Shown here: positions 1 to 64,000 of the stretch, piece after piece
Layout: the number at the start of each line of letters is the position of its first letter
Numbering within the stretch: the stretch's first letter is position 1
Assembly: GCF_000718095.1 (NCBI RefSeq)
Contig: NZ_JOEI01000002.1
Coordinates: 62,001-126,000, forward strand
DNA from: Streptomyces scopuliridis RB72
GTDB lineage: Bacteria; Actinomycetota; Actinomycetes; Streptomycetales; Streptomycetaceae
Direction: 5' to 3'
DNA length: 64,000 nt
Program-made: the position numbers and the translations under genes
Notes under the pieces: generated by a model
Seen by the model: the letters and a program-made list of their open reading frames with translations, nothing else
Databases searched by the model: none
Told to the model about the DNA's origin: nothing

Positions 1-153
1 GCCGTGCTCGCCCCCTGCCAGTGTCGTTCTCTCCCGGCACGGCGTCCCCGGGAGCCTTCCGCCCTCCGCGGCCGGCCGTATCTCTCTGTCCGCTCTCCCC
101 CGTACGTTCATCGACGGCATGCCGTCCCGTGCCGGAACAGCGAGGACTCTGCC

Positions 154-906
154 ATGACCACCGCCCGCCCCCTCCTCGACGAGCCCGCCGGACCGCACAT
201 CCTGTTCGTGGAGGACGACGCGGTGATTCGCGACACCGTCCGGATCGCGCTCCAGCGCTACGGCTTCACCGTCTCCACCGCGGCCGACGGCCTCACCGGC
301 CTCGAACTCTTCCGGAGCGCGCACCCGGATCTGCTGCTGCTCGATGTGATGCTGCCGGAACTCGACGGTATCGGACTGTGCCGGAGAATCAGGGAGTTCA
401 GCCTCGCACCGATCCTCATGGTGACGGCGCGCGGCGACGACCTGGACATGATCTCGGGTCTTGAGGCGGGCGCCGACGACTATGTGGTCAAGCCGTGCGA
501 GAGCGCGGTGCTCGTCGCGCGCATCCGGTCGCTGCTGCGCCGCGCCTCCTTCACGTCTGTCCGTGAGGAGCCCGTGCGTGAGGAGGGCGCCCCGGCGCGC
601 GCCGGGGCGGCGGACGGCCGGGGCGTCCTCGCCTTCGGCGACCTGACCATCGACACCTGCGGCATGGAGGTACGGCGCGCGGGCGAGATCGTGGCGCTGA
701 CCCCCACGGAGCTGCGGCTGCTGCTCGTCTTCGCCGCCTCGCCCGGTGTCGTGCTGGAACGGCGGACGCTGCTGAGGAAGGTGTGGGACCACGCCTGGGA
801 CGGTGACACCCGGGTGGTCGACCTGCATGTGAAGCGGCTGCGCGCCAAGATCGACGCCGAGCGGATCGAGACCGTACGCGGCTTCGGATACAAGCTGCGA
901 CGTTGA
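154..906 (+). CDS. OmpR/PhoB-family response regulator (CseB-like)
   Basis: A 250-residue two-component regulator. The receiver domain covers about residues 14-130: acidic pair E20-D21-D22, phospho-acceptor Asp64 in LLLLDVMLP, Thr91 and Lys113 in DDYVVKP. A winged-helix DNA-binding domain (Trans_reg_C) fills residues 155-250. The receiver reads like CseB, the regulator paired with kinase CseC in the Streptomyces SigE envelope-stress system, but no cseA or sigE lies beside it. The ATG at 154 is chosen because the receiver starts a few residues later; the frame is open upstream but has no domain. The kinase gene overlaps its stop codon. The pair points toward the operon at 2418, so it may control that operon, although no binding site can be shown. 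Confidence 0.93.
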   Translation: MTTARPLLDEPAGPHILFVEDDAVIRDTVRIALQRYGFTVSTAADGLTGLELFRSAHPDLLLLDVMLPELDGIGLCRRIREFSLAPILMVTARGDDLDMISGLEAGADDYVVKPCESAVLVARIRSLLRRASFTSVREEPVREEGAPARAGAADGRGVLAFGDLTIDTCGMEVRRAGEIVALTPTELRLLLVFAASPGVVLERRTLLRKVWDHAWDGDTRVVDLHVKRLRAKIDAERIETVRGFGYKLRR

Positions 907-908
907 CG

Positions 909-2219
909 ATGCCCGAGCGTCGGCTGTCCTCCCTTGCCTCCGGGTTCCGGCCGCGGTCCTTGCAGTGGCGCATCGCCGGGCTGGTGGCCGCGGCGACCTG
1001 TCTGGCCGTTGTCGTCCTGGTGGTGCTGGTCCACCAGGCCTCGCGCGCCTTCGAGTTGGAGCAATCCCGCTCGGTCGCCATGCTCACGCTCGAACGGGCC
1101 GCCGTGTCGTACTCGCGTACGGGGCTGGTGAGCGGTACGGGCGCCGAGCTGAACGCGGCCGGGGTGCCCCGTGAGCTGCGCTCGCTGGTGCGCGAGGGGC
1201 GGCACGGTACGGAGTACGCGGACGGTCCCGACGGCCCCGCGATGTGGGCGGCGCGCCCCGCGGGCCCGCGGATCCTGTCGGTGCGGCTCTCGTTGAGCAC
1301 CACGCTGGGCAATCTGGACGCGTTCAACAAGAGCATTCTGCGGGCGGGCCTGCTGACGACCGTGGTCGTCATGCCGCCCGTCTTTCTGGTCGCCCGCGGG
1401 ATGAGCCGCAGACTGCGCAAGGCCGCGGGCACCGCCCGGCGGATAGCGGCCGGTGATCTGGACGCCCGGATATCGGCGCGGCCCCGCCCGTTCGACGAGA
1501 TAGCCGAGATCTCCGGCGCCGTCGACTCGATGGCGGCCTCGCTCCAGGCGCGGCTGCGCGGCGAGCAGCGCTTCACGGCCGATGTCGCCCATGAGCTGCG
1601 TACGCCGCTGATGGGCCTGATCACCGCCGCCGAACTCCTCCCGGACGGTGAGGCGGAGCGCTACGTACGGGACCGGGTGCGCGCGCTGTGCGCGCTGGTG
1701 GAGGATCTTCTGGAGATCTCCCGGCTCGACGCGGGAGTGGAGCGCGCGGACCCGCAGCACTGCGCGCTGGTGGAGCTGCTCGAAGAGACCGTGGAGCGGG
1801 TCGCGGTCCCGGCGGAGGTGCTGGTCCGCGGGGCGACGGACCCGGCGGACGTACGGGTGTGGACCGATCCCCGCAGGCTGGAGCGCATCGTCGCCAACCT
1901 CGTCGTCAACGCGTACCGGCACGGCCGGCCGCCGGTGACGGTCACGGTGGGGATGGACGCCGACACCGGCGTGCCGACGGTCTCCGTACGCGACAGCGGC
2001 CCCGGCTTCCCCGCCGGGCTGCTCGACGACGGCCCCCAGCGGTTCCGTACGGGCGCCCGTGAACGCGGTACGGGACACGGTCTCGGGCTGACCATCGCGC
2101 TCGGACAGGCGCAGGTCGTCGGCGCCACGCTGACGTTCGGCAACGCGCCGGACGGCGGGGGCGCCGTGGTCGTCGTACGGCTGCCGCGCGGTCCGGCGGC
2201 GGAGCCGATACCGGGCTGA
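909..2219 (+). CDS. two-component sensor histidine kinase
   Basis: Membrane sensor kinase of about 436 residues, partner of the preceding regulator. Two transmembrane segments (near residues 18-40 and about 145-165) flank a short extracellular loop. A HAMP segment follows, then HisKA with phospho-acceptor His228 in FTADVAHELRTP. The HATPase domain has the N box NLVVNAYRHG, G1 box DSGPGF and G2 box GTGHGLGL. A TTG at 903 overlapping the upstream TGA is an alternative start; the ATG at 909 is preferred. The sensor loop is short (about 100 residues), as in CseC-type envelope sensors, and the ligand cannot be inferred. Both genes are complete and probably co-translated. Confidence 0.92.
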   Translation: MPERRLSSLASGFRPRSLQWRIAGLVAAATCLAVVVLVVLVHQASRAFELEQSRSVAMLTLERAAVSYSRTGLVSGTGAELNAAGVPRELRSLVREGRHGTEYADGPDGPAMWAARPAGPRILSVRLSLSTTLGNLDAFNKSILRAGLLTTVVVMPPVFLVARGMSRRLRKAAGTARRIAAGDLDARISARPRPFDEIAEISGAVDSMAASLQARLRGEQRFTADVAHELRTPLMGLITAAELLPDGEAERYVRDRVRALCALVEDLLEISRLDAGVERADPQHCALVELLEETVERVAVPAEVLVRGATDPADVRVWTDPRRLERIVANLVVNAYRHGRPPVTVTVGMDADTGVPTVSVRDSGPGFPAGLLDDGPQRFRTGARERGTGHGLGLTIALGQAQVVGATLTFGNAPDGGGAVVVVRLPRGPAAEPIPG

Positions 2220-2417
2220 CACCCCGTCGACACCGTACAGACATCCGGCTGACGAGCTGTCGCCATACAGCCGAGCCCGCCCCGACCTCTCGCCCGGCCC
2301 GGGGCGGACACATTCGCCTCGCAGGATGGCATCACTTCGCGGCTGGCCGGGCCCCTCGTCGGCCATGGACCGCGGAGCGCACCTGAACTGACGACGTTCC
2401 AGGGAAGGACCGCCGCA

Positions 2418-3644
2418 ATGAACGTGAATGCCGCGCGAGAAGAGACCAGGACCGACGAGACCGTGGTCGACCTCGCCGCGTACGGCGCGCGCTTCGTCGA
2501 GAACCCCTATCCCGTGTACGCGGAGTTGCGCGCGAAAGGACCGGTGCACCGGGTCCGCCTGCCCGGCCAGGAGCGGGACTGGTGGCTGGTCGTCCGCAAT
2601 GAGGAGGGCCGCCTTCTCCTCGCCGACGCGCGCTTCAGCAAGGACTGGCGCTCCTCCGGGGTCTGGCCGGCCGACGCCCTGCCGATCAACGAGAACATGA
2701 TCGAGAGCGATCCGCCCAAGCACACGCGCCTGCGCGCCCTGGTGACCCGCGAGTTCACCTCGCGGCGGATCGAGGCGCTGGCCCCCCGGGTCCATGAACT
2801 GACCGCGGATCTCCTCGACTCGATGACCGCCGGCCCGGACGCGCGGGCCGATCTGGTCGCCGCCCTCTCCTTCCCGCTCTCCATGTCGGTGATCTGCGAG
2901 CTGCTGGGCGTACCGGACCTGGACCGGCAGTCCTTCAAGGTGTGGTCCAACGAGATCGTGGCCTCCACCTCTCCGGAGGCGACCGTCGCGGCCGTGCAGG
3001 CGGTCACCGCCTATCTCACCGGCCTCATCGAGCAGAAGCGCGCCGAGCCGGGCGACGACCTGCTGAGCGCCCTCCTGCGCACGACCGACGAGGAAGGGGA
3101 CAGGCTGAGCCCGGACGAACTCGTCGGCATGGCCTTCCTGCTCCTCGCGGCCGGGCACGAGACCACCGTCGGGCTCATCTCCAACACGGTGCTGGCGCTG
3201 TTGCGCCATCCCGACCAGCTCGCGCTGCTGCGGTCCGACTACTCCCTCGCCGGCAACGCGGTCGAGGAGACGCTGCGGTACGACAGTCCGGTGGAGAACT
3301 CGACGTACCGGTTCGCCACCGAGGACATGGACTTCTGCGGCGCCCGCTTCGAGAAGGGCGATCCGGTCCTCGTGTCGCTCGCCTCGGCCGGGCGCGACGC
3401 CGAACGCTTCGAGGACGCCGACCGCTTCGACATCACCCGCACCGCGCGCGGACACCTCACCTTCGGCCATGGCATCCACTACTGCCTGGGTGCCCCGCTC
3501 GCCCGGCTGGAGGCCCGGGTCGCGGTCCGGGCCCTGCTGGAGCGCTGCCCCGAGCTGCGGCTCGACACCTCCGAGCCCCTTGTGTACCTGCCGGGGATGC
3601 TCGTCCGCGGGGTGCGCCGGCTGCCGGTGCGCTGGACCGCGTGA
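2418..3644 (+). CDS. cytochrome P450 (CYP107-like)
   Basis: A soluble bacterial class I P450 of 408 residues, the usual length. It shows the I-helix oxygen-binding motif AAGHETT, the K-helix ExxR in EETLRY, and the haem-ligand loop FGHGIHYCLG with Cys356. No membrane anchor is present. A Shine-Dalgarno GGGAAGGA stands before the ATG. It opens an operon in which all following genes to 9858 are separated by 4-base overlaps or short gaps, so it is probably the tailoring oxygenase of that pathway. P450s accompany AfsA-type enzymes in several Streptomyces butenolide and butyrolactone hormone loci, so a role in finishing a small signalling molecule is one possibility. Substrate unknown. Confidence 0.93.
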   Translation: MNVNAAREETRTDETVVDLAAYGARFVENPYPVYAELRAKGPVHRVRLPGQERDWWLVVRNEEGRLLLADARFSKDWRSSGVWPADALPINENMIESDPPKHTRLRALVTREFTSRRIEALAPRVHELTADLLDSMTAGPDARADLVAALSFPLSMSVICELLGVPDLDRQSFKVWSNEIVASTSPEATVAAVQAVTAYLTGLIEQKRAEPGDDLLSALLRTTDEEGDRLSPDELVGMAFLLLAAGHETTVGLISNTVLALLRHPDQLALLRSDYSLAGNAVEETLRYDSPVENSTYRFATEDMDFCGARFEKGDPVLVSLASAGRDAERFEDADRFDITRTARGHLTFGHGIHYCLGAPLARLEARVAVRALLERCPELRLDTSEPLVYLPGMLVRGVRRLPVRWTA

Positions 3645-3727
3645 CCGCGCTCCACTCCACTCCCCCTCTCCCCCCTCTCCTGTCTCTGTCCCGAACACCC
3701 CAGCACCCGAGCACCCCGGAGCACTCC

Positions 3728-4597
3728 ATGAGTACCCATACGGTGAACCCGGCGCGCGACACGGCCCGTAGCCGGATCAGCAAGATCAGTACGGACGACA
3801 GCCATACCTTCTTCTTCGATCACCCCCTCGACCACATACCGGGCATGCTGGTCGTGGACACCGCCCTGCGTCAGGCGGAGGACATGGCCGCGCGGACCGG
3901 CCGGGGCGCCGCGGAGCCGCTGCGGGTCCGCGCCCTCGACCTGGCGTTCAACGGTCTGTGCGAGCGGAGTTCCGACGCGTTCGTCCATCTCGCGGAGGGC
4001 GTGCCCGGCGGGCGCGCGCTCACGGTGGACGTACGCCAGGACGGCACGAGCGTCTGCTCGGGCTCGCTGCGGCTGGAGCCGGCCCCACGACGCGAACTCT
4101 TCACGGAGGAGCCCCAGGAGGAGCCCCGAGGGGAGAGCCGCCCGGCACGCGCGCCCGCGGAGCTGGTCCACAAGCGGTCCGAGGACAACGTTCTGATCGG
4201 GCCGCTGACGCGGACCGGCGAGCACGCCTACACCACCGTCATGCTCGGGCCGCCCGCCCACCGCTGGCCGGATGTGCACCCCGCGACGGTGCTGGTGGAG
4301 GCGATCCGGCAGACCGCGACCGCCACTTCCCACACCGCGTGGGACATCCCCACGGACTGGCAGTACATCCTGATGGCGATCCGCCTGTCGCTCTCCGACA
4401 CCCGGACCTGGCCCACCGCCCCCGAACTGCTCTGCCGCGTCAGCCCGTTGAAGGGGCGGGCCCGTGGCGGGATCGATATCGACGTCCTGGTGCGCGGGGC
4501 ACAGGTCGGCCATATGCATCTGGAGGCGCGCGCCGTCCCTCCGGCCGCCTACCGACGCATGCGCAAGGCGCAGAGCAGCGAAGAGGCTACGCGATGA
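3728..4597 (+). CDS. AfsA-like double-hotdog protein with swapped halves
   Basis: 289 residues related to AfsA, the enzyme that condenses a beta-ketoacyl-ACP with dihydroxyacetone phosphate in A-factor-type gamma-butyrolactone synthesis. In AfsA the VHK/VHR half comes first and the DHxPGM half second. Here the order is reversed: DHPLDHIPGM lies at residues 31-40, the VHK motif near 147, then HPATVLVEAIRQ, and the YRRMR segment that sits mid-protein in AfsA is near the C-terminus (about residue 275). Both halves look intact. ATG 3728 is chosen because the homology starts soon after it; the reading frame is open upstream but there overlaps the P450. The gene overlaps the next one by ATGA. It may make a butyrolactone-like ring or another acyl condensation product. 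Confidence 0.82.
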   Translation: MSTHTVNPARDTARSRISKISTDDSHTFFFDHPLDHIPGMLVVDTALRQAEDMAARTGRGAAEPLRVRALDLAFNGLCERSSDAFVHLAEGVPGGRALTVDVRQDGTSVCSGSLRLEPAPRRELFTEEPQEEPRGESRPARAPAELVHKRSEDNVLIGPLTRTGEHAYTTVMLGPPAHRWPDVHPATVLVEAIRQTATATSHTAWDIPTDWQYILMAIRLSLSDTRTWPTAPELLCRVSPLKGRARGGIDIDVLVRGAQVGHMHLEARAVPPAAYRRMRKAQSSEEATR

Positions 4598-5241
4598 GGC
4601 AGTGGATCACCGAGAAGTTCCCCGCCCTCTTCTTCGTCACCGGATTCCTGGCCGGCGCCGGCGCTCTCGTCCGGGCCGCCGGGGACAGCGCGAGCCCCGC
4701 CTTCCCGATGCCCGCCGTGATGATCGGCGTCTATCTCTGCTGGGTCCTGCTGGAGGCGCGGATCACCTTCCGTACGGCGCGGATGCGGGACACCGAGGAC
4801 GACCACGGCACGGAGATCCTCTACGGCCTGTCACGGTTCGCGACGGTCCTGGCCGCCCTCTACGGCCCGCTGCCGGACGGAGCGCCTCTGCTGGCGGCCG
4901 GCCCGCTGCTGCTCCTGCTGGCCGGGATCGCGCTGCGGCTCGTCTCGATCCGTACGCTCGGCGCGTTCTACTCGCACCGGGTACGGAAGGACGCCGACCA
5001 CCGGGTCGCCACCTCCGGCCCGTACCGGCTGCTCAGGCATCCGGCGTACGCGGGGATGATCCTCGCCCATGTCGGGCTGGTGGCGTATTTCCTCAATCCG
5101 TTCAGCGTCGCGCTGTTGCTGCTGCTGTTCGTCCCCGCGGTCGTGCGCAGGATCTCCGTCGAGGAGAAGGTGATGTCGACCGTCGCCGGCTACCGCGACT
5201 TCATGGCGGGCCGCAAACGGCTGGTGCCGTTCCTGTGGTGA
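4594..5241 (+). CDS. ICMT-family integral membrane methyltransferase
   Basis: 215-residue polytopic membrane protein of the isoprenylcysteine carboxyl methyltransferase family. About five hydrophobic segments are followed by the conserved cytosolic signature: SGPYRLLRHPAYAG near residues 138-151, then EEKVM and a YRDFMAGRKRLVPF tail. Bacterial members methylate carboxylates or other small acceptors with S-adenosylmethionine at the membrane. It starts with ATG overlapping the AfsA-like stop, and its own stop overlaps the GTG of the next gene, so the three are translationally coupled. In this operon it probably methylates a lipophilic pathway intermediate, though the acceptor cannot be read from sequence. 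Confidence 0.85.
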   Translation: MRQWITEKFPALFFVTGFLAGAGALVRAAGDSASPAFPMPAVMIGVYLCWVLLEARITFRTARMRDTEDDHGTEILYGLSRFATVLAALYGPLPDGAPLLAAGPLLLLLAGIALRLVSIRTLGAFYSHRVRKDADHRVATSGPYRLLRHPAYAGMILAHVGLVAYFLNPFSVALLLLLFVPAVVRRISVEEKVMSTVAGYRDFMAGRKRLVPFLW

Positions 5242-6236
5242 CGGAGGCGCGGGGCGCGGACCGGCTGCCGAGGATCGCGCTGACCGGGGCCACCGGTTAT
5301 GCGGGCGGCGCCTTTCTGCGGCACCTGTCGGGGATGTCGTCGCCCTGGCCGGTCACCGCGCTGGTGCGGCAGCCGCCGCCGCGCCGGCTCCCGTTCGTCA
5401 CCTACGTACAGGGCGAGATCCCGGGGCGGCTGCCCGTCGGCTTCCCGCCCCCGGGCACGGACGTCCTGGTCCATCTCGCCAACGAGAACCGGAGCCGCGA
5501 CCGGGAGGTGCTGCACGCCGTGAATGTGGCGGGCACCCGCGCCCTGCTCGGCGCGGCCCCCGACTCCCTGAAGGGCGTGCTGCTCGGCAGCTCCATGTCC
5601 GTCTACGGCAGGGGCGCGCAGATCAGGGTGGCCGAGACGGCGCCCGTCCGGCCGTCCACGGAGCTGGGCCGGGCCCGGCTGGGCGCCGAGCGCGCAGTGG
5701 CCGAGAGCATGCGGCGCTGCGGGGGAACGGCGTATCTGCTGCGGCCCCGGTTCATCACCGGCCGGGACGACCTCTCCTTCCTGCCCGGCATCCGCAGGCT
5801 TCGACACCTGCCCCTGCGGGTGCGCGCGGACCGGACCCACTTCAGCGTGATCGATGTCGAGGACTACGGCTCGGTGATCGCCCAGCTCGCGCGCCGGGTA
5901 CTGGAGCGTGCCGCGCGCGGTACGCCCGTACGTACGGCGGTGAACGTCGGCTACCGCAGGCCCGTCGCCCTCCAGGATCTGTTCGACCTGCTGGCGCCGC
6001 CGCCGGGCCCGGAGCCCGTCCGCTGGCTGCCCGCCGCTCCGGTGCGGGCCGTGTGTGCCGTCCTTCCCGGGCACGGGGCGTCCCGGCTCGGCGAGCGGCT
6101 CGAACTGGTCACCCGCTCGCACTGGGCCGATGTCGGCCTCCTGGAGAGCGAGATCGGAACCGCCCTCACCGCGAAATCACCGGAAACGGTGGTGCGCTCC
6201 TACCGGGCGTACGAACCCGAACAGGAAGCCTCATGA
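5238..6236 (+). CDS. NAD-dependent epimerase/dehydratase-like extended SDR, atypical active site
   Basis: 332-residue extended short-chain dehydrogenase with a GTG start coupled to the preceding stop. The N-terminal Rossmann motif TGATGYAGG (residues 16-24) binds NAD(P). A serine-containing SSMSVYG segment is in the right place, but the usual downstream YxxxK pair reads TELGRARLGAE, so the catalytic Tyr and Lys are absent at the expected site. The C-terminal substrate domain is otherwise of normal size. It may act as a binding or non-redox protein, or use shifted residues such as the Tyr of SVYG. It is co-transcribed with the AfsA-like and PEP-synthase-like genes. Confidence 0.8.
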   Translation: MTEARGADRLPRIALTGATGYAGGAFLRHLSGMSSPWPVTALVRQPPPRRLPFVTYVQGEIPGRLPVGFPPPGTDVLVHLANENRSRDREVLHAVNVAGTRALLGAAPDSLKGVLLGSSMSVYGRGAQIRVAETAPVRPSTELGRARLGAERAVAESMRRCGGTAYLLRPRFITGRDDLSFLPGIRRLRHLPLRVRADRTHFSVIDVEDYGSVIAQLARRVLERAARGTPVRTAVNVGYRRPVALQDLFDLLAPPPGPEPVRWLPAAPVRAVCAVLPGHGASRLGERLELVTRSHWADVGLLESEIGTALTAKSPETVVRSYRAYEPEQEAS

Positions 6237-8923
6237 TCGAGACACTCGGCGAAGCCATGTCCCCCGACGCCGTCGGCTGGAAGTTCGCCCGGCTGAAGAC
6301 CCTCCATGAGCGGGGTGTCCGGGTCCCGGGACTGTTCTGCCTCACCGGCGCGGCCTTTCACCGTGCGGTGGCGCCGGTCGCGGACACCATCGACGCGCTG
6401 GTACGGGAGACCGATCTGGACGACTGGGAGCGGGTGTGTGCCACCAGCGCCCGGATCCGTGACGTCATCGCCGGCGCGGGACTGGGCCCCGAGGTGGAAC
6501 GGGCCCTCGAAGAGCGGCTGGCCGCCGACTTCCCCGACGGTCCGCTGCTGGCGGTGCGCGCCTCCGTCATCGGCGCCCCCGGCCAGGGCGAGGACTCTGC
6601 GCAGAACCCGTTCGCGGGCATGAGCGACAGCTTCCTCTACGTCCCGCCGTCCGGGGTCAAGGAGGCGGTGCTCAAGTGCTGGGCGTCGGCGTTCAGTCCG
6701 GAGGGGCTGCTCTACCGGCACCGTCAGCGCCTGCCGTTCTCCGGGCTGTCGGTGGCGGTCGGCGTCCAGCGGATGGTGTTCGGGGAGCGCTCCCTCGTCC
6801 TGTTCACCTGCGATCCCACCAGTTACGCGCGCGATACGGTCATCAGCGCGAGCTGGGGCATCGGCGAGGGCGTCGTCCAGGAAAAGGCCCCGGTCGACCA
6901 CTACTTCGTGCACTCGCGCACCGGGGACGTCGAGAGCGTCGTGGCGCGCAAGACGACGATGGTCACGCTCGACGCCGAGCGCGGGCACGGAACCGTCGAG
7001 ACCGCCGTGGCGGGCGAACGCGTCGACGTCCCGGTCCTGAGCGACGAGGAGGCCCGGTCGCTGGCCGCGCTCGGCCGCGACATCGAGCAGGTCTTCGGTG
7101 AGCCGCAGGACATCGAGGCGACGATCACCGAGGACGGCCTCGTGCATGTGGTGCAGTCACGCCCCGTCACCATCGAGGCCGACCGGCACCGCATCTGGAG
7201 CAGCGCGAATGTGTCAGAGAGCTTCCCGGACACGACGACCCCCATGACGTACTCGGTGGCCCGCCGCTTCTACTGGCTGCTGAACTACGACTATCTGCGC
7301 CGCAGCGGGGTCCCCGAGAGCGAGCTGCACGATCTGCACGAGACGATGACCCGGCTGCTCGGCTTCCTCGACAACCGCATCTACCACAGCATCAACTCCT
7401 TCATCAGGATGCTGTCCGCCGTGCCGATGTTCGACAGCGTCCGGCGCGACTGGGAACGTCTCGTCGCCGAGCTCGACACCTTCTACCACCACGAGTCCGC
7501 GAAGCCCGCGGGCCTCCGTGCGCGCGGGCGCCGGGCGGTCCGGCTGGTCACCGGCTGGGGCCGGGTGGTACGCGGCTACCGGGCCCTGCCGCGCGACTTC
7601 ACGGACTTCCAGGAGCGGTGGAGCGCACTGCTGCGGGAGGTGCGGACCGGTACGACCGCGAGCGAGCATCCGCTGAAGCTCGTCGCCGACTACCGGCACA
7701 CCTGGCGCACGGCCGGCCAGTTGTGGGGCATCACACTGGTCAACTACCAGTTCATGGTGCTGTTCCACAAAGCCGTCGAGCTGGCCATGGACCGCTGGGG
7801 CGTCGATGAGCAGGAGACCCTCTTCAGCCAGCTGCTGTGCGGGGGCCGGCAGCTCAAGGGCGCGGAGATCGCGCTGAGCGCGGTGCGGCTGGCCGAACTG
7901 GTACGCGCCGACGCCGGACTCCACGATCTGTTCCTCGACGGGCAGCCCCGGCCGATCTGGGACCGCCTGGAGGCCGGGAAGCTCCCCCGGGACTTCACCG
8001 AGGAGGTGCACCGGCACATCGAGCGGTACGGCGACCGCGGCATCGCCGAACTGAAGCTGGAGAAGGCCAACCTCCGCGACACCCCGTGGGAGCTGATCCG
8101 GCTCGTCCAGCAGTACGCCGCGAGCGATCTGACCGTCGCGGACATGGAGGAGGTCGAACGGGCCACGCGGCTGGCCGGTGAGGAGCTGCTGCACGGCAAA
8201 CTGCCGCGCGCCCGGCTGCGGCGCGCCGTCCTGCTCGGCCTGTTCGACCGGCTGCGCACCACCCTGTACTACCGGGAGGTGGGCCGGTACATGCGCAGCG
8301 AGCTGTTCGGCTACAGCAAGCAGGTGATCCGCGCCCTGGGCGTGGAGCTGCACCGCCGCGAGGTGCTGGCCGACCCCGAGGACGTGTTCTTCCTCGACCT
8401 CGACGAACTCTTCGGTTTCGTGGACGGGACCGGCTCGACCCGTGATCTGGCGGGGCTGGTCGCGATCAGGCGGCGTGATCTGGAGAAGTCCCGCGCGCTG
8501 CGGCCGTTGCGCGAGTTCGCCACCGGCGATGTGGTGGCCACGTCCGTACCGCAGGAGGAGGAGGTCTCGCCCGCCGATACGGAACGGGGTCTCGCGCTGC
8601 GCGGGCTCGGCTCGTGCCCGGGGAAGGTCCGCGGATACGCGCGCGTGCTGTCGAACCCCGGCCTGGACGGGGATTTCCCCGCCGACAGCATCCTCATCAC
8701 CCGCGAGACGGACCCCGGCTGGCTCTATCTCATGCTCGCCTCGAAGGGGATCGTCGTCGAGCGCGGCAGCCTGCTGTCGCACACCGCCATCACCGGCAGG
8801 AAGTTCGGCATACCGACGATCGTCGGCGTGCCCGACGCGACCCGGCGGATCCCCGACGGGAGCCTGATCGAGGTCGACGGGGGCACCGGCAGCGTCGTGA
8901 TCCTGGACGAGGCCCCGCGATGA
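6233..8923 (+). CDS. PEP-synthase-like / rifampin phosphotransferase-like enzyme
   Basis: 896-residue protein with the plan of pyruvate-phosphate dikinase relatives such as PEP synthase and rifampin phosphotransferase. An N-terminal ATP-grasp domain spans about residues 1-320 (GWKFARLKTLHERGVRVPG, the RAS...GEDSAQNPFAGMSDSF loop and QSRPVT). A helical acceptor domain of about 430 residues has no recognised motif. The C-terminal swivelling domain carries phospho-His850 in SLLSHTAITGRKFGIP. Family logic is ATP to phospho-His to substrate (pyruvate or a drug hydroxyl). The middle domain is unlike PEP synthase, so the acceptor is probably a pathway intermediate. ATG overlaps the upstream stop, and its own TGA overlaps the next ATG. 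It could be a biosynthetic kinase or a self-protection enzyme. Confidence 0.85.
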   Translation: MIETLGEAMSPDAVGWKFARLKTLHERGVRVPGLFCLTGAAFHRAVAPVADTIDALVRETDLDDWERVCATSARIRDVIAGAGLGPEVERALEERLAADFPDGPLLAVRASVIGAPGQGEDSAQNPFAGMSDSFLYVPPSGVKEAVLKCWASAFSPEGLLYRHRQRLPFSGLSVAVGVQRMVFGERSLVLFTCDPTSYARDTVISASWGIGEGVVQEKAPVDHYFVHSRTGDVESVVARKTTMVTLDAERGHGTVETAVAGERVDVPVLSDEEARSLAALGRDIEQVFGEPQDIEATITEDGLVHVVQSRPVTIEADRHRIWSSANVSESFPDTTTPMTYSVARRFYWLLNYDYLRRSGVPESELHDLHETMTRLLGFLDNRIYHSINSFIRMLSAVPMFDSVRRDWERLVAELDTFYHHESAKPAGLRARGRRAVRLVTGWGRVVRGYRALPRDFTDFQERWSALLREVRTGTTASEHPLKLVADYRHTWRTAGQLWGITLVNYQFMVLFHKAVELAMDRWGVDEQETLFSQLLCGGRQLKGAEIALSAVRLAELVRADAGLHDLFLDGQPRPIWDRLEAGKLPRDFTEEVHRHIERYGDRGIAELKLEKANLRDTPWELIRLVQQYAASDLTVADMEEVERATRLAGEELLHGKLPRARLRRAVLLGLFDRLRTTLYYREVGRYMRSELFGYSKQVIRALGVELHRREVLADPEDVFFLDLDELFGFVDGTGSTRDLAGLVAIRRRDLEKSRALRPLREFATGDVVATSVPQEEEVSPADTERGLALRGLGSCPGKVRGYARVLSNPGLDGDFPADSILITRETDPGWLYLMLASKGIVVERGSLLSHTAITGRKFGIPTIVGVPDATRRIPDGSLIEVDGGTGSVVILDEAPR

Positions 8924-9858
8924 ATCCGCTGCGCGCGTTCTGGCGGTTCTTCTCCGGGCGCTTCCCCGCCCCCCGCTATCTGGCGTACGTGGTGCTGTGG
9001 CCGGCGGGCATCCTGGGCGCGCTCGTACCGCTGCGTCCGCCGGGCGCGGCGGTGGGGCCGGGCGTGGCCGAGCAGGTGTGCGGCGCGCTGGCCGTGTTCG
9101 TGATCCTGTTCTTCATGCGGGCGGTCGATGAGGTCAAGGACCTGGACTACGACCGGGAGTTCAACCCCGGCCGTCCGCTGGTGACCGGCGAGACGGAGGT
9201 CGCGGCCGTCCGGGTCTATCTGGCGGGGTCGGCGGTGGCCGCCGTGGCGCTGAGCGCGGTCGTGGGCGCGGCGGCGGTCGTGGCGGCGGTGCTGATCATG
9301 GCGTACAGCCTGTTCCTGCTCCTGCTGGAGAGTGTCTCCGAGCGCTTCCGCGAGAGCGTCTGGGGAAACATCGTCGTCACCATCCAGCTCAAGACCGGAC
9401 TGGTCTGCTACGTCGCCCTGTTGGCCCGGTCCGGCGGTGCCGGGACGCCGGCTCTGCCGACGGCGCTCGTGGTGCTCTCCTTCGTACTGGCCTATCTGCA
9501 CTGGGAGATCGCGCGCAAGACGGTACGGGCGCGGTTCGCCCTGCCCGGCGAGAAGCTCTACTCGTCGGCGCGCGGGGCCGCGTGGAGCCTGGGCGCGGCC
9601 GTGGCGCTGATGCTCGCCGCCTGTGCGCTGCGCGTCGCGGTGGCCCTCGGGCCGGACGCGGCCGAGGTGCGGCCGGCCGCTCTGGCGGTCCTGGCCGTAC
9701 CGCTCGCGCTCGTCCTCTGGAACGTCCTCGCCTTCCGTGGTCACCGCGAGGCGCGGCATACCGGCGGGGGGCCGGCGTTCGCGGCGTATCTGGCCTTTCT
9801 CGCGGCGGGCGCGGTGCAGCCGGCGCTCATGGGCGGGGCGCCGCCCTGGTTCGGCTGA
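8920..9858 (+). CDS. UbiA-superfamily integral membrane protein
   Basis: 312 residues with roughly eight or nine hydrophobic helices. The first aspartate-rich motif of UbiA prenyltransferases is visible in the first cytosolic loop: MRAVDEVKDLDYD, followed by FNPGRPLVTG. A second polar loop (EIARKT...GEKLYSS) is in the position of motif 2. UbiA enzymes transfer prenyl chains to aromatic or other acceptors using Mg-bound diphosphate. Here the first motif is DExxDxDxD rather than NDxxDxxxD, so other UbiA-like activities are possible. Its ATG overlaps the end of the PEP-synthase-like gene, which implies coupled expression. Confidence 0.8.
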   Translation: MNPLRAFWRFFSGRFPAPRYLAYVVLWPAGILGALVPLRPPGAAVGPGVAEQVCGALAVFVILFFMRAVDEVKDLDYDREFNPGRPLVTGETEVAAVRVYLAGSAVAAVALSAVVGAAAVVAAVLIMAYSLFLLLLESVSERFRESVWGNIVVTIQLKTGLVCYVALLARSGGAGTPALPTALVVLSFVLAYLHWEIARKTVRARFALPGEKLYSSARGAAWSLGAAVALMLAACALRVAVALGPDAAEVRPAALAVLAVPLALVLWNVLAFRGHREARHTGGGPAFAAYLAFLAAGAVQPALMGGAPPWFG

Positions 9859-9935
9859 GGCAGGCCCGCTCACGGGCCGCGCTTCTCCCTCTCGCTTCTT
9901 TTTTCTGTTCCTTCTGTCGAAATGTGTGGTGTGTC

Positions 9936-10976
9936 ATGAACGGACGTGTGATCTACGCCGACTTCGAGTACCCCATCCCGCTGGGTGGCGCGCGCATCCT
10001 GTCGGCGCATGTGAAGCTGCTCGCCGAGGCGGGGGTGGACGCCTACCGCTGGTCGCCGACGCCCGGCTTCCGGTACGCGTGGTTCGACGACAGCGGCGTA
10101 CCGACGCTGTCGGGCATGGAGATCGATCTGACGGCGGACGACCTCCTGGTCGTCCCGGAGATCTCGGTCCTGCCGGGCCACGACCCGGCGCCTGGCGCCC
10201 GCAAGGTCGTGTTCAACCAGGGGCACTTCCTCACCTTCCTCACCAGCGGTGCCGTCGACCGGTATCCGGGTTTCACCCCCGACCCCGGCATCTGGACGAT
10301 CTCCCGGGAGAGCGTCGACATCCTGGGCCGCGCGCACCCGTATCTGCCCACGCCCCTGCTGATCCCGAACCCCATCGACGGCGAGCTGTTCCGGCCCGCC
10401 GAGCGGCGGGTGGCGAGCATCGCGTGGATGCCGCGCAACCGGCCCGCCGAGTCGCTGCTGCTGGAACGGCTGCTGCGCGCCGATCCGCGCTGCGAAGGTG
10501 TCGAACTGCGGCCGATCCGGGGGCTGAGCCACGAACAGGTCGCCGAGGTCCTCGCCGACACGTCGGTCTTCGTCGCGCTCGGCTCACCGGAGGGAGAGGG
10601 GTTCGGGCTGCCCGTCGCCGAGGCGCTGGCGAGCGGCTGTCTGGTCACCGGATATCCGCTGGGCGGCGGCGAGGAACTCTTCGAGGCGCCCTCGGCCTGG
10701 CGCGTACCGGATCTGCGTACGGGCCTGCTGGCCGACCGCGCCCTGGAGCTCGTCCGGCGGCCGGAGGACGGGGTACGCGCCGAGGGGCGCCAGTGGCTGC
10801 TGGAGCGCTACCACCGCAAGACGACCACGGACGCGCTGCTGGAGGCGGTCGACGCGGCCCGGACCCTGCCGGGCGGCCCGGCACGTGCCACGCATTTCCT
10901 GGCCTGGTCGGAGGAGTACCGGCCGTTCTTCGTGTCGCAGGTCGCGGCCATGGAGGCGGCGCACAGGCCGAGTTGA
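9936..10976 (+). CDS. GT-B (GT4-type) glycosyltransferase
   Basis: 346 residues. The C-terminal half has the glycosyltransferase group 1 signature SPEGEGFGLPVAEALASG (about residues 211-228), where the two acidic residues normally contact the donor sugar, followed by a GGGEEL loop. The N-terminal Rossmann half is shorter than usual but includes the region before LLIPNPIDGELF, typical of GT4 enzymes. It is the last gene of the operon, about 77 bases after the UbiA gene, and is followed by a hairpin. It probably glycosylates the operon product or a lipid intermediate. Donor and acceptor are unknown. Confidence 0.8.
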   Translation: MNGRVIYADFEYPIPLGGARILSAHVKLLAEAGVDAYRWSPTPGFRYAWFDDSGVPTLSGMEIDLTADDLLVVPEISVLPGHDPAPGARKVVFNQGHFLTFLTSGAVDRYPGFTPDPGIWTISRESVDILGRAHPYLPTPLLIPNPIDGELFRPAERRVASIAWMPRNRPAESLLLERLLRADPRCEGVELRPIRGLSHEQVAEVLADTSVFVALGSPEGEGFGLPVAEALASGCLVTGYPLGGGEELFEAPSAWRVPDLRTGLLADRALELVRRPEDGVRAEGRQWLLERYHRKTTTDALLEAVDAARTLPGGPARATHFLAWSEEYRPFFVSQVAAMEAAHRPS

Positions 10977-10983
10977 GCCCGCC

Positions 10984-11017
10984 GCACTGAAATGGTCGGG
11001 TCGCCGGCTTTCAGTGC
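10984..11017. terminator. hairpin between convergent genes
   Basis: A 9-bp perfect inverted repeat, GCACTGAAA with TTTCAGTGC, separated by 16 bases. It lies just after the glycosyltransferase stop and overlaps the stop region of the convergent gene on the minus strand. It fits a bidirectional terminator closing the 2418-10976 operon. No U-run is seen, which is normal for this type of genome. Confidence 0.6.
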
Positions 11018-11310
11018 CCCCGGCGCGGGCGACGCAGACCGCGCCGCCCGGGCCGGCCGGGCGCACCGCGGCTCAGTCTGAACGGGTCGTCGGGCGACGG
11101 GACCGGCGTCTTGCGTTCCGCCTGCGCCTGGATCTCGTAGTGGGACTCGTGAGCGGTCCCGTAAAACGCCTCGTCGTACGAGGCGATGGCTCCGCGGACG
11201 GCCGTGCCGGCCAGACCGCGGCGGCGCACCAGGGATGCCAGCCAGGTGAAGAAGCCCATGATCACGGCAAGGGCGCCGGCGACTATCAGGAGCGGCACGA
11301 GCTCATCCAT
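11011..11310 (-). CDS. small conserved membrane protein of unknown function
   Basis: 99 residues. One N-terminal transmembrane helix (about residues 5-26) is followed by a basic patch LVRRRG, a central soluble segment around SYDEAFYGTAHESHYEIQ, and a proline/arginine-rich tail. Codon use is strongly G/C at third positions, which supports real coding. The pattern resembles small single-pass proteins common in Streptomyces, but I cannot assign a function. It is convergent with the glycosyltransferase and separate from that operon. Confidence 0.65.
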   Translation of the reverse strand: MDELVPLLIVAGALAVIMGFFTWLASLVRRRGLAGTAVRGAIASYDEAFYGTAHESHYEIQAQAERKTPVPSPDDPFRLSRGAPGRPGRRGLRRPRRGH

Positions 11311-11452
11311 GGGATCGAGCCTACGTGCCGCTCTCCCCGGAGGGGCGGGGGCCGACAGGGTCGACGAGCGTTGCGCGGCGCTTGCGGGCCGGACCGTATA
11401 CGTAGTTCTACGTACGTCCGAGTCCGAGACCTATGCCTGGGGAAGGCCGACC

Positions 11453-12148
11453 GTGGATCTGCGCTACTGGCTGCCGCGCGCGGTGGATGTGGCTGAGCGA
11501 TGGGGCGAGCGGTTCGGTCCCTTCGAGGCGCATACGGCGCACCGGATCGACGACGAGGCGTTCGCCGACGCGTTCGGCCTCTTCGCCAAGCGGATGGCGG
11601 ACAACTACCCGTTCTTCCATCCGCGGTACGCCGGGCAGATGGTGAAGCCGCCGCATCCGGCCGCGGTGGTCGGCTATCTGACGGCGATGCTGTTCAACCC
11701 CAACAACCACGCGGCCGAGGGCGGTCCGGCGACGACCGGGATGGAGCGCGAGTGTGTCGCCGCGCTGGCCGGGATGTTCGGGCTGGACGCGCATGTCGGC
11801 CATCTGACGACCAGCGGCACCATGGCGAACCTCGAAGCGCTCTATGTGGCCCGCCGGTCGCACCCGGACCGTGGAGTGGCCTACAGCGCGGAGTGCCACT
11901 ACACGCATGAGCGGATGTGCGAGGTGCTGGGCGTGCCGGGGCAGCGGGTGCCGGTGGACGCGCACGGGCGCATCGACCTGGACGCCCTGGAGGGCCTGCT
12001 CAAGTCGGGCCGGATCGGCACGGTGGTGGTGACCACCGGCACCACGGGGCTGGGCGCCGTCGACCCGGTGCACGAGGTGCTGCCGCTGGCACGGCGGTAC
12101 GGGGCGCGGGTGCATGTCCGCGGCCAGCTGGTCAGCCGGATGGGGTGA
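11453..12148 (+). pseudogene. truncated group II PLP-dependent decarboxylase
   Basis: About 231 residues matching the first half of aromatic-amino-acid/diaminobutyrate-type PLP decarboxylases: NPNNHAAEGGPATTGME, GHLTTSGTMANLEAL, and TTGTTGLGAVDPVHEV. The reading frame ends right after RVHV, where the family normally continues into the Asp of the cofactor-binding motif and later the Schiff-base lysine. Family members are about twice as long, and no continuation is seen in any frame before the VOC gene. Without the lysine it cannot be an active decarboxylase. GTG 11453 is used as start; the true start could be slightly upstream. A 3' deletion is the simplest explanation. Confidence 0.75.
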
Positions 12149-12248
12149 TCCACCGGGCCGTCTCTCCCGCCCGGCCGGCGCCCGCGCTCCTCCAGGGGGT
12201 CCGGGCGCCGGTCGGCGGCGTCCTTCGCGGCGTACGCGTGGCTGTCCC

Positions 12249-12707
12249 TCAGCCGCCGTCGGCGGGGGAGGGATCGGCGAACACGCCGTGCAGCATGCCG
12301 GTCGCCTGTCCCACCTCCACCAGATAGCCGTCGGGATCGCGCAGATAGCAGCGGAGCTCGGCCTTGCGGTCGAGCGGCTCGGTCAGAAACCGCGCGCCCT
12401 TGGCGGTGGCCTGTTCGTAGAACGCGGCCAGATCGGCGACCCGCACATTGAGGAACGACGACACGGGGTCGCCGGGCTCGGGCGCGGTGAGGACGACCTC
12501 GGGCTTGTCCGGGGTCGGTCCGCCACCCGGGTTCATGATGATCCAGCCGTTGGCGATCTTCACGATGCCCGGGTTCTCCGCGAGCACCACCTCGCCGCCG
12601 AGGATGTCCGCGTAGAAGCGGCTGGAGACATGAACGTCCCGCACGGTCAGGAAGTGTGTCAGGACCAGCCCCTGCTCAGGGGCCGGCAGGTCCTTTTGCT
12701 TCGCCAT
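12249..12707 (-). CDS. VOC (glyoxalase/bleomycin-resistance) family protein
   Basis: 152 residues forming one vicinal-oxygen-chelate unit: the beta-alpha-beta-beta-beta core begins at LVLTHFLTVRDVHVSSRFY and repeats from SSFLNVRVADLAAFYE to the CYLRDPDGYLVEVGQ end. This terminal motif, with a Glu as metal ligand in LVEV, is typical of glyoxalase I-like and dioxygenase-like members. Such proteins act as metal-dependent lyases, isomerases, dioxygenases or drug-binding resistance proteins. The gene stands alone on the minus strand between the decarboxylase remnant and the NRPS locus. Self-resistance is possible but unproven. Confidence 0.88.
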   Translation of the reverse strand: MAKQKDLPAPEQGLVLTHFLTVRDVHVSSRFYADILGGEVVLAENPGIVKIANGWIIMNPGGGPTPDKPEVVLTAPEPGDPVSSFLNVRVADLAAFYEQATAKGARFLTEPLDRKAELRCYLRDPDGYLVEVGQATGMLHGVFADPSPADGG

Positions 12708-13323
12708 GGGTGTCGCCCTCTTTTCGGCCTGCGGGGAGTCCGGGCAGTCGTCTCCACCCTGCTGGCACCGGGGTCCCCGGGCAACTCGGCGTCCGGACGC
12801 GTCCGGGCGTCAGCGCGGGGGCTGAACATTCTCGCCGTCCGCTTCGTATGAACCGTCGGTGGCGCCGACTCGCGCTGAACAGCCGTGCCTCAGGCCGCCA
12901 TTGACATGATCGAAGACTTGTCCAATCATCATCCAAACAGGTGTGCCAGTGACATGAGCGATGCGAGTGATTGAAGGCCCATGCTGATCAAACTGGTGAG
13001 TGAAGAGGCGCGGGTGGACGGATGAGACGCCCCGATTCCGCGCCCGGCCGGCTGACTCGTCCCGGTTGATTCGTACCGGTTGATACGTACGGGCTCACGC
13101 GTACTGGCTCACGCGTACGGGTTGGCACGTACGGGTTGGCACGTACGGGGATCGATCATCGGCACTTCGGCTCCCCCGCACAGGCACCCGTACCCGTACC
13201 CGTACCCGCACCGGCTCGCAGCACAGCACCGCGTGACAACGACGTCCGCCGCCTTCCCTGCGCCGGCGCTCCCACCGCGATCCCACCTCCGCACTGAGCC
13301 TCCCCCACGGGAAAGGGCTGGTC
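12708..13323. other. 616-bp region upstream of the NRPS operon
   Basis: No coding region is supported here. A relatively A/T-rich stretch around 12900-12990 holds a possible vegetative promoter (TTGACA at 12901-12906, then AATCAT at 12924-12929 after a 17-base spacer). Downstream come a 14-bp tandem array (13058-13150) and a short run of CCGTAC-type hexamers (about 13187-13215). If the promoter is the one used, the NRPS mRNA would have a leader of about 390 bases containing the repeats. Confidence 0.4.
13058..13150. repeat. 14-bp tandem repeat array, 6.6 copies
   Basis: Consecutive units each begin with CGT at exact 14-base steps: 13058, 13072, 13086, 13100, 13114, 13128 and a partial at 13142. 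Neighbouring units are more alike in pairs (CGTNCCGGTTGAT pair, CGTACNGGCTCACG pair, CGTACGGGTTGGCA pair), which suggests stepwise duplication. The units contain the palindromic CGTACG core. The array lies 170 bases before the NRPS start. It is not a CRISPR, because there are no spacers. Confidence 0.85.
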
Positions 13324-16300
13324 TTGTCGGCGATACGCACCTCCCCCACCACGGCCACGACCACCACCACGACGCGGCAGCCCGCGATACCGGCGCAGGA
13401 CGCCGGCGCGCCGCACCCGGAGCGCGGGACGCCTCCGGCACTGTCGCTCGCACAGGAGCGGCTGTGGGCGCTGGCGCAGCTGGACGGCGCCAACGCGGCG
13501 TACAACGAGCCGGTGGCCTTCGCGCTGCGGGGTCCGCTGGACCGCGCGGTGCTGGTCCGCGCGCTGGACGCGCTGGTCGCCCGGCACGAGGCGCTGCGTA
13601 CCCGCTTCGTCCCCGCGGCGGGCGAGGCGTACCAGCGGATCGATCCGCCGGACACCGGTTTCACGCTCGTGGTGGAGGACCTGACCGGGCTTCCGGACGC
13701 CGACGCGCGGCTCGCCGCCCGGCAACTCGACGAATCCACCGCTCCGTTCGATCTGAGCCGGGGCCCGCTGGCCCGTGGCCGGCTGCTCGTACTGGACGCG
13801 CACCACCATGTGCTGCTCATCACGGTGCATCACATCGTGTTCGACGGCTGGTCCAGAAACATCATGCTGCGTGAACTGGGCCTGCTCTATACCGCGTTGC
13901 TGCGTGGCGAGGAGCCCGCGCTATCACCGCTGACCTGGCAGTACTCCGACTATGCCCGCTGGCAGCGGGAATGGATGGCCGGCGACGAGCCCGCCGGGCA
14001 GAGCGCGTACTGGGCGCGGACCCTGGCCGACGCCCCGCCCCTGCTCGAACTGCCCACCGACCGGCCGCGCCCCGCCGAGCAGGACTACCGCGGCGGCCGG
14101 GTGCGCGTCTCGCTCGACGAGGAACTCACCGCGGCTCTGAAGGCTCTCGCCCAGCGGCACGGCACCACGCTCTACTCGACTCTGCTGACCGGCTGGTCCG
14201 TGCTGCTGTCGCGTCTGACCGGGCAGTCCGACATCGTTGTCGGAGCCCCCACGGCGAACCGCAGGCGCGGTGATGTCGCCGGACTGATGGGCTTCTTCGT
14301 CAACACCCTCGCGCTACGGGTCGATCTTTCGGGATCGCCGACCGGGGCCGACATGCTGGGGCGGGTGCGCAGCACCCTCCGCGGCGCCCTGGACCATGTC
14401 GACCTGCCCTTCGAGCGCGTGGTGGAACTCGTCAATCCGCCGCGCAGCGCCGCCCACACCCCGCTGTTCCAGACCATGTTCGCCTGGGTTCCCTCGCTGA
14501 GGGGCCTGCTCGATCTGCCGGATGTCGAGGTGGAGCCGCTCGGCATCCCGCACGCGCCGGCCAAGTTCGATCTGGTGCTCGCGCTGACGGAGGAGGACGG
14601 CCGGATCGTCGGTGATCTGGACTACGCCCGTGCCCTGTTCGACCACGAGACGGTCGAGCGGTACGCGCGCTATCTGCCGCGGATGCTGGCGCGGCTGGCC
14701 GAGGAGCCCGGCCGGGAGGTCGCGGACGTCGCTCTCATGGACGCGCGGGAGCGCCGGGAGCTGCTGGCGGACTGGAGCACCGCCGAGGAGACCGGGACGC
14801 CCCCGGCCCCCTGGCCCGGCGGCCTGATCGAGCGCTTCGAGGCCCAGGTGCGGACCCGCCCCACCGGCGCCGCCCTCGTCCACGCGGGCGAGCGGCTCGA
14901 CTACGCGACGCTGGAGCGGCGCGTCAACCGGCTGGCCCACGCCCTGATCAGCCGGGGCGCGGGCCCCGGCCAGGTGGTGGGTCTGCACGCGGGGCGGTCG
15001 ACGGAGCTGGTGGTGGGTGTGCTCGGCATCCTCGCGGCGGGCGCCGCCTATCTGCCGCTCGATCCGGGCCAGCCCGCCGAGCGTCTCGCCGCCATGGTGG
15101 AGGACGCCGTACCCGTACTGGTGCTGAGCGACTCCCCCGACGCACCGCGCGCGGACTGGCGGTCCCTGACCGCCGTCGAGGCCGAGGGGCAGCGCGACGA
15201 CGCCCCCGGGATCGCGGTCCGCCCCTCGGACCCGGCGTATGTCATCTACACCTCCGGCTCCACCGGCCGGCCCAAGGGCGTGGTGGTGACCCATGACTCC
15301 GTCACCAACCTGTTCGACCAGTGGCTGGCCCGGTTCGGGGACGCCCCCGGCGAGGCGGCGTCGGCCTGGTCGAGCATCGGCTTCGACGCGTCGGTGCACG
15401 AACTCCTGCTGCCCCTCACTACCGGCGCCGTACTGCATCTGGTCCCCGACGAACTGCGCGGCGACCCGGAAGCGCTGATGGGCTGGATGCGTGAACACCG
15501 GATCGCGACGGCGTTCCTGCCGCCGTCCTATGTCAAGTGGATCGACGAGGCCCCCGAGGCCCGCTTGAAGGGACTGGCCCTGCGTCAGCTGCTGACAGGA
15601 GTGGAGTCCCTTCCTGAGATGGCCCTGTACCGCATGGGGCAGGCCATGCCCGGCCTGCGTATCTGCTACGGGTACGGGCCGACCGAGGCCACGCTCTACA
15701 GCACCGCCTACACCGACCCACGGCCGCTGGACCGGCCCTGCCCGATCGGCCGGCCGCTCCCCCGCACCCGGCTCTATCTGCTGGACGAGCGGCTGAGGCC
15801 GGTGCCGCCCGGGGTGGCGGGCGAGGTCTGCCTCGCGGGCGCGAGCCTGGCCCGTGGTTATGTGGGCCGCCCGGATCTGACGGCCGAACGGTTCGTCCCC
15901 GACCCCTTCGTGCCCGGCGAGCGCATGTACCGCACGGGCGATCTGGCCCGCTGGCTGCCGGACGGCAACGCCATGTACGTGGGCCGCCTTGACGACCAGA
16001 TCAAGCTGCGGGGCTTCCGTATCGAACCGGGCGAGGTGGAGGCGGCGCTGCTGGAGCTGCCCGGTGTACGGGAGGCGGCCGTACTCGCCGACCGCGACGC
16101 CCCCGGCGGACCGCGTCTGGTGGCGGGCATCGGCCGGGGCGACGCGGCGGCCCGGCCCCCGTACGCGTGGCGCGCGGCGCTCTCCGAGCGGCTGCCGGAC
16201 TACATGATCCCCTCGGTCTTCGTCGAACTCCCGCGCCTGCCGCTGAACCGGAGCGGCAAGCTGGACCGTACGGCGCTGCTGGAGCGCTCCCGGTCCGCGC

Positions 16301-17388
16301 TGCCCGCCCAGGTCAACACGGCCGCTCCGCGCGATCACGTGGAGATGGCACTGCACCGGATCTGGACGCGGCTGCTGCTCCATCCCGCCATCGGCGTCAC
16401 CGACAACTTCTTCGATCTGGGCGGCACCTCGATCTCCGCCATCAAGGTGGCCCACGCCGTCCAGGAGGAGTTCGGCGAGACCCTGCCGATCCGCGACCTC
16501 ATGCTGCACCCGACCGTCGAGGCGCTGGCCGAGCGGCTGCGGAAGGGTGCGGCGCCCGGGCAGCCGGGCGACAACCTGATCGAGTTCCGCGCGGGCGACG
16601 GGGAGCGGCGGGTGGTCTGTGTCCACCCGGCCGGCGGGACCGCCTTCTGCTATCTGCCGCTGGCCGCCGCGCTGCCCGGTTCGGTGGGTGTGCACGGCAT
16701 CCAGTCCCCCGGTATCAACGCCGGCGAGATACCGCTGCCCACCGTCGAGGCCATGGCGGAGGAGTATCTGAAGCTCGTCGATCCACGCCCCGACGAGTCG
16801 CTGGTCCTGTGCGGACTCTCGTACGGCGGTCTGATCGCCCATGAGATGGGACGCCGGCTGGCGTCGGCGGGACACACCCGGCTGAGCGTGGTCCTGCTCG
16901 ACACGCACGGCACGGAGGACGCGGCGGAGCGCGCCGCGATCGAGCCGGTGGACGCGGCCGAGTTCCGGGAGAAGCTGGTCAGGTTCAACGGGATGTACCC
17001 GGGCATCGAGGACGACCAGATCGACCGGTACTTCCGTATCTACAACCACAACCGGATGACCGCCCGTGACTACCGGACACCGGCGTCGGCGGCCCGGCTG
17101 GTTCTCGTCCAGGCCACCGCGGACGGTGAGGACGGATCGGACGTACGCGCGTTCTGGCAACGGCGTGCCGAGGGGGGCCTGTTGGTCGAGCCGGTGGAGT
17201 GCGGTCACTGGGACATGCTGGAGAGCGCCGAGGTGCCGCGGGTGGCCGGACTGATCGCGGCCGAACTGACCCGGATGTCCGGCGAACCCGCCCCGCCGGG
17301 CGCCCTGCAACCGGCCGCCCTCCAGCCTGCCGTCGGACAACCGAGTGCGGAGCGGCAGGCCGGTCCGTCCGTCGCGCGGGAGGCATGA
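13324..17388 (+). CDS. NRPS, C-A-PCP-TE (detoxin/rimosamide-type)
   Basis: 1354 residues. Condensation domain about 38-470 with HHIVFDG near 169; adenylation domain about 500-1000 with YTSGSTGRPKG near 643 and YGYGPTE; carrier domain with LGGTS near 1037; type I thioesterase with GLSYGG near 1163. Reading pocket residues by motif spacing gives D-A-H-F-L-G-G-L-Y, which suggests a hydrophobic amino acid, but I cannot assign it. The TTG at 13324 is the only start before the C domain. The stop overlaps the ATG of the hybrid synthase. A standalone C-A-T-TE followed by an A-T-C-A-T-PKS protein and a TauD enzyme is the core set I recall for detoxin and rimosamide clusters, where this module adds the esterifying or N-acylated amino acid. 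Confidence 0.93.
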   Translation: MSAIRTSPTTATTTTTTRQPAIPAQDAGAPHPERGTPPALSLAQERLWALAQLDGANAAYNEPVAFALRGPLDRAVLVRALDALVARHEALRTRFVPAAGEAYQRIDPPDTGFTLVVEDLTGLPDADARLAARQLDESTAPFDLSRGPLARGRLLVLDAHHHVLLITVHHIVFDGWSRNIMLRELGLLYTALLRGEEPALSPLTWQYSDYARWQREWMAGDEPAGQSAYWARTLADAPPLLELPTDRPRPAEQDYRGGRVRVSLDEELTAALKALAQRHGTTLYSTLLTGWSVLLSRLTGQSDIVVGAPTANRRRGDVAGLMGFFVNTLALRVDLSGSPTGADMLGRVRSTLRGALDHVDLPFERVVELVNPPRSAAHTPLFQTMFAWVPSLRGLLDLPDVEVEPLGIPHAPAKFDLVLALTEEDGRIVGDLDYARALFDHETVERYARYLPRMLARLAEEPGREVADVALMDARERRELLADWSTAEETGTPPAPWPGGLIERFEAQVRTRPTGAALVHAGERLDYATLERRVNRLAHALISRGAGPGQVVGLHAGRSTELVVGVLGILAAGAAYLPLDPGQPAERLAAMVEDAVPVLVLSDSPDAPRADWRSLTAVEAEGQRDDAPGIAVRPSDPAYVIYTSGSTGRPKGVVVTHDSVTNLFDQWLARFGDAPGEAASAWSSIGFDASVHELLLPLTTGAVLHLVPDELRGDPEALMGWMREHRIATAFLPPSYVKWIDEAPEARLKGLALRQLLTGVESLPEMALYRMGQAMPGLRICYGYGPTEATLYSTAYTDPRPLDRPCPIGRPLPRTRLYLLDERLRPVPPGVAGEVCLAGASLARGYVGRPDLTAERFVPDPFVPGERMYRTGDLARWLPDGNAMYVGRLDDQIKLRGFRIEPGEVEAALLELPGVREAAVLADRDAPGGPRLVAGIGRGDAAARPPYAWRAALSERLPDYMIPSVFVELPRLPLNRSGKLDRTALLERSRSALPAQVNTAAPRDHVEMALHRIWTRLLLHPAIGVTDNFFDLGGTSISAIKVAHAVQEEFGETLPIRDLMLHPTVEALAERLRKGAAPGQPGDNLIEFRAGDGERRVVCVHPAGGTAFCYLPLAAALPGSVGVHGIQSPGINAGEIPLPTVEAMAEEYLKLVDPRPDESLVLCGLSYGGLIAHEMGRRLASAGHTRLSVVLLDTHGTEDAAERAAIEPVDAAEFREKLVRFNGMYPGIEDDQIDRYFRIYNHNRMTARDYRTPASAARLVLVQATADGEDGSDVRAFWQRRAEGGLLVEPVECGHWDMLESAEVPRVAGLIAAELTRMSGEPAPPGALQPAALQPAVGQPSAERQAGPSVAREA

Positions 17389-20300
17389 TGCGATCCGGAA
17401 CGGGCCTCCCCGCGACCTCGCCCGCGACCGGTGTGGCACAGGGGGTGTACGAGCAGGCCCTGCGCACCCCCGGGGCCATCGCGCTGGTCGACGGCGACCG
17501 GCGGCTCGACTACGCCGAACTCGACGCCACGGGCGCGGCGGTGGCCGAAGCGCTGCGCCGCGCCGGTGTCCGTCCCGGCCAGGCGGTGGCCCTGGCGCTG
17601 CCACGCTCCTGGCAGCTGGTCTGCGCCATGCTCGGCATCCTGCGGCTCGGCGCCCGGGTCGTACCGCTCGACGCGCAGAGCCCGCCGGAGCGCCGCCGCC
17701 ATATCCTGACGGACTCGGCCAGTGTGGCGGTGATCCATGACGGGACGGCCGCCCCGGACGCCCTGCCGGACTCCGTACAACCGCTCCCGGTGGCCGGGCT
17801 CCTGACGACGGGAGACGGTGAACAGACCGAGCCCGAGCCGCCGTTCACCGGCGCACCGGTCTCCTTCCTCTTCTACACCTCGGGAACGACGGGCCGTCCC
17901 AAGGGAGTCGAGGTACGGGACGCCGGCATCCTGCGCCTCGCCCGGCCCGGATACATCCGGCAGGCGGCGGGCGCGCGCTTCGCCTGTCTGTCCAACCCGG
18001 CGTTCGACGCGCTGAGTTTCGAGGTCTGGGTACCGCTGCTGACCGGCGGCTGCTGTGTGATCCTCGGCGACGAGGCCGTCCAGACACCGCACGAGCTGGC
18101 GGCGGCGCTGGTGCGCGAGCGTATCGACACAGCGTTCGTCACGGTGGCGCTCTTCAACGCGGTGGTCGACACCGTGCCCGACTGCTTCGCCGGGGTCGGG
18201 CAGGTCCTGGTGGGCGGTGAGCAGCTCAACGCCCGTCTGATACGCCGCTGGTACGGCCACAACACGGCGAGCGCCACCCAACTCCACAACGTCTACGGAC
18301 CGACGGAGTCGACCACCTTCGCGCTGTGCCACCCCATCCCCCGCGACTTCGACGGGGACCGGGTGCCGATCGGCCGGGCGCTGCCGGGCACGGACGTGCT
18401 GCTGGTGGTCCCCGGCACCACGCGTACGGCCGCGCCCGGTGAGACGGCCGAACTCCTGCTGGCCGGCGAGGGTCTCGCGGCCGGCTATCGCGCTCTGCCC
18501 GAGGAGACGGCGCGCCGCTTCGTCCGGCTCCCCTGGCACGACGGCGGCCGTACGCTCCACTACCGCACCGGCGACCTGGTACGCGCCGACGCCGACGGCC
18601 TGGTCGAGTACGTCGGCCGCGCCGACCGCCAGGTGAAGGTCCGGGGCTTCCGGATCGAACCCGGCGAGCTGGAACGGCGGATCGTCGCACACCCCGCCGT
18701 ACGCCAGGCGTACGTAGGCGTCCGCCGCGACGGCGAGCACGGACCCAACGAGCTGCTGGCCTATGTGGTGCTGGGCGAGGAACTGTCCTTCGAGGAGTTC
18801 GACCGCCATCTCGCGGCCGGGCTGCCGGCGTACATGCGACCGCACCACATCCATGTCGTGGACGCGCTCCCCCGTAACGCCAACGGCAAGGTCGACCAAG
18901 CCGCGTTGCTGCGCGCCGGCCATCGCCCCTGGCGGAGTCAGCACGGCCACGAACCGGCCGCCACCGCCTGGCAGCGCGAGGTGCTGGGCCTGGCCGCCGA
19001 GATCCTGGGGGTGCCGGAAGCGCGCCTCGACGACCGCTGGATCGCCGTCGGCGGCGACTCGCTCAAGGCCCTGCGGCTGCGTTTCGAGGTACGGCGGCGC
19101 TGGGGCTCCGAGCTGCCCCAGGCACTCGTCCTCGACGGGAACCTCGCCGGGATCGCCGAGGCGATCGACAGGGCCAGGAACAGGAACACGGGTGACTCGC
19201 CCTATCCGGTGCCGGCCGCCCCCACGGGAGCGCGTACGGCTCCGGCCACCAGCGAACAGCAGCGCCTGTGGCTCCTGCAACAGCGGACGCCGGGGTCCCG
19301 GGCCTACCACGTGGGACAGGTCTTCCGGCTGGAGGGGACGGTCGACGCGGTCGCGCTGCGGAGGTCGTTGCGGCGACTGGTGGAGCGTCACCCGGCGCTG
19401 CGTACGGGCTTCGAGGCGACGCCCGAGGGGCTGCGCCAGATCGTGGGCGAACCGTACGACCCGTGGACCGACCCCGAGCCGGAAGCACTCCGTGAGGACG
19501 GTGTGGACGGGGAGGCGGACGGCGAGGACATGGGCGGGCGGGCCCTCGCCGACCGGTTCTTCGGCCGTCCCTTCGATCTGGCCGAACCCCGGATGCTGCG
19601 CGCGAGTTGGCTGCCCCACGAGGGTGGCGGGCTGCTGTCGCTGCACCTGCACCACATCGCGGTCGACGGCTGGTCGCTCAGTGTGCTGCTGGCGGATATA
19701 TCGGCCGGGTACGCCGATGCTCTCCGGGGCGAGGACGCACCGGAGGCGATGGGTCCCGTACCCCCGTCCGGATCCGGGGCGCCCACCCCGCTCGACTACG
19801 CCGCCTGGCAGGCCGAGTGGTTCGCCGGCCCCGCCTACCTGGCCCAGCGCGCCGGGCTGCGCGCCCACTACGCCGGGCTGGACGAGACGGTCGGGCCTGA
19901 CGAATCGCTGACACCGGCCGGCTCCCGGCCGTCCTCGCGGGCGCGGCTGCTGCACACCTCGCTCGACGCCGTACGCCGCGCCGCCGTTGACCGGCTCTGC
20001 GTCGAACTGGGCCTGACACGCTTTCAGTTGCTGCTCGGGGTCTTCGCGTGGAGTCTGTACGGGGTGACCGGCCTGACCCGTCCGCGCGTCGCCGGTCCCG
20101 TGGCCAACCGGCCGGTGCGGGAGTTCGAGGCCAGTGTCGGCATGTTCGCCAATACCGTCCTGCTGCCGCTGACCGTCGCGCCGCGCGAGGAGCTGCGCGG
20201 CCAGTTGCTGCGCCTGGGCGCCGGTGCGCGGGAGGTGCTCGACCGGCAGGACGTGGCGCTGGCCGATGTACTGGCCGACCGCGAGACGGGCGCCGGCGGG

Positions 20301-23300
20301 GCGCCGCCGTTCGACTTCCTGTTCGTCCTGGAGAACACCGACTTCGGCGCGCTGGCGCTGCCGGACTGCACCTCCCGGCCGCTGTGGTGGGCACCGGCCG
20401 AGGCGAAGTGCCCGATGACGCTGTCCGTCGTCGAGCACCCGGATGGTCTCGACTGCCTGTGGGAGTACGCCGAGGACCACTTCGAGGCCGCCGAAGTCGA
20501 GGCGATGGCCGGTCTGTTCGGGCGCGCTCTGGATCTGCTCGCCGTCGGGGCGAGCGCGACCCCGGCCGAGCTGGCGGCTCCGTACCGCCGCGCGCTGCCC
20601 GAGCCCGGCCGCGCCGAGCCGGTGCCCCTGATCTGTACGACGGTGGCGGACGGCTTCGCGCGGCAGGTCGCGCGTACGCCCGGCGCGCCGGCCCTGATGA
20701 GCGGCGACGGCGCCATCAGCTACGCCGAACTCGACGCACGCGCGGCGGCGCTCGCCGCCGAGCTGCGGGCGGACCACGCGCTGCCGGAGGAGGGCGACCG
20801 GCCGTGCCATGTCGCGCTGTTCCTCGAACCCTCGGTCGAGCATGTGGTGGCGCTCCTGGCGCTGGCCCGGCTCAACCTGACCATCGTGCCGCTCGACCCG
20901 TCCTACCCCCCGGCGCTGCTGCGGCGGATCCTGGAGCAGGTGGAGCCGCTCTGCGTGCTGCTCCCGCCCGGCGGCGACGCGGCGTTCGACGCCGTCGATC
21001 CGGGCGGCACCGTACGGCACGTCGTCACCCTGTCGACCACCGGCGGCCCGTCCGCTCCGGCCGCTCCGCCCGCTTCGGCCCCGGCCTCGCACGACGGTGC
21101 CCGTCCGCTCTACACCCTGTTCACCTCGGGCTCCACCGGCACCCCGAAGGGTGTGCGGGTGTCGGACCGCACCCTGTGCAATCTGTTGCAGTGGCAGACG
21201 GAGTCGGGCGGTCTGGCGGCGCCCGCCGCCACCCAGCAGTTCTCCATGCTCTCCTTCGACGTGTCCTTCCAGGAGATCTTCGGCACCCTGTGGACCGGGG
21301 GGTGTCTGCATCTGGTGCGGCCCGGCTGGCGGCAGGACGCCCCCGCGCTCCTCGATCAGCTGGAATCGGCCGGTGTGGAGCGCGTCTTCATGCCCTACGT
21401 GGCGCTCCAGCTCCTCGCCGAGCACGCCGTACACCTGGGCAGATACCCCTCGCGACTGCGGGAGGTGGTGACGGCGGGCGAGCAGTTGGTGTGCACCGAC
21501 GCGATCCGCCGCTGGTTCGCGGGCATGCCGGGCGCGCGGCTGTTCAATCACTACGGTCCGACCGAGACGCATGTGGTGAGCGCCCTCTGTCTCGAAGGCG
21601 ACCCGGCGCGCTGGCCGGACCGCCCGGCCATCGGCCGGCCGGTGGCGGGCGCGGTGCTGCGGGTGGTGGACGGGGCGGGTGAGCCCGCGCCGCCCGGCCG
21701 CACGGGTGACCTGCTGATCGGCGGCACGATGGCCGCCCGCTGCTATCTGGGCGATACGGAGCTCAACACCACGCGCTTCGTGGAGTTGCCCGGCCTCGGG
21801 CTCTTCTACCGCAGCGGCGACCGCGCGAGCTTCGACCGGGAGGGCCTGCTGCACTACCGGGGCCGGGACGACGATCAGATCAAGCTGAGCGGACACCGGC
21901 TGGAGCTGGGAGAGGTCGAGGCGGCGCTGCTGCGCCACCCGGAGATCGTCCAGGCGGTGGTGGTACGTGACGGCGACGAGCTGGTGGCCTGCCTCCAGCA
22001 CCGCGACCGGACGCCGGGGCAGACACCGGACCTGACCCTGACCGCCCGGTCTCTTACAGCCCATCTGGCGCCCCTTCTGCCGCCCCATGTACGGATCAAC
22101 CGCTTTCGGCTGCTGACCGCCCTGCCGCGTACCCCCAGCGGCAAGCTGGACCGCGCCGCCGCCCTGCGCGCTCCGGGCGAGGAGCTGCGCCGTGACCCCG
22201 ACGCGGCGGCCGTCCCCGCGGGCGTCCCGTCGAACCCGCTCTCGCCGCAAGAGGCCCGGCTGGCAGAGGCGTTCGAGGCGGTGACCGGCTCGGCCATCGG
22301 CCCCGATCAGACCTTCTTCGACACCGGCGCGTCGAGCCTGGGACTGATGCGCTTCCACTTGCGCTGCACCGCCGAACTGGGCCTGCGCTTCACCGTCGCC
22401 GACCTGTTCGAACACGTCACGCTCCGCGCGCTGGCGCGCTTCCTCGACGGGCGGGCACCGCGGTACGACACGAACCACGCCACCACGGCGGCTGCGGGCG
22501 ACGAACCGATCGCCGTCATCGGCATGGCGGTACGGCTGCCCGGCGCCCCGGACCTGTCCGCCTTCTGGGACATGGTGAAGGCGGGCGGCAGCGGTATCGA
22601 GCACTTCGACGCCCCCGACGGCGTCATCGGCGCGCGCAGCCAGATGGACGGTCTGCTGGCGTTCGACCCGGACCACTTCGGCATCAGCCGGCAGGAGGCC
22701 AGGCTGATGGACCCCCAGCAGCGCCATCTGCTGATGAGCTGTGCCGACGCGCTGGCGCACGCCGGAATCGCCGACCCCTCCGCCCGGCGCGTCGGGCTGA
22801 TCGCCGGTGCCGGTGAGAACACCTACTTCCAGGCCATGCTGCGCGAGGCCGACCCCGGGCAGCTGCCCGACGGCTTCCAGCTGGCCCTGCACCACGAGAA
22901 GGACTTCCTCGCGACGAAGGCCGCCTACCACCTGGGCCTGACGGGGCCCGCCTTCACCGCCCAGGCGGCGTGCGCCAGTTCACTGGTCGCCGTCCACCTC
23001 GCCGCCGGGCTGCTGCGCCAGGGAGACGCCGACGTGATGCTGGCCGGCGGGGTGCTGGTCGATACGGAGCTGACCGACGGATACCGCTACCGGCCGCAGC
23101 ACATCTTCTCCGTGGACGGCCACTGCCGGGCCTTCAGCGACGACGCGAGCGGCACCATCGGCGCCAGCGGTGTCGGCGTGGTGGTGCTCAAGCCCCTGAG
23201 ACTGGCCAGGCGCGACGGCGACACCGTCTACTCGCTGATCACCGGCTCGGCTCTCAACAACGACGGCTCCGACAAGCTCGGTTACAGCGCGCCCTCGCTC

Positions 23301-26300
23301 TCCGGTCAACGTGAGGTGATCCGCGCCGCCCTGCGCCGCGGCGGCCGGAGCGGGGCCGACCTCGGCTATGTCGAGGCCCATGGCACCGGCACCCGGCTGG
23401 GCGACCCGGTCGAGGTCGGCGCGCTGCGGCAGGCGTTCGACCTGGCGGAATCCGGTCGCTGCGCGCTGACCTCGGTCAAGAGCCAGATAGGTCATCTGGG
23501 AGCGGCAGCCGGCGTGGTCGGGCTGGTGCGTGCCACGCTCGCCGTGCACCACGGCCTCATTCCGCCGCACGCCGATTTCCACGCCCTCAATCCCCGGATC
23601 GGCCCTGACCCGACGCCGTTCTACATCCCGACCGAGGCGCGGCCCTGGCCCGCCGGGCGTGACCGGGTGGCGGCGGTCAGCAGTTTCGGCATCGGTGGCA
23701 CCAACGCCCATGTGCTCCTCGAAGCCGATGAGCCGGATGGTGCTTTCGCGCCGGTCGCCACCGAACCCTGCCTGGTGCTGTCGAGCAGCAGCGAGGCCGG
23801 TCTGCGTATGGACGCCGCCCGGATCGCCGACTATCTGACGGCCCGTCCCGAGGCGTACGGGACGGTGCTGCGCCATCTCCAGGCGGGCCGGCCGGCGCGG
23901 CGCCTGCGGATCGCGGCGGTCTGCCCGGACGCGTCGACCGCGGTGGAGTGGCTGCGTACGGCGGTTCCGGCCTCCGGCACCGTCGCCGTCACCGTCACTG
24001 AAGAGCCGGCCGGGGAATCGGTCGCGGCGGTGGGACGGCCGGCGCAGGACCTGGCCGACGCGTGGCGGGCCGGACGGCGGATCGACTGGCCGGCCGGGCC
24101 CGCGCAGGCGCCCTGGGACTTCCCGCCGCCCGCCTTCGAGCTGGCGGAGTACGACTTCGCGCGCGCCACGCGGCCGGCGAGCCCGATCGATCCGGCGGGC
24201 GGCGAGGGACCACGACGGCTTCCGGAGGCCGACTGGCTGCGTCAGCCCCACTGGGTACGGCTGCGCCGCGCCGCCCCCGCAACCGCGTCGCGTACCTCCC
24301 GTCTGCTGGCGGTGCTGACGGACCGTCCGGCGCCGCCCGAAACGGTCCGCGCCTTCGAGGCGGTCTACGCCCGTGTCGTACGGGTCAGCGCGGCCGGTGC
24401 CTTCGCCCGGCGGGGCGATGACGTATTCGAGGTCGACCCGTCCGACCACGTATCGGTGCGCCAGTTGCTCGACGCCCTCGCCGAAGCGGGCCGGGACGGC
24501 ATCGACTGGCTGCACGCGCTGCCACTCGCTGTCGAGGGCCCGGTCGGTTCCGGCACGCTGGCGCACGCCCAGCGGGCGTGCCTCGACGCGCCGGCCGCGC
24601 TGGTGCGGGCGGTGGCCGACGGGCCCGGGGCACCGGACGTGCGACCGTGGTGGCTGTCGTACCGCGCCAAACCCGTCGACGGCTCCGTACTGCGGCCGGA
24701 ACTGAACCTGCTGGCCGGTGCCGTCGAGGTGGCACCGCAGGAAGGTCCGGTGGACGGCCACTGGCTGGACCTCCCCGGCGCCGATCTGGCGGACTGGGCT
24801 CCACGACTGGCCGCGTTGCTGGCTGACGCGGACGCCGATACGGACGACGAGACGGACGCCGGTCCCAACACCGGCCCCGGGGCCCGGCTGCCGAGACAGC
24901 TCGCACTGCGCCAGGGCTACTGGTGGGAGCAGATCACGCTGCCGGTGTCCCCGGCCGGCGTCACCCCCGTGGCGCTGCCGGCCGAGGAGGGCGTCCATCT
25001 GATTCTGGGCGGCACGGGCGGCATCGGCACCGCCCTCGCGGCCTGGCTCCTTGAGCGGACCGACGGCCGGGTCCTGCTGCTGGCCAGAACCTCCCGCCTC
25101 CCGGAGGAACTGGCGCCCTGGACCGACCGGGTCGAGCTGATCGAGGCGGACCTCGGCGCGTCGGCGCCCGAGGAGATCATGTCCCGGATCGGCCGGCGGA
25201 CGGCGCGGCTCGACTGTGTGGTCCACGCGGCCGGCGTGGCGGCCGGCGGTCTGCTCGTACGGCGTGACGCCACCGCGATGCGGGAGGCAACGGCGGCCAA
25301 GGTACAAGGCGCCCTGCTGATGGAGCAGTTGATCGAGCGTTACCGGCCGACGGTCGCGGTCTACTGTTCGTCGATGTCGGCGCTGCTCGGCGGCGTCGGC
25401 CAGTTCGACTACACCGCCGCCAACGCTCTTCTCGACGGTTTCGCCCACCACCGGTCGGGCGACGCCGAGACCACCGCGCGGATCAGCGTCAACTGGGATG
25501 TGTGGCGCGAGGCCGGGATGGCGCTGCGGGCGCCCCTGTCCGACGCCCGCCATCAGGCGCATCTGTCGGTCGGTCTGACGGTGGACGAGGGAAAGCGGCT
25601 GTTCGCGCGAGCGGTCGGGCTGCAATTGCCTCAGCTCCTCGTCTCGACGACCAATCTGGACGAGTCCCGCGTGTTCTACGCGGCACCAGCGGCATCGGCG
25701 GCATCTGTCGCGGATTTCGGCCGGGCCACGGACACGGCGGCGGGTCTTCTCACCGAGCGGTTGTCCGAATGGGTGGGCGTCGACCAACTCGACCCGGACG
25801 TACCGCTCTACGACCTGGGCGCGGATTCGCTGACGATGCTGGATCTGATCAGCGAGGTCAAACGGCACTTCGGTGTCGAACTCGAACTGTCGTGGCTCAG
25901 CCACCGGGTCTCGCTCAACGAGATCCTGACACGACTCGACCGGGCGACCCCCGCCGAGGCAGCGGCCGGATCGGTCGTGGCGGAGGACGTGGCCCTGGAG
26001 GTCTGGCAGGAGGGCACCGGACGCGAGGTGCTCTGCCTGGTGCACCCCGTCGGCGGTGACATCCAGGCGTACCGCTCACTGGTGTCCGCCCTCGACCCCC
26101 GGCTGACCGTCTGTCTCATCGCCGACCCCGCGCTGCGGCGGCCCGTATCGCCGGCCTGGACCCTGGCCGAACGGGCCCGGCGGTACCGCGCCGCGCTGCT
26201 CGCGCGCTTCCCCGACACGGCCTGGCGCCCACGGCTGGCCGGCTGGTCGTTCGGTGCCTGGGTGGCGGCCGAGATGGCCGCGGAGGCGGAGGCGGCCGGA

Positions 26301-26747
26301 CGGCCCGTGGAGGCGCTGCATCTGCTCGACCCGCCGCCGCCAGGTGCCGGAGGGCTGTTCCAGGCGTACGACGAGACGCAGCTCGAAGCGGTGTTCGCGG
26401 CCGAACTCGGCGACAGCGGGGGCGCGTCGGCCGGTGAGCACGCGCGGGCCTATGCCGAGCGGCTCGCCCACTGCTGCCGGGCCAATCTGCTCAGCATGGC
26501 CGAGCACCGGGTGCGGCGGCTCGCCGTCACGCCGAGCCGGCTGTGGCTGGCGGAGCGGCCGGTGGCGGGCATGCCGTCGCTCGGCTCCCCGGAGGAACAG
26601 TGGGCGCTCTGGCGGCCGTACCTCCCGGAGCCCACCTCCTGGCACCGGCTCGACACCACGCACTACGGCGTCGTCCGGCCGCCGTATGTGCGGGCGGTGG
26701 CCGAGGCGATCAACGCGGCCTCGTACGACGCGCCCGAGCACCGCTGA
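17385..26747 (+). CDS. hybrid NRPS-PKS, A-PCP-C-A-PCP-KS-(no AT)-KR-ACP-TE
   Basis: 3120 residues. A1 about 10-510, pocket D-A-F-F-L-G-V-T-F (Ile/Val-like); PCP1 GGDSL near 557; C domain HHIAVDG near 755; A2 about 1075-1595 with FDVSFQE, ITAGEQ-like VVTAGEQ and NHYGPTETHVV, pocket D-V-Q-F-V-A-H-V-V, close to the classic proline code; PCP2 near 1645; KS from about 1706 with Cys1863 and EAHGTGT near 1996. After a KS-AT-type linker (LVLSS) the chain passes straight to the post-AT segment WRAGRRIDWP: no GHSxGE acyltransferase. KR has GGTGGIG near 2539 and Tyr2676; ACP LGADSL near 2813; TE GWSFG near 2953. Predicted product: branched amino acid-Pro-C2 with ketoreduction, i.e. a detoxinine-like unit. 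Malonyl loading must come in trans. Confidence 0.93.
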   Translation: MMRSGTGLPATSPATGVAQGVYEQALRTPGAIALVDGDRRLDYAELDATGAAVAEALRRAGVRPGQAVALALPRSWQLVCAMLGILRLGARVVPLDAQSPPERRRHILTDSASVAVIHDGTAAPDALPDSVQPLPVAGLLTTGDGEQTEPEPPFTGAPVSFLFYTSGTTGRPKGVEVRDAGILRLARPGYIRQAAGARFACLSNPAFDALSFEVWVPLLTGGCCVILGDEAVQTPHELAAALVRERIDTAFVTVALFNAVVDTVPDCFAGVGQVLVGGEQLNARLIRRWYGHNTASATQLHNVYGPTESTTFALCHPIPRDFDGDRVPIGRALPGTDVLLVVPGTTRTAAPGETAELLLAGEGLAAGYRALPEETARRFVRLPWHDGGRTLHYRTGDLVRADADGLVEYVGRADRQVKVRGFRIEPGELERRIVAHPAVRQAYVGVRRDGEHGPNELLAYVVLGEELSFEEFDRHLAAGLPAYMRPHHIHVVDALPRNANGKVDQAALLRAGHRPWRSQHGHEPAATAWQREVLGLAAEILGVPEARLDDRWIAVGGDSLKALRLRFEVRRRWGSELPQALVLDGNLAGIAEAIDRARNRNTGDSPYPVPAAPTGARTAPATSEQQRLWLLQQRTPGSRAYHVGQVFRLEGTVDAVALRRSLRRLVERHPALRTGFEATPEGLRQIVGEPYDPWTDPEPEALREDGVDGEADGEDMGGRALADRFFGRPFDLAEPRMLRASWLPHEGGGLLSLHLHHIAVDGWSLSVLLADISAGYADALRGEDAPEAMGPVPPSGSGAPTPLDYAAWQAEWFAGPAYLAQRAGLRAHYAGLDETVGPDESLTPAGSRPSSRARLLHTSLDAVRRAAVDRLCVELGLTRFQLLLGVFAWSLYGVTGLTRPRVAGPVANRPVREFEASVGMFANTVLLPLTVAPREELRGQLLRLGAGAREVLDRQDVALADVLADRETGAGGAPPFDFLFVLENTDFGALALPDCTSRPLWWAPAEAKCPMTLSVVEHPDGLDCLWEYAEDHFEAAEVEAMAGLFGRALDLLAVGASATPAELAAPYRRALPEPGRAEPVPLICTTVADGFARQVARTPGAPALMSGDGAISYAELDARAAALAAELRADHALPEEGDRPCHVALFLEPSVEHVVALLALARLNLTIVPLDPSYPPALLRRILEQVEPLCVLLPPGGDAAFDAVDPGGTVRHVVTLSTTGGPSAPAAPPASAPASHDGARPLYTLFTSGSTGTPKGVRVSDRTLCNLLQWQTESGGLAAPAATQQFSMLSFDVSFQEIFGTLWTGGCLHLVRPGWRQDAPALLDQLESAGVERVFMPYVALQLLAEHAVHLGRYPSRLREVVTAGEQLVCTDAIRRWFAGMPGARLFNHYGPTETHVVSALCLEGDPARWPDRPAIGRPVAGAVLRVVDGAGEPAPPGRTGDLLIGGTMAARCYLGDTELNTTRFVELPGLGLFYRSGDRASFDREGLLHYRGRDDDQIKLSGHRLELGEVEAALLRHPEIVQAVVVRDGDELVACLQHRDRTPGQTPDLTLTARSLTAHLAPLLPPHVRINRFRLLTALPRTPSGKLDRAAALRAPGEELRRDPDAAAVPAGVPSNPLSPQEARLAEAFEAVTGSAIGPDQTFFDTGASSLGLMRFHLRCTAELGLRFTVADLFEHVTLRALARFLDGRAPRYDTNHATTAAAGDEPIAVIGMAVRLPGAPDLSAFWDMVKAGGSGIEHFDAPDGVIGARSQMDGLLAFDPDHFGISRQEARLMDPQQRHLLMSCADALAHAGIADPSARRVGLIAGAGENTYFQAMLREADPGQLPDGFQLALHHEKDFLATKAAYHLGLTGPAFTAQAACASSLVAVHLAAGLLRQGDADVMLAGGVLVDTELTDGYRYRPQHIFSVDGHCRAFSDDASGTIGASGVGVVVLKPLRLARRDGDTVYSLITGSALNNDGSDKLGYSAPSLSGQREVIRAALRRGGRSGADLGYVEAHGTGTRLGDPVEVGALRQAFDLAESGRCALTSVKSQIGHLGAAAGVVGLVRATLAVHHGLIPPHADFHALNPRIGPDPTPFYIPTEARPWPAGRDRVAAVSSFGIGGTNAHVLLEADEPDGAFAPVATEPCLVLSSSSEAGLRMDAARIADYLTARPEAYGTVLRHLQAGRPARRLRIAAVCPDASTAVEWLRTAVPASGTVAVTVTEEPAGESVAAVGRPAQDLADAWRAGRRIDWPAGPAQAPWDFPPPAFELAEYDFARATRPASPIDPAGGEGPRRLPEADWLRQPHWVRLRRAAPATASRTSRLLAVLTDRPAPPETVRAFEAVYARVVRVSAAGAFARRGDDVFEVDPSDHVSVRQLLDALAEAGRDGIDWLHALPLAVEGPVGSGTLAHAQRACLDAPAALVRAVADGPGAPDVRPWWLSYRAKPVDGSVLRPELNLLAGAVEVAPQEGPVDGHWLDLPGADLADWAPRLAALLADADADTDDETDAGPNTGPGARLPRQLALRQGYWWEQITLPVSPAGVTPVALPAEEGVHLILGGTGGIGTALAAWLLERTDGRVLLLARTSRLPEELAPWTDRVELIEADLGASAPEEIMSRIGRRTARLDCVVHAAGVAAGGLLVRRDATAMREATAAKVQGALLMEQLIERYRPTVAVYCSSMSALLGGVGQFDYTAANALLDGFAHHRSGDAETTARISVNWDVWREAGMALRAPLSDARHQAHLSVGLTVDEGKRLFARAVGLQLPQLLVSTTNLDESRVFYAAPAASAASVADFGRATDTAAGLLTERLSEWVGVDQLDPDVPLYDLGADSLTMLDLISEVKRHFGVELELSWLSHRVSLNEILTRLDRATPAEAAAGSVVAEDVALEVWQEGTGREVLCLVHPVGGDIQAYRSLVSALDPRLTVCLIADPALRRPVSPAWTLAERARRYRAALLARFPDTAWRPRLAGWSFGAWVAAEMAAEAEAAGRPVEALHLLDPPPPGAGGLFQAYDETQLEAVFAAELGDSGGASAGEHARAYAERLAHCCRANLLSMAEHRVRRLAVTPSRLWLAERPVAGMPSLGSPEEQWALWRPYLPEPTSWHRLDTTHYGVVRPPYVRAVAEAINAASYDAPEHR

Positions 26748-26956
26748 TCGCGTCGGCGTGGAGACGTTGCGTCTCGGTCCCGCCGCCGGCCCCTCGGCCG
26801 GGGAGGGCGCCTCTGCCCGACCGGCCACCGACACCGGCCGACTCACCCCACCCGCCGTCCGCCCCGCCCGCCCCGCCGACCCGCCGACCTGCTGGCCCGC
26901 GGGCTTTAGCGCGTGCGGAGACCCAAACCAGTTTTCCCACCTCACAGGAGGACGTT

Positions 26957-27829
26957 GTGGAGCAGTACGAACTGGACGCCCTGGAACGCGTCACCTCACG
27001 CCCCCCGAGGGAGTACCGGACGATCGAGGTCGACTCCCTCACACCCGTCATAGGCGCCGAGGTCTCGGGCGTCGACCTCTCCAAGGAGCTGTCGGCGGAG
27101 CAACTGGGCGAGGTGAAGACGGCGTTCCTCGACCACCATGTCCTGGTCTTCCGCGACCAGATCCTCACACAGGAGGACCACAAGCGCTTCGCCGGTCACT
27201 TCGGCGAGCTGCGCCCGGTGAACCCGCCGCCGGAGGAAGGCGATCCCTACATCCTGGAGATCAGCACCACCGCCGAGGCGGCGAACGTGGCGGGCAACGG
27301 CTGGCACGCCGACGGCACCGCCGACGCGGAACCGTCGCTGGGCTCGATGCTCTACCTCACCCGCGTACCGGAGCCGGGCAGTGGAGGCGACACGCTGTTC
27401 GCCAATATGCATCTGGCCTACGAGATGCTCTCGCCGGCCATGCGCGAACTCCTGGACGGCATGACCGCCATCCATGACGGTCTCATCGCCTTTCAGGGCC
27501 ACACCCCGCCGCCGGGATATGTGATCCCCAAGAGCGAACACCCGCTGGTGGTGCGTCACCCCGAGACCGACCGGCCGATCCTCTACGTCAACAGGGCTTA
27601 TACCGGGCGGATACCGCAGCTGTCGTCCGACGAGAGCCGGGCTGTGCTCGACATGCTGTTCGACGTGGTGCCGAACCGGCCGCTGCTGAGCTGCCGCGTC
27701 CGGTGGAGCCCCAACACGCTGGTGTTCTGGGACAACCGCTGCGTGCAGCACCACGCGACGTACGACTACTACCCGTTCACCCGCTACGGGCAGCGGGTCG
27801 CCATCAACGGCGGCCCGCTCAAGGGTTAG
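26957..27829 (+). CDS. TauD/TfdA-family Fe(II)/2-oxoglutarate dioxygenase
   Basis: 290 residues. It has the iron-binding facial triad of the taurine dioxygenase family: HxD in WHADGT, a distal His in CVQHHATYDY, and an Arg downstream in TRYGQR for 2-oxoglutarate. The protein starts at GTG, with an excellent Shine-Dalgarno AGGAGG five bases upstream. It follows the hybrid synthase by about 210 bases in the same orientation and ends at a strong hairpin. A TauD homologue is one of the conserved genes of detoxin/rimosamide clusters, where it is linked to hydroxylation of the proline-derived unit. That role is likely here and fits the proline-type A2 domain. Confidence 0.93.
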   Translation: MEQYELDALERVTSRPPREYRTIEVDSLTPVIGAEVSGVDLSKELSAEQLGEVKTAFLDHHVLVFRDQILTQEDHKRFAGHFGELRPVNPPPEEGDPYILEISTTAEAANVAGNGWHADGTADAEPSLGSMLYLTRVPEPGSGGDTLFANMHLAYEMLSPAMRELLDGMTAIHDGLIAFQGHTPPPGYVIPKSEHPLVVRHPETDRPILYVNRAYTGRIPQLSSDESRAVLDMLFDVVPNRPLLSCRVRWSPNTLVFWDNRCVQHHATYDYYPFTRYGQRVAINGGPLKG

Positions 27830-27833
27830 TGGT

Positions 27834-27879
27834 CCTGTCCGGCGGATCTGCGCGGACCGGCGGAGATCCGCCGGACAGG
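27834..27879. terminator. strong hairpin closing the NRPS operon
   Basis: A perfect 16-bp inverted repeat (27834-27849 with 27864-27879, arms CCTGTCCGGCGGATCT and its complement) around a 14-base loop, starting five bases after the dioxygenase stop codon. This is the expected position and strength for a rho-independent-like terminator. Confidence 0.85.
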
Positions 27880-28157
27880 CCCGAGGGGTGTCCGACGGGG
27901 GCGGAGTCAGTCGCTTCGGAACCGCCGCCCGGACTCCCGGACTTTCCGGGCGGGCGGCTGGGTTCGCCACTTCACGCGGCGACATACTCCTTCTGTTGTC
28001 CACGGCACCATCCACGGGAGTGAAAAGCCTTTCTGAAGGGTGTTCGCGGCTTCCGCGCCGAGGGGGCCAGGTTCCGCATCGGCTTGTCCTGACCGATGAT
28101 GACGTGCAGGGCTGCCCTCTTCGGTGCGGCACCGGTTCTCCCAGGAAGGGGTTCCCG
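27880..28157. other. intergenic region
   Basis: No gene, repeat or recognisable regulatory site is seen between the hairpin and the next gene beyond the Shine-Dalgarno AGGAAGGGG just before 28158. A promoter for the downstream flavoprotein is presumably here. Confidence 0.4.
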
Positions 28158-29450
28158 ATGGACGAAGCCGAGGTGATCGTGGTGGGGGCTGGGCCGGCGG
28201 GCTCGTCCGCCGCCTACCATCTGGCGGCGGCGGGCGTCGATGTCCTGCTGTTGGAGAAGACCCGCTTCCCCCGCGAAAAGGTGTGCGGCGACGGACTGAC
28301 CCCGCGGGCGGTGCACCAGCTCATCCGGATGGGCATCGACATCAAGGCTCCGGGGTGGATGCGCTCACGCGGGATGCGATGGGTGGCCGGGGAGCACCGG
28401 GTCCATATCGACTGGCCCGGCCTGGGGAGCTATCCGGACTTCGGTCTCTCGCGCAGCCGGCACGATTTCGACGACATCCTGGCCCGGCGCGCGGTCGCCG
28501 CCGGAGCACGGCTGCGCGAAGGCGTGAAGGTGACGAGCCCGGTGACCGATCACGCCGGCCGGGTGACGGGTGTCACCGCAGGGGCCGGAGCGGCTGATGG
28601 GGCGGCGGCCGGAGCCGGGGAGCCCGCGGTCTACCGCGCGCCGATCGTCATCGCCGCCGACGGCGCCTCCGCCCGACTCGCCCTCGCCATGGGCCTGCAA
28701 CGGGACCCGAACAGGCAGATCGCGACGGCCGCCCGCCGTTACTACCGCAGCCCGGAACGCTCCCAGGACGAGTACCTGGAGCTGTGGGCCGATCTGCGCT
28801 ATCCGGGGAACGATCACTACCTGCCCGGCTACGGCTGGATCTTCCCGATGGGCGACGGCCGGGTCAATGTCGGTCTCGGCGCGCTGCCTCACCGGCGGTA
28901 CGGGAACGCCGATCTGCGGGCCGCGCTGGACCATTGGCTCGCCCGTACCCCCCAGGCGTGGGGGCTGCGTGAGGAGAACGCCGAAGGCCCCGTCAGAAGC
29001 GCGGCCCTGCCGCTCGGCTTCAACCGTCATCCGCTGTACACGCGCGGGCTCCTGCTGGTCGGCGACTCGGGGGGCATGATCAGCCCCTGGAACGGCGAAG
29101 GCATCGCGCAGGCCATGGAAGCCGGCGAGGTCGCGGCCGAGAGGGCCGCGCTCGCGCTGGCCCTTCCCGAAGGGCCGAGGCGTGAACATGTGCTGCTCAA
29201 CTACCCCGTGGAGATGAACCGCCGCTGGGGGCGCTACTACCGTCTCGGCAATGCCGCCGCCGACCTCGTCTTCAGCCGGTCGGGCTTCCAGCCGGTCCTC
29301 AACCGCTACGTCATGGGCTCGCCGTTTCTGCTCAAGACCCTGGCCCGGCTGCTCTCCAACCTCACCGACAAGCCCTCGCGGGACGTGATCGACCATCTGC
29401 TCAACACCGTCGTCCGGCTGGTCCCGGCACCGTCCGTACGACGCCGCTGA
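28158..29450 (+). CDS. geranylgeranyl-reductase-family FAD oxidoreductase
   Basis: 430 residues. N-terminal FAD-binding motif VVGAGPAGSSAAYHLA, the family motif FPREKVCGDGLTPRA, and a second FAD contact LLVGDSGGMISPWNGEGI about residues 298-315. These identify the geranylgeranyl reductase/digeranylgeranylglycerophospholipid reductase branch of the group A flavoproteins, which saturate isoprenoid double bonds such as those of menaquinone or lipid carriers. The RBS AGGAAGGGG precedes the ATG. It is monocistronic and follows the NRPS terminator, so it is more likely housekeeping than part of that pathway. The exact substrate is unknown. Confidence 0.88.
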   Translation: MDEAEVIVVGAGPAGSSAAYHLAAAGVDVLLLEKTRFPREKVCGDGLTPRAVHQLIRMGIDIKAPGWMRSRGMRWVAGEHRVHIDWPGLGSYPDFGLSRSRHDFDDILARRAVAAGARLREGVKVTSPVTDHAGRVTGVTAGAGAADGAAAGAGEPAVYRAPIVIAADGASARLALAMGLQRDPNRQIATAARRYYRSPERSQDEYLELWADLRYPGNDHYLPGYGWIFPMGDGRVNVGLGALPHRRYGNADLRAALDHWLARTPQAWGLREENAEGPVRSAALPLGFNRHPLYTRGLLLVGDSGGMISPWNGEGIAQAMEAGEVAAERAALALALPEGPRREHVLLNYPVEMNRRWGRYYRLGNAAADLVFSRSGFQPVLNRYVMGSPFLLKTLARLLSNLTDKPSRDVIDHLLNTVVRLVPAPSVRRR

Positions 29451-29589
29451 GGACGGGGCCGTCAGCGACACCGGAGCGACGGGTTCCGGCCGACCGCGTC
29501 CGGCGTCGCCGCTCGTGCGATGCTGAAGCGCGGACAACAGCGAAGACGACAGCCCGGAACTCGGCGGGAGAACAGGAGAGTCCGGCAGC

Positions 29590-31857
29590 GTGAGGGCAGG
29601 GACACGACGGGCCGGAACCGGCATCTGGGATCGCCTCGCGGCGTCGGACCCGGGTCTGCTGCGGCTGATGGCAGGGCTGCGGACGGTCGCGGCGATCGCG
29701 CTCACCCTCCTCGTCCTCGCCCTGTTCGGCACCGGCGTCACGTACCTGGTCGCGGGCGCCATGACGGCGATGGTCTCCACCTTCGCGATCAAGGAGAAGC
29801 AGGTACGCGGCCAGGCGGTCACGCTCGCTCTCGGCCTGCCGGTCGCGCTCGCCGCGATCTCCCTGGGAGCGCTGCTCAGTACCCGGATCATCACGGGTGA
29901 CGCGGTCTTCATCGCCCTGATCTTCGCCGCCGTCTACAGCCGCAGATTCGGCGAACGCGGTACCGCCCTGGGCCTGATCGGCTTTCAGATCTACTTCGTC
30001 GCCCTGTTCGTGGGCGCCCGCGCCGCCGGTCTGCCCGTGCTGTGGGCGACCTTGGCCGTCGCTTTCGCGTGCAGCGCGATCGTACGGTTCGCCGTCGTGC
30101 CGGAGACGCCCCAGCGCGTACTGAAACGGCTGCGCGATGCCTTCCGGGCGCGGCTCGCGCAGGTCGTGAGCAGTCAGATCGAGCTGCTGGACGCCGACCC
30201 CGAGCAGCTGGACAAGGTCCTCGACGAGCTGCGGCGGCGCACCGCCCGGCTGCACGAGGCGGCTCTGATGATCCAGAGCCGGCTGGAGGAGGGCACGCGC
30301 GACGCGGCCACGGCGGCGCTGCTGCAACGCCGGGTCGCGGACGCCGAGATCGCCACGGAGCGGCTGGGCGTACTGCTGTTGAACGCCCGCAGCGCCGAGC
30401 GCGCGGACACCCTCACGCTTCATCTGCCGAACGCGCCCGTGCCGGCCACGGGGAATCTGGTGACGGCCGCCGACGGCGACGTGATCGGGACGCTGCGCCG
30501 GGACCTGAACGCGCTGCACCTGCTGGTGGCCCGCGCGGGGGCCGACGACCGCGGTACGGCGCTGGCGCACGTACGCAACAGGCTGCTCGGCTACCGCGAC
30601 GAGGAGCGGCTGCCGCGCGCCTCGGACGCGGTCCAGGACGTCTTCCGCGGGATCGGTGAGGTCGCCCGCGCCGTCCTGGGTCTGCGGCTCGCGCTGGACG
30701 GGCCGCAGGACGAGTCCAGCGACTCACCGGCGACCACGCGTTCACGCGAGGAGTTCGACGCCGAGGACGTCTCCCTCACCGGTCCCGAGGAGCCCGAGGA
30801 GGAGGACCGCACCGGTCTTCAGCGCCCCACCACCCGGGCCGCGTTCCAGGTCTCGGTCGGGTCGGTCCTGGCCATCGTCGGCGGTGAGTTCCTCTCCACG
30901 CAGCGCTGGTACTGGGCGGTGCTGACCTGCTGGGTGGTCTTCCTCAACACCGCGTCCACGGGGGAGATCCTGGTCAAGGGCTACCGGAGGGTGCTCGGTA
31001 CGGTCCTCGGGGTGGTCGCCGGTGTCGTGCTGGCGGGGCTGGTCGGCCACCACACCTGGCTGGCGTTCACGCTCGTCCTGGTCTTCATCTTCGCCATGTT
31101 CTTCACGGCTCCGTTGTCGTACGCGCTCATGTCCTTCTTCGTCACGGCGATGCTGGGACTGCTCTACACGCTGCTGAACAAGTACAGCTTCGCCGTGCTG
31201 GTCCTGCGTATCGAGGAGACGGCGCTCGGCGCCGCCTGCGGCATCATCGCGGCCGTACTGGTGCTGCCGGTGCACACCGACCGCCGGACCGACGAACTGC
31301 TGGGCACGGTCCTGGACCGGCTGGGCGATGTGGTGTCGGCGGCGGTGGAGCAGCTCAGCGGCGGCCCCGCGTCCGACCTGCTGAGCAAGGCGCGGGACTT
31401 GGACACCGCGCTGGACGATCTGCGCGACTCCACCAAGCCGTTGACGCATCCGTTCTCCCCGCTGCGCGTCCGGCGGCAGACCGTCCGCTATCTGGTGGCG
31501 CTGCTGGAGACCTGCGCCTACCACGCCCGTTCCCTGGCGGCGACGGCCGAGTTGGTACCGCAGAGCAGGACCGTCACGGCCGACCCGCGACTGGGGCGGG
31601 CGGGCCGGCGTATCGCCCACAACATCGAAGTGCTCGCCGCGCGCGTCAAGGACGGGAAAGCCGAGGGCGAGGTCGAGTCCGGCGCGAGCATCGCCTCCCT
31701 GCTCAAGACCGACGCCTCCGGCGCGCCGCCGGCGGACACGGTGACCGCGCGCGTACTGCGCCATCTGCAACGCCTCGACGAGGGCGTGGTGGGCCTCGCG
31801 CGCCCCCTCGGCGTACCGGTCGCCGACCGTACGGAGCGCAAGTCGGCGCGCGACTGA
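29590..31857 (+). CDS. FUSC-family aromatic acid exporter-like membrane protein
   Basis: 755 residues with the two-block topology of fusaric-acid-resistance/aromatic acid exporters: an N-terminal membrane block (about residues 28-180), a long soluble helical region, a second membrane block (about 420-570) and a helical C-terminal domain. GTG start with a GGAGAACAGGAGAG leader. Such proteins are presumed efflux or membrane-stress components, and the Streptomyces members are mostly uncharacterised. It is monocistronic and is followed by G-rich tandem repeats. The substrate is not predictable. Confidence 0.85.
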   Translation: MRAGTRRAGTGIWDRLAASDPGLLRLMAGLRTVAAIALTLLVLALFGTGVTYLVAGAMTAMVSTFAIKEKQVRGQAVTLALGLPVALAAISLGALLSTRIITGDAVFIALIFAAVYSRRFGERGTALGLIGFQIYFVALFVGARAAGLPVLWATLAVAFACSAIVRFAVVPETPQRVLKRLRDAFRARLAQVVSSQIELLDADPEQLDKVLDELRRRTARLHEAALMIQSRLEEGTRDAATAALLQRRVADAEIATERLGVLLLNARSAERADTLTLHLPNAPVPATGNLVTAADGDVIGTLRRDLNALHLLVARAGADDRGTALAHVRNRLLGYRDEERLPRASDAVQDVFRGIGEVARAVLGLRLALDGPQDESSDSPATTRSREEFDAEDVSLTGPEEPEEEDRTGLQRPTTRAAFQVSVGSVLAIVGGEFLSTQRWYWAVLTCWVVFLNTASTGEILVKGYRRVLGTVLGVVAGVVLAGLVGHHTWLAFTLVLVFIFAMFFTAPLSYALMSFFVTAMLGLLYTLLNKYSFAVLVLRIEETALGAACGIIAAVLVLPVHTDRRTDELLGTVLDRLGDVVSAAVEQLSGGPASDLLSKARDLDTALDDLRDSTKPLTHPFSPLRVRRQTVRYLVALLETCAYHARSLAATAELVPQSRTVTADPRLGRAGRRIAHNIEVLAARVKDGKAEGEVESGASIASLLKTDASGAPPADTVTARVLRHLQRLDEGVVGLARPLGVPVADRTERKSARD

Positions 31858-31888
31858 CGGCCCGCGTGGCTGACAGCGCGTGAGGGCG

Positions 31889-31949
31889 GGGGCGGGGTCA
31901 GCCGGGGGCGGGGTCACCCGGGGGCGGGGTCACCCGGGGGCGGGGATCC
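31889..31949. repeat. 16-bp G-rich tandem repeat, 3.8 copies
   Basis: Units GGGGCGGGGTCACCCG begin at 31889 (one mismatch, AGCCG), 31905 and 31921, plus a partial copy from 31937. They lie between two convergent genes, 30 bases after the FUSC stop. The runs of G could form a quadruplex or act in termination. Confidence 0.85.
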
Positions 31950-32047
31950 GCGTTCCTCACGTGGGTGGCGGTCCACCCGCCCCGCCTGGAGCGGTAGCGG
32001 CCGAGGCAGGCAGGCCGGTGACGCCATCGGCCGCCCCGGCCCCGGCG

Positions 32048-32482
32048 TCACGCGACCGCGGCCCGCCCACGTCCGTGCAGCAGCAGATACATCCGCTGTA
32101 CGGACTCCTCCCGGCCCATCTCGAATCGCTTGGCCACCTTGCCGATCGGGTTCCAGATCCTCCCGTCAGGCATCCGTACGCCCGTCGGCTGACCGAAAAG
32201 CTTCCGCTGCTCGGCGTCGAAGTCCACCCACACCGCGCCGGCCCGCCGCACCAGTACTTCCCCCGTGTAGGCGCCGAGCCAGAACAGTTCCGCCGAAACG
32301 CTTCTGCTGTCGGTCGTGGCGCTGCGCAACCCGTCGACGACGCGGTCCACCACGCGCAGGCTCGCCACGGAATAGTCCAGTGGCAGCCGATTCCTCGCGG
32401 TCACCCGCCGCACGAACTCGGCCACGCCCGACCGCATCTCCCCCGCCGTCGGTAACCGTCTCCCGCCCTCACCCGGATTCAC
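32048..32482 (-). CDS. conserved protein of unknown function
   Basis: 144 residues from a GTG preceded by GGGAGGGGAG. It is mixed alpha/beta without membrane segments. The most structured part is WLGAYTGEVLVRR followed by WVDFD and MPDGRIWNPIGKVAKRF, a layout shared by small Streptomyces proteins of unknown role. I do not recognise a named family with confidence. The gene stands alone, convergent with the FUSC gene and in line with the MptB-like gene but 217 bases downstream of it. Confidence 0.6.
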   Translation of the reverse strand: MNPGEGGRRLPTAGEMRSGVAEFVRRVTARNRLPLDYSVASLRVVDRVVDGLRSATTDSRSVSAELFWLGAYTGEVLVRRAGAVWVDFDAEQRKLFGQPTGVRMPDGRIWNPIGKVAKRFEMGREESVQRMYLLLHGRGRAAVA

Positions 32483-32699
32483 AGCAACTCCCCTCCCACG
32501 CCACTGCTTCCGGCCACCGCGACGGCACCCGGAAAGGGGGGATCGCCCCCTCCCGGAACCAAGCGGAGGCCGGGCCGAGAACGTCACACGCACCGACCCG
32601 GTGGCGTGCGCCTGCGAGGCCCGCATCGGCAGGCGAGCCTGCCTCTCGGCAGCGGGCCGTCGGCCGAGCCGGGGCTGAGGTGGCGCGGAACGCGAGTGG

Positions 32700-34271
32700 C
32701 TACGTGCGGTGAGCGCCTACGGCAAGCTCGTCACCCGGCACCCGGACCTCGCCCGGTGCGTTCGAGTCGCGGCGTACGAGAAGTGTGCCGATCACGCACA
32801 CGACGCCCACCAGCACGAAGCCGTACCACGGGGTCGCCCCGGAGGGATGGGTCTCGTACACGAGCGCTGCCGACAGCACGGTCAGCACCGTGGCGGTGCG
32901 GCCGTGCGGCGCGGTGGCGGCGATCACCGTCACGCCCCACAGCAGGTACCAGGGCTGCACCATGGGCGAGAGGGCGACCAGGGCCAGCAGAGCCAGGCCA
33001 AGGGCATGAACCGGATCCAAGGCGCGCCCGCCGTCCGAGGCACGCACGGTGTCCGAAGCGTGGGCGGTGTCCGAAGCGTGGGTGCCCGAGGCGTGGGCGG
33101 GCTCCACGGCCCGGGCAGCGGCCGCGCCGCGGGCCGAGCCCTCGCGCCCACGCGCCGACCGCCACGCCAGGCACGCGATCAGTACGAGCGCCACCCCCAG
33201 CCCCAGGTTCTGGACGGCGGTCTTGACCGGGCCCGGATCGGTCCCGACCAGCAGGTGCAGCAGTTCGCCGAGGCCGAGACCGAGATCGCTGGTGGCCGAC
33301 AGCGCGGTATGTATGGTGCCCGCGACGCTCTGGGTCCTGAGCCAGCCGAACCCGGTGCCGCCGAGCAGCGCCGCCGCGACGGCGACCGCCACCGCGACCA
33401 GGCCGGGCGCCACACCCCTCGCCACCCGTCGTACGAGCGGGCCGGTCGCCGCCCTGCCCACGAACACGCCGATGAACAGCAACGCCATCGCCGCCGGGGA
33501 CTTGACCATCATGGCGAGCCCGACGAGCGCGCCCCCCGCGATCCACCTGCCGCGCAGGGCGAGCACCACGCCCGCGAGCATGAGACCGATCATCAGCCCG
33601 TCGTTGTGCATGCCGCCGATCACATGCGTGAGCAACAGCGGATTGAGCACCCCGAGCCACAGCGCGCCGCTCTCGCTCGTGCCGCGCTCCCGCGCGAGAT
33701 GCCGCAGCGCCCACACGATCAGCACCAGCGCGCCCACGGCGATGAGACGCATCCCCAGTACGGCGGGGACGATCGTCCCGCCCGTCACCCAGGTCACGCC
33801 GCGCGCGAGGATCAGGAAGAACGGACCGTACGGCGCGGGAGAGTCGGTCCAGTTCCCTCCGACGCTCGCGGCGGCGTCGCCGCCGAGCCCGGCGGGGTCG
33901 AGGACGGACGGCCCCGCGCTGTAGACGTCGTGTCCTTCGAGGACCATCGCGCCCTGGGCGATGTAGCTGTACACATCGGCGCTGTACAGCGGCGGCGCCA
34001 GCGCGAGCGGGGTCGCCCACCAGGCAAGGGTGACGAGCGTGTCCCGCGTGGAGGCCCCGGTCCTGCCGTACCGCCACCAGGCGACGACCAGCAGCGTCAG
34101 CCCGACGTAGGCCAGGACCTCGCCCGCCACGGTCACCACCGACCCATGGGGCACCCAGAGGCCCCACGGGTCACGGGCCGGCAGCGTACCGGCGACCCAG
34201 CCGCCCACAGCGGCCGCGACGGAGCCGACCGCGCCCAGCCGACGGTACCCACCGGCGTTCAATGCCCACAT
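32700..34271 (-). CDS. MptB-like polyprenyl-phosphomannose alpha-mannosyltransferase
   Basis: 523 residues, a GT-C-type polytopic membrane protein with about 12 hydrophobic segments. The first large extracellular loop contains YSADVYSYIAQG, the acidic motif position of MptA/MptB enzymes, followed by the conserved PYGPFFLILARG region and the HNDGLMIG stretch. In actinobacteria such enzymes extend mannose chains on the outer face of the membrane using decaprenyl-phosphomannose. Near the C-terminus (DNA around 33010-33110) an alanine/aspartate/serine-rich repeat interrupts the cytoplasmic loop and looks like a recent low-complexity insertion. Monocistronic and probably housekeeping. Confidence 0.85.
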   Translation of the reverse strand: MWALNAGGYRRLGAVGSVAAAVGGWVAGTLPARDPWGLWVPHGSVVTVAGEVLAYVGLTLLVVAWWRYGRTGASTRDTLVTLAWWATPLALAPPLYSADVYSYIAQGAMVLEGHDVYSAGPSVLDPAGLGGDAAASVGGNWTDSPAPYGPFFLILARGVTWVTGGTIVPAVLGMRLIAVGALVLIVWALRHLARERGTSESGALWLGVLNPLLLTHVIGGMHNDGLMIGLMLAGVVLALRGRWIAGGALVGLAMMVKSPAAMALLFIGVFVGRAATGPLVRRVARGVAPGLVAVAVAVAAALLGGTGFGWLRTQSVAGTIHTALSATSDLGLGLGELLHLLVGTDPGPVKTAVQNLGLGVALVLIACLAWRSARGREGSARGAAAARAVEPAHASGTHASDTAHASDTVRASDGGRALDPVHALGLALLALVALSPMVQPWYLLWGVTVIAATAPHGRTATVLTVLSAALVYETHPSGATPWYGFVLVGVVCVIGTLLVRRDSNAPGEVRVPGDELAVGAHRT

Positions 34272-34352
34272 GACCAGCCAACCTATCGAACGAGTACGCG
34301 GGCACGTGTGCCAGGGAGACCGACCGAGGCGAGGCCGGCTGTGCCCGTATGG

Positions 34353-35012
34353 TCACGGTCGTTCGGGTTTTCGCGCCAGAAAGGTGGCGACCGTCCTCTT
34401 GGCTCCGCTGTCGGGCTCCTGCACCAGTCGCGAGGTGATGACGAGTCCGGCCCGGTCCAACAGCCCGACGATGCGATCCGCCGGCAACAAGTGGGACTCA
34501 TAGGACACCGGATGGCCGCCATACGCCTGCGCCGGACGCAGGTGCTCGTCGTCTCCCACGTAACCGGCCAGCATCAGCCGGCCGCCGGGCGCGAGCGTGC
34601 GATGGAATTCCGCGAACACGACGGGCAACAGTTCCGGGGGCGTGTGGTGGGTGGAGTAGTAGGCCAGGATGCCGCCGAGCTCCTCGTCCCGGATCGGCAG
34701 CGCGGTCATCGATCCCACAGTGAAGTCCAGCCTCGGATGTGCCTGCCGGGCGAGCTCGATCATCTTCGGGGACAGGTCGATGCCGAACGCGGACACCCCG
34801 AGGTCCGCCAGATGCGCCGTCACCAGGCCGGGGCCGCATCCCACGTCTGCGACCGGCCCGCGGTCGGCCGCCTGCGCCACTTCGGCGAACACGGCCAGCA
34901 TCGCGCGTGACAACGGATCCAGCTCCGCCGGAGTCTTGACGCGTTTCAGGTAGTCGGCGGCGACGGTGTCGTACGACTCCCGGACCGCCGCAAGGTAGGA
35001 GGGCTCAGTCAT
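34353..35012 (-). CDS. class I SAM-dependent methyltransferase
   Basis: 219 residues with the Methyltransf_11 fold: motif I ADVGCGPGLVTAHLADLG, acidic motif GIDLSPKM, and the post-motif ALPIRDEELGGIL followed by LAPGGRLMLAGY. A typical small-molecule methyltransferase length. The ATG follows a short promoter region, and the downstream neighbour on the same strand is the MptB-like gene 80 bases away. The substrate cannot be inferred. Confidence 0.87.
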   Translation of the reverse strand: MTEPSYLAAVRESYDTVAADYLKRVKTPAELDPLSRAMLAVFAEVAQAADRGPVADVGCGPGLVTAHLADLGVSAFGIDLSPKMIELARQAHPRLDFTVGSMTALPIRDEELGGILAYYSTHHTPPELLPVVFAEFHRTLAPGGRLMLAGYVGDDEHLRPAQAYGGHPVSYESHLLPADRIVGLLDRAGLVITSRLVQEPDSGAKRTVATFLARKPERP

Positions 35013-35090
35013 CCGGCGACCCTAGTACGGGGCACTGACAGCCTGGACACTTCCGCACAGTGAGCGGACACGGCGTGAGCGGACACGAGG

Positions 35091-36152
35091 TCAGCGCACG
35101 ATGCGGCCCCGCAGAATCACGCGCATCGGTTGCCCGAGGGCCGCCGGCTCCGCGACAGGGTCCTGGTCGTACGCGACGAGATCGGCGGGCGCTCCATCGA
35201 CCAGGCCGGGCAGCCCCAACCAGTCCCGTGCTGTCCATGAGGCGGCCCCGAGCGCTTCTTCAGCCGGCATCCCCGCCCGCAGCAGCCATTGGGACTCCGA
35301 GGCGACCGTGCCGCACGGAAAGGTGTCCGTTCCGGCGAGGACGGTGACGCCGGCCTCGTGCGCCAGTCGTACGTTGTCGATCATCCCCTGCCAGCCGTCG
35401 AGCCAGTTCGAGCGCCGTGCGCTGGATTCGCGCCCCCGCCAGACCTCGGCACTCCCGGCGAACGCCGACAGGGTCGGTACGTAAGCGGTGCCCTGCCCGG
35501 CCATCAGGTCCAACAGCTCCGGATCGAGGTGCATCCCGTGTTCGAGGCTGTCGGCTCCGGCCAGGACGGCGTTTCGCGAGCCCTCGCTGGTCTGGCAGTG
35601 CACGGCGACCCGTCCGCCGACGGCATGCACCGCGTCCACGGTCGCCGTCAGCACATCCAGAGGTACGGCGGGCTCATCCCATCGCCAGTCACCAATGACC
35701 TTGCACCAGCCCGATGCGGCCGTGGCCTCCTCAACGGCTGCCGCCGCCAGTCCGTCCTCACCAATGTCCCGCCCTGCCCCGGGGAAGAACCGGCCGGGCG
35801 TCGCCAGCCATTGCCCCGCCGATCGGACACGCGGCAACGCGGTTTCCGTGTCGACCCAGCCAGGCATCCGCTCCGCGGTTCCCGGTGTCCGCACCAACAA
35901 CACGCCCGCGTCCCGGTGCTCCGACAAGTGCTGTCGCAACAGCGCCTCGTCAAAAGCGTCGTCCGGGCTCTCGGCCCCCGGATGCGTATGGACATCGACA
36001 AGGCCCGGCAGGAGCCATCCGCCGTCCACCACGGTCTCCACCCGCTTCGCCGCCGCGCCGGCAGGCGGCTCAGTCCGCAGCCGCTCTCCGTCGACCCAGA
36101 AGGTGCGCTCCGCGCGCTCGGGCAGCACGACACCACGTATACGCATGATCAC
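35091..36152 (-). CDS. amidohydrolase-superfamily metal-dependent hydrolase
   Basis: 353 residues of the imidazolonepropionase/dihydroorotase-like branch of amidohydrolases. Metal ligands appear in order: HxH in VDVHTHPG, His in VAVHCQT, His in LEHGMHL, and Asp in VLAGTDTFP. The N-terminal small beta domain (RIRGVVLPE) and the C-terminal return of that domain (ILRGRIVR) are present, so the protein is full length. A second ATG six bases in (36146) is an alternative start. It stands alone, and its substrate (a cyclic amide, lactone or deaminable compound) is unknown. Confidence 0.86.
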   Translation of the reverse strand: MIMRIRGVVLPERAERTFWVDGERLRTEPPAGAAAKRVETVVDGGWLLPGLVDVHTHPGAESPDDAFDEALLRQHLSEHRDAGVLLVRTPGTAERMPGWVDTETALPRVRSAGQWLATPGRFFPGAGRDIGEDGLAAAAVEEATAASGWCKVIGDWRWDEPAVPLDVLTATVDAVHAVGGRVAVHCQTSEGSRNAVLAGADSLEHGMHLDPELLDLMAGQGTAYVPTLSAFAGSAEVWRGRESSARRSNWLDGWQGMIDNVRLAHEAGVTVLAGTDTFPCGTVASESQWLLRAGMPAEEALGAASWTARDWLGLPGLVDGAPADLVAYDQDPVAEPAALGQPMRVILRGRIVR

Positions 36153-36300
36153 GGCTACGAACCTACGCGATGAAGCCGGGCCTCACCGTACTTCGGAAAC
36201 TCGCTGCCCAAGGCCGCTGCCCCGCAACACCCGTCGTCCGCCCGGGGGTTACGGTCTCCAGGCGTGCCGTCAGCCAGCCACGGCGCTGGGCGACAACCGG

Positions 36301-37134
36301 TCAGCTCGATGCCGCCGGCCGATGTGTGGGGTGGCGCGGCGTCTTCGTACCGTGTGTGGCTGTGTATTCGGCGGCGAGCCAGGGGCCCAGGTCGTCGATG
36401 AGCGTGCGGAGTACGGCCGGATCGGCCGAGGGGGTGCGGCCCGTGGCCGCGGCGATGCGCATCTGGTCGGCGCGCTCGGGGTAGTAGCGGCCGAAGAGTT
36501 CGGCGGACTCGTTGAGGTCACTGGTCCAGCCGCCCCAGCGGGGCATGATCAGAGTGAAACCTGTGCGCACGATACGACGGGCGACGACGCGGCTGAGGGT
36601 CCGGCGGTCGGCGTCCGTGGCGGTTTCGGCGGCTCGGGGGCGCCAGCGTTGCAGGGCGAGGTCGAGGTCGCCGTTGGTTTCGCGGGCGAGCAGGGTTGTG
36701 GGGCGGTAGCGGGGAAGTCGTTCGGCGAGGTCGGGACCGAGCAGTGGGGTGCACAGGCAGGCGACGAAGAACCCGGCGTCATGGCGTTCGAGGTCGCTGA
36801 GCAGAACGCGTGTGCTGGTCAGCAGGATGCCGACACCGTTGATCTGGGGGAACGCATGGTCGAGTGCGGCCTCGATGGCTTCGGCGTCGGCGTGGTCGGC
36901 TTCGGTGGGCTCGTGGTGCAGGGCGAGTTGCAGGTCGAGGTCGGAGACTCCGGGGGTGGCCGTGCCGCGTGGGATGCTGCCGTAGATGTACGCGCTGTGC
37001 AGCCGCGCGCGGTCGAAGGTCTCGGTGATACGCGTGCGGGCGGACTCGACAACGGGCGTGAATGCCGCCGTCACCCGGTCCAGGGCGCCTTCGCGCGCGA
37101 TCGTCCCGTCGTCGTCCAGCCCTCGTGCGGTCAT
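36301..37134 (-). CDS. nucleotidyltransferase-domain protein
   Basis: 277 residues. The NTP_transf_2 signature IYGSIPRGTATPGVSDLDLQL has the GS...(D)xD catalytic pattern near residues 48-68. The rest is helical, ending in a proline-rich tail. Such proteins resemble aminoglycoside nucleotidyltransferases and MNT-type antitoxins, but no HEPN partner is visible nearby. The ATG at 37134 is chosen because the domain begins about 20 residues later. The gene is divergent from a possible tiny membrane protein starting at 37144. Confidence 0.8.
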   Translation of the reverse strand: MTARGLDDDGTIAREGALDRVTAAFTPVVESARTRITETFDRARLHSAYIYGSIPRGTATPGVSDLDLQLALHHEPTEADHADAEAIEAALDHAFPQINGVGILLTSTRVLLSDLERHDAGFFVACLCTPLLGPDLAERLPRYRPTTLLARETNGDLDLALQRWRPRAAETATDADRRTLSRVVARRIVRTGFTLIMPRWGGWTSDLNESAELFGRYYPERADQMRIAAATGRTPSADPAVLRTLIDDLGPWLAAEYTATHGTKTPRHPTHRPAASS

Positions 37135-37143
37135 GGCGTCACT

Positions 37144-37341
37144 GTGCCCTGTGTCGCCGCACGGTGCCGAGCGCATTTCCGGGCCGTCGCCTTGCTGCTG
37201 ATCGGCACCGTCGCCGGGATCACGGCCTGGCGCCACCCCGGACCGCTTCGGGCGCGACGGATGGGGGCGACGCTGCTGACCGTTGTTCTGGTTCTGGCCC
37301 TCTGGTTCATCCTGTACGGCAGCAACTGCGGGTGCGTCTGA
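37144..37341 (+). CDS. possible small two-helix membrane protein
   Basis: A GTG-started 65-residue frame with two hydrophobic segments (AVALLLIGTVAGITAW and MGATLLTVVLVLALWFILYG) separated by a basic loop HPGPLRARR, a credible hairpin topology. No homologue is recognised. It begins ten bases from the divergent nucleotidyltransferase start, so a shared promoter region would be needed, and no good Shine-Dalgarno is evident. Treat as tentative. Confidence 0.35.
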   Translation: MPCVAARCRAHFRAVALLLIGTVAGITAWRHPGPLRARRMGATLLTVVLVLALWFILYGSNCGCV

Positions 37342-37349
37342 CCCCGCGG

Positions 37350-37712
37350 CTACACCGCCACAGGTTCCGGCTCCGGTTTGGCCTCCACCTTGGCCTTCGC
37401 AGGGATCTGGGCCGGGGCGGTCTCTACGGTCTCCGCGGCCCCGTCAGGCTCGTCGGCACCGCTCGCGCCGCCCTCCACGAGGCTGAGGAAGCCGCGGATC
37501 GCGTCGACCGAGAGCCCGAGTTCCTCGGAGGCGCCCTGCTCGCTCCCGAAGACCTCGACCGCTTCCGCCACGGCCTCGGCCAGCTCCGCTTCGGCCTTCC
37601 GCAGCTTCGCCTCGGCCTTGTCGATGGTGTCGACGACCGCCAGCTGGCGCCGCTGCTTCTCCTGGAGTCGCTGCTTGCGGGACGGGCTCTTCTCGGGGGT
37701 TTGCGAAGTCAT
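37350..37712 (-). CDS. small coiled-coil protein of unknown function
   Basis: 120 residues. A basic N-terminus (SRKQRLQEKQRRQ) leads into a long amphipathic helix rich in KAEAKLRKAEAELAEAV, a likely coiled coil. A short helix-turn-like segment around EELGLSVDAIRGFLSL follows, then an acidic/proline tail with alternating K-E-P. Similar proteins occur widely in Streptomyces and may bind DNA through the C-terminal helices. No function can be given. Confidence 0.65.
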   Translation of the reverse strand: MTSQTPEKSPSRKQRLQEKQRRQLAVVDTIDKAEAKLRKAEAELAEAVAEAVEVFGSEQGASEELGLSVDAIRGFLSLVEGGASGADEPDGAAETVETAPAQIPAKAKVEAKPEPEPVAV

Positions 37713-37785
37713 AACCAAGATCATAAACCGACCCTCGGCCCTGCCGGAAATCCCCAACTGACTTTCACCGAACGGGCGTTCCCCT

Positions 37786-38107
37786 ATGCGCGGAGGGACG
37801 GTAACCGGCAGCCGGTCCCTTCATGACCCGCACAGCGTCGCGCTGCTCAGCAAGGGCGCCGGCCGCATCGTCAGCCCCTACGGCCTGACCGACTGGCCCG
37901 GCGCACTGGAACTGCTCGGCACCAACGGGCCGGCCGATTCCATCCGCCGCGTCCGGCAGGCCGAAGCCCCGCACCTCCGGAGACCCCGATGCCCGAACCC
38001 CTGACGACGACACAGTCGCGCACTGCACCCACCTGCTCGCTGGGTACGGTCCGGTCCGCGAGAACGTCCAGAAACCCGGATCGACGCGGCCGTATTCACC
38101 CCCGTAA
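37786..38107 (+). pseudogene. frameshifted 3' fragment resembling a PP2C-like protein
   Basis: The segment keeps strong third-position G/C bias and reads as SPYGLTDWPGALELLGT...GPADSIRRVRQAEA in one frame, then continues as PDDDTVAHCTHLLAGYGPV in another, ending at TAA 38105-38107. This order (YGxxDWxxLLxLL, GPxxLIRxVRxxE, DDATV) matches the C-terminal end of PP2C-like phosphatase-fold proteins as I remember them. The N-terminal catalytic region is missing, so this is a decayed remnant. The remaining gap to 38279 holds nothing I can identify. Confidence 0.5.
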
Positions 38108-38279
38108 CGGCGTGCCGCGGGGGCGAGGGGGGCAATTCGACCTCACCCGCGAGGGATTGCCTTTCCCCCCTCGGCGGAGCCCGTCACAGAGCCCACGACA
38201 GCCTCGGGTCACCCCACCTGATCAGGGGTTCCGTCTCTGCCGGACCTACGATCGGGGCCGACTCGGGGAAGGGGTTCCG

Positions 38280-39017
38280 ATGGACCGGAACATCCGTACG
38301 GTGGACGACATACTCAAGCTCCTTGACGGCCTGTTCGCGCCGGAGGCCGACCGCTGGACGGCCGACGCGGCGTCCTGGTGGGACGGTTTCTACGCGGATC
38401 GCTCCAAGCCGGTGCCGTTCTTCGTGGCGAAGCCTGACGAGAGCCTGGTCTCCTACCTCGACCATGGCCTGATCACCGCGGGCCGCGCCCTCGACCTGGG
38501 CTGCGGGCCGGGACGGAACGCGCTCCACCTCGCCTCGCTGGGCTTCGAAGTGGACGCCGTGGACCTCTCTCCGGCGGCCATCGCCTGGGCCGGGGACCGC
38601 GCTCGGGAGGCAGGGGCCAACGTCTCGTTCCACTGTGGTGACGCCTTCGCCCTCGCCGACACCGCGCTCGGCGGACCGTACGATCTGATCTACGACTCCG
38701 GCTGTTTCCACCACCTGCCGCCGCACCGCCGCGTCAGCTACCTCGCCCTCCTCGACCGCGCCCTCGCGCCCGGCGGCCATTTCGCCCTCACCTGCTTCGC
38801 GGCCGGCGGGATGGGGTCCGAACTCCCCGACTCCGACTTCTACCGCCAGTCCCGCCTCCATGGCGGCCTCGCGTACACGGCGGAGTCTCTGCGCTGGATC
38901 TTCTCCGACCTGACGGAGGTCGAACTGCGCCGTATGCACGACGAGCCACCCGAGTCTCCCTCCTTCGGCGAACCCTTCCTCTGGACAGCCCTGTTCCGCC
39001 GCACCACCACGACCTGA
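38280..39017 (+). CDS. class I SAM-dependent methyltransferase
   Basis: 245 residues. Motif I ALDLGCGPGRNALHLASLGF (about residues 69-88), the acidic DLSP loop, and IYDSGCFHHLPPHRR before the post-motif region LAPGGHFALTCFA. The SGCFHHLP segment is characteristic of a thiopurine/small-molecule methyltransferase-like subgroup. ATG follows GGGAAGGGG. The gene is monocistronic and ends just before the cobalamin riboswitch. The substrate is unknown. Confidence 0.87.
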   Translation: MDRNIRTVDDILKLLDGLFAPEADRWTADAASWWDGFYADRSKPVPFFVAKPDESLVSYLDHGLITAGRALDLGCGPGRNALHLASLGFEVDAVDLSPAAIAWAGDRAREAGANVSFHCGDAFALADTALGGPYDLIYDSGCFHHLPPHRRVSYLALLDRALAPGGHFALTCFAAGGMGSELPDSDFYRQSRLHGGLAYTAESLRWIFSDLTEVELRRMHDEPPESPSFGEPFLWTALFRRTTTT

Positions 39018-39079
39018 AGGAACCGCTGGCCTTCTTGGCGGATGAGTCGGTCGTGATAGCTTGCCGAGGCCAGTCGAAC

Positions 39080-39238
39080 TCTCGTACGTGTATGACGGGA
39101 GTCGGGGAATCCGGTGCGAATCCGGAACTGACGCGCAGCGGTAAGGGTGACGGGCGGGGCATTGAAGTCACTGGGCCAGCGATGGTCCGGGAAGGCGCCC
39201 CGTTCGAGTGATCCCAAGTCCGAAGACCTGCTGGCGGA
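39080..39238 (+). ncRNA. cobalamin (B12) riboswitch
   Basis: The leader has the conserved cobalamin-aptamer core: GGGAATCCGGTGCGAATCC followed by the GACGCGCAGCGGTAAG segment, then TCACTGGGCCA, and the terminal B12-box-like AGTCCGAAGACCTGC at about 39217-39231. It lies 49 bases before a GTG-started ABC importer operon and should repress it when cobalamin is plentiful, probably by occluding the ribosome-binding site as in other actinomycetes. Boundaries are approximate. Confidence 0.92.
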
Positions 39239-39286
39239 CCGTACGAACGGACCCCGCGAACGGGTCCTCGACGTTGAGGAACGACT

Positions 39287-40318
39287 GTGACCTTCGCGCG
39301 TCCCGCCCCCCGCATCGCCATGCTCCTTTCCGGAGTGCTCCTGCTGGCCGGTTGCGGTGGCACCTCCGGTGGCTCCACTTCGGGGGCCTCCGACAGGGTC
39401 CGTCCCCTGGAGAACTGCGGGCGCACCGTGGACACGGGTGGTGCGGTACCTCAGCGGGCCGTGTCGCTGAACCAGGGCACGACCGAGATCATGTTCTCCC
39501 TCGGCCTCGCCGACAGGATGGTAGGCACCGCCACCTGGACCGACCCGGTGATGAAGGGTCTGGAGAAGGCCGACGAAGGAGTGGAACGGCTGGCGGAGAA
39601 CTACCCCTCCTTCGAGCGTGTCCTCGGCACCGAACCCGACTTCGTCGCGGCCTCCTTCGCCTCCACGCTGGGAAAGGGCGGAGTGGCCACGCGCGAGCAG
39701 TTCGAGAAGCTCGGCGTTCCCACCTACCTCTCCCCGTCCGACTGTGAGGGCAAGGACAACAGTGGCGGCGGCGACGGCAGCCGGTCCGAACCGCTGGCGA
39801 TGGAGACGGTGTACGGCGAAGTACGGGACCTGGCCCGTATCTTCAGCGTCGAGGAGCGAGGGGAGAAGCTCGTCGCTCAGCTCACGTCCCGCGTGAACAA
39901 GGCCACGAAGGATCTCGACGCGTCCGACGTCACGCTGCTGTACTGGTTCGCCAACGCCGAGTCCCCGTACATGGCGGGATGCTGCGGCGCCCCCGGCATC
40001 ATCACCGGGGAACTCGGAGCGAAGAACGTCTTCGACGACACCACCGAGGAGTGGCCGCAGATCAGTTGGGAGACCGTGGCCGACCGCAACCCCGACGTCC
40101 TGGTGATCGGCGACCTGACCCGTAAGTCGGAGACCGCCGAGAGTGCCGCGAAGAAGATCGAGTTCCTGGAGTCCAACCCGGTCACGAAGACCATGGACGC
40201 CGTACGGAACAAGCGGTACATCCTGCTCAGCGGGCAGGCCATGAACCCGGCGATCCGCACGGTCGAGGGAGTTGAGCAGGTCGCGGCCGGCGTACGCGAG
40301 TACGGCCTGGCGAAGTGA
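39287..40318 (+). CDS. btuF: BtuF-like substrate-binding lipoprotein (corrinoid importer)
   Basis: 343 residues with a lipoprotein signal: hydrophobic segment then LLLAGC with Cys23. The mature domain is a periplasmic-binding-protein-2 fold (TroA/FecB type) with RAVSLNQGTTEIMFSLGLADRMVG and PDFVAAS. An insert with two Cys-rich spots (SDCEGK, GCCGAPG) is present. The GTG start has TGAGGAACGA upstream. Its position directly under a cobalamin riboswitch and overlap with a FecCD permease gene make cobalamin or another corrinoid the most likely ligand. An iron-siderophore ligand is the alternative. Confidence 0.85.
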   Translation: MTFARPAPRIAMLLSGVLLLAGCGGTSGGSTSGASDRVRPLENCGRTVDTGGAVPQRAVSLNQGTTEIMFSLGLADRMVGTATWTDPVMKGLEKADEGVERLAENYPSFERVLGTEPDFVAASFASTLGKGGVATREQFEKLGVPTYLSPSDCEGKDNSGGGDGSRSEPLAMETVYGEVRDLARIFSVEERGEKLVAQLTSRVNKATKDLDASDVTLLYWFANAESPYMAGCCGAPGIITGELGAKNVFDDTTEEWPQISWETVADRNPDVLVIGDLTRKSETAESAAKKIEFLESNPVTKTMDAVRNKRYILLSGQAMNPAIRTVEGVEQVAAGVREYGLAK

Positions 40319-41328
40319 CCGCGACGCTCCTGCGGACCGCGGCCGGCCTGGCCGCGCTTGTCGTCTCCGTCGCCGTGGCCGTCACCATCGGCCCGGCGGA
40401 CATCGGCGTCGACGAGGTCTGGTCCGCCCTCGCCTCGCATCTGGCGGGCGACGTCTCCGGCCTGACGCCGATCCGGGACGGGATCGTGTGGAACCTCAGA
40501 CTGCCGCGCACGCTGCTGGCAGCGGTGTGCGGAGCCGGACTGGCCCTGTGCGGCACGGTGATGCAGTCCCTGCTGCGCAATCCGCTCGCCGATCCCTTCG
40601 TTCTCGGCGTCTCCTCAGGGGCGTCGACCGGGGCCGTCGTTGTGGTCGTTCTCGGCGTGGGCGGTGGAGCTCTGTCGCTCTCGGCGGGCGCGTTCGCCGG
40701 CGCCGTCTGCTCCTTCGCCCTGATGCTCCTGCTGAGCCGGACGCTCGGCGACAGCGCGGACAGGGTGGTGTTGTCCGGGGTCGCGGCGATGCAGTTGTTC
40801 TCCGCGCTCACCTCGTTCATCGTGGTCACCTCCGCCGACGCCGAGACGACCCGAGGGGTGCTCTTCTGGCTGCTCGGTTCGCTCAGCGGCGCGGGCTGGG
40901 CCGATGTGTGGCTGTGCTTGGCCGTGCTCGCGCTGACCCTGACGGTCTGCCTGGGGTACGCCGGAACCCTCGACGCCTTCGCGTTCGGACAGGACGCCGC
41001 GGCGACGCTCGGGGTCGATGTGTCCCGTACCCGCCTGATCCTGCTCTGCGCCACCGCCCTGCTCACGGCCGCGCTGGTGAGTGCGGCCGGCGCCATCGGC
41101 TTCGTCGGTCTGGTGCTGCCGCACGCGGCCCGAGCCCTGGTCGGCCCCGGCCACCGTCGTCTGCTGCCGGTCACCGCGCTCGGCGGGGCCGTGTTTCTGG
41201 TCTGGATCGACACGCTCGCCCGCACTGCCCTGGAGCCTCAGGAAATCCCGGTGGGCGTGGTGACTTCACTGATCGGCGTGCCCGTCTTCGTCCTCGTGCT
41301 CCACCGGACACGGAGGACACACCGATGA
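40315..41328 (+). CDS. btuC: FecCD/BtuC-family ABC transporter permease
   Basis: 337 residues with about ten transmembrane helices and family motifs RLPRTLLAAVCGAGLALCGTVMQSLLRNPLADPFVLG near residues 61-97 and GFVGLVLPHAARALVGPGHR near the C-terminal third, the latter contacting the ATPase. GTG overlaps the stop of the binding protein. A complete permease for the corrinoid importer, under riboswitch control with its neighbours. Confidence 0.92.
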   Translation: MTATLLRTAAGLAALVVSVAVAVTIGPADIGVDEVWSALASHLAGDVSGLTPIRDGIVWNLRLPRTLLAAVCGAGLALCGTVMQSLLRNPLADPFVLGVSSGASTGAVVVVVLGVGGGALSLSAGAFAGAVCSFALMLLLSRTLGDSADRVVLSGVAAMQLFSALTSFIVVTSADAETTRGVLFWLLGSLSGAGWADVWLCLAVLALTLTVCLGYAGTLDAFAFGQDAAATLGVDVSRTRLILLCATALLTAALVSAAGAIGFVGLVLPHAARALVGPGHRRLLPVTALGGAVFLVWIDTLARTALEPQEIPVGVVTSLIGVPVFVLVLHRTRRTHR

Positions 41329-42104
41329 CGCTCAGCACGGACCGCGTCTCCCGCACCGCCGACGGCCGGCTGATCCTCGACGGGGTCAGTCTCGCGCCCC
41401 TGCCCGGGGCCATGACCGGTCTGCTCGGACCGAACGGCTCCGGGAAGTCCACTCTGCTACGTCTGCTCGCCGGCGTTCTCGCCCCGAGCCACGGCGTCGT
41501 CACGCTCGACGGCCGTCCTCTCGACGGATTGCGACGCAGGGACATCGCGCGCCGCGTCGCCGTGGTCGAGCAGCAGGCGGACACCCTGGTCGAACTGAGC
41601 GTCGCCGACGTCGTACGCCTCGGGCGTATCCCCCACCGGCGCGCCTGGCACCCTCCGACGCGGGCGGACGAGGAGGCCGTGACGGCGGCGCTGGAGCGCA
41701 CCGGTCTGCGTGACCACGCGTCCCAGCTGTGGAGCACGCTGTCCGGCGGAGAACGTCAGCGTGTTCAGATCGCCCGCGCTCTCGCGCAGGAGCCGCGCGA
41801 ACTGCTGCTCGACGAGCCGACCAACCATCTGGACATCCAGCACCAGCTCGATCTGCTGAACCTGGTCGCCGAACTGGCCGTCACCAGTGTGGTGGCCCTG
41901 CACGACCTCAACCTCGCCGCGATGTTCTGCGACAGGATCGTGATGCTCCAGCGCGGGCGGGTCATCGCCGCGGGCACACCCCGGCAGGTCCTGACGGAGG
42001 ACCGGATCGCCGACGTCTACGGCGTGCAGGTGGCGGTCACCGAGCCGGGCGAGGACGGCCGACCGCACATACGCGTACTGGGCACCCCGGCCCGCCGCCG
42101 CTGA
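41325..42104 (+). CDS. btuD: BtuD/FecE-type ABC transporter ATPase
   Basis: 259 residues. Walker A GPNGSGKST, Q-loop VVEQQ, signature LSGGERQRVQIA, Walker B LLLDEPTNHLD and switch His in ALHDLNLA are all intact. Its length and the closing VYGVQVAV region match the FecE/BtuD group. ATG overlaps the permease stop. It is the third and last gene of the importer operon, followed by a hairpin. Confidence 0.93.
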   Translation: MTLSTDRVSRTADGRLILDGVSLAPLPGAMTGLLGPNGSGKSTLLRLLAGVLAPSHGVVTLDGRPLDGLRRRDIARRVAVVEQQADTLVELSVADVVRLGRIPHRRAWHPPTRADEEAVTAALERTGLRDHASQLWSTLSGGERQRVQIARALAQEPRELLLDEPTNHLDIQHQLDLLNLVAELAVTSVVALHDLNLAAMFCDRIVMLQRGRVIAAGTPRQVLTEDRIADVYGVQVAVTEPGEDGRPHIRVLGTPARRR

Positions 42105-42179
42105 ACGGCACCCGGGCGAAAGCGGAGCGTCACCCGGGGACGGCGTGACGGCCGGGACCGAGCGACCCTATCGGTGCGG

Positions 42180-42199
42180 CCGAGCCTGTGCGGGCTCGG
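42180..42199. terminator. hairpin after the importer operon
   Basis: Inverted repeat CCGAGCC / GGCTCGG with a six-base loop, about 75 bases after the ATPase stop and before the convergent GntR gene. Extending the stem by wobble pairs is possible. Position suits a bidirectional terminator. Confidence 0.55.
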
Positions 42200-42225
42200 T
42201 CACACCGCGGCCGCCTACGGCTCGG

Positions 42226-42948
42226 TCACTCCCACACCACGATGTTGCGCCGCACCGGAACCGTGCCCGAGTCCGTCGCGAACAGTTCCGGTGAGCGTGC
42301 CCTGATGCGCTCGACGTCGTCGAAGACCGCCCGCAGGTGGGTGCGCATGGCCGTGCGGGCCAGGGGGATGTCGCCGGCGAGGACCGCGTCGAGGATTTCG
42401 ACGTGCTGCGCGGCGAAGCCCGAGGATGTGGCGGTGTCGTAGAGACCGAGGCGGCGCGCGCGGTCGAGGTGGCCCTTGGCCGAGACCACGGTCGCCCAGG
42501 CGCTGCCGTGGCCGCTCAGGCGCAGGAGGGTCTGGTGGAACGCCTCGTCCAGCTCGAAGAAGTCCTCCAGGCCGAGACCGGGCCGCCGCTGTTCCTCCAG
42601 GTTGCGCCGCAGTTCGTCGACCAGTTCCGGGTCGAGTTCGGCGGGAAGGCCGGGGAGGTCTTCCAGTGAGGCCAGTTCCACGGCCTCCCTGAGGAACTGC
42701 GCGTCGGCCACTTTGGCCGGGTCGACGCGTGAGACGAAGGACCCCACCTGGGGGAAGACCTGGACGAGGCCCTCCTCGGACAGCAGGATCAGACTCTCCC
42801 GGACCGGCGTGCGGCTCACGCCGAGGGACGCGGCGAGTTCGTTCTCCGACAGGGCCGCGCCCGGGGGGAACTCAAGAGTCAGAACCTTGCGGCGCAACGT
42901 CGCGTAGACGGCGCGGCGGCTGGTCCGCTGCCGGTTCGATCGAGGCAT
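42226..42948 (-). CDS. GntR-family regulator (FadR/FCD subfamily)
   Basis: 240 residues. An N-terminal winged helix-turn-helix ([13 protein letters not shown]...[21 protein letters not shown]) is followed by the all-helical FCD ligand domain with Asp/His positions in DEAFHQTLL and [12 protein letters not shown] regulators sense sugar acids or dicarboxylates. It is divergent from the mannonate-dehydratase operon and presumably represses it, with the operator candidate at 43173-43184. ATG at 42948 is chosen over an upstream in-frame ATG because the basic N-terminal PRSNRQR segment directly precedes the HTH. Confidence 0.9.
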
Positions 42949-43257
42949 GCGCTCATCGTATCGGGGTGCTGTCACGGCCGACGCCCTCCCGTTCGATATG
43001 CCCCCGCTGACCTGCGGCGCAGCGCCGCCCGGGCGCCCGGACCCGCCGTATCGGCCAAGGCACCGGCCCCGCTCAGGCCCTGCTCAGGCCCCGCTCAGGC
43101 GCGCCGCCGACCCTCCGTCCGAACGCCGCACAGTCGGTACCACACAAGTATTGCATCCCTTCGCGACCGATGCTTGTATACCAGTCGTGCCGATCAGTGG
43201 CGATCTCGGGCGCCCCACTCGACCGGTGCCGTACGGATCGTCCGAAGGAGTGGACCT
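42949..43257. other. divergent promoter region of the sugar-acid operon
   Basis: No gene is seen. The operon-proximal part is less G/C-rich and holds a possible -35 TTGCAT (43151-43156) and -10 TTGTAT (43175-43180) with an 18-base spacer, overlapped by the operator candidate. Confidence 0.4.
43173..43184. promoter_or_regulatory. candidate GntR operator
   Basis: CTTGTATACCAG, a palindrome with one mismatched pair around GTATAC. It resembles the TNGTNNNACNA and TTGTATACAA sites bound by FadR-type regulators of sugar-acid genes. It overlaps the predicted -10 of the mannonate-dehydratase operon, so binding would block transcription. A perfect second copy was not found by eye. Confidence 0.5.
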
Positions 43258-44466
43258 GTGAGCAAGATCGAACGCGTAGAGGTGTTCGTCGCCTCCCCGG
43301 GGCGGACGTTTGTCACCCTGCGCATCACGACGACGGACGGTGTGACCGGCCTCGGCGACGCCACACTGAACGGCCGCGAACTGGCCGTCGCGAGCTATCT
43401 GCGGGACCACCTCGTTCCGCTGCTGATCGGCAAGGACCCGGCGCGTATCGAGGACATGTGGCAGTACCTGTACCGCGGTGCGTACTGGCGTCGCGGCCCG
43501 GTGACGATGACCGCGATCTCCGCCGTCGACACGGCCCTGTGGGACATCAAGGGCAAGGTCGCCGGCCTGCCGGTCTACCAACTGCTCGGCGGCCGCTCGC
43601 GCGACGGCGTCACGGTCTACTCGCACGCCAGCGGTACGGACGTCCCGTCCCTGCTCGACGATGTCGAACGGTTCCTGGACCTCGGCTACAAGGCGGTACG
43701 CGCGCAGGCCGCCGTACCGGATGTCGGCGGCAGTTACGGGGTCCGCAAGGGCAAGGTGTACGAGCCGGCCGCCACCTCGCTGCCCGACGAGCAGCCCTGG
43801 GACACCGAGGCGTATCTGCGGTTCGCGCCGACGTATCTGGAGGCCGTGCGCGAGCGCTTCGGCTTCGGCTTCCATCTGCTCCACGACGTACACCACCGGC
43901 TCACCCCCATCGAGGCGGCCCGCTTCGGCAAGAGCGTCGAGGACAGCAGGCTGTTCTGGATGGAGGATCCGACGCCGGCCGAGAACCAGGAGGCGTTCCG
44001 GCTCATCCGTCAGCACACGACGACGCCGATCGCGGTGGGCGAGGTGCTGACCTCGATCTGGGATGTGCAGCACCTGATCACCGAGCAGCTCATCGATTAC
44101 GTACGCACCACCGTCGTCCACGCCGGCGGGATCACGCACCTGCGCCGGATCTTCGACCTGGCCGCCCTCTATCAGGTACGGACCGGCTCGCACGGCGCGA
44201 CGGACCTCTCGCCGGTCTCGCTCGCCGCGGCGGTGCATGTGGACATCACCGTCCCAAACTTCGGCATCCAGGAGTACATGGGGCACGCGGACGAGACCGC
44301 GGAGGTCTTCCGCAGTGGGGTGACCTTCGCGGACGGCATGCTGCACCCGTCGGAGGAGCCCGGCCTCGGCGTCGCGTACGACGAGAAGGCGGCGGAGCGA
44401 TTCCCGTACCAGGCGCGCTATCTGCCGGTGGCGCGGCGGCTCGACGGGTCGGTGCATGACTGGTGA
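43258..44466 (+). CDS. manD: D-mannonate dehydratase, enolase superfamily (ManD/RspA)
   Basis: 402 residues, the usual ManD length. It dehydrates D-mannonate to 2-keto-3-deoxygluconate. Enolase-superfamily metal ligands lie in [11 protein letters not shown] (Asp), [10 protein letters not shown] (Glu) and GEVLTSIWD (Glu), and the active-site His-Gly in [12 protein letters not shown]. The [10 protein letters not shown] loop is the ManD-type 150s loop region. GTG follows CCGAAGGAGT, a good ribosome-binding site. The next gene, a fructuronate reductase, overlaps by four bases, which strengthens the mannonate assignment. Confidence 0.9.
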
Positions 44467-45965
44467 GCGACATGACTCCGCCCCCGCCGGACGGAACGGG
44501 GCACACAGAAGGCACAGGGCCGGCGCTGTTGGGACGTGCCTCGCTCGGCCGGATCGCGCCCGAGCTGCGCCCGGCCGTCGATCCCCGCGAACTCCGGCCC
44601 CGTATCGTCCACTTCGGCCTGGGGGCGTTCCACCGGGCGCACCAGGCCGTCTACACCGAGCACGCCTCGGCCCGCTCCGGCGAGCCGTGGGGGATCGTCG
44701 CGGTCGCCCCGCGCTCGGCGCGCGTGGTGGCGGCGATGCGCGCGCAGGACTGCCTCTACTCGGTGACCGAACGCCGCCCGGACGGGCCCGCCACCCGCGT
44801 GGTGGGGTCGGTCGTCGAGGCGCTCGCCATGGGGCCCGACGCGGGGCGGGTCGACGCGCTGCTCGCCTCTCCGGAGGTCACGGTGCTGACGTTGACGATC
44901 ACCGAGAAGGGGCACCATCGCCGCCCCGGCACCGGTGAACTGGACACCCGGGCACCGGAGATCGCCGCGGATCTGGCGGCGCGGGAGACCGGGGACCTCA
45001 CCACGGTCGTCGGGCGGATCGCCGCCGGACTCGCCGCGCGGATGCGGTCAGGAGGCGCCCCGGTCACCGTCGTGTCTTGCGACAACATGGCCGCGAACGG
45101 CGCCGCGCTCGCCACGGTCGTGCGCGGCTTCGTCGAGGCGTCGTCCTGGCCCGACCGGCGGGCCGTGCTCGACTGGATGGCGGCCTCGGTCGCCTTCCCC
45201 TCGACGGTCGTCGACCGGATCGTGCCCGCGACGACCGACACGGACCGGCACGCGGCCCATGCCGCGCTCGGCGTACGCGACGCCGTGCCGGTCGTCGGCG
45301 AACCGTACCGGCAGTGGGTCCTGGAGGACTCCTTCGCCGGGCCGCGGCCGCCGTGGGAACGCGACGGCGCGCTGTTCGTCCCCGATGTCGTGCCGTACCA
45401 GCTCACGAAGTTGCGGCTGCTCAACGGGGCGCACTCCGCCCTCGCCTATCTCGGCGCCGCGGCGGGACGCACGACCGTCGCCGGCGTCCTGGCGACCGAC
45501 TGGGGCGAACGGCTCGTACGGGCCCTCTGTTCGGAGGTCGGGCCGACCCTGCCCGCCGGCGGCCCCGATCCGGCGGCCTACGCGGGCGATCTCGTCGAGC
45601 GGTTCCGCAACCCCGCCATGCGGCATCTACTCCAGCAGATCGGCTCCGACGGATCGTTGAAGATCCCGGAGCGGTGGTTCGACGCGCTGCGCGCGGCCCG
45701 GTCGCGTACCCCGGTCCTCGAACTGGCGCTGGCCGCATGGGCGAACGCCACCCGTTCCGGCGAGGACGGCGGCCAGTTGTTCGGTACGACGGACCCCGCC
45801 GCGGCGGCGCTCGCCGATTGCTGGCAGGGGACGACGACTCGCCATGACACGGTCCGTCGGCTGCTCCAGGTCCTCGGAGCGGTGGACCTGGCCGAGGACG
45901 ACACGCTCGTCTCCGGCGTCGCCGCCCGGCTCCCCGCTCTGCGCGCCGGCCACATCGATTTCTGA
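44463..45965 (+). CDS. uxuB: mannitol dehydrogenase-family D-fructuronate reductase
   Basis: 500 residues of the long-chain mannitol dehydrogenase family. N-terminal nucleotide motif [13 protein letters not shown], then TLTITEKGH, and the catalytic lysine motif [18 protein letters not shown] (the Lys is in TKLRLLN). Such enzymes interconvert D-fructuronate and D-mannonate with NAD(H), or oxidise mannitol. Location between mannonate dehydratase and a gulonate/idonate dehydrogenase favours fructuronate reductase. GTG overlaps the preceding stop. Confidence 0.88.
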
Positions 45966-46043
45966 CGTCACACACACAAGACACCAGCCCGCACAAGGCA
46001 CCGGCACACCTACAAGCACGGCCCTGAACAACGGAGTTCAACC

Positions 46044-47471
46044 ATGACGGACACCACGCGTACGGAGCCCACGGGCCCCGCCGCGCGCACCACACGCGAT
46101 CTCACCAGAGCCGCCGTTTCCGGCTGGCTCGGTACGGCCATGGAGTTCATGGACTTCCAGCTCTACTCGCTGGCCGCCGCCATCGTCTTCAACAAGATCT
46201 TCTTCCCCGATGTCAGCCCGGCCATCGGGCTGATCGCCGCCATGGCGACCTACGGTGTCGGGTACGTCGCCCGGCTCGCCGGAGCCGTCTACTTCGGCCG
46301 GATGGGCGACCGGATCGGGCGCAAGAAGGTGCTCTTCCTGACCATTCTGCTGATGGGCGCGTCGACCACACTCATCGGTGCGCTGCCCACGTACGCGACG
46401 ATCGGCATCCTCGCCCCGATCCTGCTGGTGGTCCTGCGGCTCATCCAGGGCTTCGGGGCCGGCGCCGAGATCGCCGGGGCCACCGTCATGCTCGCCGAGT
46501 ACGCCCCCGCCAAGCGCCGGGGCCTGGTCGCTTCACTGGTGTCGCTCGGCACCAACTCCGGCACCCTGGCCGCGTCCGGGCTGTGGGCGATCCTGCTCGC
46601 CGTACTCAGCGACGAGCAGTTGCTCGCGTGGGGCTGGCGTCTGCCGTTCCTGCTGAGCTTCGCGCTCATGATCTTCGCGGTCTGGCTGCGCCGGAACCTC
46701 AAGGAGAGCCCGGTCTTCGAGGAGCGGCCGGACGTCGTGGACGGCGTCGCGATGTCCCGTACGGAGGTCGAATCGGCCCTTGTCGAATCGGCCCGCACCA
46801 CGTCGGCCCAGGTCGAGTCCTCCCCGGAGAAGAAGCGGGCGGGCGTCCTGGAGGCCGGGATCCGGCAGCGCAAGGGCAAGGCGTTCTTCCTCGCCCTCGG
46901 ACTGCGGTTCGGCCAGGCGGGCAACTCGGGCCTGATCCAGACCTTCCTGGTCGGCTACATCGCCACGAACCTGCACGCCGACCGCGCGGTCCCGACCGAC
47001 GCCATCGTCTACGGCTCGCTGCTCGGCTTTGTCACCGTCCCGCTGATCGGCCTGCTCGGGGACCGCTTCGGCCGCCGCCCGATGTATGTCGCGCTCACGC
47101 TGCTGACCATGGCCTTCGCCTTCCCGATGATGCTGCTGATCACCTCAGGCAGTACGCCCGCGCTGATGCTCGGCATGGTCCTCGGACTCAATGTCGGTGT
47201 CCTGGGCCTGTTCTCGCTGGAGAGCGTCACGATGGCCGAACTCTTCGGCTCCCGCACCCGCTTCACCCAGCTCGCCCTGTCCAAGGAGATCGGCGGCATC
47301 CTCGCCACCGCCATCGGCCCGGTCATCGCCGCGTCGCTCACCGCCGTCACCGGCAGCTGGTGGCCGATCGCCGCGATGCTCGTCGTCTACTCGCTCATCA
47401 CCCTGGTCTCCGCGTTCCTCGCTCCCGAGACCCGTGGACGCGATCTGGTACGGCTGGAGGACGCGGTATGA
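46044..47471 (+). CDS. MFS permease, metabolite:H+ symporter (MHS) type
   Basis: 475 residues with 12 predicted helices. The MFS loop motif GRMGDRIGRKKVL lies between helices 2 and 3, with a related motif GDRFGRRPM after helix 8. Sequence features (GWLGTAMEFMDFQLY start, LIQGFGAGAEIAGA) fit the shikimate/alpha-ketoglutarate MHS subgroup, which imports small organic acids. Lying inside a sugar-acid catabolic operon, it probably imports L-gulonate, L-idonate or a related aldonate. It begins 78 bases after the reductase gene. Confidence 0.88.
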   Translation: MTDTTRTEPTGPAARTTRDLTRAAVSGWLGTAMEFMDFQLYSLAAAIVFNKIFFPDVSPAIGLIAAMATYGVGYVARLAGAVYFGRMGDRIGRKKVLFLTILLMGASTTLIGALPTYATIGILAPILLVVLRLIQGFGAGAEIAGATVMLAEYAPAKRRGLVASLVSLGTNSGTLAASGLWAILLAVLSDEQLLAWGWRLPFLLSFALMIFAVWLRRNLKESPVFEERPDVVDGVAMSRTEVESALVESARTTSAQVESSPEKKRAGVLEAGIRQRKGKAFFLALGLRFGQAGNSGLIQTFLVGYIATNLHADRAVPTDAIVYGSLLGFVTVPLIGLLGDRFGRRPMYVALTLLTMAFAFPMMLLITSGSTPALMLGMVLGLNVGVLGLFSLESVTMAELFGSRTRFTQLALSKEIGGILATAIGPVIAASLTAVTGSWWPIAAMLVVYSLITLVSAFLAPETRGRDLVRLEDAV

Positions 47472-48505
47472 GGGCAGTCGTCGTCCATGGTCCGGGCGAT
47501 CTGCGGATCGACGAGCGCGCCCGTCCGGTGCCGGGCGCGGGAGAAGTCCTCGTCGCCATGGAGTGGGGCGGGATCTGCGGCTCCGATGTCGCGTACTGGA
47601 AGCACGGCGCCTCCGGGACCGCCGCGCTCAGCCACCCGCTGGTGCTCGGACACGAGGTCGCCGGCCGGATCGCCGGACTCGGCGCGGGTGTCGGCGGTCT
47701 GACGGAAGGGCAGCCGGTGACCGTCCACCCGGCGGAGCCTGTCGGGGACGAACGGCTGCCCGACCGGATCGCCGGCCGCACCAACCTCCACCGGCGTATC
47801 CGGTACTTCGGGTCGGCCGCCTTCGACCCGCACACCGACGGCGGGTTCAGCGAGTACCGCGTGGTCCGTGCGGCGCAGATACGGCCGCTGCCCGAAGGGG
47901 TGACCACGGAGCACGGCGCCCTCGCCGAACCCCTCGCCGTGGCCCTGCACGCCGTACACCGCGCCGGAGACCTGCGGGGCAGGACCGTGCTGGTCAATGG
48001 CGCGGGCCCGATCGGAGCGCTGGTCGTGGCGGCGGCGAAACATCGCGGGGCCGCCGCCGTGATCGCGTCGGACATCTCCGAGACGTCGCTCGCCGTCGCC
48101 CGCGCCATGGGCGCGGACCGGACGGTCGACGTCTCCGCGGGCGCCGAACTGCCCGAGGACATCGAGGTTTCCTTCGACGCCTCGGGAGCCCCGGCCGCGC
48201 TCGGACCGGTCCTGCGGGCGACCGCGCGCGGCGGCACCCTCGTACAGGTCGGAAACCTGCCGGGCTCGGCCGTGCCCGCCGTCCTCGGGGACCTGGTGAC
48301 GAGGGAGATCACCTGGATCGGCTCGTACCGCTTCGTCGAGGAGATCGATGACGCGCTGATCGCGATGCGGGACGGACTGGACGTGTCCCCCGTCATCAGC
48401 CACCGCTTCGACCTCGACCGGGCGGACGAGGCGCTGGCCGTCGCCGCCGCGCGCGGAAGCAGCAAGGTCATGCTGCGGCTGGGCGGTGCGACGCCTCAAG
48501 AGTGA
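47468..48505 (+). CDS. L-idonate/L-gulonate 5-dehydrogenase-type medium-chain dehydrogenase
   Basis: 345 residues. Catalytic zinc ligands are present (Cys in GGICGSDVAYW, His-Glu in LGHEVAG), the IdnD-like stretch RYFGSAAFDPHTDGGFSEY is well conserved, and the Rossmann motif is VNGAGPIGALVVA. The structural-zinc lobe, normally four cysteines before NLC, reads EPVGDERLPDRIAGRTNLH and has none. Oxidation of L-gulonate at C5 gives D-fructuronate, the substrate of the upstream reductase, which makes a complete L-gulonate route; L-idonate is the alternative substrate. ATG overlaps the permease stop. Confidence 0.87.
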   Translation: MRAVVVHGPGDLRIDERARPVPGAGEVLVAMEWGGICGSDVAYWKHGASGTAALSHPLVLGHEVAGRIAGLGAGVGGLTEGQPVTVHPAEPVGDERLPDRIAGRTNLHRRIRYFGSAAFDPHTDGGFSEYRVVRAAQIRPLPEGVTTEHGALAEPLAVALHAVHRAGDLRGRTVLVNGAGPIGALVVAAAKHRGAAAVIASDISETSLAVARAMGADRTVDVSAGAELPEDIEVSFDASGAPAALGPVLRATARGGTLVQVGNLPGSAVPAVLGDLVTREITWIGSYRFVEEIDDALIAMRDGLDVSPVISHRFDLDRADEALAVAAARGSSKVMLRLGGATPQE

Positions 48506-48529
48506 GAAGAGGCCCCACAGCCGCTGCCG

Positions 48530-48975
48530 TTACTGGTCGCGCCGGTGCACGCCGGCGACAGCCAGTACGGCCGCGGCCAGTGCCCACACCGCGTAGACGG
48601 TCCACGCTCCGGAGGTCGTCCACGGGAAGGGGGACCGCGAGTGGTCGACCGCCGAGAGCCGGATCCACGCCTGGTACGGCATGGCGTGATCGAGTACCGC
48701 CGACCAGTGGCGGCCGTCGGTCAGGACCAGGGGCAGCAGGACAAGGACCGCGACGGTGGCGGTCATGGTGGCCGCGGTGTGCCGGATGACGGCACCGAGC
48801 GCCAGACCGGCGAGCGCGCACACCGGCGCGAGGAGGGCGGACGCGAGCACGACGGGCAGGGCGCCCGGGTCACCGATCGGGACGCCCACGCCCCGGCCGT
48901 CGAGAATCGCCTGGGTCAGAGCGAACGAGGCTCCGGCGACGAACGCGCCGAAGACGGTCGAGAAGGCCGGGCGCG
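48530..48975 (-). pseudogene. C-terminal remnant of an ABC-2-type permease
   Basis: The minus strand reads ARPAFSTVFGAFVAG-like sequence, then multiple membrane helices (LLAPVCALAGLALGAVIRHTA, MTATVAVLVLLPLVL, VYAVWALAAAVLAVAGV) to a TAA at 48530-48532. About 145 residues remain, while such permeases are about 250-290 residues and start with further helices. The frame runs upstream into sequence that codes for a kinase fragment on the other strand, so the 5' half has been lost. A shorter GTG-started 119-residue frame exists, but it would lack the N-terminal helices. Confidence 0.65.
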
Positions 48976-49453
48976 AGACGCTGTCCGGTCTGCGGCGGAT
49001 GCTCGGCGCGCTGCGCCAGGCCGACCAGGAGCAGAGGCGTACGGCCCGGGACCGGGAACGTACCCGCCTAGGCCCTGTCCGGTCGATCTTCGTGGATCAG
49101 CCCGCGGCGTCTGGTGCCGTGCATCGCAAGGCGGAGGATCGCCCTCGTACTGGACGTACTTGGGCGACTCCGGGCACTCGGGGGCCACGTCCTGCCGGGT
49201 GCGCGTCGACCATCTCGACGACGCGCTCGCCATCGAGGTCTCGGACCGCGGCAGGGGCGGCAACGCCGGTACGGACACCGGGTACGGCCTGGTCGGCATG
49301 CGCGAGCGGGTCGCTCTGCTGCACGGCGATTTCACCGCCGGGACGCGGCACGGCGGCGGCTTCCTGGTCGCGGCCCGGCTGCCGGTACCGCGCGCCGCCC
49401 GGACCGCGGCGGAAGCGAAGACCGGAGCGGAACCGAAGGCCGGAGCCGGATGA
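48968..49453 (+). pseudogene. broken NarL-type sensor histidine kinase
   Basis: Two pieces of a LiaS/NarL-group kinase are left in different frames. 48968-49060 encodes RETLSGLRRMLGALRQAD, the segment after the phospho-accepting helix; about 49195-49453 encodes VRVDHLDDALAIEVSDRG...GTDTGYGLVGMRERVALLHG, the ATP-binding end. The N-terminal membrane part, the His box and about 70-100 residues of the middle are missing. A repeat-like insert of about 120 bases (49070-49194) separates the pieces. The downstream regulator has probably lost its cognate kinase. Confidence 0.75.
49070..49194. repeat. repeat-like insertion (possible MITE remnant)
   Basis: Non-coding segment starting GGCCCTGTCCGGTCGATC, with GTACTGGACGTACTTGGGCG inside, that replaces kinase coding sequence. 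I recall near-identical stretches scattered in Streptomyces genomes, often as longer palindromic elements, but no copy can be checked here and no second inverted end is clear in this window. Confidence 0.45.
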
Positions 49454-50130
49454 CCGAGGATCCGAGCCGGCCGACCATCCGTGTCCTGCTCGTCGACGAC
49501 CAGCCCCTGGTGCGCGCCGCGCTCCAGATGGTCATCACCGACACCACGGACATCGAGGTCGTGGGCGAGGCGTCGAACGGCGCCGAAGCCGTCGGGCTGG
49601 CCGGGGAACTCGCGTCCGGCATCGTCGTGATGGACATCCGGATGCCCGGCATGGACGGCATCGAGGCCACCCGGCAGATCACCACGGCCACCGGCTCCGC
49701 GCCTGTCATCATCCTGACGACCTTCGACGACGACGATGAGGTGTACGGGGCGCTGCGCGCCGGCGCGTCCGGGTTCCTCGTCAAGGACATGGCCCTGGAC
49801 GACATCCTCGCCGCGATACGTACCGTCGCCGCCGGAGACGCCCTGATCGCGCCGAGCGTCACCCGCCGTCTCATCAAGGAGTTCGCCGGCCGCCCGGCGG
49901 CCATGTCACCGCGAAGGGCGGAACTCGGCGGCATAACCCACCGGGAACGCGAAGTGCTGACCCTGGTCGGCGGCGGGCTGTCGAACACCGAGATCGCCGA
50001 GCGGCTCTGTATCAGCGTCGCCACCGCCAAGACGTATCTCCCCCGTCTGCTCGCCAAGCTCGACGCCCGCGACCGCGTGCAGCTTGTGATCCTGGCCTAC
50101 GAGACGGGGCTCGTGTCACCGTCGTCCTGA
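49450..50130 (+). CDS. NarL/FixJ-family response regulator
   Basis: 226 residues. Receiver domain with DD in LLVDDQPLVRA, phospho-acceptor Asp in IVVMDIRMPGMDG, Thr in ILTTFDDDDEV and Lys in GFLVKDM. A LuxR-type helix-turn-helix at the C-terminus reads ITHREREVLTLV...SNTEIAERL...ATAKTYLPRLLAKL; TAKTYLPRL replaces the common TVKTHVSRI. The gene is intact and its ATG overlaps the end of the broken kinase gene, which marks it as the original partner. It may now be an orphan. Confidence 0.92.
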   Translation: MTEDPSRPTIRVLLVDDQPLVRAALQMVITDTTDIEVVGEASNGAEAVGLAGELASGIVVMDIRMPGMDGIEATRQITTATGSAPVIILTTFDDDDEVYGALRAGASGFLVKDMALDDILAAIRTVAAGDALIAPSVTRRLIKEFAGRPAAMSPRRAELGGITHREREVLTLVGGGLSNTEIAERLCISVATAKTYLPRLLAKLDARDRVQLVILAYETGLVSPSS

Positions 50131-50554
50131 CCGGATCCATGCCGACCGGAAAACGACGGCTTGTCGATGACACTCGATACGGCATGTGTATGGCAAAGAT
50201 CCGAACAAAATCGGATCAATGAACATCGGCCATTTCGGGCAGCCCCGGGCCACCTCGGCGCGAAGCCCAACGGAACAGGGCCTGTTCGGGGATGCGTCAC
50301 CCAAGCGGAACATCAGATTCGGCCACAGACGGCGCCCGACCGATCCTTCGGAATTTTTTCTATCGTCGTAAGAGAAAGATTTGCGCGACTTGGCGCGCAC
50401 TCACCTCGCGTTGGCGTGATGTCTGGCATGGAACGTCGAGAACGAGCCAAGTTTCAACGCTTACGCATCCGACCCGCCGTGCCGCGCCCTCTTACCTACG
50501 AGTAGGACGTCACTATCGCTAGGTACGCAGGGTCGGCCCCGGGGGAGCCGGCCC
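50131..50554. other. 424-bp promoter region of the SARP gene
   Basis: No protein gene is supported. Base composition is clearly lower in G/C than in the genes, as in promoters (for example GAATTTTTTCTATCGTC near 50350). A perfect 15-base palindrome, GAACAGGGCCTGTTC, lies at 50273-50287 and could be an operator for the cluster regulator. No typical gamma-butyrolactone receptor site was recognised. Confidence 0.45.
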
Positions 50555-51397
50555 ATGCGCCTGCTCCCCCCGTCGCATCAGAAAGGCAATGGACCACAAT
50601 TGCAGATCAATCTTCTGGGACCGATGGAAGTAGTCGATGACGGGGTTCAGGTCCGGATACCGGGAGAGAAACTACGCTCGATCCTAGCGGCCCTGGCATT
50701 ATCGGTGGGGCGCTCCGTTTCTCGGAGTGAACTCATCGACGAGCTATGGGGCGAAGAGCCACCGAACAGCGCCGAGAATTCACTGCACGGCCATATAGCC
50801 CGGCTGCGCCGGGTATTGGTCGCACACGGGGGGAAGGCAGCTCTGCGCAATGTCATCCAGACGTCGCCGACCGGATACGTACTGGAACTGACCGAAGAGG
50901 ATGTCGACGCTTCCCGGCTCCTCCAACTGGTGGCCCGCGCCGAAGCGGCGAGCGCGCACAACCCCAAAGGCGCCGTTGATCTGCTGAACGAGGCGGTATC
51001 GCTCTGGCGAGGCCCGGCGCTGATCGACGCCGGCCACGGAATGATCTGTCAAGTGGCGTACACCCAGCTGGAAGAGGTCAGACTGGGAGCGTACGAAAGG
51101 CTCTTCGACATCCGGCTCCGGCTGGACCAGCCCCGGGCCGTCATCCCCGGGCTGGAGCAACTGCACGCCAGGTACCCGCTGCACGAGCGCTTCTGCGAAC
51201 AGCTCATCACCGCGCTCTACCTGTCAGGACGGCAGGCCGATGCCCTCAACACCTACCACCGCACCCGCGAGTACCTGTCGCAGCATCTGGGACTTCAGCC
51301 CGGACACGGACTGAGAGACAAATTCCAGGCCATCCTCCGGCAGTCTCCCCACCTGTCCATATCGGGGGCCGGGGAAGAGGTCATACCGATTTCGTGA
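50555..51397 (+). CDS. SARP-family pathway activator
   Basis: 280 residues: an OmpR-like winged helix (INLLGPMEVVDDGVQV...ELIDELWGEEPPNSAENSLHGHIARLRR) followed by the bacterial transcriptional activation domain (AVDLLNEAVSLWRGPALID... to HLGLQPGHGLRDKFQAIL). This is the compact SARP plan of ActII-ORF4 and DnrI, with no ATPase or TPR extension. Start ATG 50555 has a GGGGGAG site upstream; a TTG at 50600 is an alternative nearer the domain. SARPs bind direct repeats spaced 11 bases apart. Two such triple repeats occur at cluster promoters (52478-52506 and 60254-60282), so it very likely activates this cluster. The valanimycin cluster also has a SARP. Confidence 0.93.
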   Translation: MRLLPPSHQKGNGPQLQINLLGPMEVVDDGVQVRIPGEKLRSILAALALSVGRSVSRSELIDELWGEEPPNSAENSLHGHIARLRRVLVAHGGKAALRNVIQTSPTGYVLELTEEDVDASRLLQLVARAEAASAHNPKGAVDLLNEAVSLWRGPALIDAGHGMICQVAYTQLEEVRLGAYERLFDIRLRLDQPRAVIPGLEQLHARYPLHERFCEQLITALYLSGRQADALNTYHRTREYLSQHLGLQPGHGLRDKFQAILRQSPHLSISGAGEEVIPIS

Positions 51398-52388
51398 CCC
51401 GCAGGATCTGCCAGATGGCACCCAGCCGCGCCCGCCCGTGGAAGGCCAGATACTCGGGAAGCACCAGCTGGGGGCCCCACTTCTCCTTGTAGGCGAGCTG
51501 GCTGGCCGCGGGATAGACCTTGTCGCCGTGGTCGGCCAGCAGCCGCATGATCCTGCGGGTGGCGCCGCTGGCTTCGGCCGGATCGTGCTCGGCGGACAGC
51601 CCGGTGAACGGCGTGAATCCGAAGTGCAGCCACTCCGCGCCCTCCTGACGGAACGTCTCCAGCGCGGTCAGGTTGATCGCCTCCATCACCCCGGGAGGCG
51701 CGTCCGGGAGCCGGCGGCTGAGGTCGTGCAACCACCCGGGACGCGATCCGTACGCGGGTGAGTACGAGATATAGGCGATGGGCACCCCGTCGAGCCGCCC
51801 GAGCATCAGCCGGCGCGCGTGCTGTACGGGCCCGCCCAACTCGCCGACCAGGAACTCGATCTCCTTGACATGACGGCCCTTGCTCCGCAGCCAGGCGCCG
51901 TCGATACCGGCTATGTCCGCCGCGCACTCCTCATAGGAGACCTCCGTCACCTCCAGACCACTGCGCCGGGCCCGCGAGATCTTGTTGCGGAGTTTCATGA
52001 AGCGCGTTCCGCGCAGGGCGAAGTCGGGCAGGTGCACCGAGTACGACGAGCCCACCTGATTGACCGTGAAACCGCACCGGACGTACAGCTCGACGTCCGA
52101 CGAGAGGACCTGTACGGCGACGACCTTGCGGCGCCGCCGGCGCGCGTGCGCGAGGAAGGCCCGCAGCAGCGTCTCCTGCTGTTCCGGCGGGGCGTAGACG
52201 CCCCCGAACTGGATCAGATACGAGCCCGCCTCGCGATAGGCGACGACTCCGTCCGCCGACGGATCGGTGAAGTACGCGTTACCGGAGTTGAGCGCGAGGA
52301 AGGCGCTGGGGTTATCGCCGTCCTTGCGAAGCTTTTCCAGCACTCCGAGCACTTCTTCGTCGGATACCTCTCCGCTGCGCGTGGTCAT
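51381..52388 (-). CDS. DUF2156 / MprF-C-terminal-like aminoacyl-tRNA-dependent transferase (VlmA-like)
   Basis: 335 residues, soluble, with a tandem GNAT-like fold seen in the catalytic C-terminal half of lysylphosphatidylglycerol synthase. Visible landmarks: VGSSYSVHLPDFALRGTRFMKLRNKISRARR in the middle, WLRSKG, DLSRRLPDAPPGVMEAINL, then YKEKWGPQLVLPEYLA at the end. No membrane flippase domain is attached. Family members move an amino acid from aminoacyl-tRNA to a small acceptor; in valanimycin synthesis VlmA uses seryl-tRNA and a hydroxylamine, and I recall it as a member of this family. Here the gene sits in a SARP cluster with amine-forming genes and a tRNA-like gene, supporting the same chemistry. 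Its 3' end overlaps the convergent SARP gene, and its start faces the SARP box. Confidence 0.82.
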   Translation of the reverse strand: MTTRSGEVSDEEVLGVLEKLRKDGDNPSAFLALNSGNAYFTDPSADGVVAYREAGSYLIQFGGVYAPPEQQETLLRAFLAHARRRRRKVVAVQVLSSDVELYVRCGFTVNQVGSSYSVHLPDFALRGTRFMKLRNKISRARRSGLEVTEVSYEECAADIAGIDGAWLRSKGRHVKEIEFLVGELGGPVQHARRLMLGRLDGVPIAYISYSPAYGSRPGWLHDLSRRLPDAPPGVMEAINLTALETFRQEGAEWLHFGFTPFTGLSAEHDPAEASGATRRIMRLLADHGDKVYPAASQLAYKEKWGPQLVLPEYLAFHGRARLGAIWQILRVTKSV

Positions 52389-52477
52389 CTCACTCCCGTT
52401 GCCTGAGGCGTCGAGTTTCCGGGCCGGGTGCCCGGAGACATGCTCCTCAGACTCTCTTCCATTTCCCTGAAACGGCC

Positions 52478-52506
52478 GTCTCAGCGCCGTCTCAGCGCCG
52501 TCTCCG
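52478..52506 (+). promoter_or_regulatory. SARP-type box, three 11-bp-spaced repeats
   Basis: GTCTCAG at 52478-52484, GTCTCAG at 52489-52495 and GTCTCCG at 52500-52506, exactly 11 bases apart. This is the spacing SARP activators need. It lies in the 212-bp divergent region between the DUF2156 gene (minus) and the aldehyde dehydrogenase gene (plus) and matches the box at 60254. Confidence 0.8.
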
Positions 52507-52600
52507 GGGATTTTCAGGGCGGTCTGTGAAGGTCGAAGCCACCACTTGGAACTGCGGACATTCCCGTCGGCTGATGGGAAATGGAGAGCGGAGGGGCTGC

Positions 52601-54283
52601 GTGAGCAGCGATATCGCGACGCCTTCGGCGTCAGAAGAAGAAGATTCCGGAGCGCCTCGTCCGGAAGTCCCCACCTACCTTTCCCTCATTGACGGAAAGG
52701 CCGTTCCGAGCGGGACCTGGGGGTACGTGGTCGACTCGGACGCCCTGCTCGACGACGCGTTCTCCACGCTCACCATGAAGCGGAAGCTGGAGAGCGGCCG
52801 CATTCCCGCCGAGAATCTGCCGGCCACCATCGTGGGCCGGGTGGCGAGGGCGGACCGCCGGACGACGGATCTGGCGCTCGAAGCGGCGGCCGCGGCCGCC
52901 GCGCCCTGGGCGGCGTTCCCCCCGGAGACCCGGATCGAACAGTTCGGCACGCTGCTGTACCGCAGGCTCGCCGAGCAGGCCGAGCGGATCACCGAAGTCC
53001 TCGTCCAGGAGGGGCACCCGCTGGCTCTGGCCCGCTGGCAGGTGTCCGGCGCGCTGGAGGTCTTCGGGCCCGAGTCGCTGGGCTTCTACCGGAGCCAGAT
53101 GCTCCAGGAGTACCGGCACGGCGAGCGGCGGATCTCGGTGCGCCGCCGCCCCGACGGTGTGGTCTGCCTCAATCCCCCGCAGAACGCCCCGCTCTCCAGC
53201 GCGCTGCTCGGCGTGACCGCGATCATGGCGGGCAACTCCCTGGTCGTACGGGCGCCGCGCAGCGCCCCGCTCGGCGTCATGTACGTACTGCAGGAGGTGG
53301 TGGCGCCGGTACTGGCGGAGCTGGGGGCTCCCCCGGGCACCCTCGGCGTGGTGTGCGGCGACCCGGCTCCGATGCTGGACGCCTGGCTGGAGAGCCCGCT
53401 CGTCGACGACATCATGTACTTCGGCAGCAGCGAGAACGGGATGCGCTTCCAGGAGCGCTGCATCGCGGCGGGCAAGAAGCCGATCCTCGAACTGGCCGGC
53501 AACGACGTGGTGCTGGTGTGGAAGGACGCCGATCTGGACCTGGCGGCCGAGGCCATCACGGAGAGCTTCTACGGCTCCGGCCAGCTGTGCATGATCCCGA
53601 ACCAGGTGGTGGTCCACCCGGACGTCCGCGACGAGCTGGTCGCCCTGCTGGCCGAGAAGGCCGCGCGGATCAGGCCAGGCCGGTCGTCGGAGGAGGGCGT
53701 CCTGCTCACTCCGGTGCTGCGCAACGAGAAGTTCTTCTCGTGCCTGCGCGACGCTCTCGACCGGGGCGCGGAGCTGGTGTGCGGCGGACACGCGATCCAG
53801 GAGGACGGAACGCGCGACACGGCCGGGATCTTCCTTGAGCCCACGGTGGTGGTCGTACGAGGTCTGGAGAAGGCCCGGGAGGTCCAGGCGGTCCGCGAGG
53901 AGACGTTCTTCCCGCTGCTGCCGGTGATCGTGGCCGAACCCGCCCCCGACGACGTCCTGCTGGACCGGTTCGTCGACTTCGTCAACAGCAACGCCTACGG
54001 GTTGCGGAACTCGGCGTGGGCCCGGGACCCCGAGGTGGTCGACCGGATCGTGACCCGGATCACCCAGGGCGGGCTGCTCAAGGTGAACGACTCCCACATC
54101 GGCTTCCTGCCGTATCTGCCGACCCACGGCGGTACCGGACTCACCGGAGGCGTGTTCGGCGAGGCCAACTACCCGATCCTGCGCACCTCTCATATCCAGG
54201 GCGTGAGCGTCGCCGCCGGCGCGCGCCCCTCCGAGGCGGTGTTCGGCGCCTGGAAGGCCCTCCAGGCCGCCGCCGGCCACTGA
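52601..54283 (+). CDS. aldehyde dehydrogenase-superfamily protein
   Basis: 560 residues. NAD(P)-binding and catalytic landmarks of the ALDH fold are present: CLNPPQNAPLSS, APRSAPLGVMYVLQEV, FGSSENGMRFQ, ILELAGND (catalytic-base region, usually ELGGK), the nucleophile Cys in YGSGQLCMIPN, and EETFFPLLPV. An N-terminal extension of about 50 residues (LIDGKAVPSGTWGYVVDS) resembles acyl-reducing or semialdehyde ALDHs. GTG 52601 is chosen for its GGAGGGG site; upstream frame lies over the SARP box. In the cluster it may make a fatty aldehyde from an acyl thioester for transamination, or oxidise an aldehyde. Confidence 0.85.
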   Translation: MSSDIATPSASEEEDSGAPRPEVPTYLSLIDGKAVPSGTWGYVVDSDALLDDAFSTLTMKRKLESGRIPAENLPATIVGRVARADRRTTDLALEAAAAAAAPWAAFPPETRIEQFGTLLYRRLAEQAERITEVLVQEGHPLALARWQVSGALEVFGPESLGFYRSQMLQEYRHGERRISVRRRPDGVVCLNPPQNAPLSSALLGVTAIMAGNSLVVRAPRSAPLGVMYVLQEVVAPVLAELGAPPGTLGVVCGDPAPMLDAWLESPLVDDIMYFGSSENGMRFQERCIAAGKKPILELAGNDVVLVWKDADLDLAAEAITESFYGSGQLCMIPNQVVVHPDVRDELVALLAEKAARIRPGRSSEEGVLLTPVLRNEKFFSCLRDALDRGAELVCGGHAIQEDGTRDTAGIFLEPTVVVVRGLEKAREVQAVREETFFPLLPVIVAEPAPDDVLLDRFVDFVNSNAYGLRNSAWARDPEVVDRIVTRITQGGLLKVNDSHIGFLPYLPTHGGTGLTGGVFGEANYPILRTSHIQGVSVAAGARPSEAVFGAWKALQAAAGH

Positions 54284-54340
54284 CCGCGCCCCGAAGCCAG
54301 CAAACAACCACGCCAGAACGACAGAACATGAGGGGGATCC

Positions 54341-55480
54341 ATGCGCTCGTTGGAAGCCGCACGCGAGACGTGCGAATCATTCCTGCCCGGCTTGCTCGAT
54401 CAGCTCTCCGGCACCCCGCTGGAAGAGCTGGAAGCACCGAAGAACCCCGCACTCGACCACTTCCGTACGGCCGGCGGCCCCAGTCTGGTGATCCCCAAGA
54501 CCTACGGCGGGGCGGGAGCCGATCCGCTCCAGGCCCTCGCCGTGGTACAGGCCCTGGCCTCCCGGGCACCGTCCCTCGCGATCGCCACCACGATGCACCA
54601 CTTCTCGGTGGCGACCCTGTTCACCCTGGCCGACTCCATCCAGAGCAGTGGCATGGAGTGGGCGCTGCTCGAAGGGATAGCCGAGCAGCGGCTGCTCGTC
54701 GCCTCGGGCTTCGCGGAGGGCCGGCCGGGACGGGGCATCCTCTCGCCGATGATGTCGGCGTCGAAGGCGGACGGCGGCTATGTGATCAACGGCTCCAAGA
54801 AGCCGTGCAGCCTGTCGCACTCGATGGACCTGCTCACCGCCAGCGTGGCGCTGCCGACCGACAGCGGTGAGCCGAGGATGGCGGTGCTGCTGATCCCCCG
54901 TCAGACCGACGGGATCAGCGTCCATCCGTTCTGGGGAAGCCGGACGCTCGCGGGCGCGGAGAGCGACGAGGTGCGGCTCACGGACGTCTTCGTCGACGAG
55001 CAGCTGCTGATGCGCACCGAGCCGGAGGGCGACGCCGGGAACCTGGACGATCTCCAGACCGTCGGCCTGATCTGGTTCGAACTGCTCATCTCCGCCTGCT
55101 ATCTCGGCATTGTCAGCGGACTGGTCGAGCGGGTCGTCGACGGCGGCCGGGGCAGTGACTCCGACCGCGCCCGGGTGCTCACCCGGCTGGAGACGGCCGC
55201 CCTGCTGCTGGCGGGCACCGCCCGCATGATCAGGGACGGCGAGACCGGCAACGCGGCGCTGGCCCGCACGCTCGTGGCGCGGTACGCCGCCCAGGACGCG
55301 CTGGGCGACGCGCTGAACCAGGCCGTCGAACTGCTCGGCGGCACGGCCTTCATGTCCTCTACCGACGTGGCCTATCTGGCCGGTGCCGCACACGGTCTGT
55401 CGTTCCACCCGCCGTCGCGGTCGAGCTTCACCGGTCCGTACCTCGACCACGTCGCAGGCCACCCGCTGCGCCTGACCTGA
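54341..55480 (+). CDS. acyl-CoA dehydrogenase-like flavoprotein
   Basis: 379 residues with the three-part acyl-CoA dehydrogenase fold: helical N-domain with VIPKTYGGAGADPLQ, beta middle domain (GYVINGSKKPCSLSHSMDLLT, then FWGSRTLAGAESDEVRL), and a C-terminal four-helix bundle ending DALNQAVELLGGTAFMSS. The usual catalytic Glu position is not obvious. Family members introduce double bonds or hydroxylate amines and acyl chains using FAD. In this cluster it could desaturate the acyl or amine chain, since azoxy natural products such as elaiomycin carry a conjugated alkene, or act as an N-oxygenase. ATG has GAGGGGGA upstream. Confidence 0.87.
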   Translation: MRSLEAARETCESFLPGLLDQLSGTPLEELEAPKNPALDHFRTAGGPSLVIPKTYGGAGADPLQALAVVQALASRAPSLAIATTMHHFSVATLFTLADSIQSSGMEWALLEGIAEQRLLVASGFAEGRPGRGILSPMMSASKADGGYVINGSKKPCSLSHSMDLLTASVALPTDSGEPRMAVLLIPRQTDGISVHPFWGSRTLAGAESDEVRLTDVFVDEQLLMRTEPEGDAGNLDDLQTVGLIWFELLISACYLGIVSGLVERVVDGGRGSDSDRARVLTRLETAALLLAGTARMIRDGETGNAALARTLVARYAAQDALGDALNQAVELLGGTAFMSSTDVAYLAGAAHGLSFHPPSRSSFTGPYLDHVAGHPLRLT

Positions 55481-55495
55481 TTGAGAGGGAGATCC

Positions 55496-56845
55496 ATGCC
55501 ATCGACGACACCGACATCCGTTCTTCCGCCGGCCGTGCCCCCGACCGCGCCCGCGGCCGTCCCCGCCACCACGCCCGCCCTCGGGCGTGAGGAGCTGGGC
55601 AGGCTGTACCGGGCCCGTCTCAGCAAGGGCCGGGCGACCCTCGGCGAGCTGTTCGGCGGGCACATCGAGGTCGCCTCCGAGGGCGCCTGGGTCACCACCT
55701 CGACGGGCGAACGCTTCCTGAACTGCGGTGGATACGGTGTGTTCCTGATGGGCGCCCGGCACCCCACCGTCATCCGGCATGTCGCCGAGCAGCTGGCCAC
55801 CCACCCCGTCGCCACCCGTCTCTTCCTCGAACCGCAGGTCGCCCTGGCCGCCGACGCCCTGGTGTCGGTGGCGCCACCAGGACTGGAGCGGGTGCACTTC
55901 GCCGGCTCGGGTGCGGAGGCGGCCGAGACGGCCATCAAGCTGGCCCGCACCCGTGGCCACCACCGGCTGATCGCCATGGAGAACGGCTACCACGGCAAGA
56001 CCATGGGCGCGCTCAGCCTGACCGGCAAGAGCGTCTTCCAGGACCCGTTCCGGCCACTGCTGCCCCAGACGAGCCATGTGCCGTACGGTGACGCCGCCGC
56101 GCTCGAATCCCTGCTGGCCACGGCTCCCGGCGAGGCGTGTGTGTTCATCGAGCCGGTGCAGGGCGAGGCCGGGGTGGTGATCCCGCCGACGGGCTATCTG
56201 CGCGCGGTGCGGGAACTGTGCGACCGGTACGGGGCCTTCCTCGTCCTGGACGAGATCCAGACCGGTCTGGGCCGGCTCGGCTCCTGGTGGGGCGCCGACC
56301 GGGAGGGCATCACCCCCGATGTGCTGCTCGTCGGCAAGGGGCTCAGCGGGGGCGTCGTACCGGTGTCGGCCGTGGTCGCCACCCGGGAGGCGTTCAGGGC
56401 CTTCGACCGGGACCCGTATCTGCACACGTCCACGTTCTCCGGGGCGCCGCTGGCGATGGCCGCCGTACGCGGGGCGCTCGCGGCGATGCACGAGGACGAC
56501 CTCGTGACCCGCTCCCGCGAGCTCGGCGCCGAGATCCTCCCGGAGCTGGACCGTATCGTCCGCTCGCACTACGGCGACGCCGTACGTGAGGTGCGGGGCC
56601 AAGGTCTGCTGCTGGGGATCGAGTTCGCCGAGCCGGGACCGGCGGGCGATCTGCTGATCGAGCTGATCATGAACGGCGTCATCGCCAATCACTCCCTCAA
56701 CTCGCATCTCGTCCTGCGCTTCACCCCGCCGGCGGTGCTGACCAGAAGCGACCTGGACTTCTTCTACGACGCGGTCGACCGCGCGTGCCGCGCGCAGGGC
56801 GCCCGGTACGCACCCACAGCGGAAGGTGACAAAATCCATGCGTAG
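55496..56845 (+). CDS. class III (fold type I) PLP aminotransferase
   Basis: 449 residues. Motifs in order: HFAGSGAEAAETAIKLAR, NGYHGKTMGALSLTG, FIEPVQGEAGV, LDEIQTGLGRLG (cofactor Asp) and Schiff-base Lys281 in LLVGKGLSGG, then STFSGAPLA. This is an omega-aminotransferase of the ornithine/diaminobutyrate type. Alongside an aldehyde dehydrogenase and ACP/KS genes it probably turns a fatty aldehyde into the alkylamine building block. An alanine/proline-rich N-terminal 30 residues is unusual but harmless. The gene is close-packed (15-base gap) and its end overlaps the next gene. Confidence 0.91.
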   Translation: MPSTTPTSVLPPAVPPTAPAAVPATTPALGREELGRLYRARLSKGRATLGELFGGHIEVASEGAWVTTSTGERFLNCGGYGVFLMGARHPTVIRHVAEQLATHPVATRLFLEPQVALAADALVSVAPPGLERVHFAGSGAEAAETAIKLARTRGHHRLIAMENGYHGKTMGALSLTGKSVFQDPFRPLLPQTSHVPYGDAAALESLLATAPGEACVFIEPVQGEAGVVIPPTGYLRAVRELCDRYGAFLVLDEIQTGLGRLGSWWGADREGITPDVLLVGKGLSGGVVPVSAVVATREAFRAFDRDPYLHTSTFSGAPLAMAAVRGALAAMHEDDLVTRSRELGAEILPELDRIVRSHYGDAVREVRGQGLLLGIEFAEPGPAGDLLIELIMNGVIANHSLNSHLVLRFTPPAVLTRSDLDFFYDAVDRACRAQGARYAPTAEGDKIHA

Positions 56846-57353
56846 CGTGCAAGTGAAGGTCCGCGTTCATGACGTCGACGCGGCGGTGGCGTTCGACCGT
56901 GTCGGCGCGTTCGGCCGGTACTCCGAATTCACCGAGGTCATCCGCTCGGTGACGACCCGTCAGGAGTCCGGCACGCAGGAAGTCAGCGACTGGGAGGTCT
57001 ACTTCCGCAACGGCATCCTGTGCTGGACCGAGTCCGACCGGTTCGACCGGGACAACCTGACCATCACCTTCGAGCAGATCGACGGTGACTTCGCCGAGTT
57101 CACCGGTGTGTGGCGGCTCGTCGCGGACGGCAAGGACTGCGTGGTCGACTTCAGCGCCGAGTTCGACTTCGGCATCCCCAGCCTCGCGGGCATTCTCGAC
57201 CCGGTCGCTGAGCGGGTCTTCAAGGAGACCATCGCCCGTGTCGTCATCAGCCTCTTCGAGGGCAACGCCTCGGTGGTCGGCGACGAGGCGGTCGCCCGCG
57301 CCGTCGCCGAGGTGACGGCCGCGCCCGTCGTCGCCGCGTCGGGATCGCACTGA
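56838..57353 (+). CDS. SRPBCC (START-like) protein, polyketide cyclase-type
   Basis: 171 residues. A single helix-grip fold begins RSVQVKVRVHDVDAAVAFDRVGAFGRY, continues with WEVYFRNGILCWTESDRF and a long C-terminal helix. Such proteins bind hydrophobic ligands and act as aromatases/cyclases, dehydratases or carriers. With only one ketosynthase in the cluster, aromatic cyclisation is unlikely, so a ligand-binding or dehydrating role on an alkyl intermediate is more plausible. ATG 56838 sits inside the end of the aminotransferase gene, with GGAAGG 11 bases upstream. Its stop overlaps the start of the membrane protein gene. Confidence 0.8.
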   Translation: MRSVQVKVRVHDVDAAVAFDRVGAFGRYSEFTEVIRSVTTRQESGTQEVSDWEVYFRNGILCWTESDRFDRDNLTITFEQIDGDFAEFTGVWRLVADGKDCVVDFSAEFDFGIPSLAGILDPVAERVFKETIARVVISLFEGNASVVGDEAVARAVAEVTAAPVVAASGSH

Positions 57354-57868
57354 TGGACGGCAAGAACCTCTTCGAGACGCCGACCACCTACCGGCTGATC
57401 CGGCTGGAGTACGGGCTCGGTCTGGTGATCGCCGCGGCCTTCTTCTTCACCCATCTCGACGAGGTCAGATGGCTCCCCGCGATCGGGTTGTTCGCCTATA
57501 TCGACCTCATCGGCTACATCCCCGGGGCGATCGCCTACCACCGCAGCGCGTCCAAGCGGATACACCGGGCGTACTACGTGCTCTACAACGTCATGCACAG
57601 CCTGGTCACCCAGACGCTCGTGGTGCTCGCGTGGATCTGGCTGTGGGGTCCCGAGTGGGCGCTGCTGGTCATCCCCATCCATCTGTTCGGCGACCGCGCG
57701 CTGTTCGGCAATTTCCTCAAGCCCTTCGCGCTGGACTTCGAGCCGGTGGCCCATCCCGCCTACTCCCGCTTCACCGACCAGTTCGACGCCGCGCCGGCCG
57801 CGCGCCCCGGACCGGCGGACGGTGTGGCCGGTGTGGCCACCGCCGCCCGGCAGCCGCAGGGCGGCTGA
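57353..57868 (+). CDS. small integral membrane protein, candidate N-N bond enzyme (VlmO-like role)
   Basis: 171 residues with about four transmembrane helices: LGLVIAAAFFFTHL, PAIGLFAYIDLIGYIPGAIAY, SLVTQTLVVLAWIWLWG and ALLVIPIHLFGDRALFG. Charged and metal-capable residues lie at helix ends: AYHRSASKRIHRAYY, MHS and IHLFGD, giving four histidines on one face. No named family is certain. In valanimycin biosynthesis a membrane protein, VlmO, is reported to participate in N-N bond formation after VlmA. The size and cluster position here make this the best candidate for such a role, but that is inference. It is coupled to the SRPBCC gene by a TGATG overlap. Confidence 0.7.
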   Translation: MDGKNLFETPTTYRLIRLEYGLGLVIAAAFFFTHLDEVRWLPAIGLFAYIDLIGYIPGAIAYHRSASKRIHRAYYVLYNVMHSLVTQTLVVLAWIWLWGPEWALLVIPIHLFGDRALFGNFLKPFALDFEPVAHPAYSRFTDQFDAAPAARPGPADGVAGVATAARQPQGG

Positions 57869-57931
57869 GCCGCCGGCGGCACCCCGCACCGGCACACCGA
57901 CGAACGCTTACGCTCCCGAAGGGAACCCCTC

Positions 57932-58171
57932 ATGGAAGACATCTACCAGCGCCTGCTGGAACTGCTCACCAGCACCTTCGGCCTGGACCCCGAGAGCATC
58001 GAACCGACCAGCACGCTCAGCGCACTCGAACTCGACTCCCTCGCCCTCGTGGAGCTCTCCGTCGCCGCCCAGGAGGAGTTCGACGTACCGCTCGAAGACA
58101 GCGACCTGGGCCCCGAGTCGACCGTCGGGCAGGCCGCCGAGCTCATCTCGGGCAAGTTGGCCACCGTCTGA
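57932..58171 (+). CDS. acyl carrier protein
   Basis: 79 residues, a standard type II ACP. The 4'-phosphopantetheine serine is in LELDSLALVEL (about residue 37), within the expected acidic four-helix sequence. GAAGGGAAC precedes the ATG. The stop overlaps the ketosynthase ATG. It probably carries the acyl chain that supplies the alkyl part of the product. Confidence 0.92.
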   Translation: MEDIYQRLLELLTSTFGLDPESIEPTSTLSALELDSLALVELSVAAQEEFDVPLEDSDLGPESTVGQAAELISGKLATV

Positions 58172-59427
58172 TGGGCCGTTCACCGACGACCGCCCCGGCA
58201 CAGGCCCCGTTCGACGCCGCGATCACCGGAGTCGGCATGGTCACCGCCGCCGGGGTCGGGGTGGAGCGCAGCTGGGAGCGGATCCGTGCCGGGGCCGGTA
58301 CGGCGGCGACCGACGTACCGGCGCTCGCCGGCATACCCGCCGACTTCGCGTGCGCCGTCACCGATTTCGACCCCAGCGGGCTCATCGAGCGCAAGCAGAT
58401 GTGGCGTCTTGACCGCAGCAGCCAGCTCGCGCTGGTCGCCGCCCACGAGGCGGTCACGGACTCCGGCCTCGACCGGGACTCCTGGGACGCCACCAGGGTC
58501 GGTGTCGTCCTCGGCAACGGCATCGGCGGCGCCGCCACCTGGGAGAAGCAGCACAAGGTGCTGCTGGAGCGCGGCGCGCGCAAGGTCTCCCCGCTGCTCG
58601 TCCCCATGCTGTCGCCCAATATGTGCGCCGGATACGTGTCCATGATGTTCGGCGCCCGGGGCCCCAGCCTGGTGACGGCGACGGCCTGCGCCTCCGGGAC
58701 CACGGCGGTGGGCACGGCACGCGAACTGCTGCGCAGCGGAGCCTGCGACGTGGTGATCACCGGCGGCACCGAGGCACCTCTCGTCCCCTCGCTGATCACG
58801 GGTTTCGGCCAGATGCGGGCGCTGGCCGACCGGCGCGACGATCTGTCCGCCACCTCCCGTCCCTTCGACGCCGACCGGGACGGCTTCGTGCCGGCCGAGG
58901 GCGCGGCCGTACTCGTCCTGGAACGCGCCGAGGACGCCAGGGCGCGCGGAGCCACGATCCGGGCCATGGTCAGCGGATACGGCGCCTCCGCCGACGCGTT
59001 CCACGCGACCGCTCCCGATCCGGACGGCGGGGGCGCGGAACTCGCTGTGCGCGCCGCGCTGCGCGACGCCGGGGTCGGCCCCGGCGAGGTGGACCATGTC
59101 AACGCGCACGGCACGGCGACGGTACTCAACGACGCCACCGAGGCCCGCATGATCCGCCGGGTGCTCGGGGAGCGGCCCGCCGTCACCTCCGTCAAGGGTG
59201 TGGTGGGCCACTCCCTGGCCGCCGCCGGGGCCATCGAGGCTGTGGTGACGGCGCTGTCCCTCCAAGAGGGCCATATCCCGCCGACCGCCAATCTGGAGAG
59301 CCTGGATCCGGAACTGGAACTGGACATGGTGTTCAAGGCCGGGCGCGACCTGCGCGCCGAGGTGGCCGTCAGCAACTCCTTCGGATTCGGCGGTCAGAAT
59401 GCCGTACTGCTGTTCACCAGGGCCTGA
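58171..59427 (+). CDS. FabF-type beta-ketoacyl-ACP synthase
   Basis: 418 residues. Active-site Cys in TATACASGTTAV, His in NAHGTATVLND and His in KGVVGHSLAAAG are all present, giving the complete Cys-His-His triad. Ends with NSFGFGGQN as in FabF/KASII. There is no chain-length-factor partner, so it is not a type II aromatic PKS; it is likely a dedicated fatty-acid elongation enzyme acting with the upstream ACP. Its 3' end overlaps the convergent SGNH gene by 14 bases. Confidence 0.93.
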   Translation: MGRSPTTAPAQAPFDAAITGVGMVTAAGVGVERSWERIRAGAGTAATDVPALAGIPADFACAVTDFDPSGLIERKQMWRLDRSSQLALVAAHEAVTDSGLDRDSWDATRVGVVLGNGIGGAATWEKQHKVLLERGARKVSPLLVPMLSPNMCAGYVSMMFGARGPSLVTATACASGTTAVGTARELLRSGACDVVITGGTEAPLVPSLITGFGQMRALADRRDDLSATSRPFDADRDGFVPAEGAAVLVLERAEDARARGATIRAMVSGYGASADAFHATAPDPDGGGAELAVRAALRDAGVGPGEVDHVNAHGTATVLNDATEARMIRRVLGERPAVTSVKGVVGHSLAAAGAIEAVVTALSLQEGHIPPTANLESLDPELELDMVFKAGRDLRAEVAVSNSFGFGGQNAVLLFTRA

Positions 59428-60163
59428 CCGGTCCGTGGTCGGCCCCGGCCGTGGGGACGGCGGCGGCCGTCCGGCGGCCGAGGGCACGCACCACGGAGGC
59501 GGCCGCGACCGCGTGGCCGAGGCTGTTCGGCCGCGCCCGGTCGCGGCTCCACACGGCCGCCACCTCGGTGTCGGAGTAGTGGGACGCGAGGTCGATATAG
59601 AGCGTGCCATGGCGCAGGGCAACGGCCCTGGCCTGTTCGGACACCCGTTTCTGCTGTTCGGCCACTTGTTCCCGGCGGCCGGCCGGCAGTCCGGGCCAGC
59701 CGGCCAACTGGTAGGAGCCGAGCAGCGCGACGTCGTACCCGGCGTCACGCAGCGGCGCGACGATCCGTACCAGCTCCGCCGTCAGTCCGTACATGTCGAG
59801 CGTCTCGTCCGGTGTGTACGCGGTGCCGCAGCAGACCAGCGCGAGGTCGCCCCGGAAGGCGAGCGCGGCCGGGAGCTGCCCGGAGCGCACCTGCGCGGCG
59901 CGCAGCTCCCGCCGGCCGAGGAGGTTGAGATACGCGAAGCCCTCGGTGGCGGCGCCCAGGGCGGTCGCGACCCTGTCGTACCAGGGCCTCGGTCCGTATC
60001 CCTCGACAGGTTCCGCGGCCCGCTCCACCGCGATGTCGCCCAGCACCGCCAGGCGGCGCCATGGGGCCCCGGCGAGGAGCTTTCCGGCTTCGCCGGGCCG
60101 CAGGCATCGTGGGTCGGCACCCTCCCGGACAAGGGACTTTCGCTGGTCGGTCGTGTCGTTCAT
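59414..60163 (-). CDS. SGNH/GDSL hydrolase-like protein lacking the nucleophile
   Basis: 249 residues with an SGNH-like alpha/beta layout. Block I reads LAVLGDIAVE, so the GDS serine is replaced by Ile. The Gly of block II lies in YLNLLGRREL. Block III (normally GxND) is CCGTAYT, without Asn, and the terminal block keeps only GHAVAA instead of DxxH. All key catalytic positions are therefore altered. The protein is probably a non-catalytic relative or binding protein. The ATG at 60163 faces the second SARP box, so the gene is probably cluster-regulated. RBS GAGGGGAA is present. Confidence 0.7.
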   Translation of the reverse strand: MNDTTDQRKSLVREGADPRCLRPGEAGKLLAGAPWRRLAVLGDIAVERAAEPVEGYGPRPWYDRVATALGAATEGFAYLNLLGRRELRAAQVRSGQLPAALAFRGDLALVCCGTAYTPDETLDMYGLTAELVRIVAPLRDAGYDVALLGSYQLAGWPGLPAGRREQVAEQQKRVSEQARAVALRHGTLYIDLASHYSDTEVAAVWSRDRARPNSLGHAVAAASVVRALGRRTAAAVPTAGADHGPVRPW

Positions 60164-60253
60164 CGTGTTCCCCTCGCTCTGAACCCTTCCTTGCTGCCCG
60201 CTTCGATTCCGGTCCACTCCTCCGGTTTGTCCCTGTCCGGGGCGCGACGAGCG

Positions 60254-60282
60254 GTCTCAGGAAGATCTCAGCGTGATCTCAG
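60254..60282 (+). promoter_or_regulatory. second SARP-type box, three 11-bp-spaced repeats
   Basis: GTCTCAG at 60254-60260, ATCTCAG at 60265-60271 and ATCTCAG at 60276-60282, each 11 bases apart. Same heptamer and spacing as at 52478. It lies between the divergent SGNH-like gene and the tRNA-like gene plus methyltransferase operon. A promoter activated here would start near 60300, just upstream of the tRNA-like sequence. Confidence 0.8.
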
Positions 60283-60341
60283 GAAGCTGCGGCAGCATCA
60301 GTGGCGCAGCGGAAGCAGCGGCCGGTCCGCCTCCGAGGCTG

Positions 60342-60440
60342 GGAGAGGTACCCGAAGTGGTCCAACGGGGTTCCGGGGCAACCCGGATCGGGTCGCCGGA
60401 CAGGCACTGGCCCGCGCAGGTTCGAATCCTGCCCTCTCCG
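60342..60440 (+). tRNA. tRNA(Ser)-like RNA with a GNRA tetraloop in place of the anticodon loop
   Basis: A 99-base class II tRNA-like sequence. Acceptor stem GGAGAGG/CCTCTCC, 7 perfect pairs, discriminator G at 60440. D stem CCCG/CGGG with A14, GG18-19 and A21 equivalents. T arm GCAGG-TTCGAAT-CCTGC, fully canonical. The variable arm of 28 bases folds as a 6-bp stem (60389-60394 with 60409-60414) plus an inner stem. Instead of an anticodon loop there is TCCGGG-GCAA-CCCGGA, a perfect 6-bp stem capped by a GNRA tetraloop, so there is no U33 and no anticodon. G1-C72, G2-C71, A3-U70 and G73 match known bacterial SerRS identity elements. CCA is not encoded. It appears chargeable by SerRS but unable to decode. 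Confidence 0.72.
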
Positions 60441-60651
60441 CCGACCATCCGATGCCGTGCCGCGGCGCCGTCCTCGTGGGTGAGGGGACCGCGCCCAAGG
60501 CCGTCAGGCAGACGGGATACCAGCGGGCCGCTCCCTGTGCGCGCTGTGGCCCGCATATCCATTCCCGGAAGTTGCCGGGCCCGCCCTCCGGGGCCGGCGG
60601 CCCATTCCGTGGCACCACCCGAGACGTTGCGAATCGCGAAGGGAAGTCCGG

Positions 60652-61332
60652 ATGATCGACAAACTGCTGAAGAGGCCGCTGGAGTTGGTGGAGGACAACT
60701 TCAAGCAGCCGAACGGGCGCGCCGGTCGGCTGATCGGCCATGTGATGGCGAAGCAGCACCGTACGCTCACCGTGTGGGCGATCGAGCACATGGAAGTACG
60801 CCGCTCCCAGCGTGTCCTGGACATCGGCTGCGGCGGCGGAATGGCCGTCAAACTGCTGTCGGAGCAGGCGACTCAGGGGTTCGTCGCCGGCGTGGACTAC
60901 TCCGCGGAGATGGTCCGTCAGTCCGTACGGCGCAATGTCGACGGCGTCGCCGCGGGACGGGTGGAGATCAAGCAGGGCGACGCGGGCGAGCTGCCGTACG
61001 GCGACGCGTCCTTCGACCAGGTCAGCGCCATCGAGACGTTCTACTTCTGGCCCGACCCGATGCGCGGGCTCAGCGAGGCGTACCGGGTCCTCAAGCCCGG
61101 CGGCCAGGTGTCGGTCACCCTGGAGATGAGCCGGGAGGCGGCCGAGAAGCCCACGGCGAAACAGCGTCTCCTCGGACGGCGGTTCACCGAGCGCTCCGAG
61201 CGCGAGGGCCTGCGGATCCTCTCGGGGGCCGATCTGGTGGAGATGCTGGGCAAGGCCGGTTTCCGGGACGCCCGGTTCGTCGCGGAGCCGCTCCGCTCGT
61301 TCGGCTGGGTCTGCGCCCTGGCCCGGAAGTGA
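60652..61332 (+). CDS. class I SAM-dependent methyltransferase
   Basis: 226 residues. Motif I VLDIGCGGGMAVKLL, VDYSAEMV, then LPYGDASFDQVSAIETFYFWPD and LKPGGQVSV: a Methyltransf_11-type enzyme resembling small-molecule O- or C-methyltransferases. GAAGGGA precedes the ATG. It is the first protein gene after the SARP box and tRNA-like gene and is followed 17 bases later by a P450, so these form an operon. Some azoxy metabolites such as the azodyrecins are methyl esters, so this could be the esterifying enzyme. Confidence 0.88.
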   Translation: MIDKLLKRPLELVEDNFKQPNGRAGRLIGHVMAKQHRTLTVWAIEHMEVRRSQRVLDIGCGGGMAVKLLSEQATQGFVAGVDYSAEMVRQSVRRNVDGVAAGRVEIKQGDAGELPYGDASFDQVSAIETFYFWPDPMRGLSEAYRVLKPGGQVSVTLEMSREAAEKPTAKQRLLGRRFTERSEREGLRILSGADLVEMLGKAGFRDARFVAEPLRSFGWVCALARK

Positions 61333-61349
61333 AGGGGAGTGACTTTCGC

Positions 61350-62789
61350 ATGACGGCAACACGCGGCACCGCCACCACCGCTCCGTCCCCGTCCGGGGCG
61401 GCGGCCCCCTCGGCGCCCGAGGCGCGCGGGCTGCCCGTGCTGGGCAGTGTGCTGGACTTCCGCAAGGACATCCTGGACGCCATGCACCAGGGCTGGCGCG
61501 ACCACGGCGATCTGGTCCGCTACCGGCTCGGTCCGGTCGTCGTGCACGGCGTCTCCAGCCCCGAACTCGCCGGTGAGGTCCTGACCGACAGCGCGACGTA
61601 CGGCAAGCTCGGCCCGGACAACCCGCTCCGGCTGATCCTCGGCGAGGGCCTGCTCACCAGCGACGACCATGAGAGCTGGATGCGCAACCGGCGCATGATG
61701 CAGCCCATTTACACCAAACAGGCGATCGCGCGCATGTTTGACTCGATGTCCGAGTCGACCGCGAATCAGGTCGCCCACATGGCCGCCACGTACCGAAGCG
61801 GCGATGTGGTGGACGTGCACGAGGAGATGATGCGGGTCACGCTCGACATCGTCAGCCGGTGCATGTTCAGCACCGATGTCGAGCAGACCAGGGACGGCAT
61901 CAGCCCGGAGGCCGTCGACGTCGCCATCAACTACGCCTTCGACCGCCTCCAGAACCCCTTCAGCCCGCCCACCCAGTGGCCGACCCCGCGCAATCGCCGC
62001 TTCCAGGAGGTGATGAAGGGGATCGACGAGATGACGTACGGGATCATCGCGGAGCGCCGCAAGGCGGCGGCCGACGGTGTCTCCCGCGGTGAAGGGCCGC
62101 CCGATCTGCTCGACATGATGCTGGACGTACGGGACGCCGACACCGGCGAGGGCATGAGCGACCGCGAGGTGCGCGACGAGGTCATCACCACCTTCGGCGC
62201 GGGGCACGAGACCACCGCGATCACCCTCACCTGGGCCTTCTATCTGCTCTCCGGCAACCGCCAGGCGATGCGCCGGGTGCAGGACGAGGTGGACGAGGTC
62301 CTCGGCGACCGTATGCCCACCATGGAAGACCTGGCGGCCATGCCCTACGCACTCCAGGTCTTCGAGGAGGCGCTGCGGCTGTATCCGTCCGCACCGATCG
62401 TCCCCAGGCTGGTGCTCAAGGACACCGTGCTGGGGGGCCACAGCGTGCCGGCCGGCTCACGGCTGCTGGTCAATCTCTACAACATCCACCGCCACGAGCG
62501 GCACTGGACCGAGCCGGAGCGCTTCGATCCGGACCGCTTCTCCCCCGAGGGCAAGAAGGGGCGCCACCGCTTCGCCCACATGCCCTTCGGAGCCGGTCCA
62601 CATCTCTGCATAGGCAAGCACTTCGCGTTGATGGAGGCACATCTGCTGCTCGCCGCCCTGGTACGGCGGTACGAGTTCCGGCACGTGCCCGCGCACCGCG
62701 TCGTCAACCAGGCGTCGATCACTCTGCGGCCGCGCTACGGAATGTCCATGACCGCGCACGCCCGTACGGGAGCGCGCGGCGCTCCGTAA
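61350..62789 (+). CDS. cytochrome P450 (CYP102/CYP4-like class)
   Basis: 479 residues, longer than typical bacterial class I P450s. I-helix GAGHETTAITLTW, ExxR in EEALRLYPSAP, PERF region ERFDPDRFSPE, and haem loop FGAGPHLCIGKHFA. The K-helix and haem region are of the fatty-acid-hydroxylase-like (CYP102/CYP4-related) group rather than CYP107. No reductase domain is fused. It lies directly after the methyltransferase and may oxidise the alkyl chain or the nitrogen centre of the product. Confidence 0.92.
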   Translation: MTATRGTATTAPSPSGAAAPSAPEARGLPVLGSVLDFRKDILDAMHQGWRDHGDLVRYRLGPVVVHGVSSPELAGEVLTDSATYGKLGPDNPLRLILGEGLLTSDDHESWMRNRRMMQPIYTKQAIARMFDSMSESTANQVAHMAATYRSGDVVDVHEEMMRVTLDIVSRCMFSTDVEQTRDGISPEAVDVAINYAFDRLQNPFSPPTQWPTPRNRRFQEVMKGIDEMTYGIIAERRKAAADGVSRGEGPPDLLDMMLDVRDADTGEGMSDREVRDEVITTFGAGHETTAITLTWAFYLLSGNRQAMRRVQDEVDEVLGDRMPTMEDLAAMPYALQVFEEALRLYPSAPIVPRLVLKDTVLGGHSVPAGSRLLVNLYNIHRHERHWTEPERFDPDRFSPEGKKGRHRFAHMPFGAGPHLCIGKHFALMEAHLLLAALVRRYEFRHVPAHRVVNQASITLRPRYGMSMTAHARTGARGAP

Positions 62790-62790
62790 C

Positions 62791-62820
62791 GGTGGTGCAC
62801 CGGCGCCGGGCGCCACCACC
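62791..62820. terminator. hairpin between P450 and next gene
   Basis: GGTGGTG / CACCACC inverted repeat (7 bp, 16-base loop with an inner CGGCGCCG palindrome), two bases after the P450 stop. It may partly terminate or attenuate the transcript, since the next gene lies in the same direction 46 bases on. Confidence 0.45.
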
Positions 62821-62865
62821 AGCACAGCACAGCCAGTGCCAGTATCGGATGGGAAGACGGACCCG

Positions 62866-63885
62866 ATGAACTTGGACCCCAGCACAGCGGACGCGGAGCG
62901 CCTGAACTGGACGCAGTACCGTCCGGGCCAGGAAGCCGGCCATTACGAGAGCTTCTACCAGCGGGGCAACCACCCGACGGAGCCCCGGGCCTTCTGGATC
63001 CGGTACACGATCTTCAGTCCCGCCGGCATGCCCCATGCCGCCATCGGTGAACTGTGGGCCATCTACTTCGACGGGACCACCGGCCGTCATGTGGTGGCCA
63101 AGGAGGAACACCCGATCTCCGACTGCCACTTCAGCCCCGATTCCTTCAGCGCCCGGGTGAACGACCGGGTCCTGGAGACGGGCGCTCTGAAGGGCGAGGC
63201 GGCCGGCACCAACGGCCATATCGGCTGGGATCTGACGTACGAGGGCTCCGAACCGCCGCTGCTCCTGCTGCCGCCCGGCATGTACACCGGAGGTTTCCCC
63301 AAGGCCAAGAGCCTGGTCGGGGTCCCGCTGGCGACCTACAGCGGCAAGCTCACGGTCGATGGCGAGACGATCGACGTGGACGGCTGGACCGGCAGCCAGA
63401 ACCACAACTGGGGCAGCCGGCACACCGATCACTACGCCTTCGGGCAGGTCGCCGGGTTCGACGAGCACCCGGACAGCTTCCTGGAGATCGTCACCGGCCG
63501 TACGAAGCTGGTGGGCCCGGTCAAGACGCCGAAGATCACGTTCCTGGTGCTCCGCCACGAAGACCGGGAGTACTCCCTGTCCGCGCCCCGTCAGGCGCTC
63601 AAGGCCAAGGCCGACTTCGGCTATTTCTACTGGGACTTCACCAGCTCCGACGAGACCGTCGCCATCCGGGGCCGCTTCACCGCGGCGCCCGAGGACTTCG
63701 TCGGGCTGAATTACTACAACCCTCCCGGTGGCATCAAGCACTGCCTCAACACCAAGATCGGCAGGTGTGAGCTGGAGTTGGTCAACAAGGCGACCGGCAA
63801 GCGCCAGCGGCTCACCACGAGCAACCGCGCGCTGATGGAGATCCTGACGGACGACCGCGAACACGGAATCGCGATCCGCGCATGA
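62866..63885 (+). CDS. CrtC/tocopherol-cyclase-like lipocalin-fold protein
   Basis: 339 residues without signal peptide or membrane helix. The sequence is rich in beta-strand patterns and contains GWTGSQNHNWG followed by a His/Tyr-rich segment (RHTDHYAFGQ), the most conserved spot of hydroxyneurosporene synthase (CrtC)/AttH-like and tocopherol-cyclase-like double-lipocalin proteins. Such proteins hydrate or cyclise lipophilic molecules. ATG 62866 follows GGAAGACGG; an upstream in-frame start exists but lies in the hairpin region. It is coupled to a following gene by an ATGA overlap. Possibly a hydratase or isomerase acting on the alkenyl chain. Confidence 0.72.
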   Translation: MNLDPSTADAERLNWTQYRPGQEAGHYESFYQRGNHPTEPRAFWIRYTIFSPAGMPHAAIGELWAIYFDGTTGRHVVAKEEHPISDCHFSPDSFSARVNDRVLETGALKGEAAGTNGHIGWDLTYEGSEPPLLLLPPGMYTGGFPKAKSLVGVPLATYSGKLTVDGETIDVDGWTGSQNHNWGSRHTDHYAFGQVAGFDEHPDSFLEIVTGRTKLVGPVKTPKITFLVLRHEDREYSLSAPRQALKAKADFGYFYWDFTSSDETVAIRGRFTAAPEDFVGLNYYNPPGGIKHCLNTKIGRCELELVNKATGKRQRLTTSNRALMEILTDDREHGIAIRA

Positions 63886-64000
63886 GCGATCCGCGCCCGG
63901 ACGGCTCATCGGGGTCCACGAGGCGTGGCGGGTCCCGGTTACCGACGCGTCTGTCCCGCCTGACCAGCCGTCACCGGCTGCCGCTCGCCGTCCTGTGGCT
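63882..64000 (+). CDS. start of a further cluster gene, cut by the window edge
   Basis: The first 39 codons of a protein beginning MSDPRPDG with a serine/arginine-rich N-terminus, running into what looks like the first hydrophobic helix (HRLPLAVLWL). The ATG overlaps the previous TGA, so it belongs to the same operon. The opening is compatible with a membrane transporter, but identity cannot be decided. Confidence 0.5.
   Translation, partial: MSDPRPDGSSGSTRRGGSRLPTRLSRLTSRHRLPLAVLW

What the first reader, a model, noticed from the sequence alone, without database searches (positions are those of the whole stretch)
60342..60440. Non-decoding tRNA(Ser)-like RNA inside a biosynthetic gene cluster
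Seen: complete class II tRNA architecture (7-bp acceptor, 4-bp D stem, canonical TTCGAAT T loop, 28-nt variable arm, G73), but the anticodon arm is a perfect 6-bp stem with a GCAA tetraloop, leaving no anticodon. Known: bacterial SerRS reads the long variable arm and acceptor end, not the anticodon; the DUF2156/VlmA-type transferase encoded nearby takes an aminoacyl group from tRNA. Inferred: this RNA is charged with serine but kept out of translation, supplying seryl groups to the cluster transferase. I know of no published anticodon-less tRNA dedicated to secondary metabolism.
Basis: partly seen in the sequence, partly recalled or inferred. Interest (0 to 1): 0.94.

Follow-up and report, generated by a model that had tools for sequence, protein, structure and literature searches.

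The report
Anticodon-less serine tRNA for natural products
Many Streptomyces gene clusters that encode a predicted amino-acid-transfer enzyme, of the protein family used to make valanimycin, carry their own transfer RNA in which a hairpin stands where the anticodon should be; it likely carries serine to that enzyme and never to the ribosome, which would explain how such pathways get serine without competing with protein synthesis.

Summary
At 60342-60440 the RNA folds as a full class II tRNA with a 6-bp stem and GCAA tetraloop in place of the anticodon arm. A second copy with a GAAA loop lies 10 kb away. Such an RNA is in 30 of 30 searchable genomes holding a close relative of the cluster's DUF2156/VlmA-type transferase and in 51 of 392 Streptomyces genomes; all 51 also hold the transferase, against 82 of 392 overall. 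In 24 of 51 the RNA gene lies within 400 bp of the transferase gene, divergently. The arm that replaces the anticodon varies in sequence and length but keeps pairing through changes on both sides. SARP-type repeats precede 89 of 100 copies. Nine of 19 RNA+ clusters carry a second SerRS; 0 of 21 RNA-less ones do. Best reading: a dedicated, non-decoding tRNA(Ser) that donates seryl groups to a VlmA-type transferase. Expression, charging and transfer are untested. Ten searches of an open-access library showed no precedent.

The parts
60342..60440 (+). RNA1: anticodon-less class II tRNA(Ser)-like RNA (acceptor 60342-60348 with 60433-60439, D arm 60351-60369, variable arm 60390-60413, T arm 60416-60432, discriminator G73 60440)
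   Evidence: MFE cloverleaf; RF00005 33.7 bits; family model and conservation
60372..60387 (+). 6-bp stem with GCAA tetraloop in place of the anticodon arm
   Evidence: pairing kept by changes on both sides across the family
60255..60282 (+). three TCTCAG repeats spaced exactly 11 bp, SARP-type site before RNA1 (binding inferred)
   Evidence: phased TCAG repeats before 89 of 100 family RNAs
52479..52517 (+). same 11-bp-phased TCTCAG-type repeats between the divergent transferase and biosynthetic operon
51381..52388 (-). DUF2156 / LPG_synthase_C protein (P0121), VlmA-type aminoacyl-tRNA transferase, predicted partner
   Evidence: PF09924 2.5e-63; PDB relatives include Lys- and Ala-tRNA-dependent phosphatidylglycerol synthases
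50555..51397 (+). SARP regulator gene (BTAD + Trans_reg_C)
   Evidence: AfsR/SARP-like in NCBIfam, below the curated cut-offs
52526..54283 (+). aldehyde dehydrogenase-family enzyme
   Evidence: PF00171 1.2e-60; found in 31 of 31 sister loci
54341..55480 (+). acyl-CoA-dehydrogenase-fold flavoenzyme, VlmH-like candidate N-hydroxylase (inferred)
   Evidence: found in 30 of 31 sister loci
55481..56845 (+). class III aminotransferase
   Evidence: PF00202 1.4e-80
57353..57868 (+). 171-aa protein with three hydrophobic segments; VlmO-like candidate (inferred)
   Evidence: found in 30 of 31 sister loci and 21 of 21 RNA-less loci; hydropathy
57932..58171 (+). acyl carrier protein
   Evidence: PF00550
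60652..61332 (+). methyltransferase gene just downstream of RNA1

Best explanation
The window carries an RNA gene that folds as a complete class II tRNA(Ser)-like cloverleaf with a hairpin where the anticodon should be, and it is predicted to be charged with serine and to hand that serine to the DUF2156 (VlmA-type) transferase of the surrounding gene cluster instead of to the ribosome. Proposed steps: (1) the cluster's SARP regulator likely switches on the RNA genes together with the transferase and biosynthetic operon, since the same 11-bp-phased repeats precede them (repeats shown, binding inferred). (2) The RNA is processed and given CCA like a tRNA (inferred; 21 of 114 members have CCA encoded after G73). 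[quoted passage not shown] (4) Without an anticodon, and often with an arm of the wrong length, it would not decode, so the seryl group is not spent in translation (inferred from structure). (5) The transferase moves the seryl group onto the pathway's amine-derived acceptor, as VlmA does with isobutylhydroxylamine in valanimycin (reported for VlmA, inferred here).
For: Fold and Rfam score. Paralogue with a GAAA loop beyond the far side of the cluster. Among 392 Streptomyces genomes 51 are RNA+, and all 51 are DUF2156+, against 31 of the 341 RNA- genomes, Fisher p 9.6e-43; three further RNA+ genomes from a class-wide sample, one in another family, also have DUF2156 on the RNA's contig. RNA within 400 bp of and divergent from the transferase in 24 of 51, same contig at 2.3-32 kb in 19 more. 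Changes on both sides in the replaced arm and the variable arm. 3 of 114 members pass a canonical anticodon-arm test against 36 of 36 ordinary class II tRNAs. Two or more TCAG at 11-bp spacing before 89 of 100 copies, against 0 of 60 flanks of ordinary tRNAs and 69 of 9560 random 120-mers. SerRS paralogue in 9 of 19 RNA+ loci and 0 of 21 RNA- loci, two of the nine checked against Pfam; the 23 genomes with a SerRS at least 68% identical to the one in L216 are all RNA+. The transferase is related by sequence to aminoacyl-tRNA-dependent enzymes of known structure. All 114 collected members have G73, as the host's five tRNA-Ser do and its five Leu and one Tyr class II tRNAs read here do not.
Against: No RNA-seq, charging or deletion data. 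31 of 82 DUF2156+ genomes lack a detected RNA; of the 21 examined, 20 fall in one transferase clade, so the wider transferase family does not need it. RNA presence changes only twice on a 75-row transferase tree: genomes share descent, so the Fisher value overstates the number of independent cases. This genome has no second SerRS, so serine here rests on sequence features and relatives. In 8 of 51 RNA+ genomes RNA and transferase are on different contigs, and one of these (G117) has only two contigs. Up to 11 dispersed copies in a genome go beyond one cluster, one RNA. SARP genes like this one were not found in 7 of 19 RNA+ loci L214-L232. Looser TCAG triples also occur elsewhere in the 98 kb (43073 and 90062). 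31 of 114 members have a D-to-variable-arm distance within the ordinary 19-20 nt. Three members can be drawn with a 7-nt loop bearing U33. The free-folding loop-length control failed: real tRNA-Ser loops also fold shut, so loop length is not used as evidence.
Confidence: 0.8

Rival explanations
1. The RNA is a dedicated carrier but is charged with another amino acid (for example leucine or alanine) and serves the same transferase.
For: Amino acid identity is not measured; a VlmA homologue in azodyrecin biosynthesis was proposed to use alanyl-tRNA (PMC9379638 passages).
Against: G73 in all 114 members with a long variable arm, as in host tRNA-Ser and unlike its Leu and Tyr tRNAs; the best ordinary match of the family model is tRNA-Ser(GGA); SerRS paralogues were looked for and found in RNA+ clusters; other synthetases were not searched for.
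Confidence: 0.1
2. The RNA is a regulatory or decoy tRNA mimic (for instance it senses serine charging or titrates SerRS or modification enzymes to tune the cluster), not a substrate of the transferase.
For: Multiple dispersed copies and shared upstream repeats would suit a titrating RNA.
Against: Divergent adjacency to the transferase gene in 24 of 51 genomes and its presence in all 51; acceptor and T stems are the most conserved parts, as expected for synthetase and transferase contact.
Confidence: 0.07
3. A tRNA pseudogene or integration-site remnant without function.
For: ARAGORN reports nothing in the window and tRNA-??? for the second copy and several relatives; tRNA genes are common integration sites (recalled).
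Against: Paired changes in the variable stems, shared upstream repeats, presence in many Streptomyces and one genome of another family.
Confidence: 0.01
4. An unusual but translating tRNA(Ser), e.g. with a processed or intron-containing anticodon arm.
For: Longer arms in the multi-copy subfamily; three members allow a 7-nt loop with U33; ARAGORN reads a Ser, Gly or Ile anticodon in three sister loci.
Against: No common anticodon or loop sequence; host has ordinary tRNA-Ser for five genes and four anticodons; presence tracks a biosynthetic gene.
Confidence: 0.02

Closest known systems
VlmA / VlmL system of valanimycin biosynthesis (Ser-tRNA-dependent transferase plus SerRS)
   Same: PF09924-type transferase, SARP-controlled cluster, SerRS paralogue in many relatives; VlmA takes serine from Ser-tRNA (PMC4052509 and PMC11705231 passages; PF09924 as VlmA marker and SerRS in some VlmA groups, PMC9379638 passages).
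   Different: The passages seen speak of Ser-tRNA(Ser) without a dedicated RNA, and PMC4052509 says that how it is directed away from translation is unknown. Here a dedicated anticodon-less tRNA is encoded with the cluster. No VlmA sequence was compared directly.
tmRNA
   Same: tRNA-like end without an anticodon (PMC2481249 abstract), charged by a synthetase that ignores the anticodon (recalled).
   Different: No mRNA-like part or tag ORF; class II with D, T and variable arms; predicted to work outside the ribosome.
Non-proteinogenic tRNA(Gly) species of staphylococci used for peptidoglycan bridges (recalled)
   Same: tRNA set aside as aminoacyl donor for a Fem-type transferase outside translation.
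   Different: Those keep an anticodon arm (recalled); here the arm is replaced by a hairpin of variable length and sequence.
tRNA(Ser) (RF00005)
   Same: Cloverleaf, long variable arm, G73, GG start.
   Different: No anticodon; no shared loop sequence; D stem to variable arm 15-26 nt over 114 members against 19-20 in 31 ordinary tRNA-Ser, with 31 of 114 inside that range.

Membership tests
tRNA (RF00005) | Covariance-model score over gathering threshold and cloverleaf fold | tested here: met
   RNA1 33.7 bits against 29; MFE cloverleaf. The second copy was not reported by the same search
tRNA (RF00005) | Anticodon in a 5-bp stem and 7-nt loop with U33 | tested here: not met
   RNA1 fails; 3 of 114 family members pass, 36 of 36 ordinary class II tRNAs pass
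tRNA(Ser) identity | Long variable arm and G73 | tested here: met
   All 114 collected members have G73; the four variable-arm pairs are kept in all 108 rows
tRNA(Ser) identity | Accepts serine from SerRS | not testable with these tools
   needs in vitro charging
tmRNA | mRNA-like domain with tag ORF | tested here: not met
   No tmRNA found by ARAGORN or Rfam in the window; RNA is 99 nt
VlmA-type transferase | PF09924 domain related to aminoacyl-tRNA-dependent synthases | tested here: met
VlmA-type transferase | Transfers an aminoacyl group from tRNA to a hydroxylamine | not testable with these tools
   needs enzyme assay
Azoxy (valanimycin-like) cluster | VlmH-like flavoenzyme with VlmA | tested here: inconclusive
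   Acyl-CoA-dehydrogenase-fold protein at 54341-55480; no direct comparison with VlmH made
Azoxy (valanimycin-like) cluster | Membrane N-N enzyme VlmO and diiron VlmB | tested here: inconclusive
   171-aa protein with three hydrophobic segments; no direct comparison made; VlmB not looked for
Azoxy (valanimycin-like) cluster | SerRS paralogue (VlmL) in the cluster | tested here: not met
   One PF02403 protein in this genome, on another contig; a SerRS is in 9 of 19 RNA+ relatives' loci
SARP regulon | 11-bp-phased repeats upstream and a SARP gene in the cluster | tested here: met
   binding itself not tested

The most novel reading that the evidence does not exclude
A parallel, non-decoding seryl-transfer system exists in actinobacteria: a tRNA(Ser) stripped of its anticodon, in many clusters with its own SerRS, and a VlmA-type transferase, under a SARP regulator, in about 13% of sampled Streptomyces genomes. 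It would be a class of tRNA whose only job is to carry an amino acid into specialised metabolism.
Probability: 0.75. Interest if true: 0.97.

Novelty: categorically new. Interest (0 to 1): 0.95.

Why it matters
[quoted passage not shown] A dedicated RNA that cannot decode would answer the first and make the second directly testable. It would also give a natural, possibly orthogonal SerRS/tRNA/transferase set, a marker for finding such clusters, and a reason why tRNA finders that look for an anticodon overlook such RNAs.

Tried and rejected
A genus-wide search for the hairpin string with up to one mismatch matched 5 of 392 genomes; the four hits outside this genome are unrelated sequence, so models R1 and R2 replaced exact patterns. 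The family model also picks up ordinary tRNA-Ser: in the class-wide scan 96 of 345 genomes had matches, but the 26 loci at 66 bits or below that I read (L237-L262) are ordinary tRNA-Ser; the rest at or below 66 bits were not read. That leaves four genomes, this one included. Scans over 40 genomes use stricter filters that lose weak matches. 21 of the 31 DUF2156+ RNA- genomes were checked in +-10 kb (less at contig ends); best match 19.5 bits. Of the 51 RNA+ genomes, 50 had at least one RNA locus fetched and seen; G373 was not. Free-fold loop length was dropped as evidence because its control failed. AlphaFold without an alignment gave pLDDT 33 and is not used. The scanner missed the L054 copy, later found by R1; the 114 sequences were selected by a GGAGAG(A/G)T start, a TTC(G/A)A T loop and paired T, D and acceptor stems, so their sameness there is partly by selection. 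In one search, 100 of the 114 were kept (tandem followers and copies with under 100 bp upstream dropped). In one search the ketosynthase query had a wrong start (stop reported), so that column is unreliable; the SARP was not matched in 3 of 31 loci. The 30 genomes and the 392-genome sample overlap (for example G421 and G135 give the same contig and place), so the two counts are not independent. The pattern scan near RNA2 found no promoter or terminator. Paper lists were cut: 40 of 49, 12 of 130, 12 of 92 shown.

Full report
The thing itself. At window 60342-60440 the sequence reads as a class II tRNA: 7-bp acceptor, 4-bp D stem, 5-bp T stem with TTCGAAT, a long variable arm and G73. Between D and variable arms stands a 6-bp stem closed by GCAA. 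The minimum-energy fold of 60340-60445 is this cloverleaf. Rfam's tRNA model gives 33.7 bits, over its gathering score of 29 but the weakest of the 67 matches above cut-off in the genome; ARAGORN does not report it. A second copy lies at contig C2:132101-132187 on the minus strand, about 10 kb beyond the first, 82% identical over the aligned part, with a GAAA loop in place of GCAA; ARAGORN calls it tRNA-???. The host has five ordinary tRNA-Ser (anticodons GCT twice, TGA, CGA, GGA), all with G73, so serine decoding does not need these RNAs.

Surroundings. The cluster holds a SARP regulator (50555-51397), a PF09924/DUF2156 protein (51381-52388, minus), an aldehyde dehydrogenase, an acyl-CoA-dehydrogenase-fold flavoenzyme, a class III aminotransferase, a polyketide-cyclase-like protein, a small protein with three hydrophobic segments, an acyl carrier protein, a ketosynthase and a methyltransferase. 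The DUF2156 protein is related by sequence to MprF and to Lys- and Ala-tRNA-dependent phosphatidylglycerol synthases of known structure; PMC9379638 uses PF09924 as its VlmA marker (passages). In the 98 kb read, pairs of TCTCAG at exact 11-bp spacing with at most one mismatch occur at three places: before RNA1, before RNA2 and between the transferase and the biosynthetic operon; looser TCAG triples also occur at 43073 and 90062. SARP sites are described as heptamer direct repeats overlapping -35, with three repeats upstream of vlmJ and vlmA-vlmH for VlmI (PMC10972967 passages).

Sister clusters. A scan of named genomes with the transferase gave 31 loci, mostly Streptomyces with some Kitasatospora, Wenjunlia and Streptacidiphilus. 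They share the aldehyde dehydrogenase (31 of 31), the flavoenzyme, aminotransferase and small membrane protein (30 of 31 each) and the SARP (28 of 31). A model of ten RNAs separates the family (88.7 bits and up in that set) from host Ser, Leu and Tyr tRNAs (56.4 bits and below). In the whole genomes behind these loci, 30 of 30 have a best match of 74.4 bits or more; one record (L072) was not held, and the 30 best matches were read and are of this kind. By equal contig length, RNA and transferase share a contig in 25 of 30; in the other five they lie on different contigs.

Population test. With a 36-member model, 51 of 392 Streptomyces genomes are RNA+. With the transferase at E 1e-25, 82 of 392 are positive and include all 51 RNA+ (Fisher p 9.6e-43, inflated by shared descent). 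The RNA lies within 400 bp of the transferase gene and divergent from it in 24 of 51, at 2.3-32 kb in 19, and on another contig in 8. A class-wide sample of 345 genomes adds three: two Streptomyces and one genome of another family with three tandem copies; all three have the transferase on the RNA's contig, and two of them a cluster-type SerRS there (97% and 61% identical to that of L216). On a quick tree of the transferase (75 scored rows, labelled by genome) RNA presence needs two changes; 20 of the 21 RNA-less rows form one supported clade. In 20 of the 21 RNA-less loci no SARP like this one is matched, but neither is it in 7 of the 19 RNA+ loci fetched.

Constraint on the RNA. 114 distinct members were collected by a scan that itself asks for a GGAGAG(A/G)T start and paired stems; 101 start GGAGAGG and 13 GGAGAGA, all have G73, and 97 share one T arm. 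In an alignment of 108 distinct rows 97.5% of cells pair, and 222 cells change on both sides, against 57 expected by shuffling and 19 or fewer in slid controls; the hairpin in the anticodon place and the variable arm carry 196 of them. That alignment was fitted to the model, which leans towards the structure, and shuffles do not control for relatedness. The distance from D stem to variable arm is 15-26 nt, against 19-20 in 31 ordinary tRNA-Ser; 31 of the 114 lie in the ordinary range. Predicted loops share no sequence; 20 of 114 are GNRA.

Promoters and copies. Of 100 non-tandem copies with enough upstream sequence, 89 have two or more TCAG at exact 11-bp spacing and 69 have three; 0 of 60 flanks of 30 ordinary tRNA loci do (both sides counted), and 69 of 9560 random 120-mers do, drawn from loci that include the RNA loci. 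Six genomes carry 8 to 11 matches to the model; of the copies of these that were read, all but one (L277) have the phased repeats.

Which amino acid. Nine of 19 RNA+ loci fetched hold a second SerRS 36-40% identical to the housekeeping one, and 0 of 21 RNA-less loci do. Two were checked against Pfam: both have the class II core, and the SerRS N-terminal domain is over the cut-off in L216 and just under it in L230. In the genus, 57 of 392 genomes have a SerRS close to the L216 enzyme at E 1e-100: 23 at 68% identity or more, all RNA+, and 34 at 56-61%, 5 RNA+ and 29 RNA-. So 23 of 51 RNA+ genomes have the closer type, while the looser type is mostly in RNA-less genomes and may do something else. 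The window's genome has one SerRS, on another contig. [quoted passage not shown]

Reading. The simplest account is a dedicated seryl donor kept out of translation by loss of its anticodon. Shown: the RNA, its conservation, its linkage to the transferase and the phased upstream repeats. Inferred: SARP binding, processing, charging with serine, non-decoding, and transfer. PMC4052509 (passages) states that the way Ser-tRNA is diverted from translation to valanimycin is unknown.

Literature. In ten full-text searches of the open-access library (three lists cut short) no listed title or abstract start points to an anticodon-less or cluster-encoded tRNA for natural products. A January 2026 review of tRNA-dependent enzymes (PMC12945691; section 7 read, term search of the main text) has no occurrence of 'anticodon', 'dedicated' or 'tRNA gene'. 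Subscription journals and preprints are not covered.

Noticed in passing
window 39054-39247 +: Cobalamin riboswitch, 89 bits, just upstream of the open frame at 39287.
   Followed up: no
G327, G365, G003, G282, G033, G388 (e.g. L144-L160, L273-L280): Genomes with 8-11 matches to the RNA model scattered over the chromosome; nearly all of those read have their own phased GTCAG repeats, and many a similar leader (GTGAACGGC...CCGGG) before the RNA.
   Followed up: partly
L141, L142, L143, L161, L162, L234, L236: Tandem arrays of two to four anticodon-less RNAs; in L162 next to the transferase gene.
   Followed up: partly
L194-L211, L213, L233: A clade of VlmA-like clusters without the RNA and without a SARP or SerRS match in the stretch read; possibly using ordinary charged tRNA, as proposed for azodyrecin.
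   Followed up: partly
G683:C134: Genome of another family with three tandem RNAs about 1 kb from a SerRS 61% identical to the Streptomyces cluster enzyme, and the transferase about 25 kb away.
   Followed up: partly
rows at 56-61% identity: A second group of SerRS paralogues, in 34 Streptomyces genomes of which 29 are RNA-less; role not examined.
   Followed up: no
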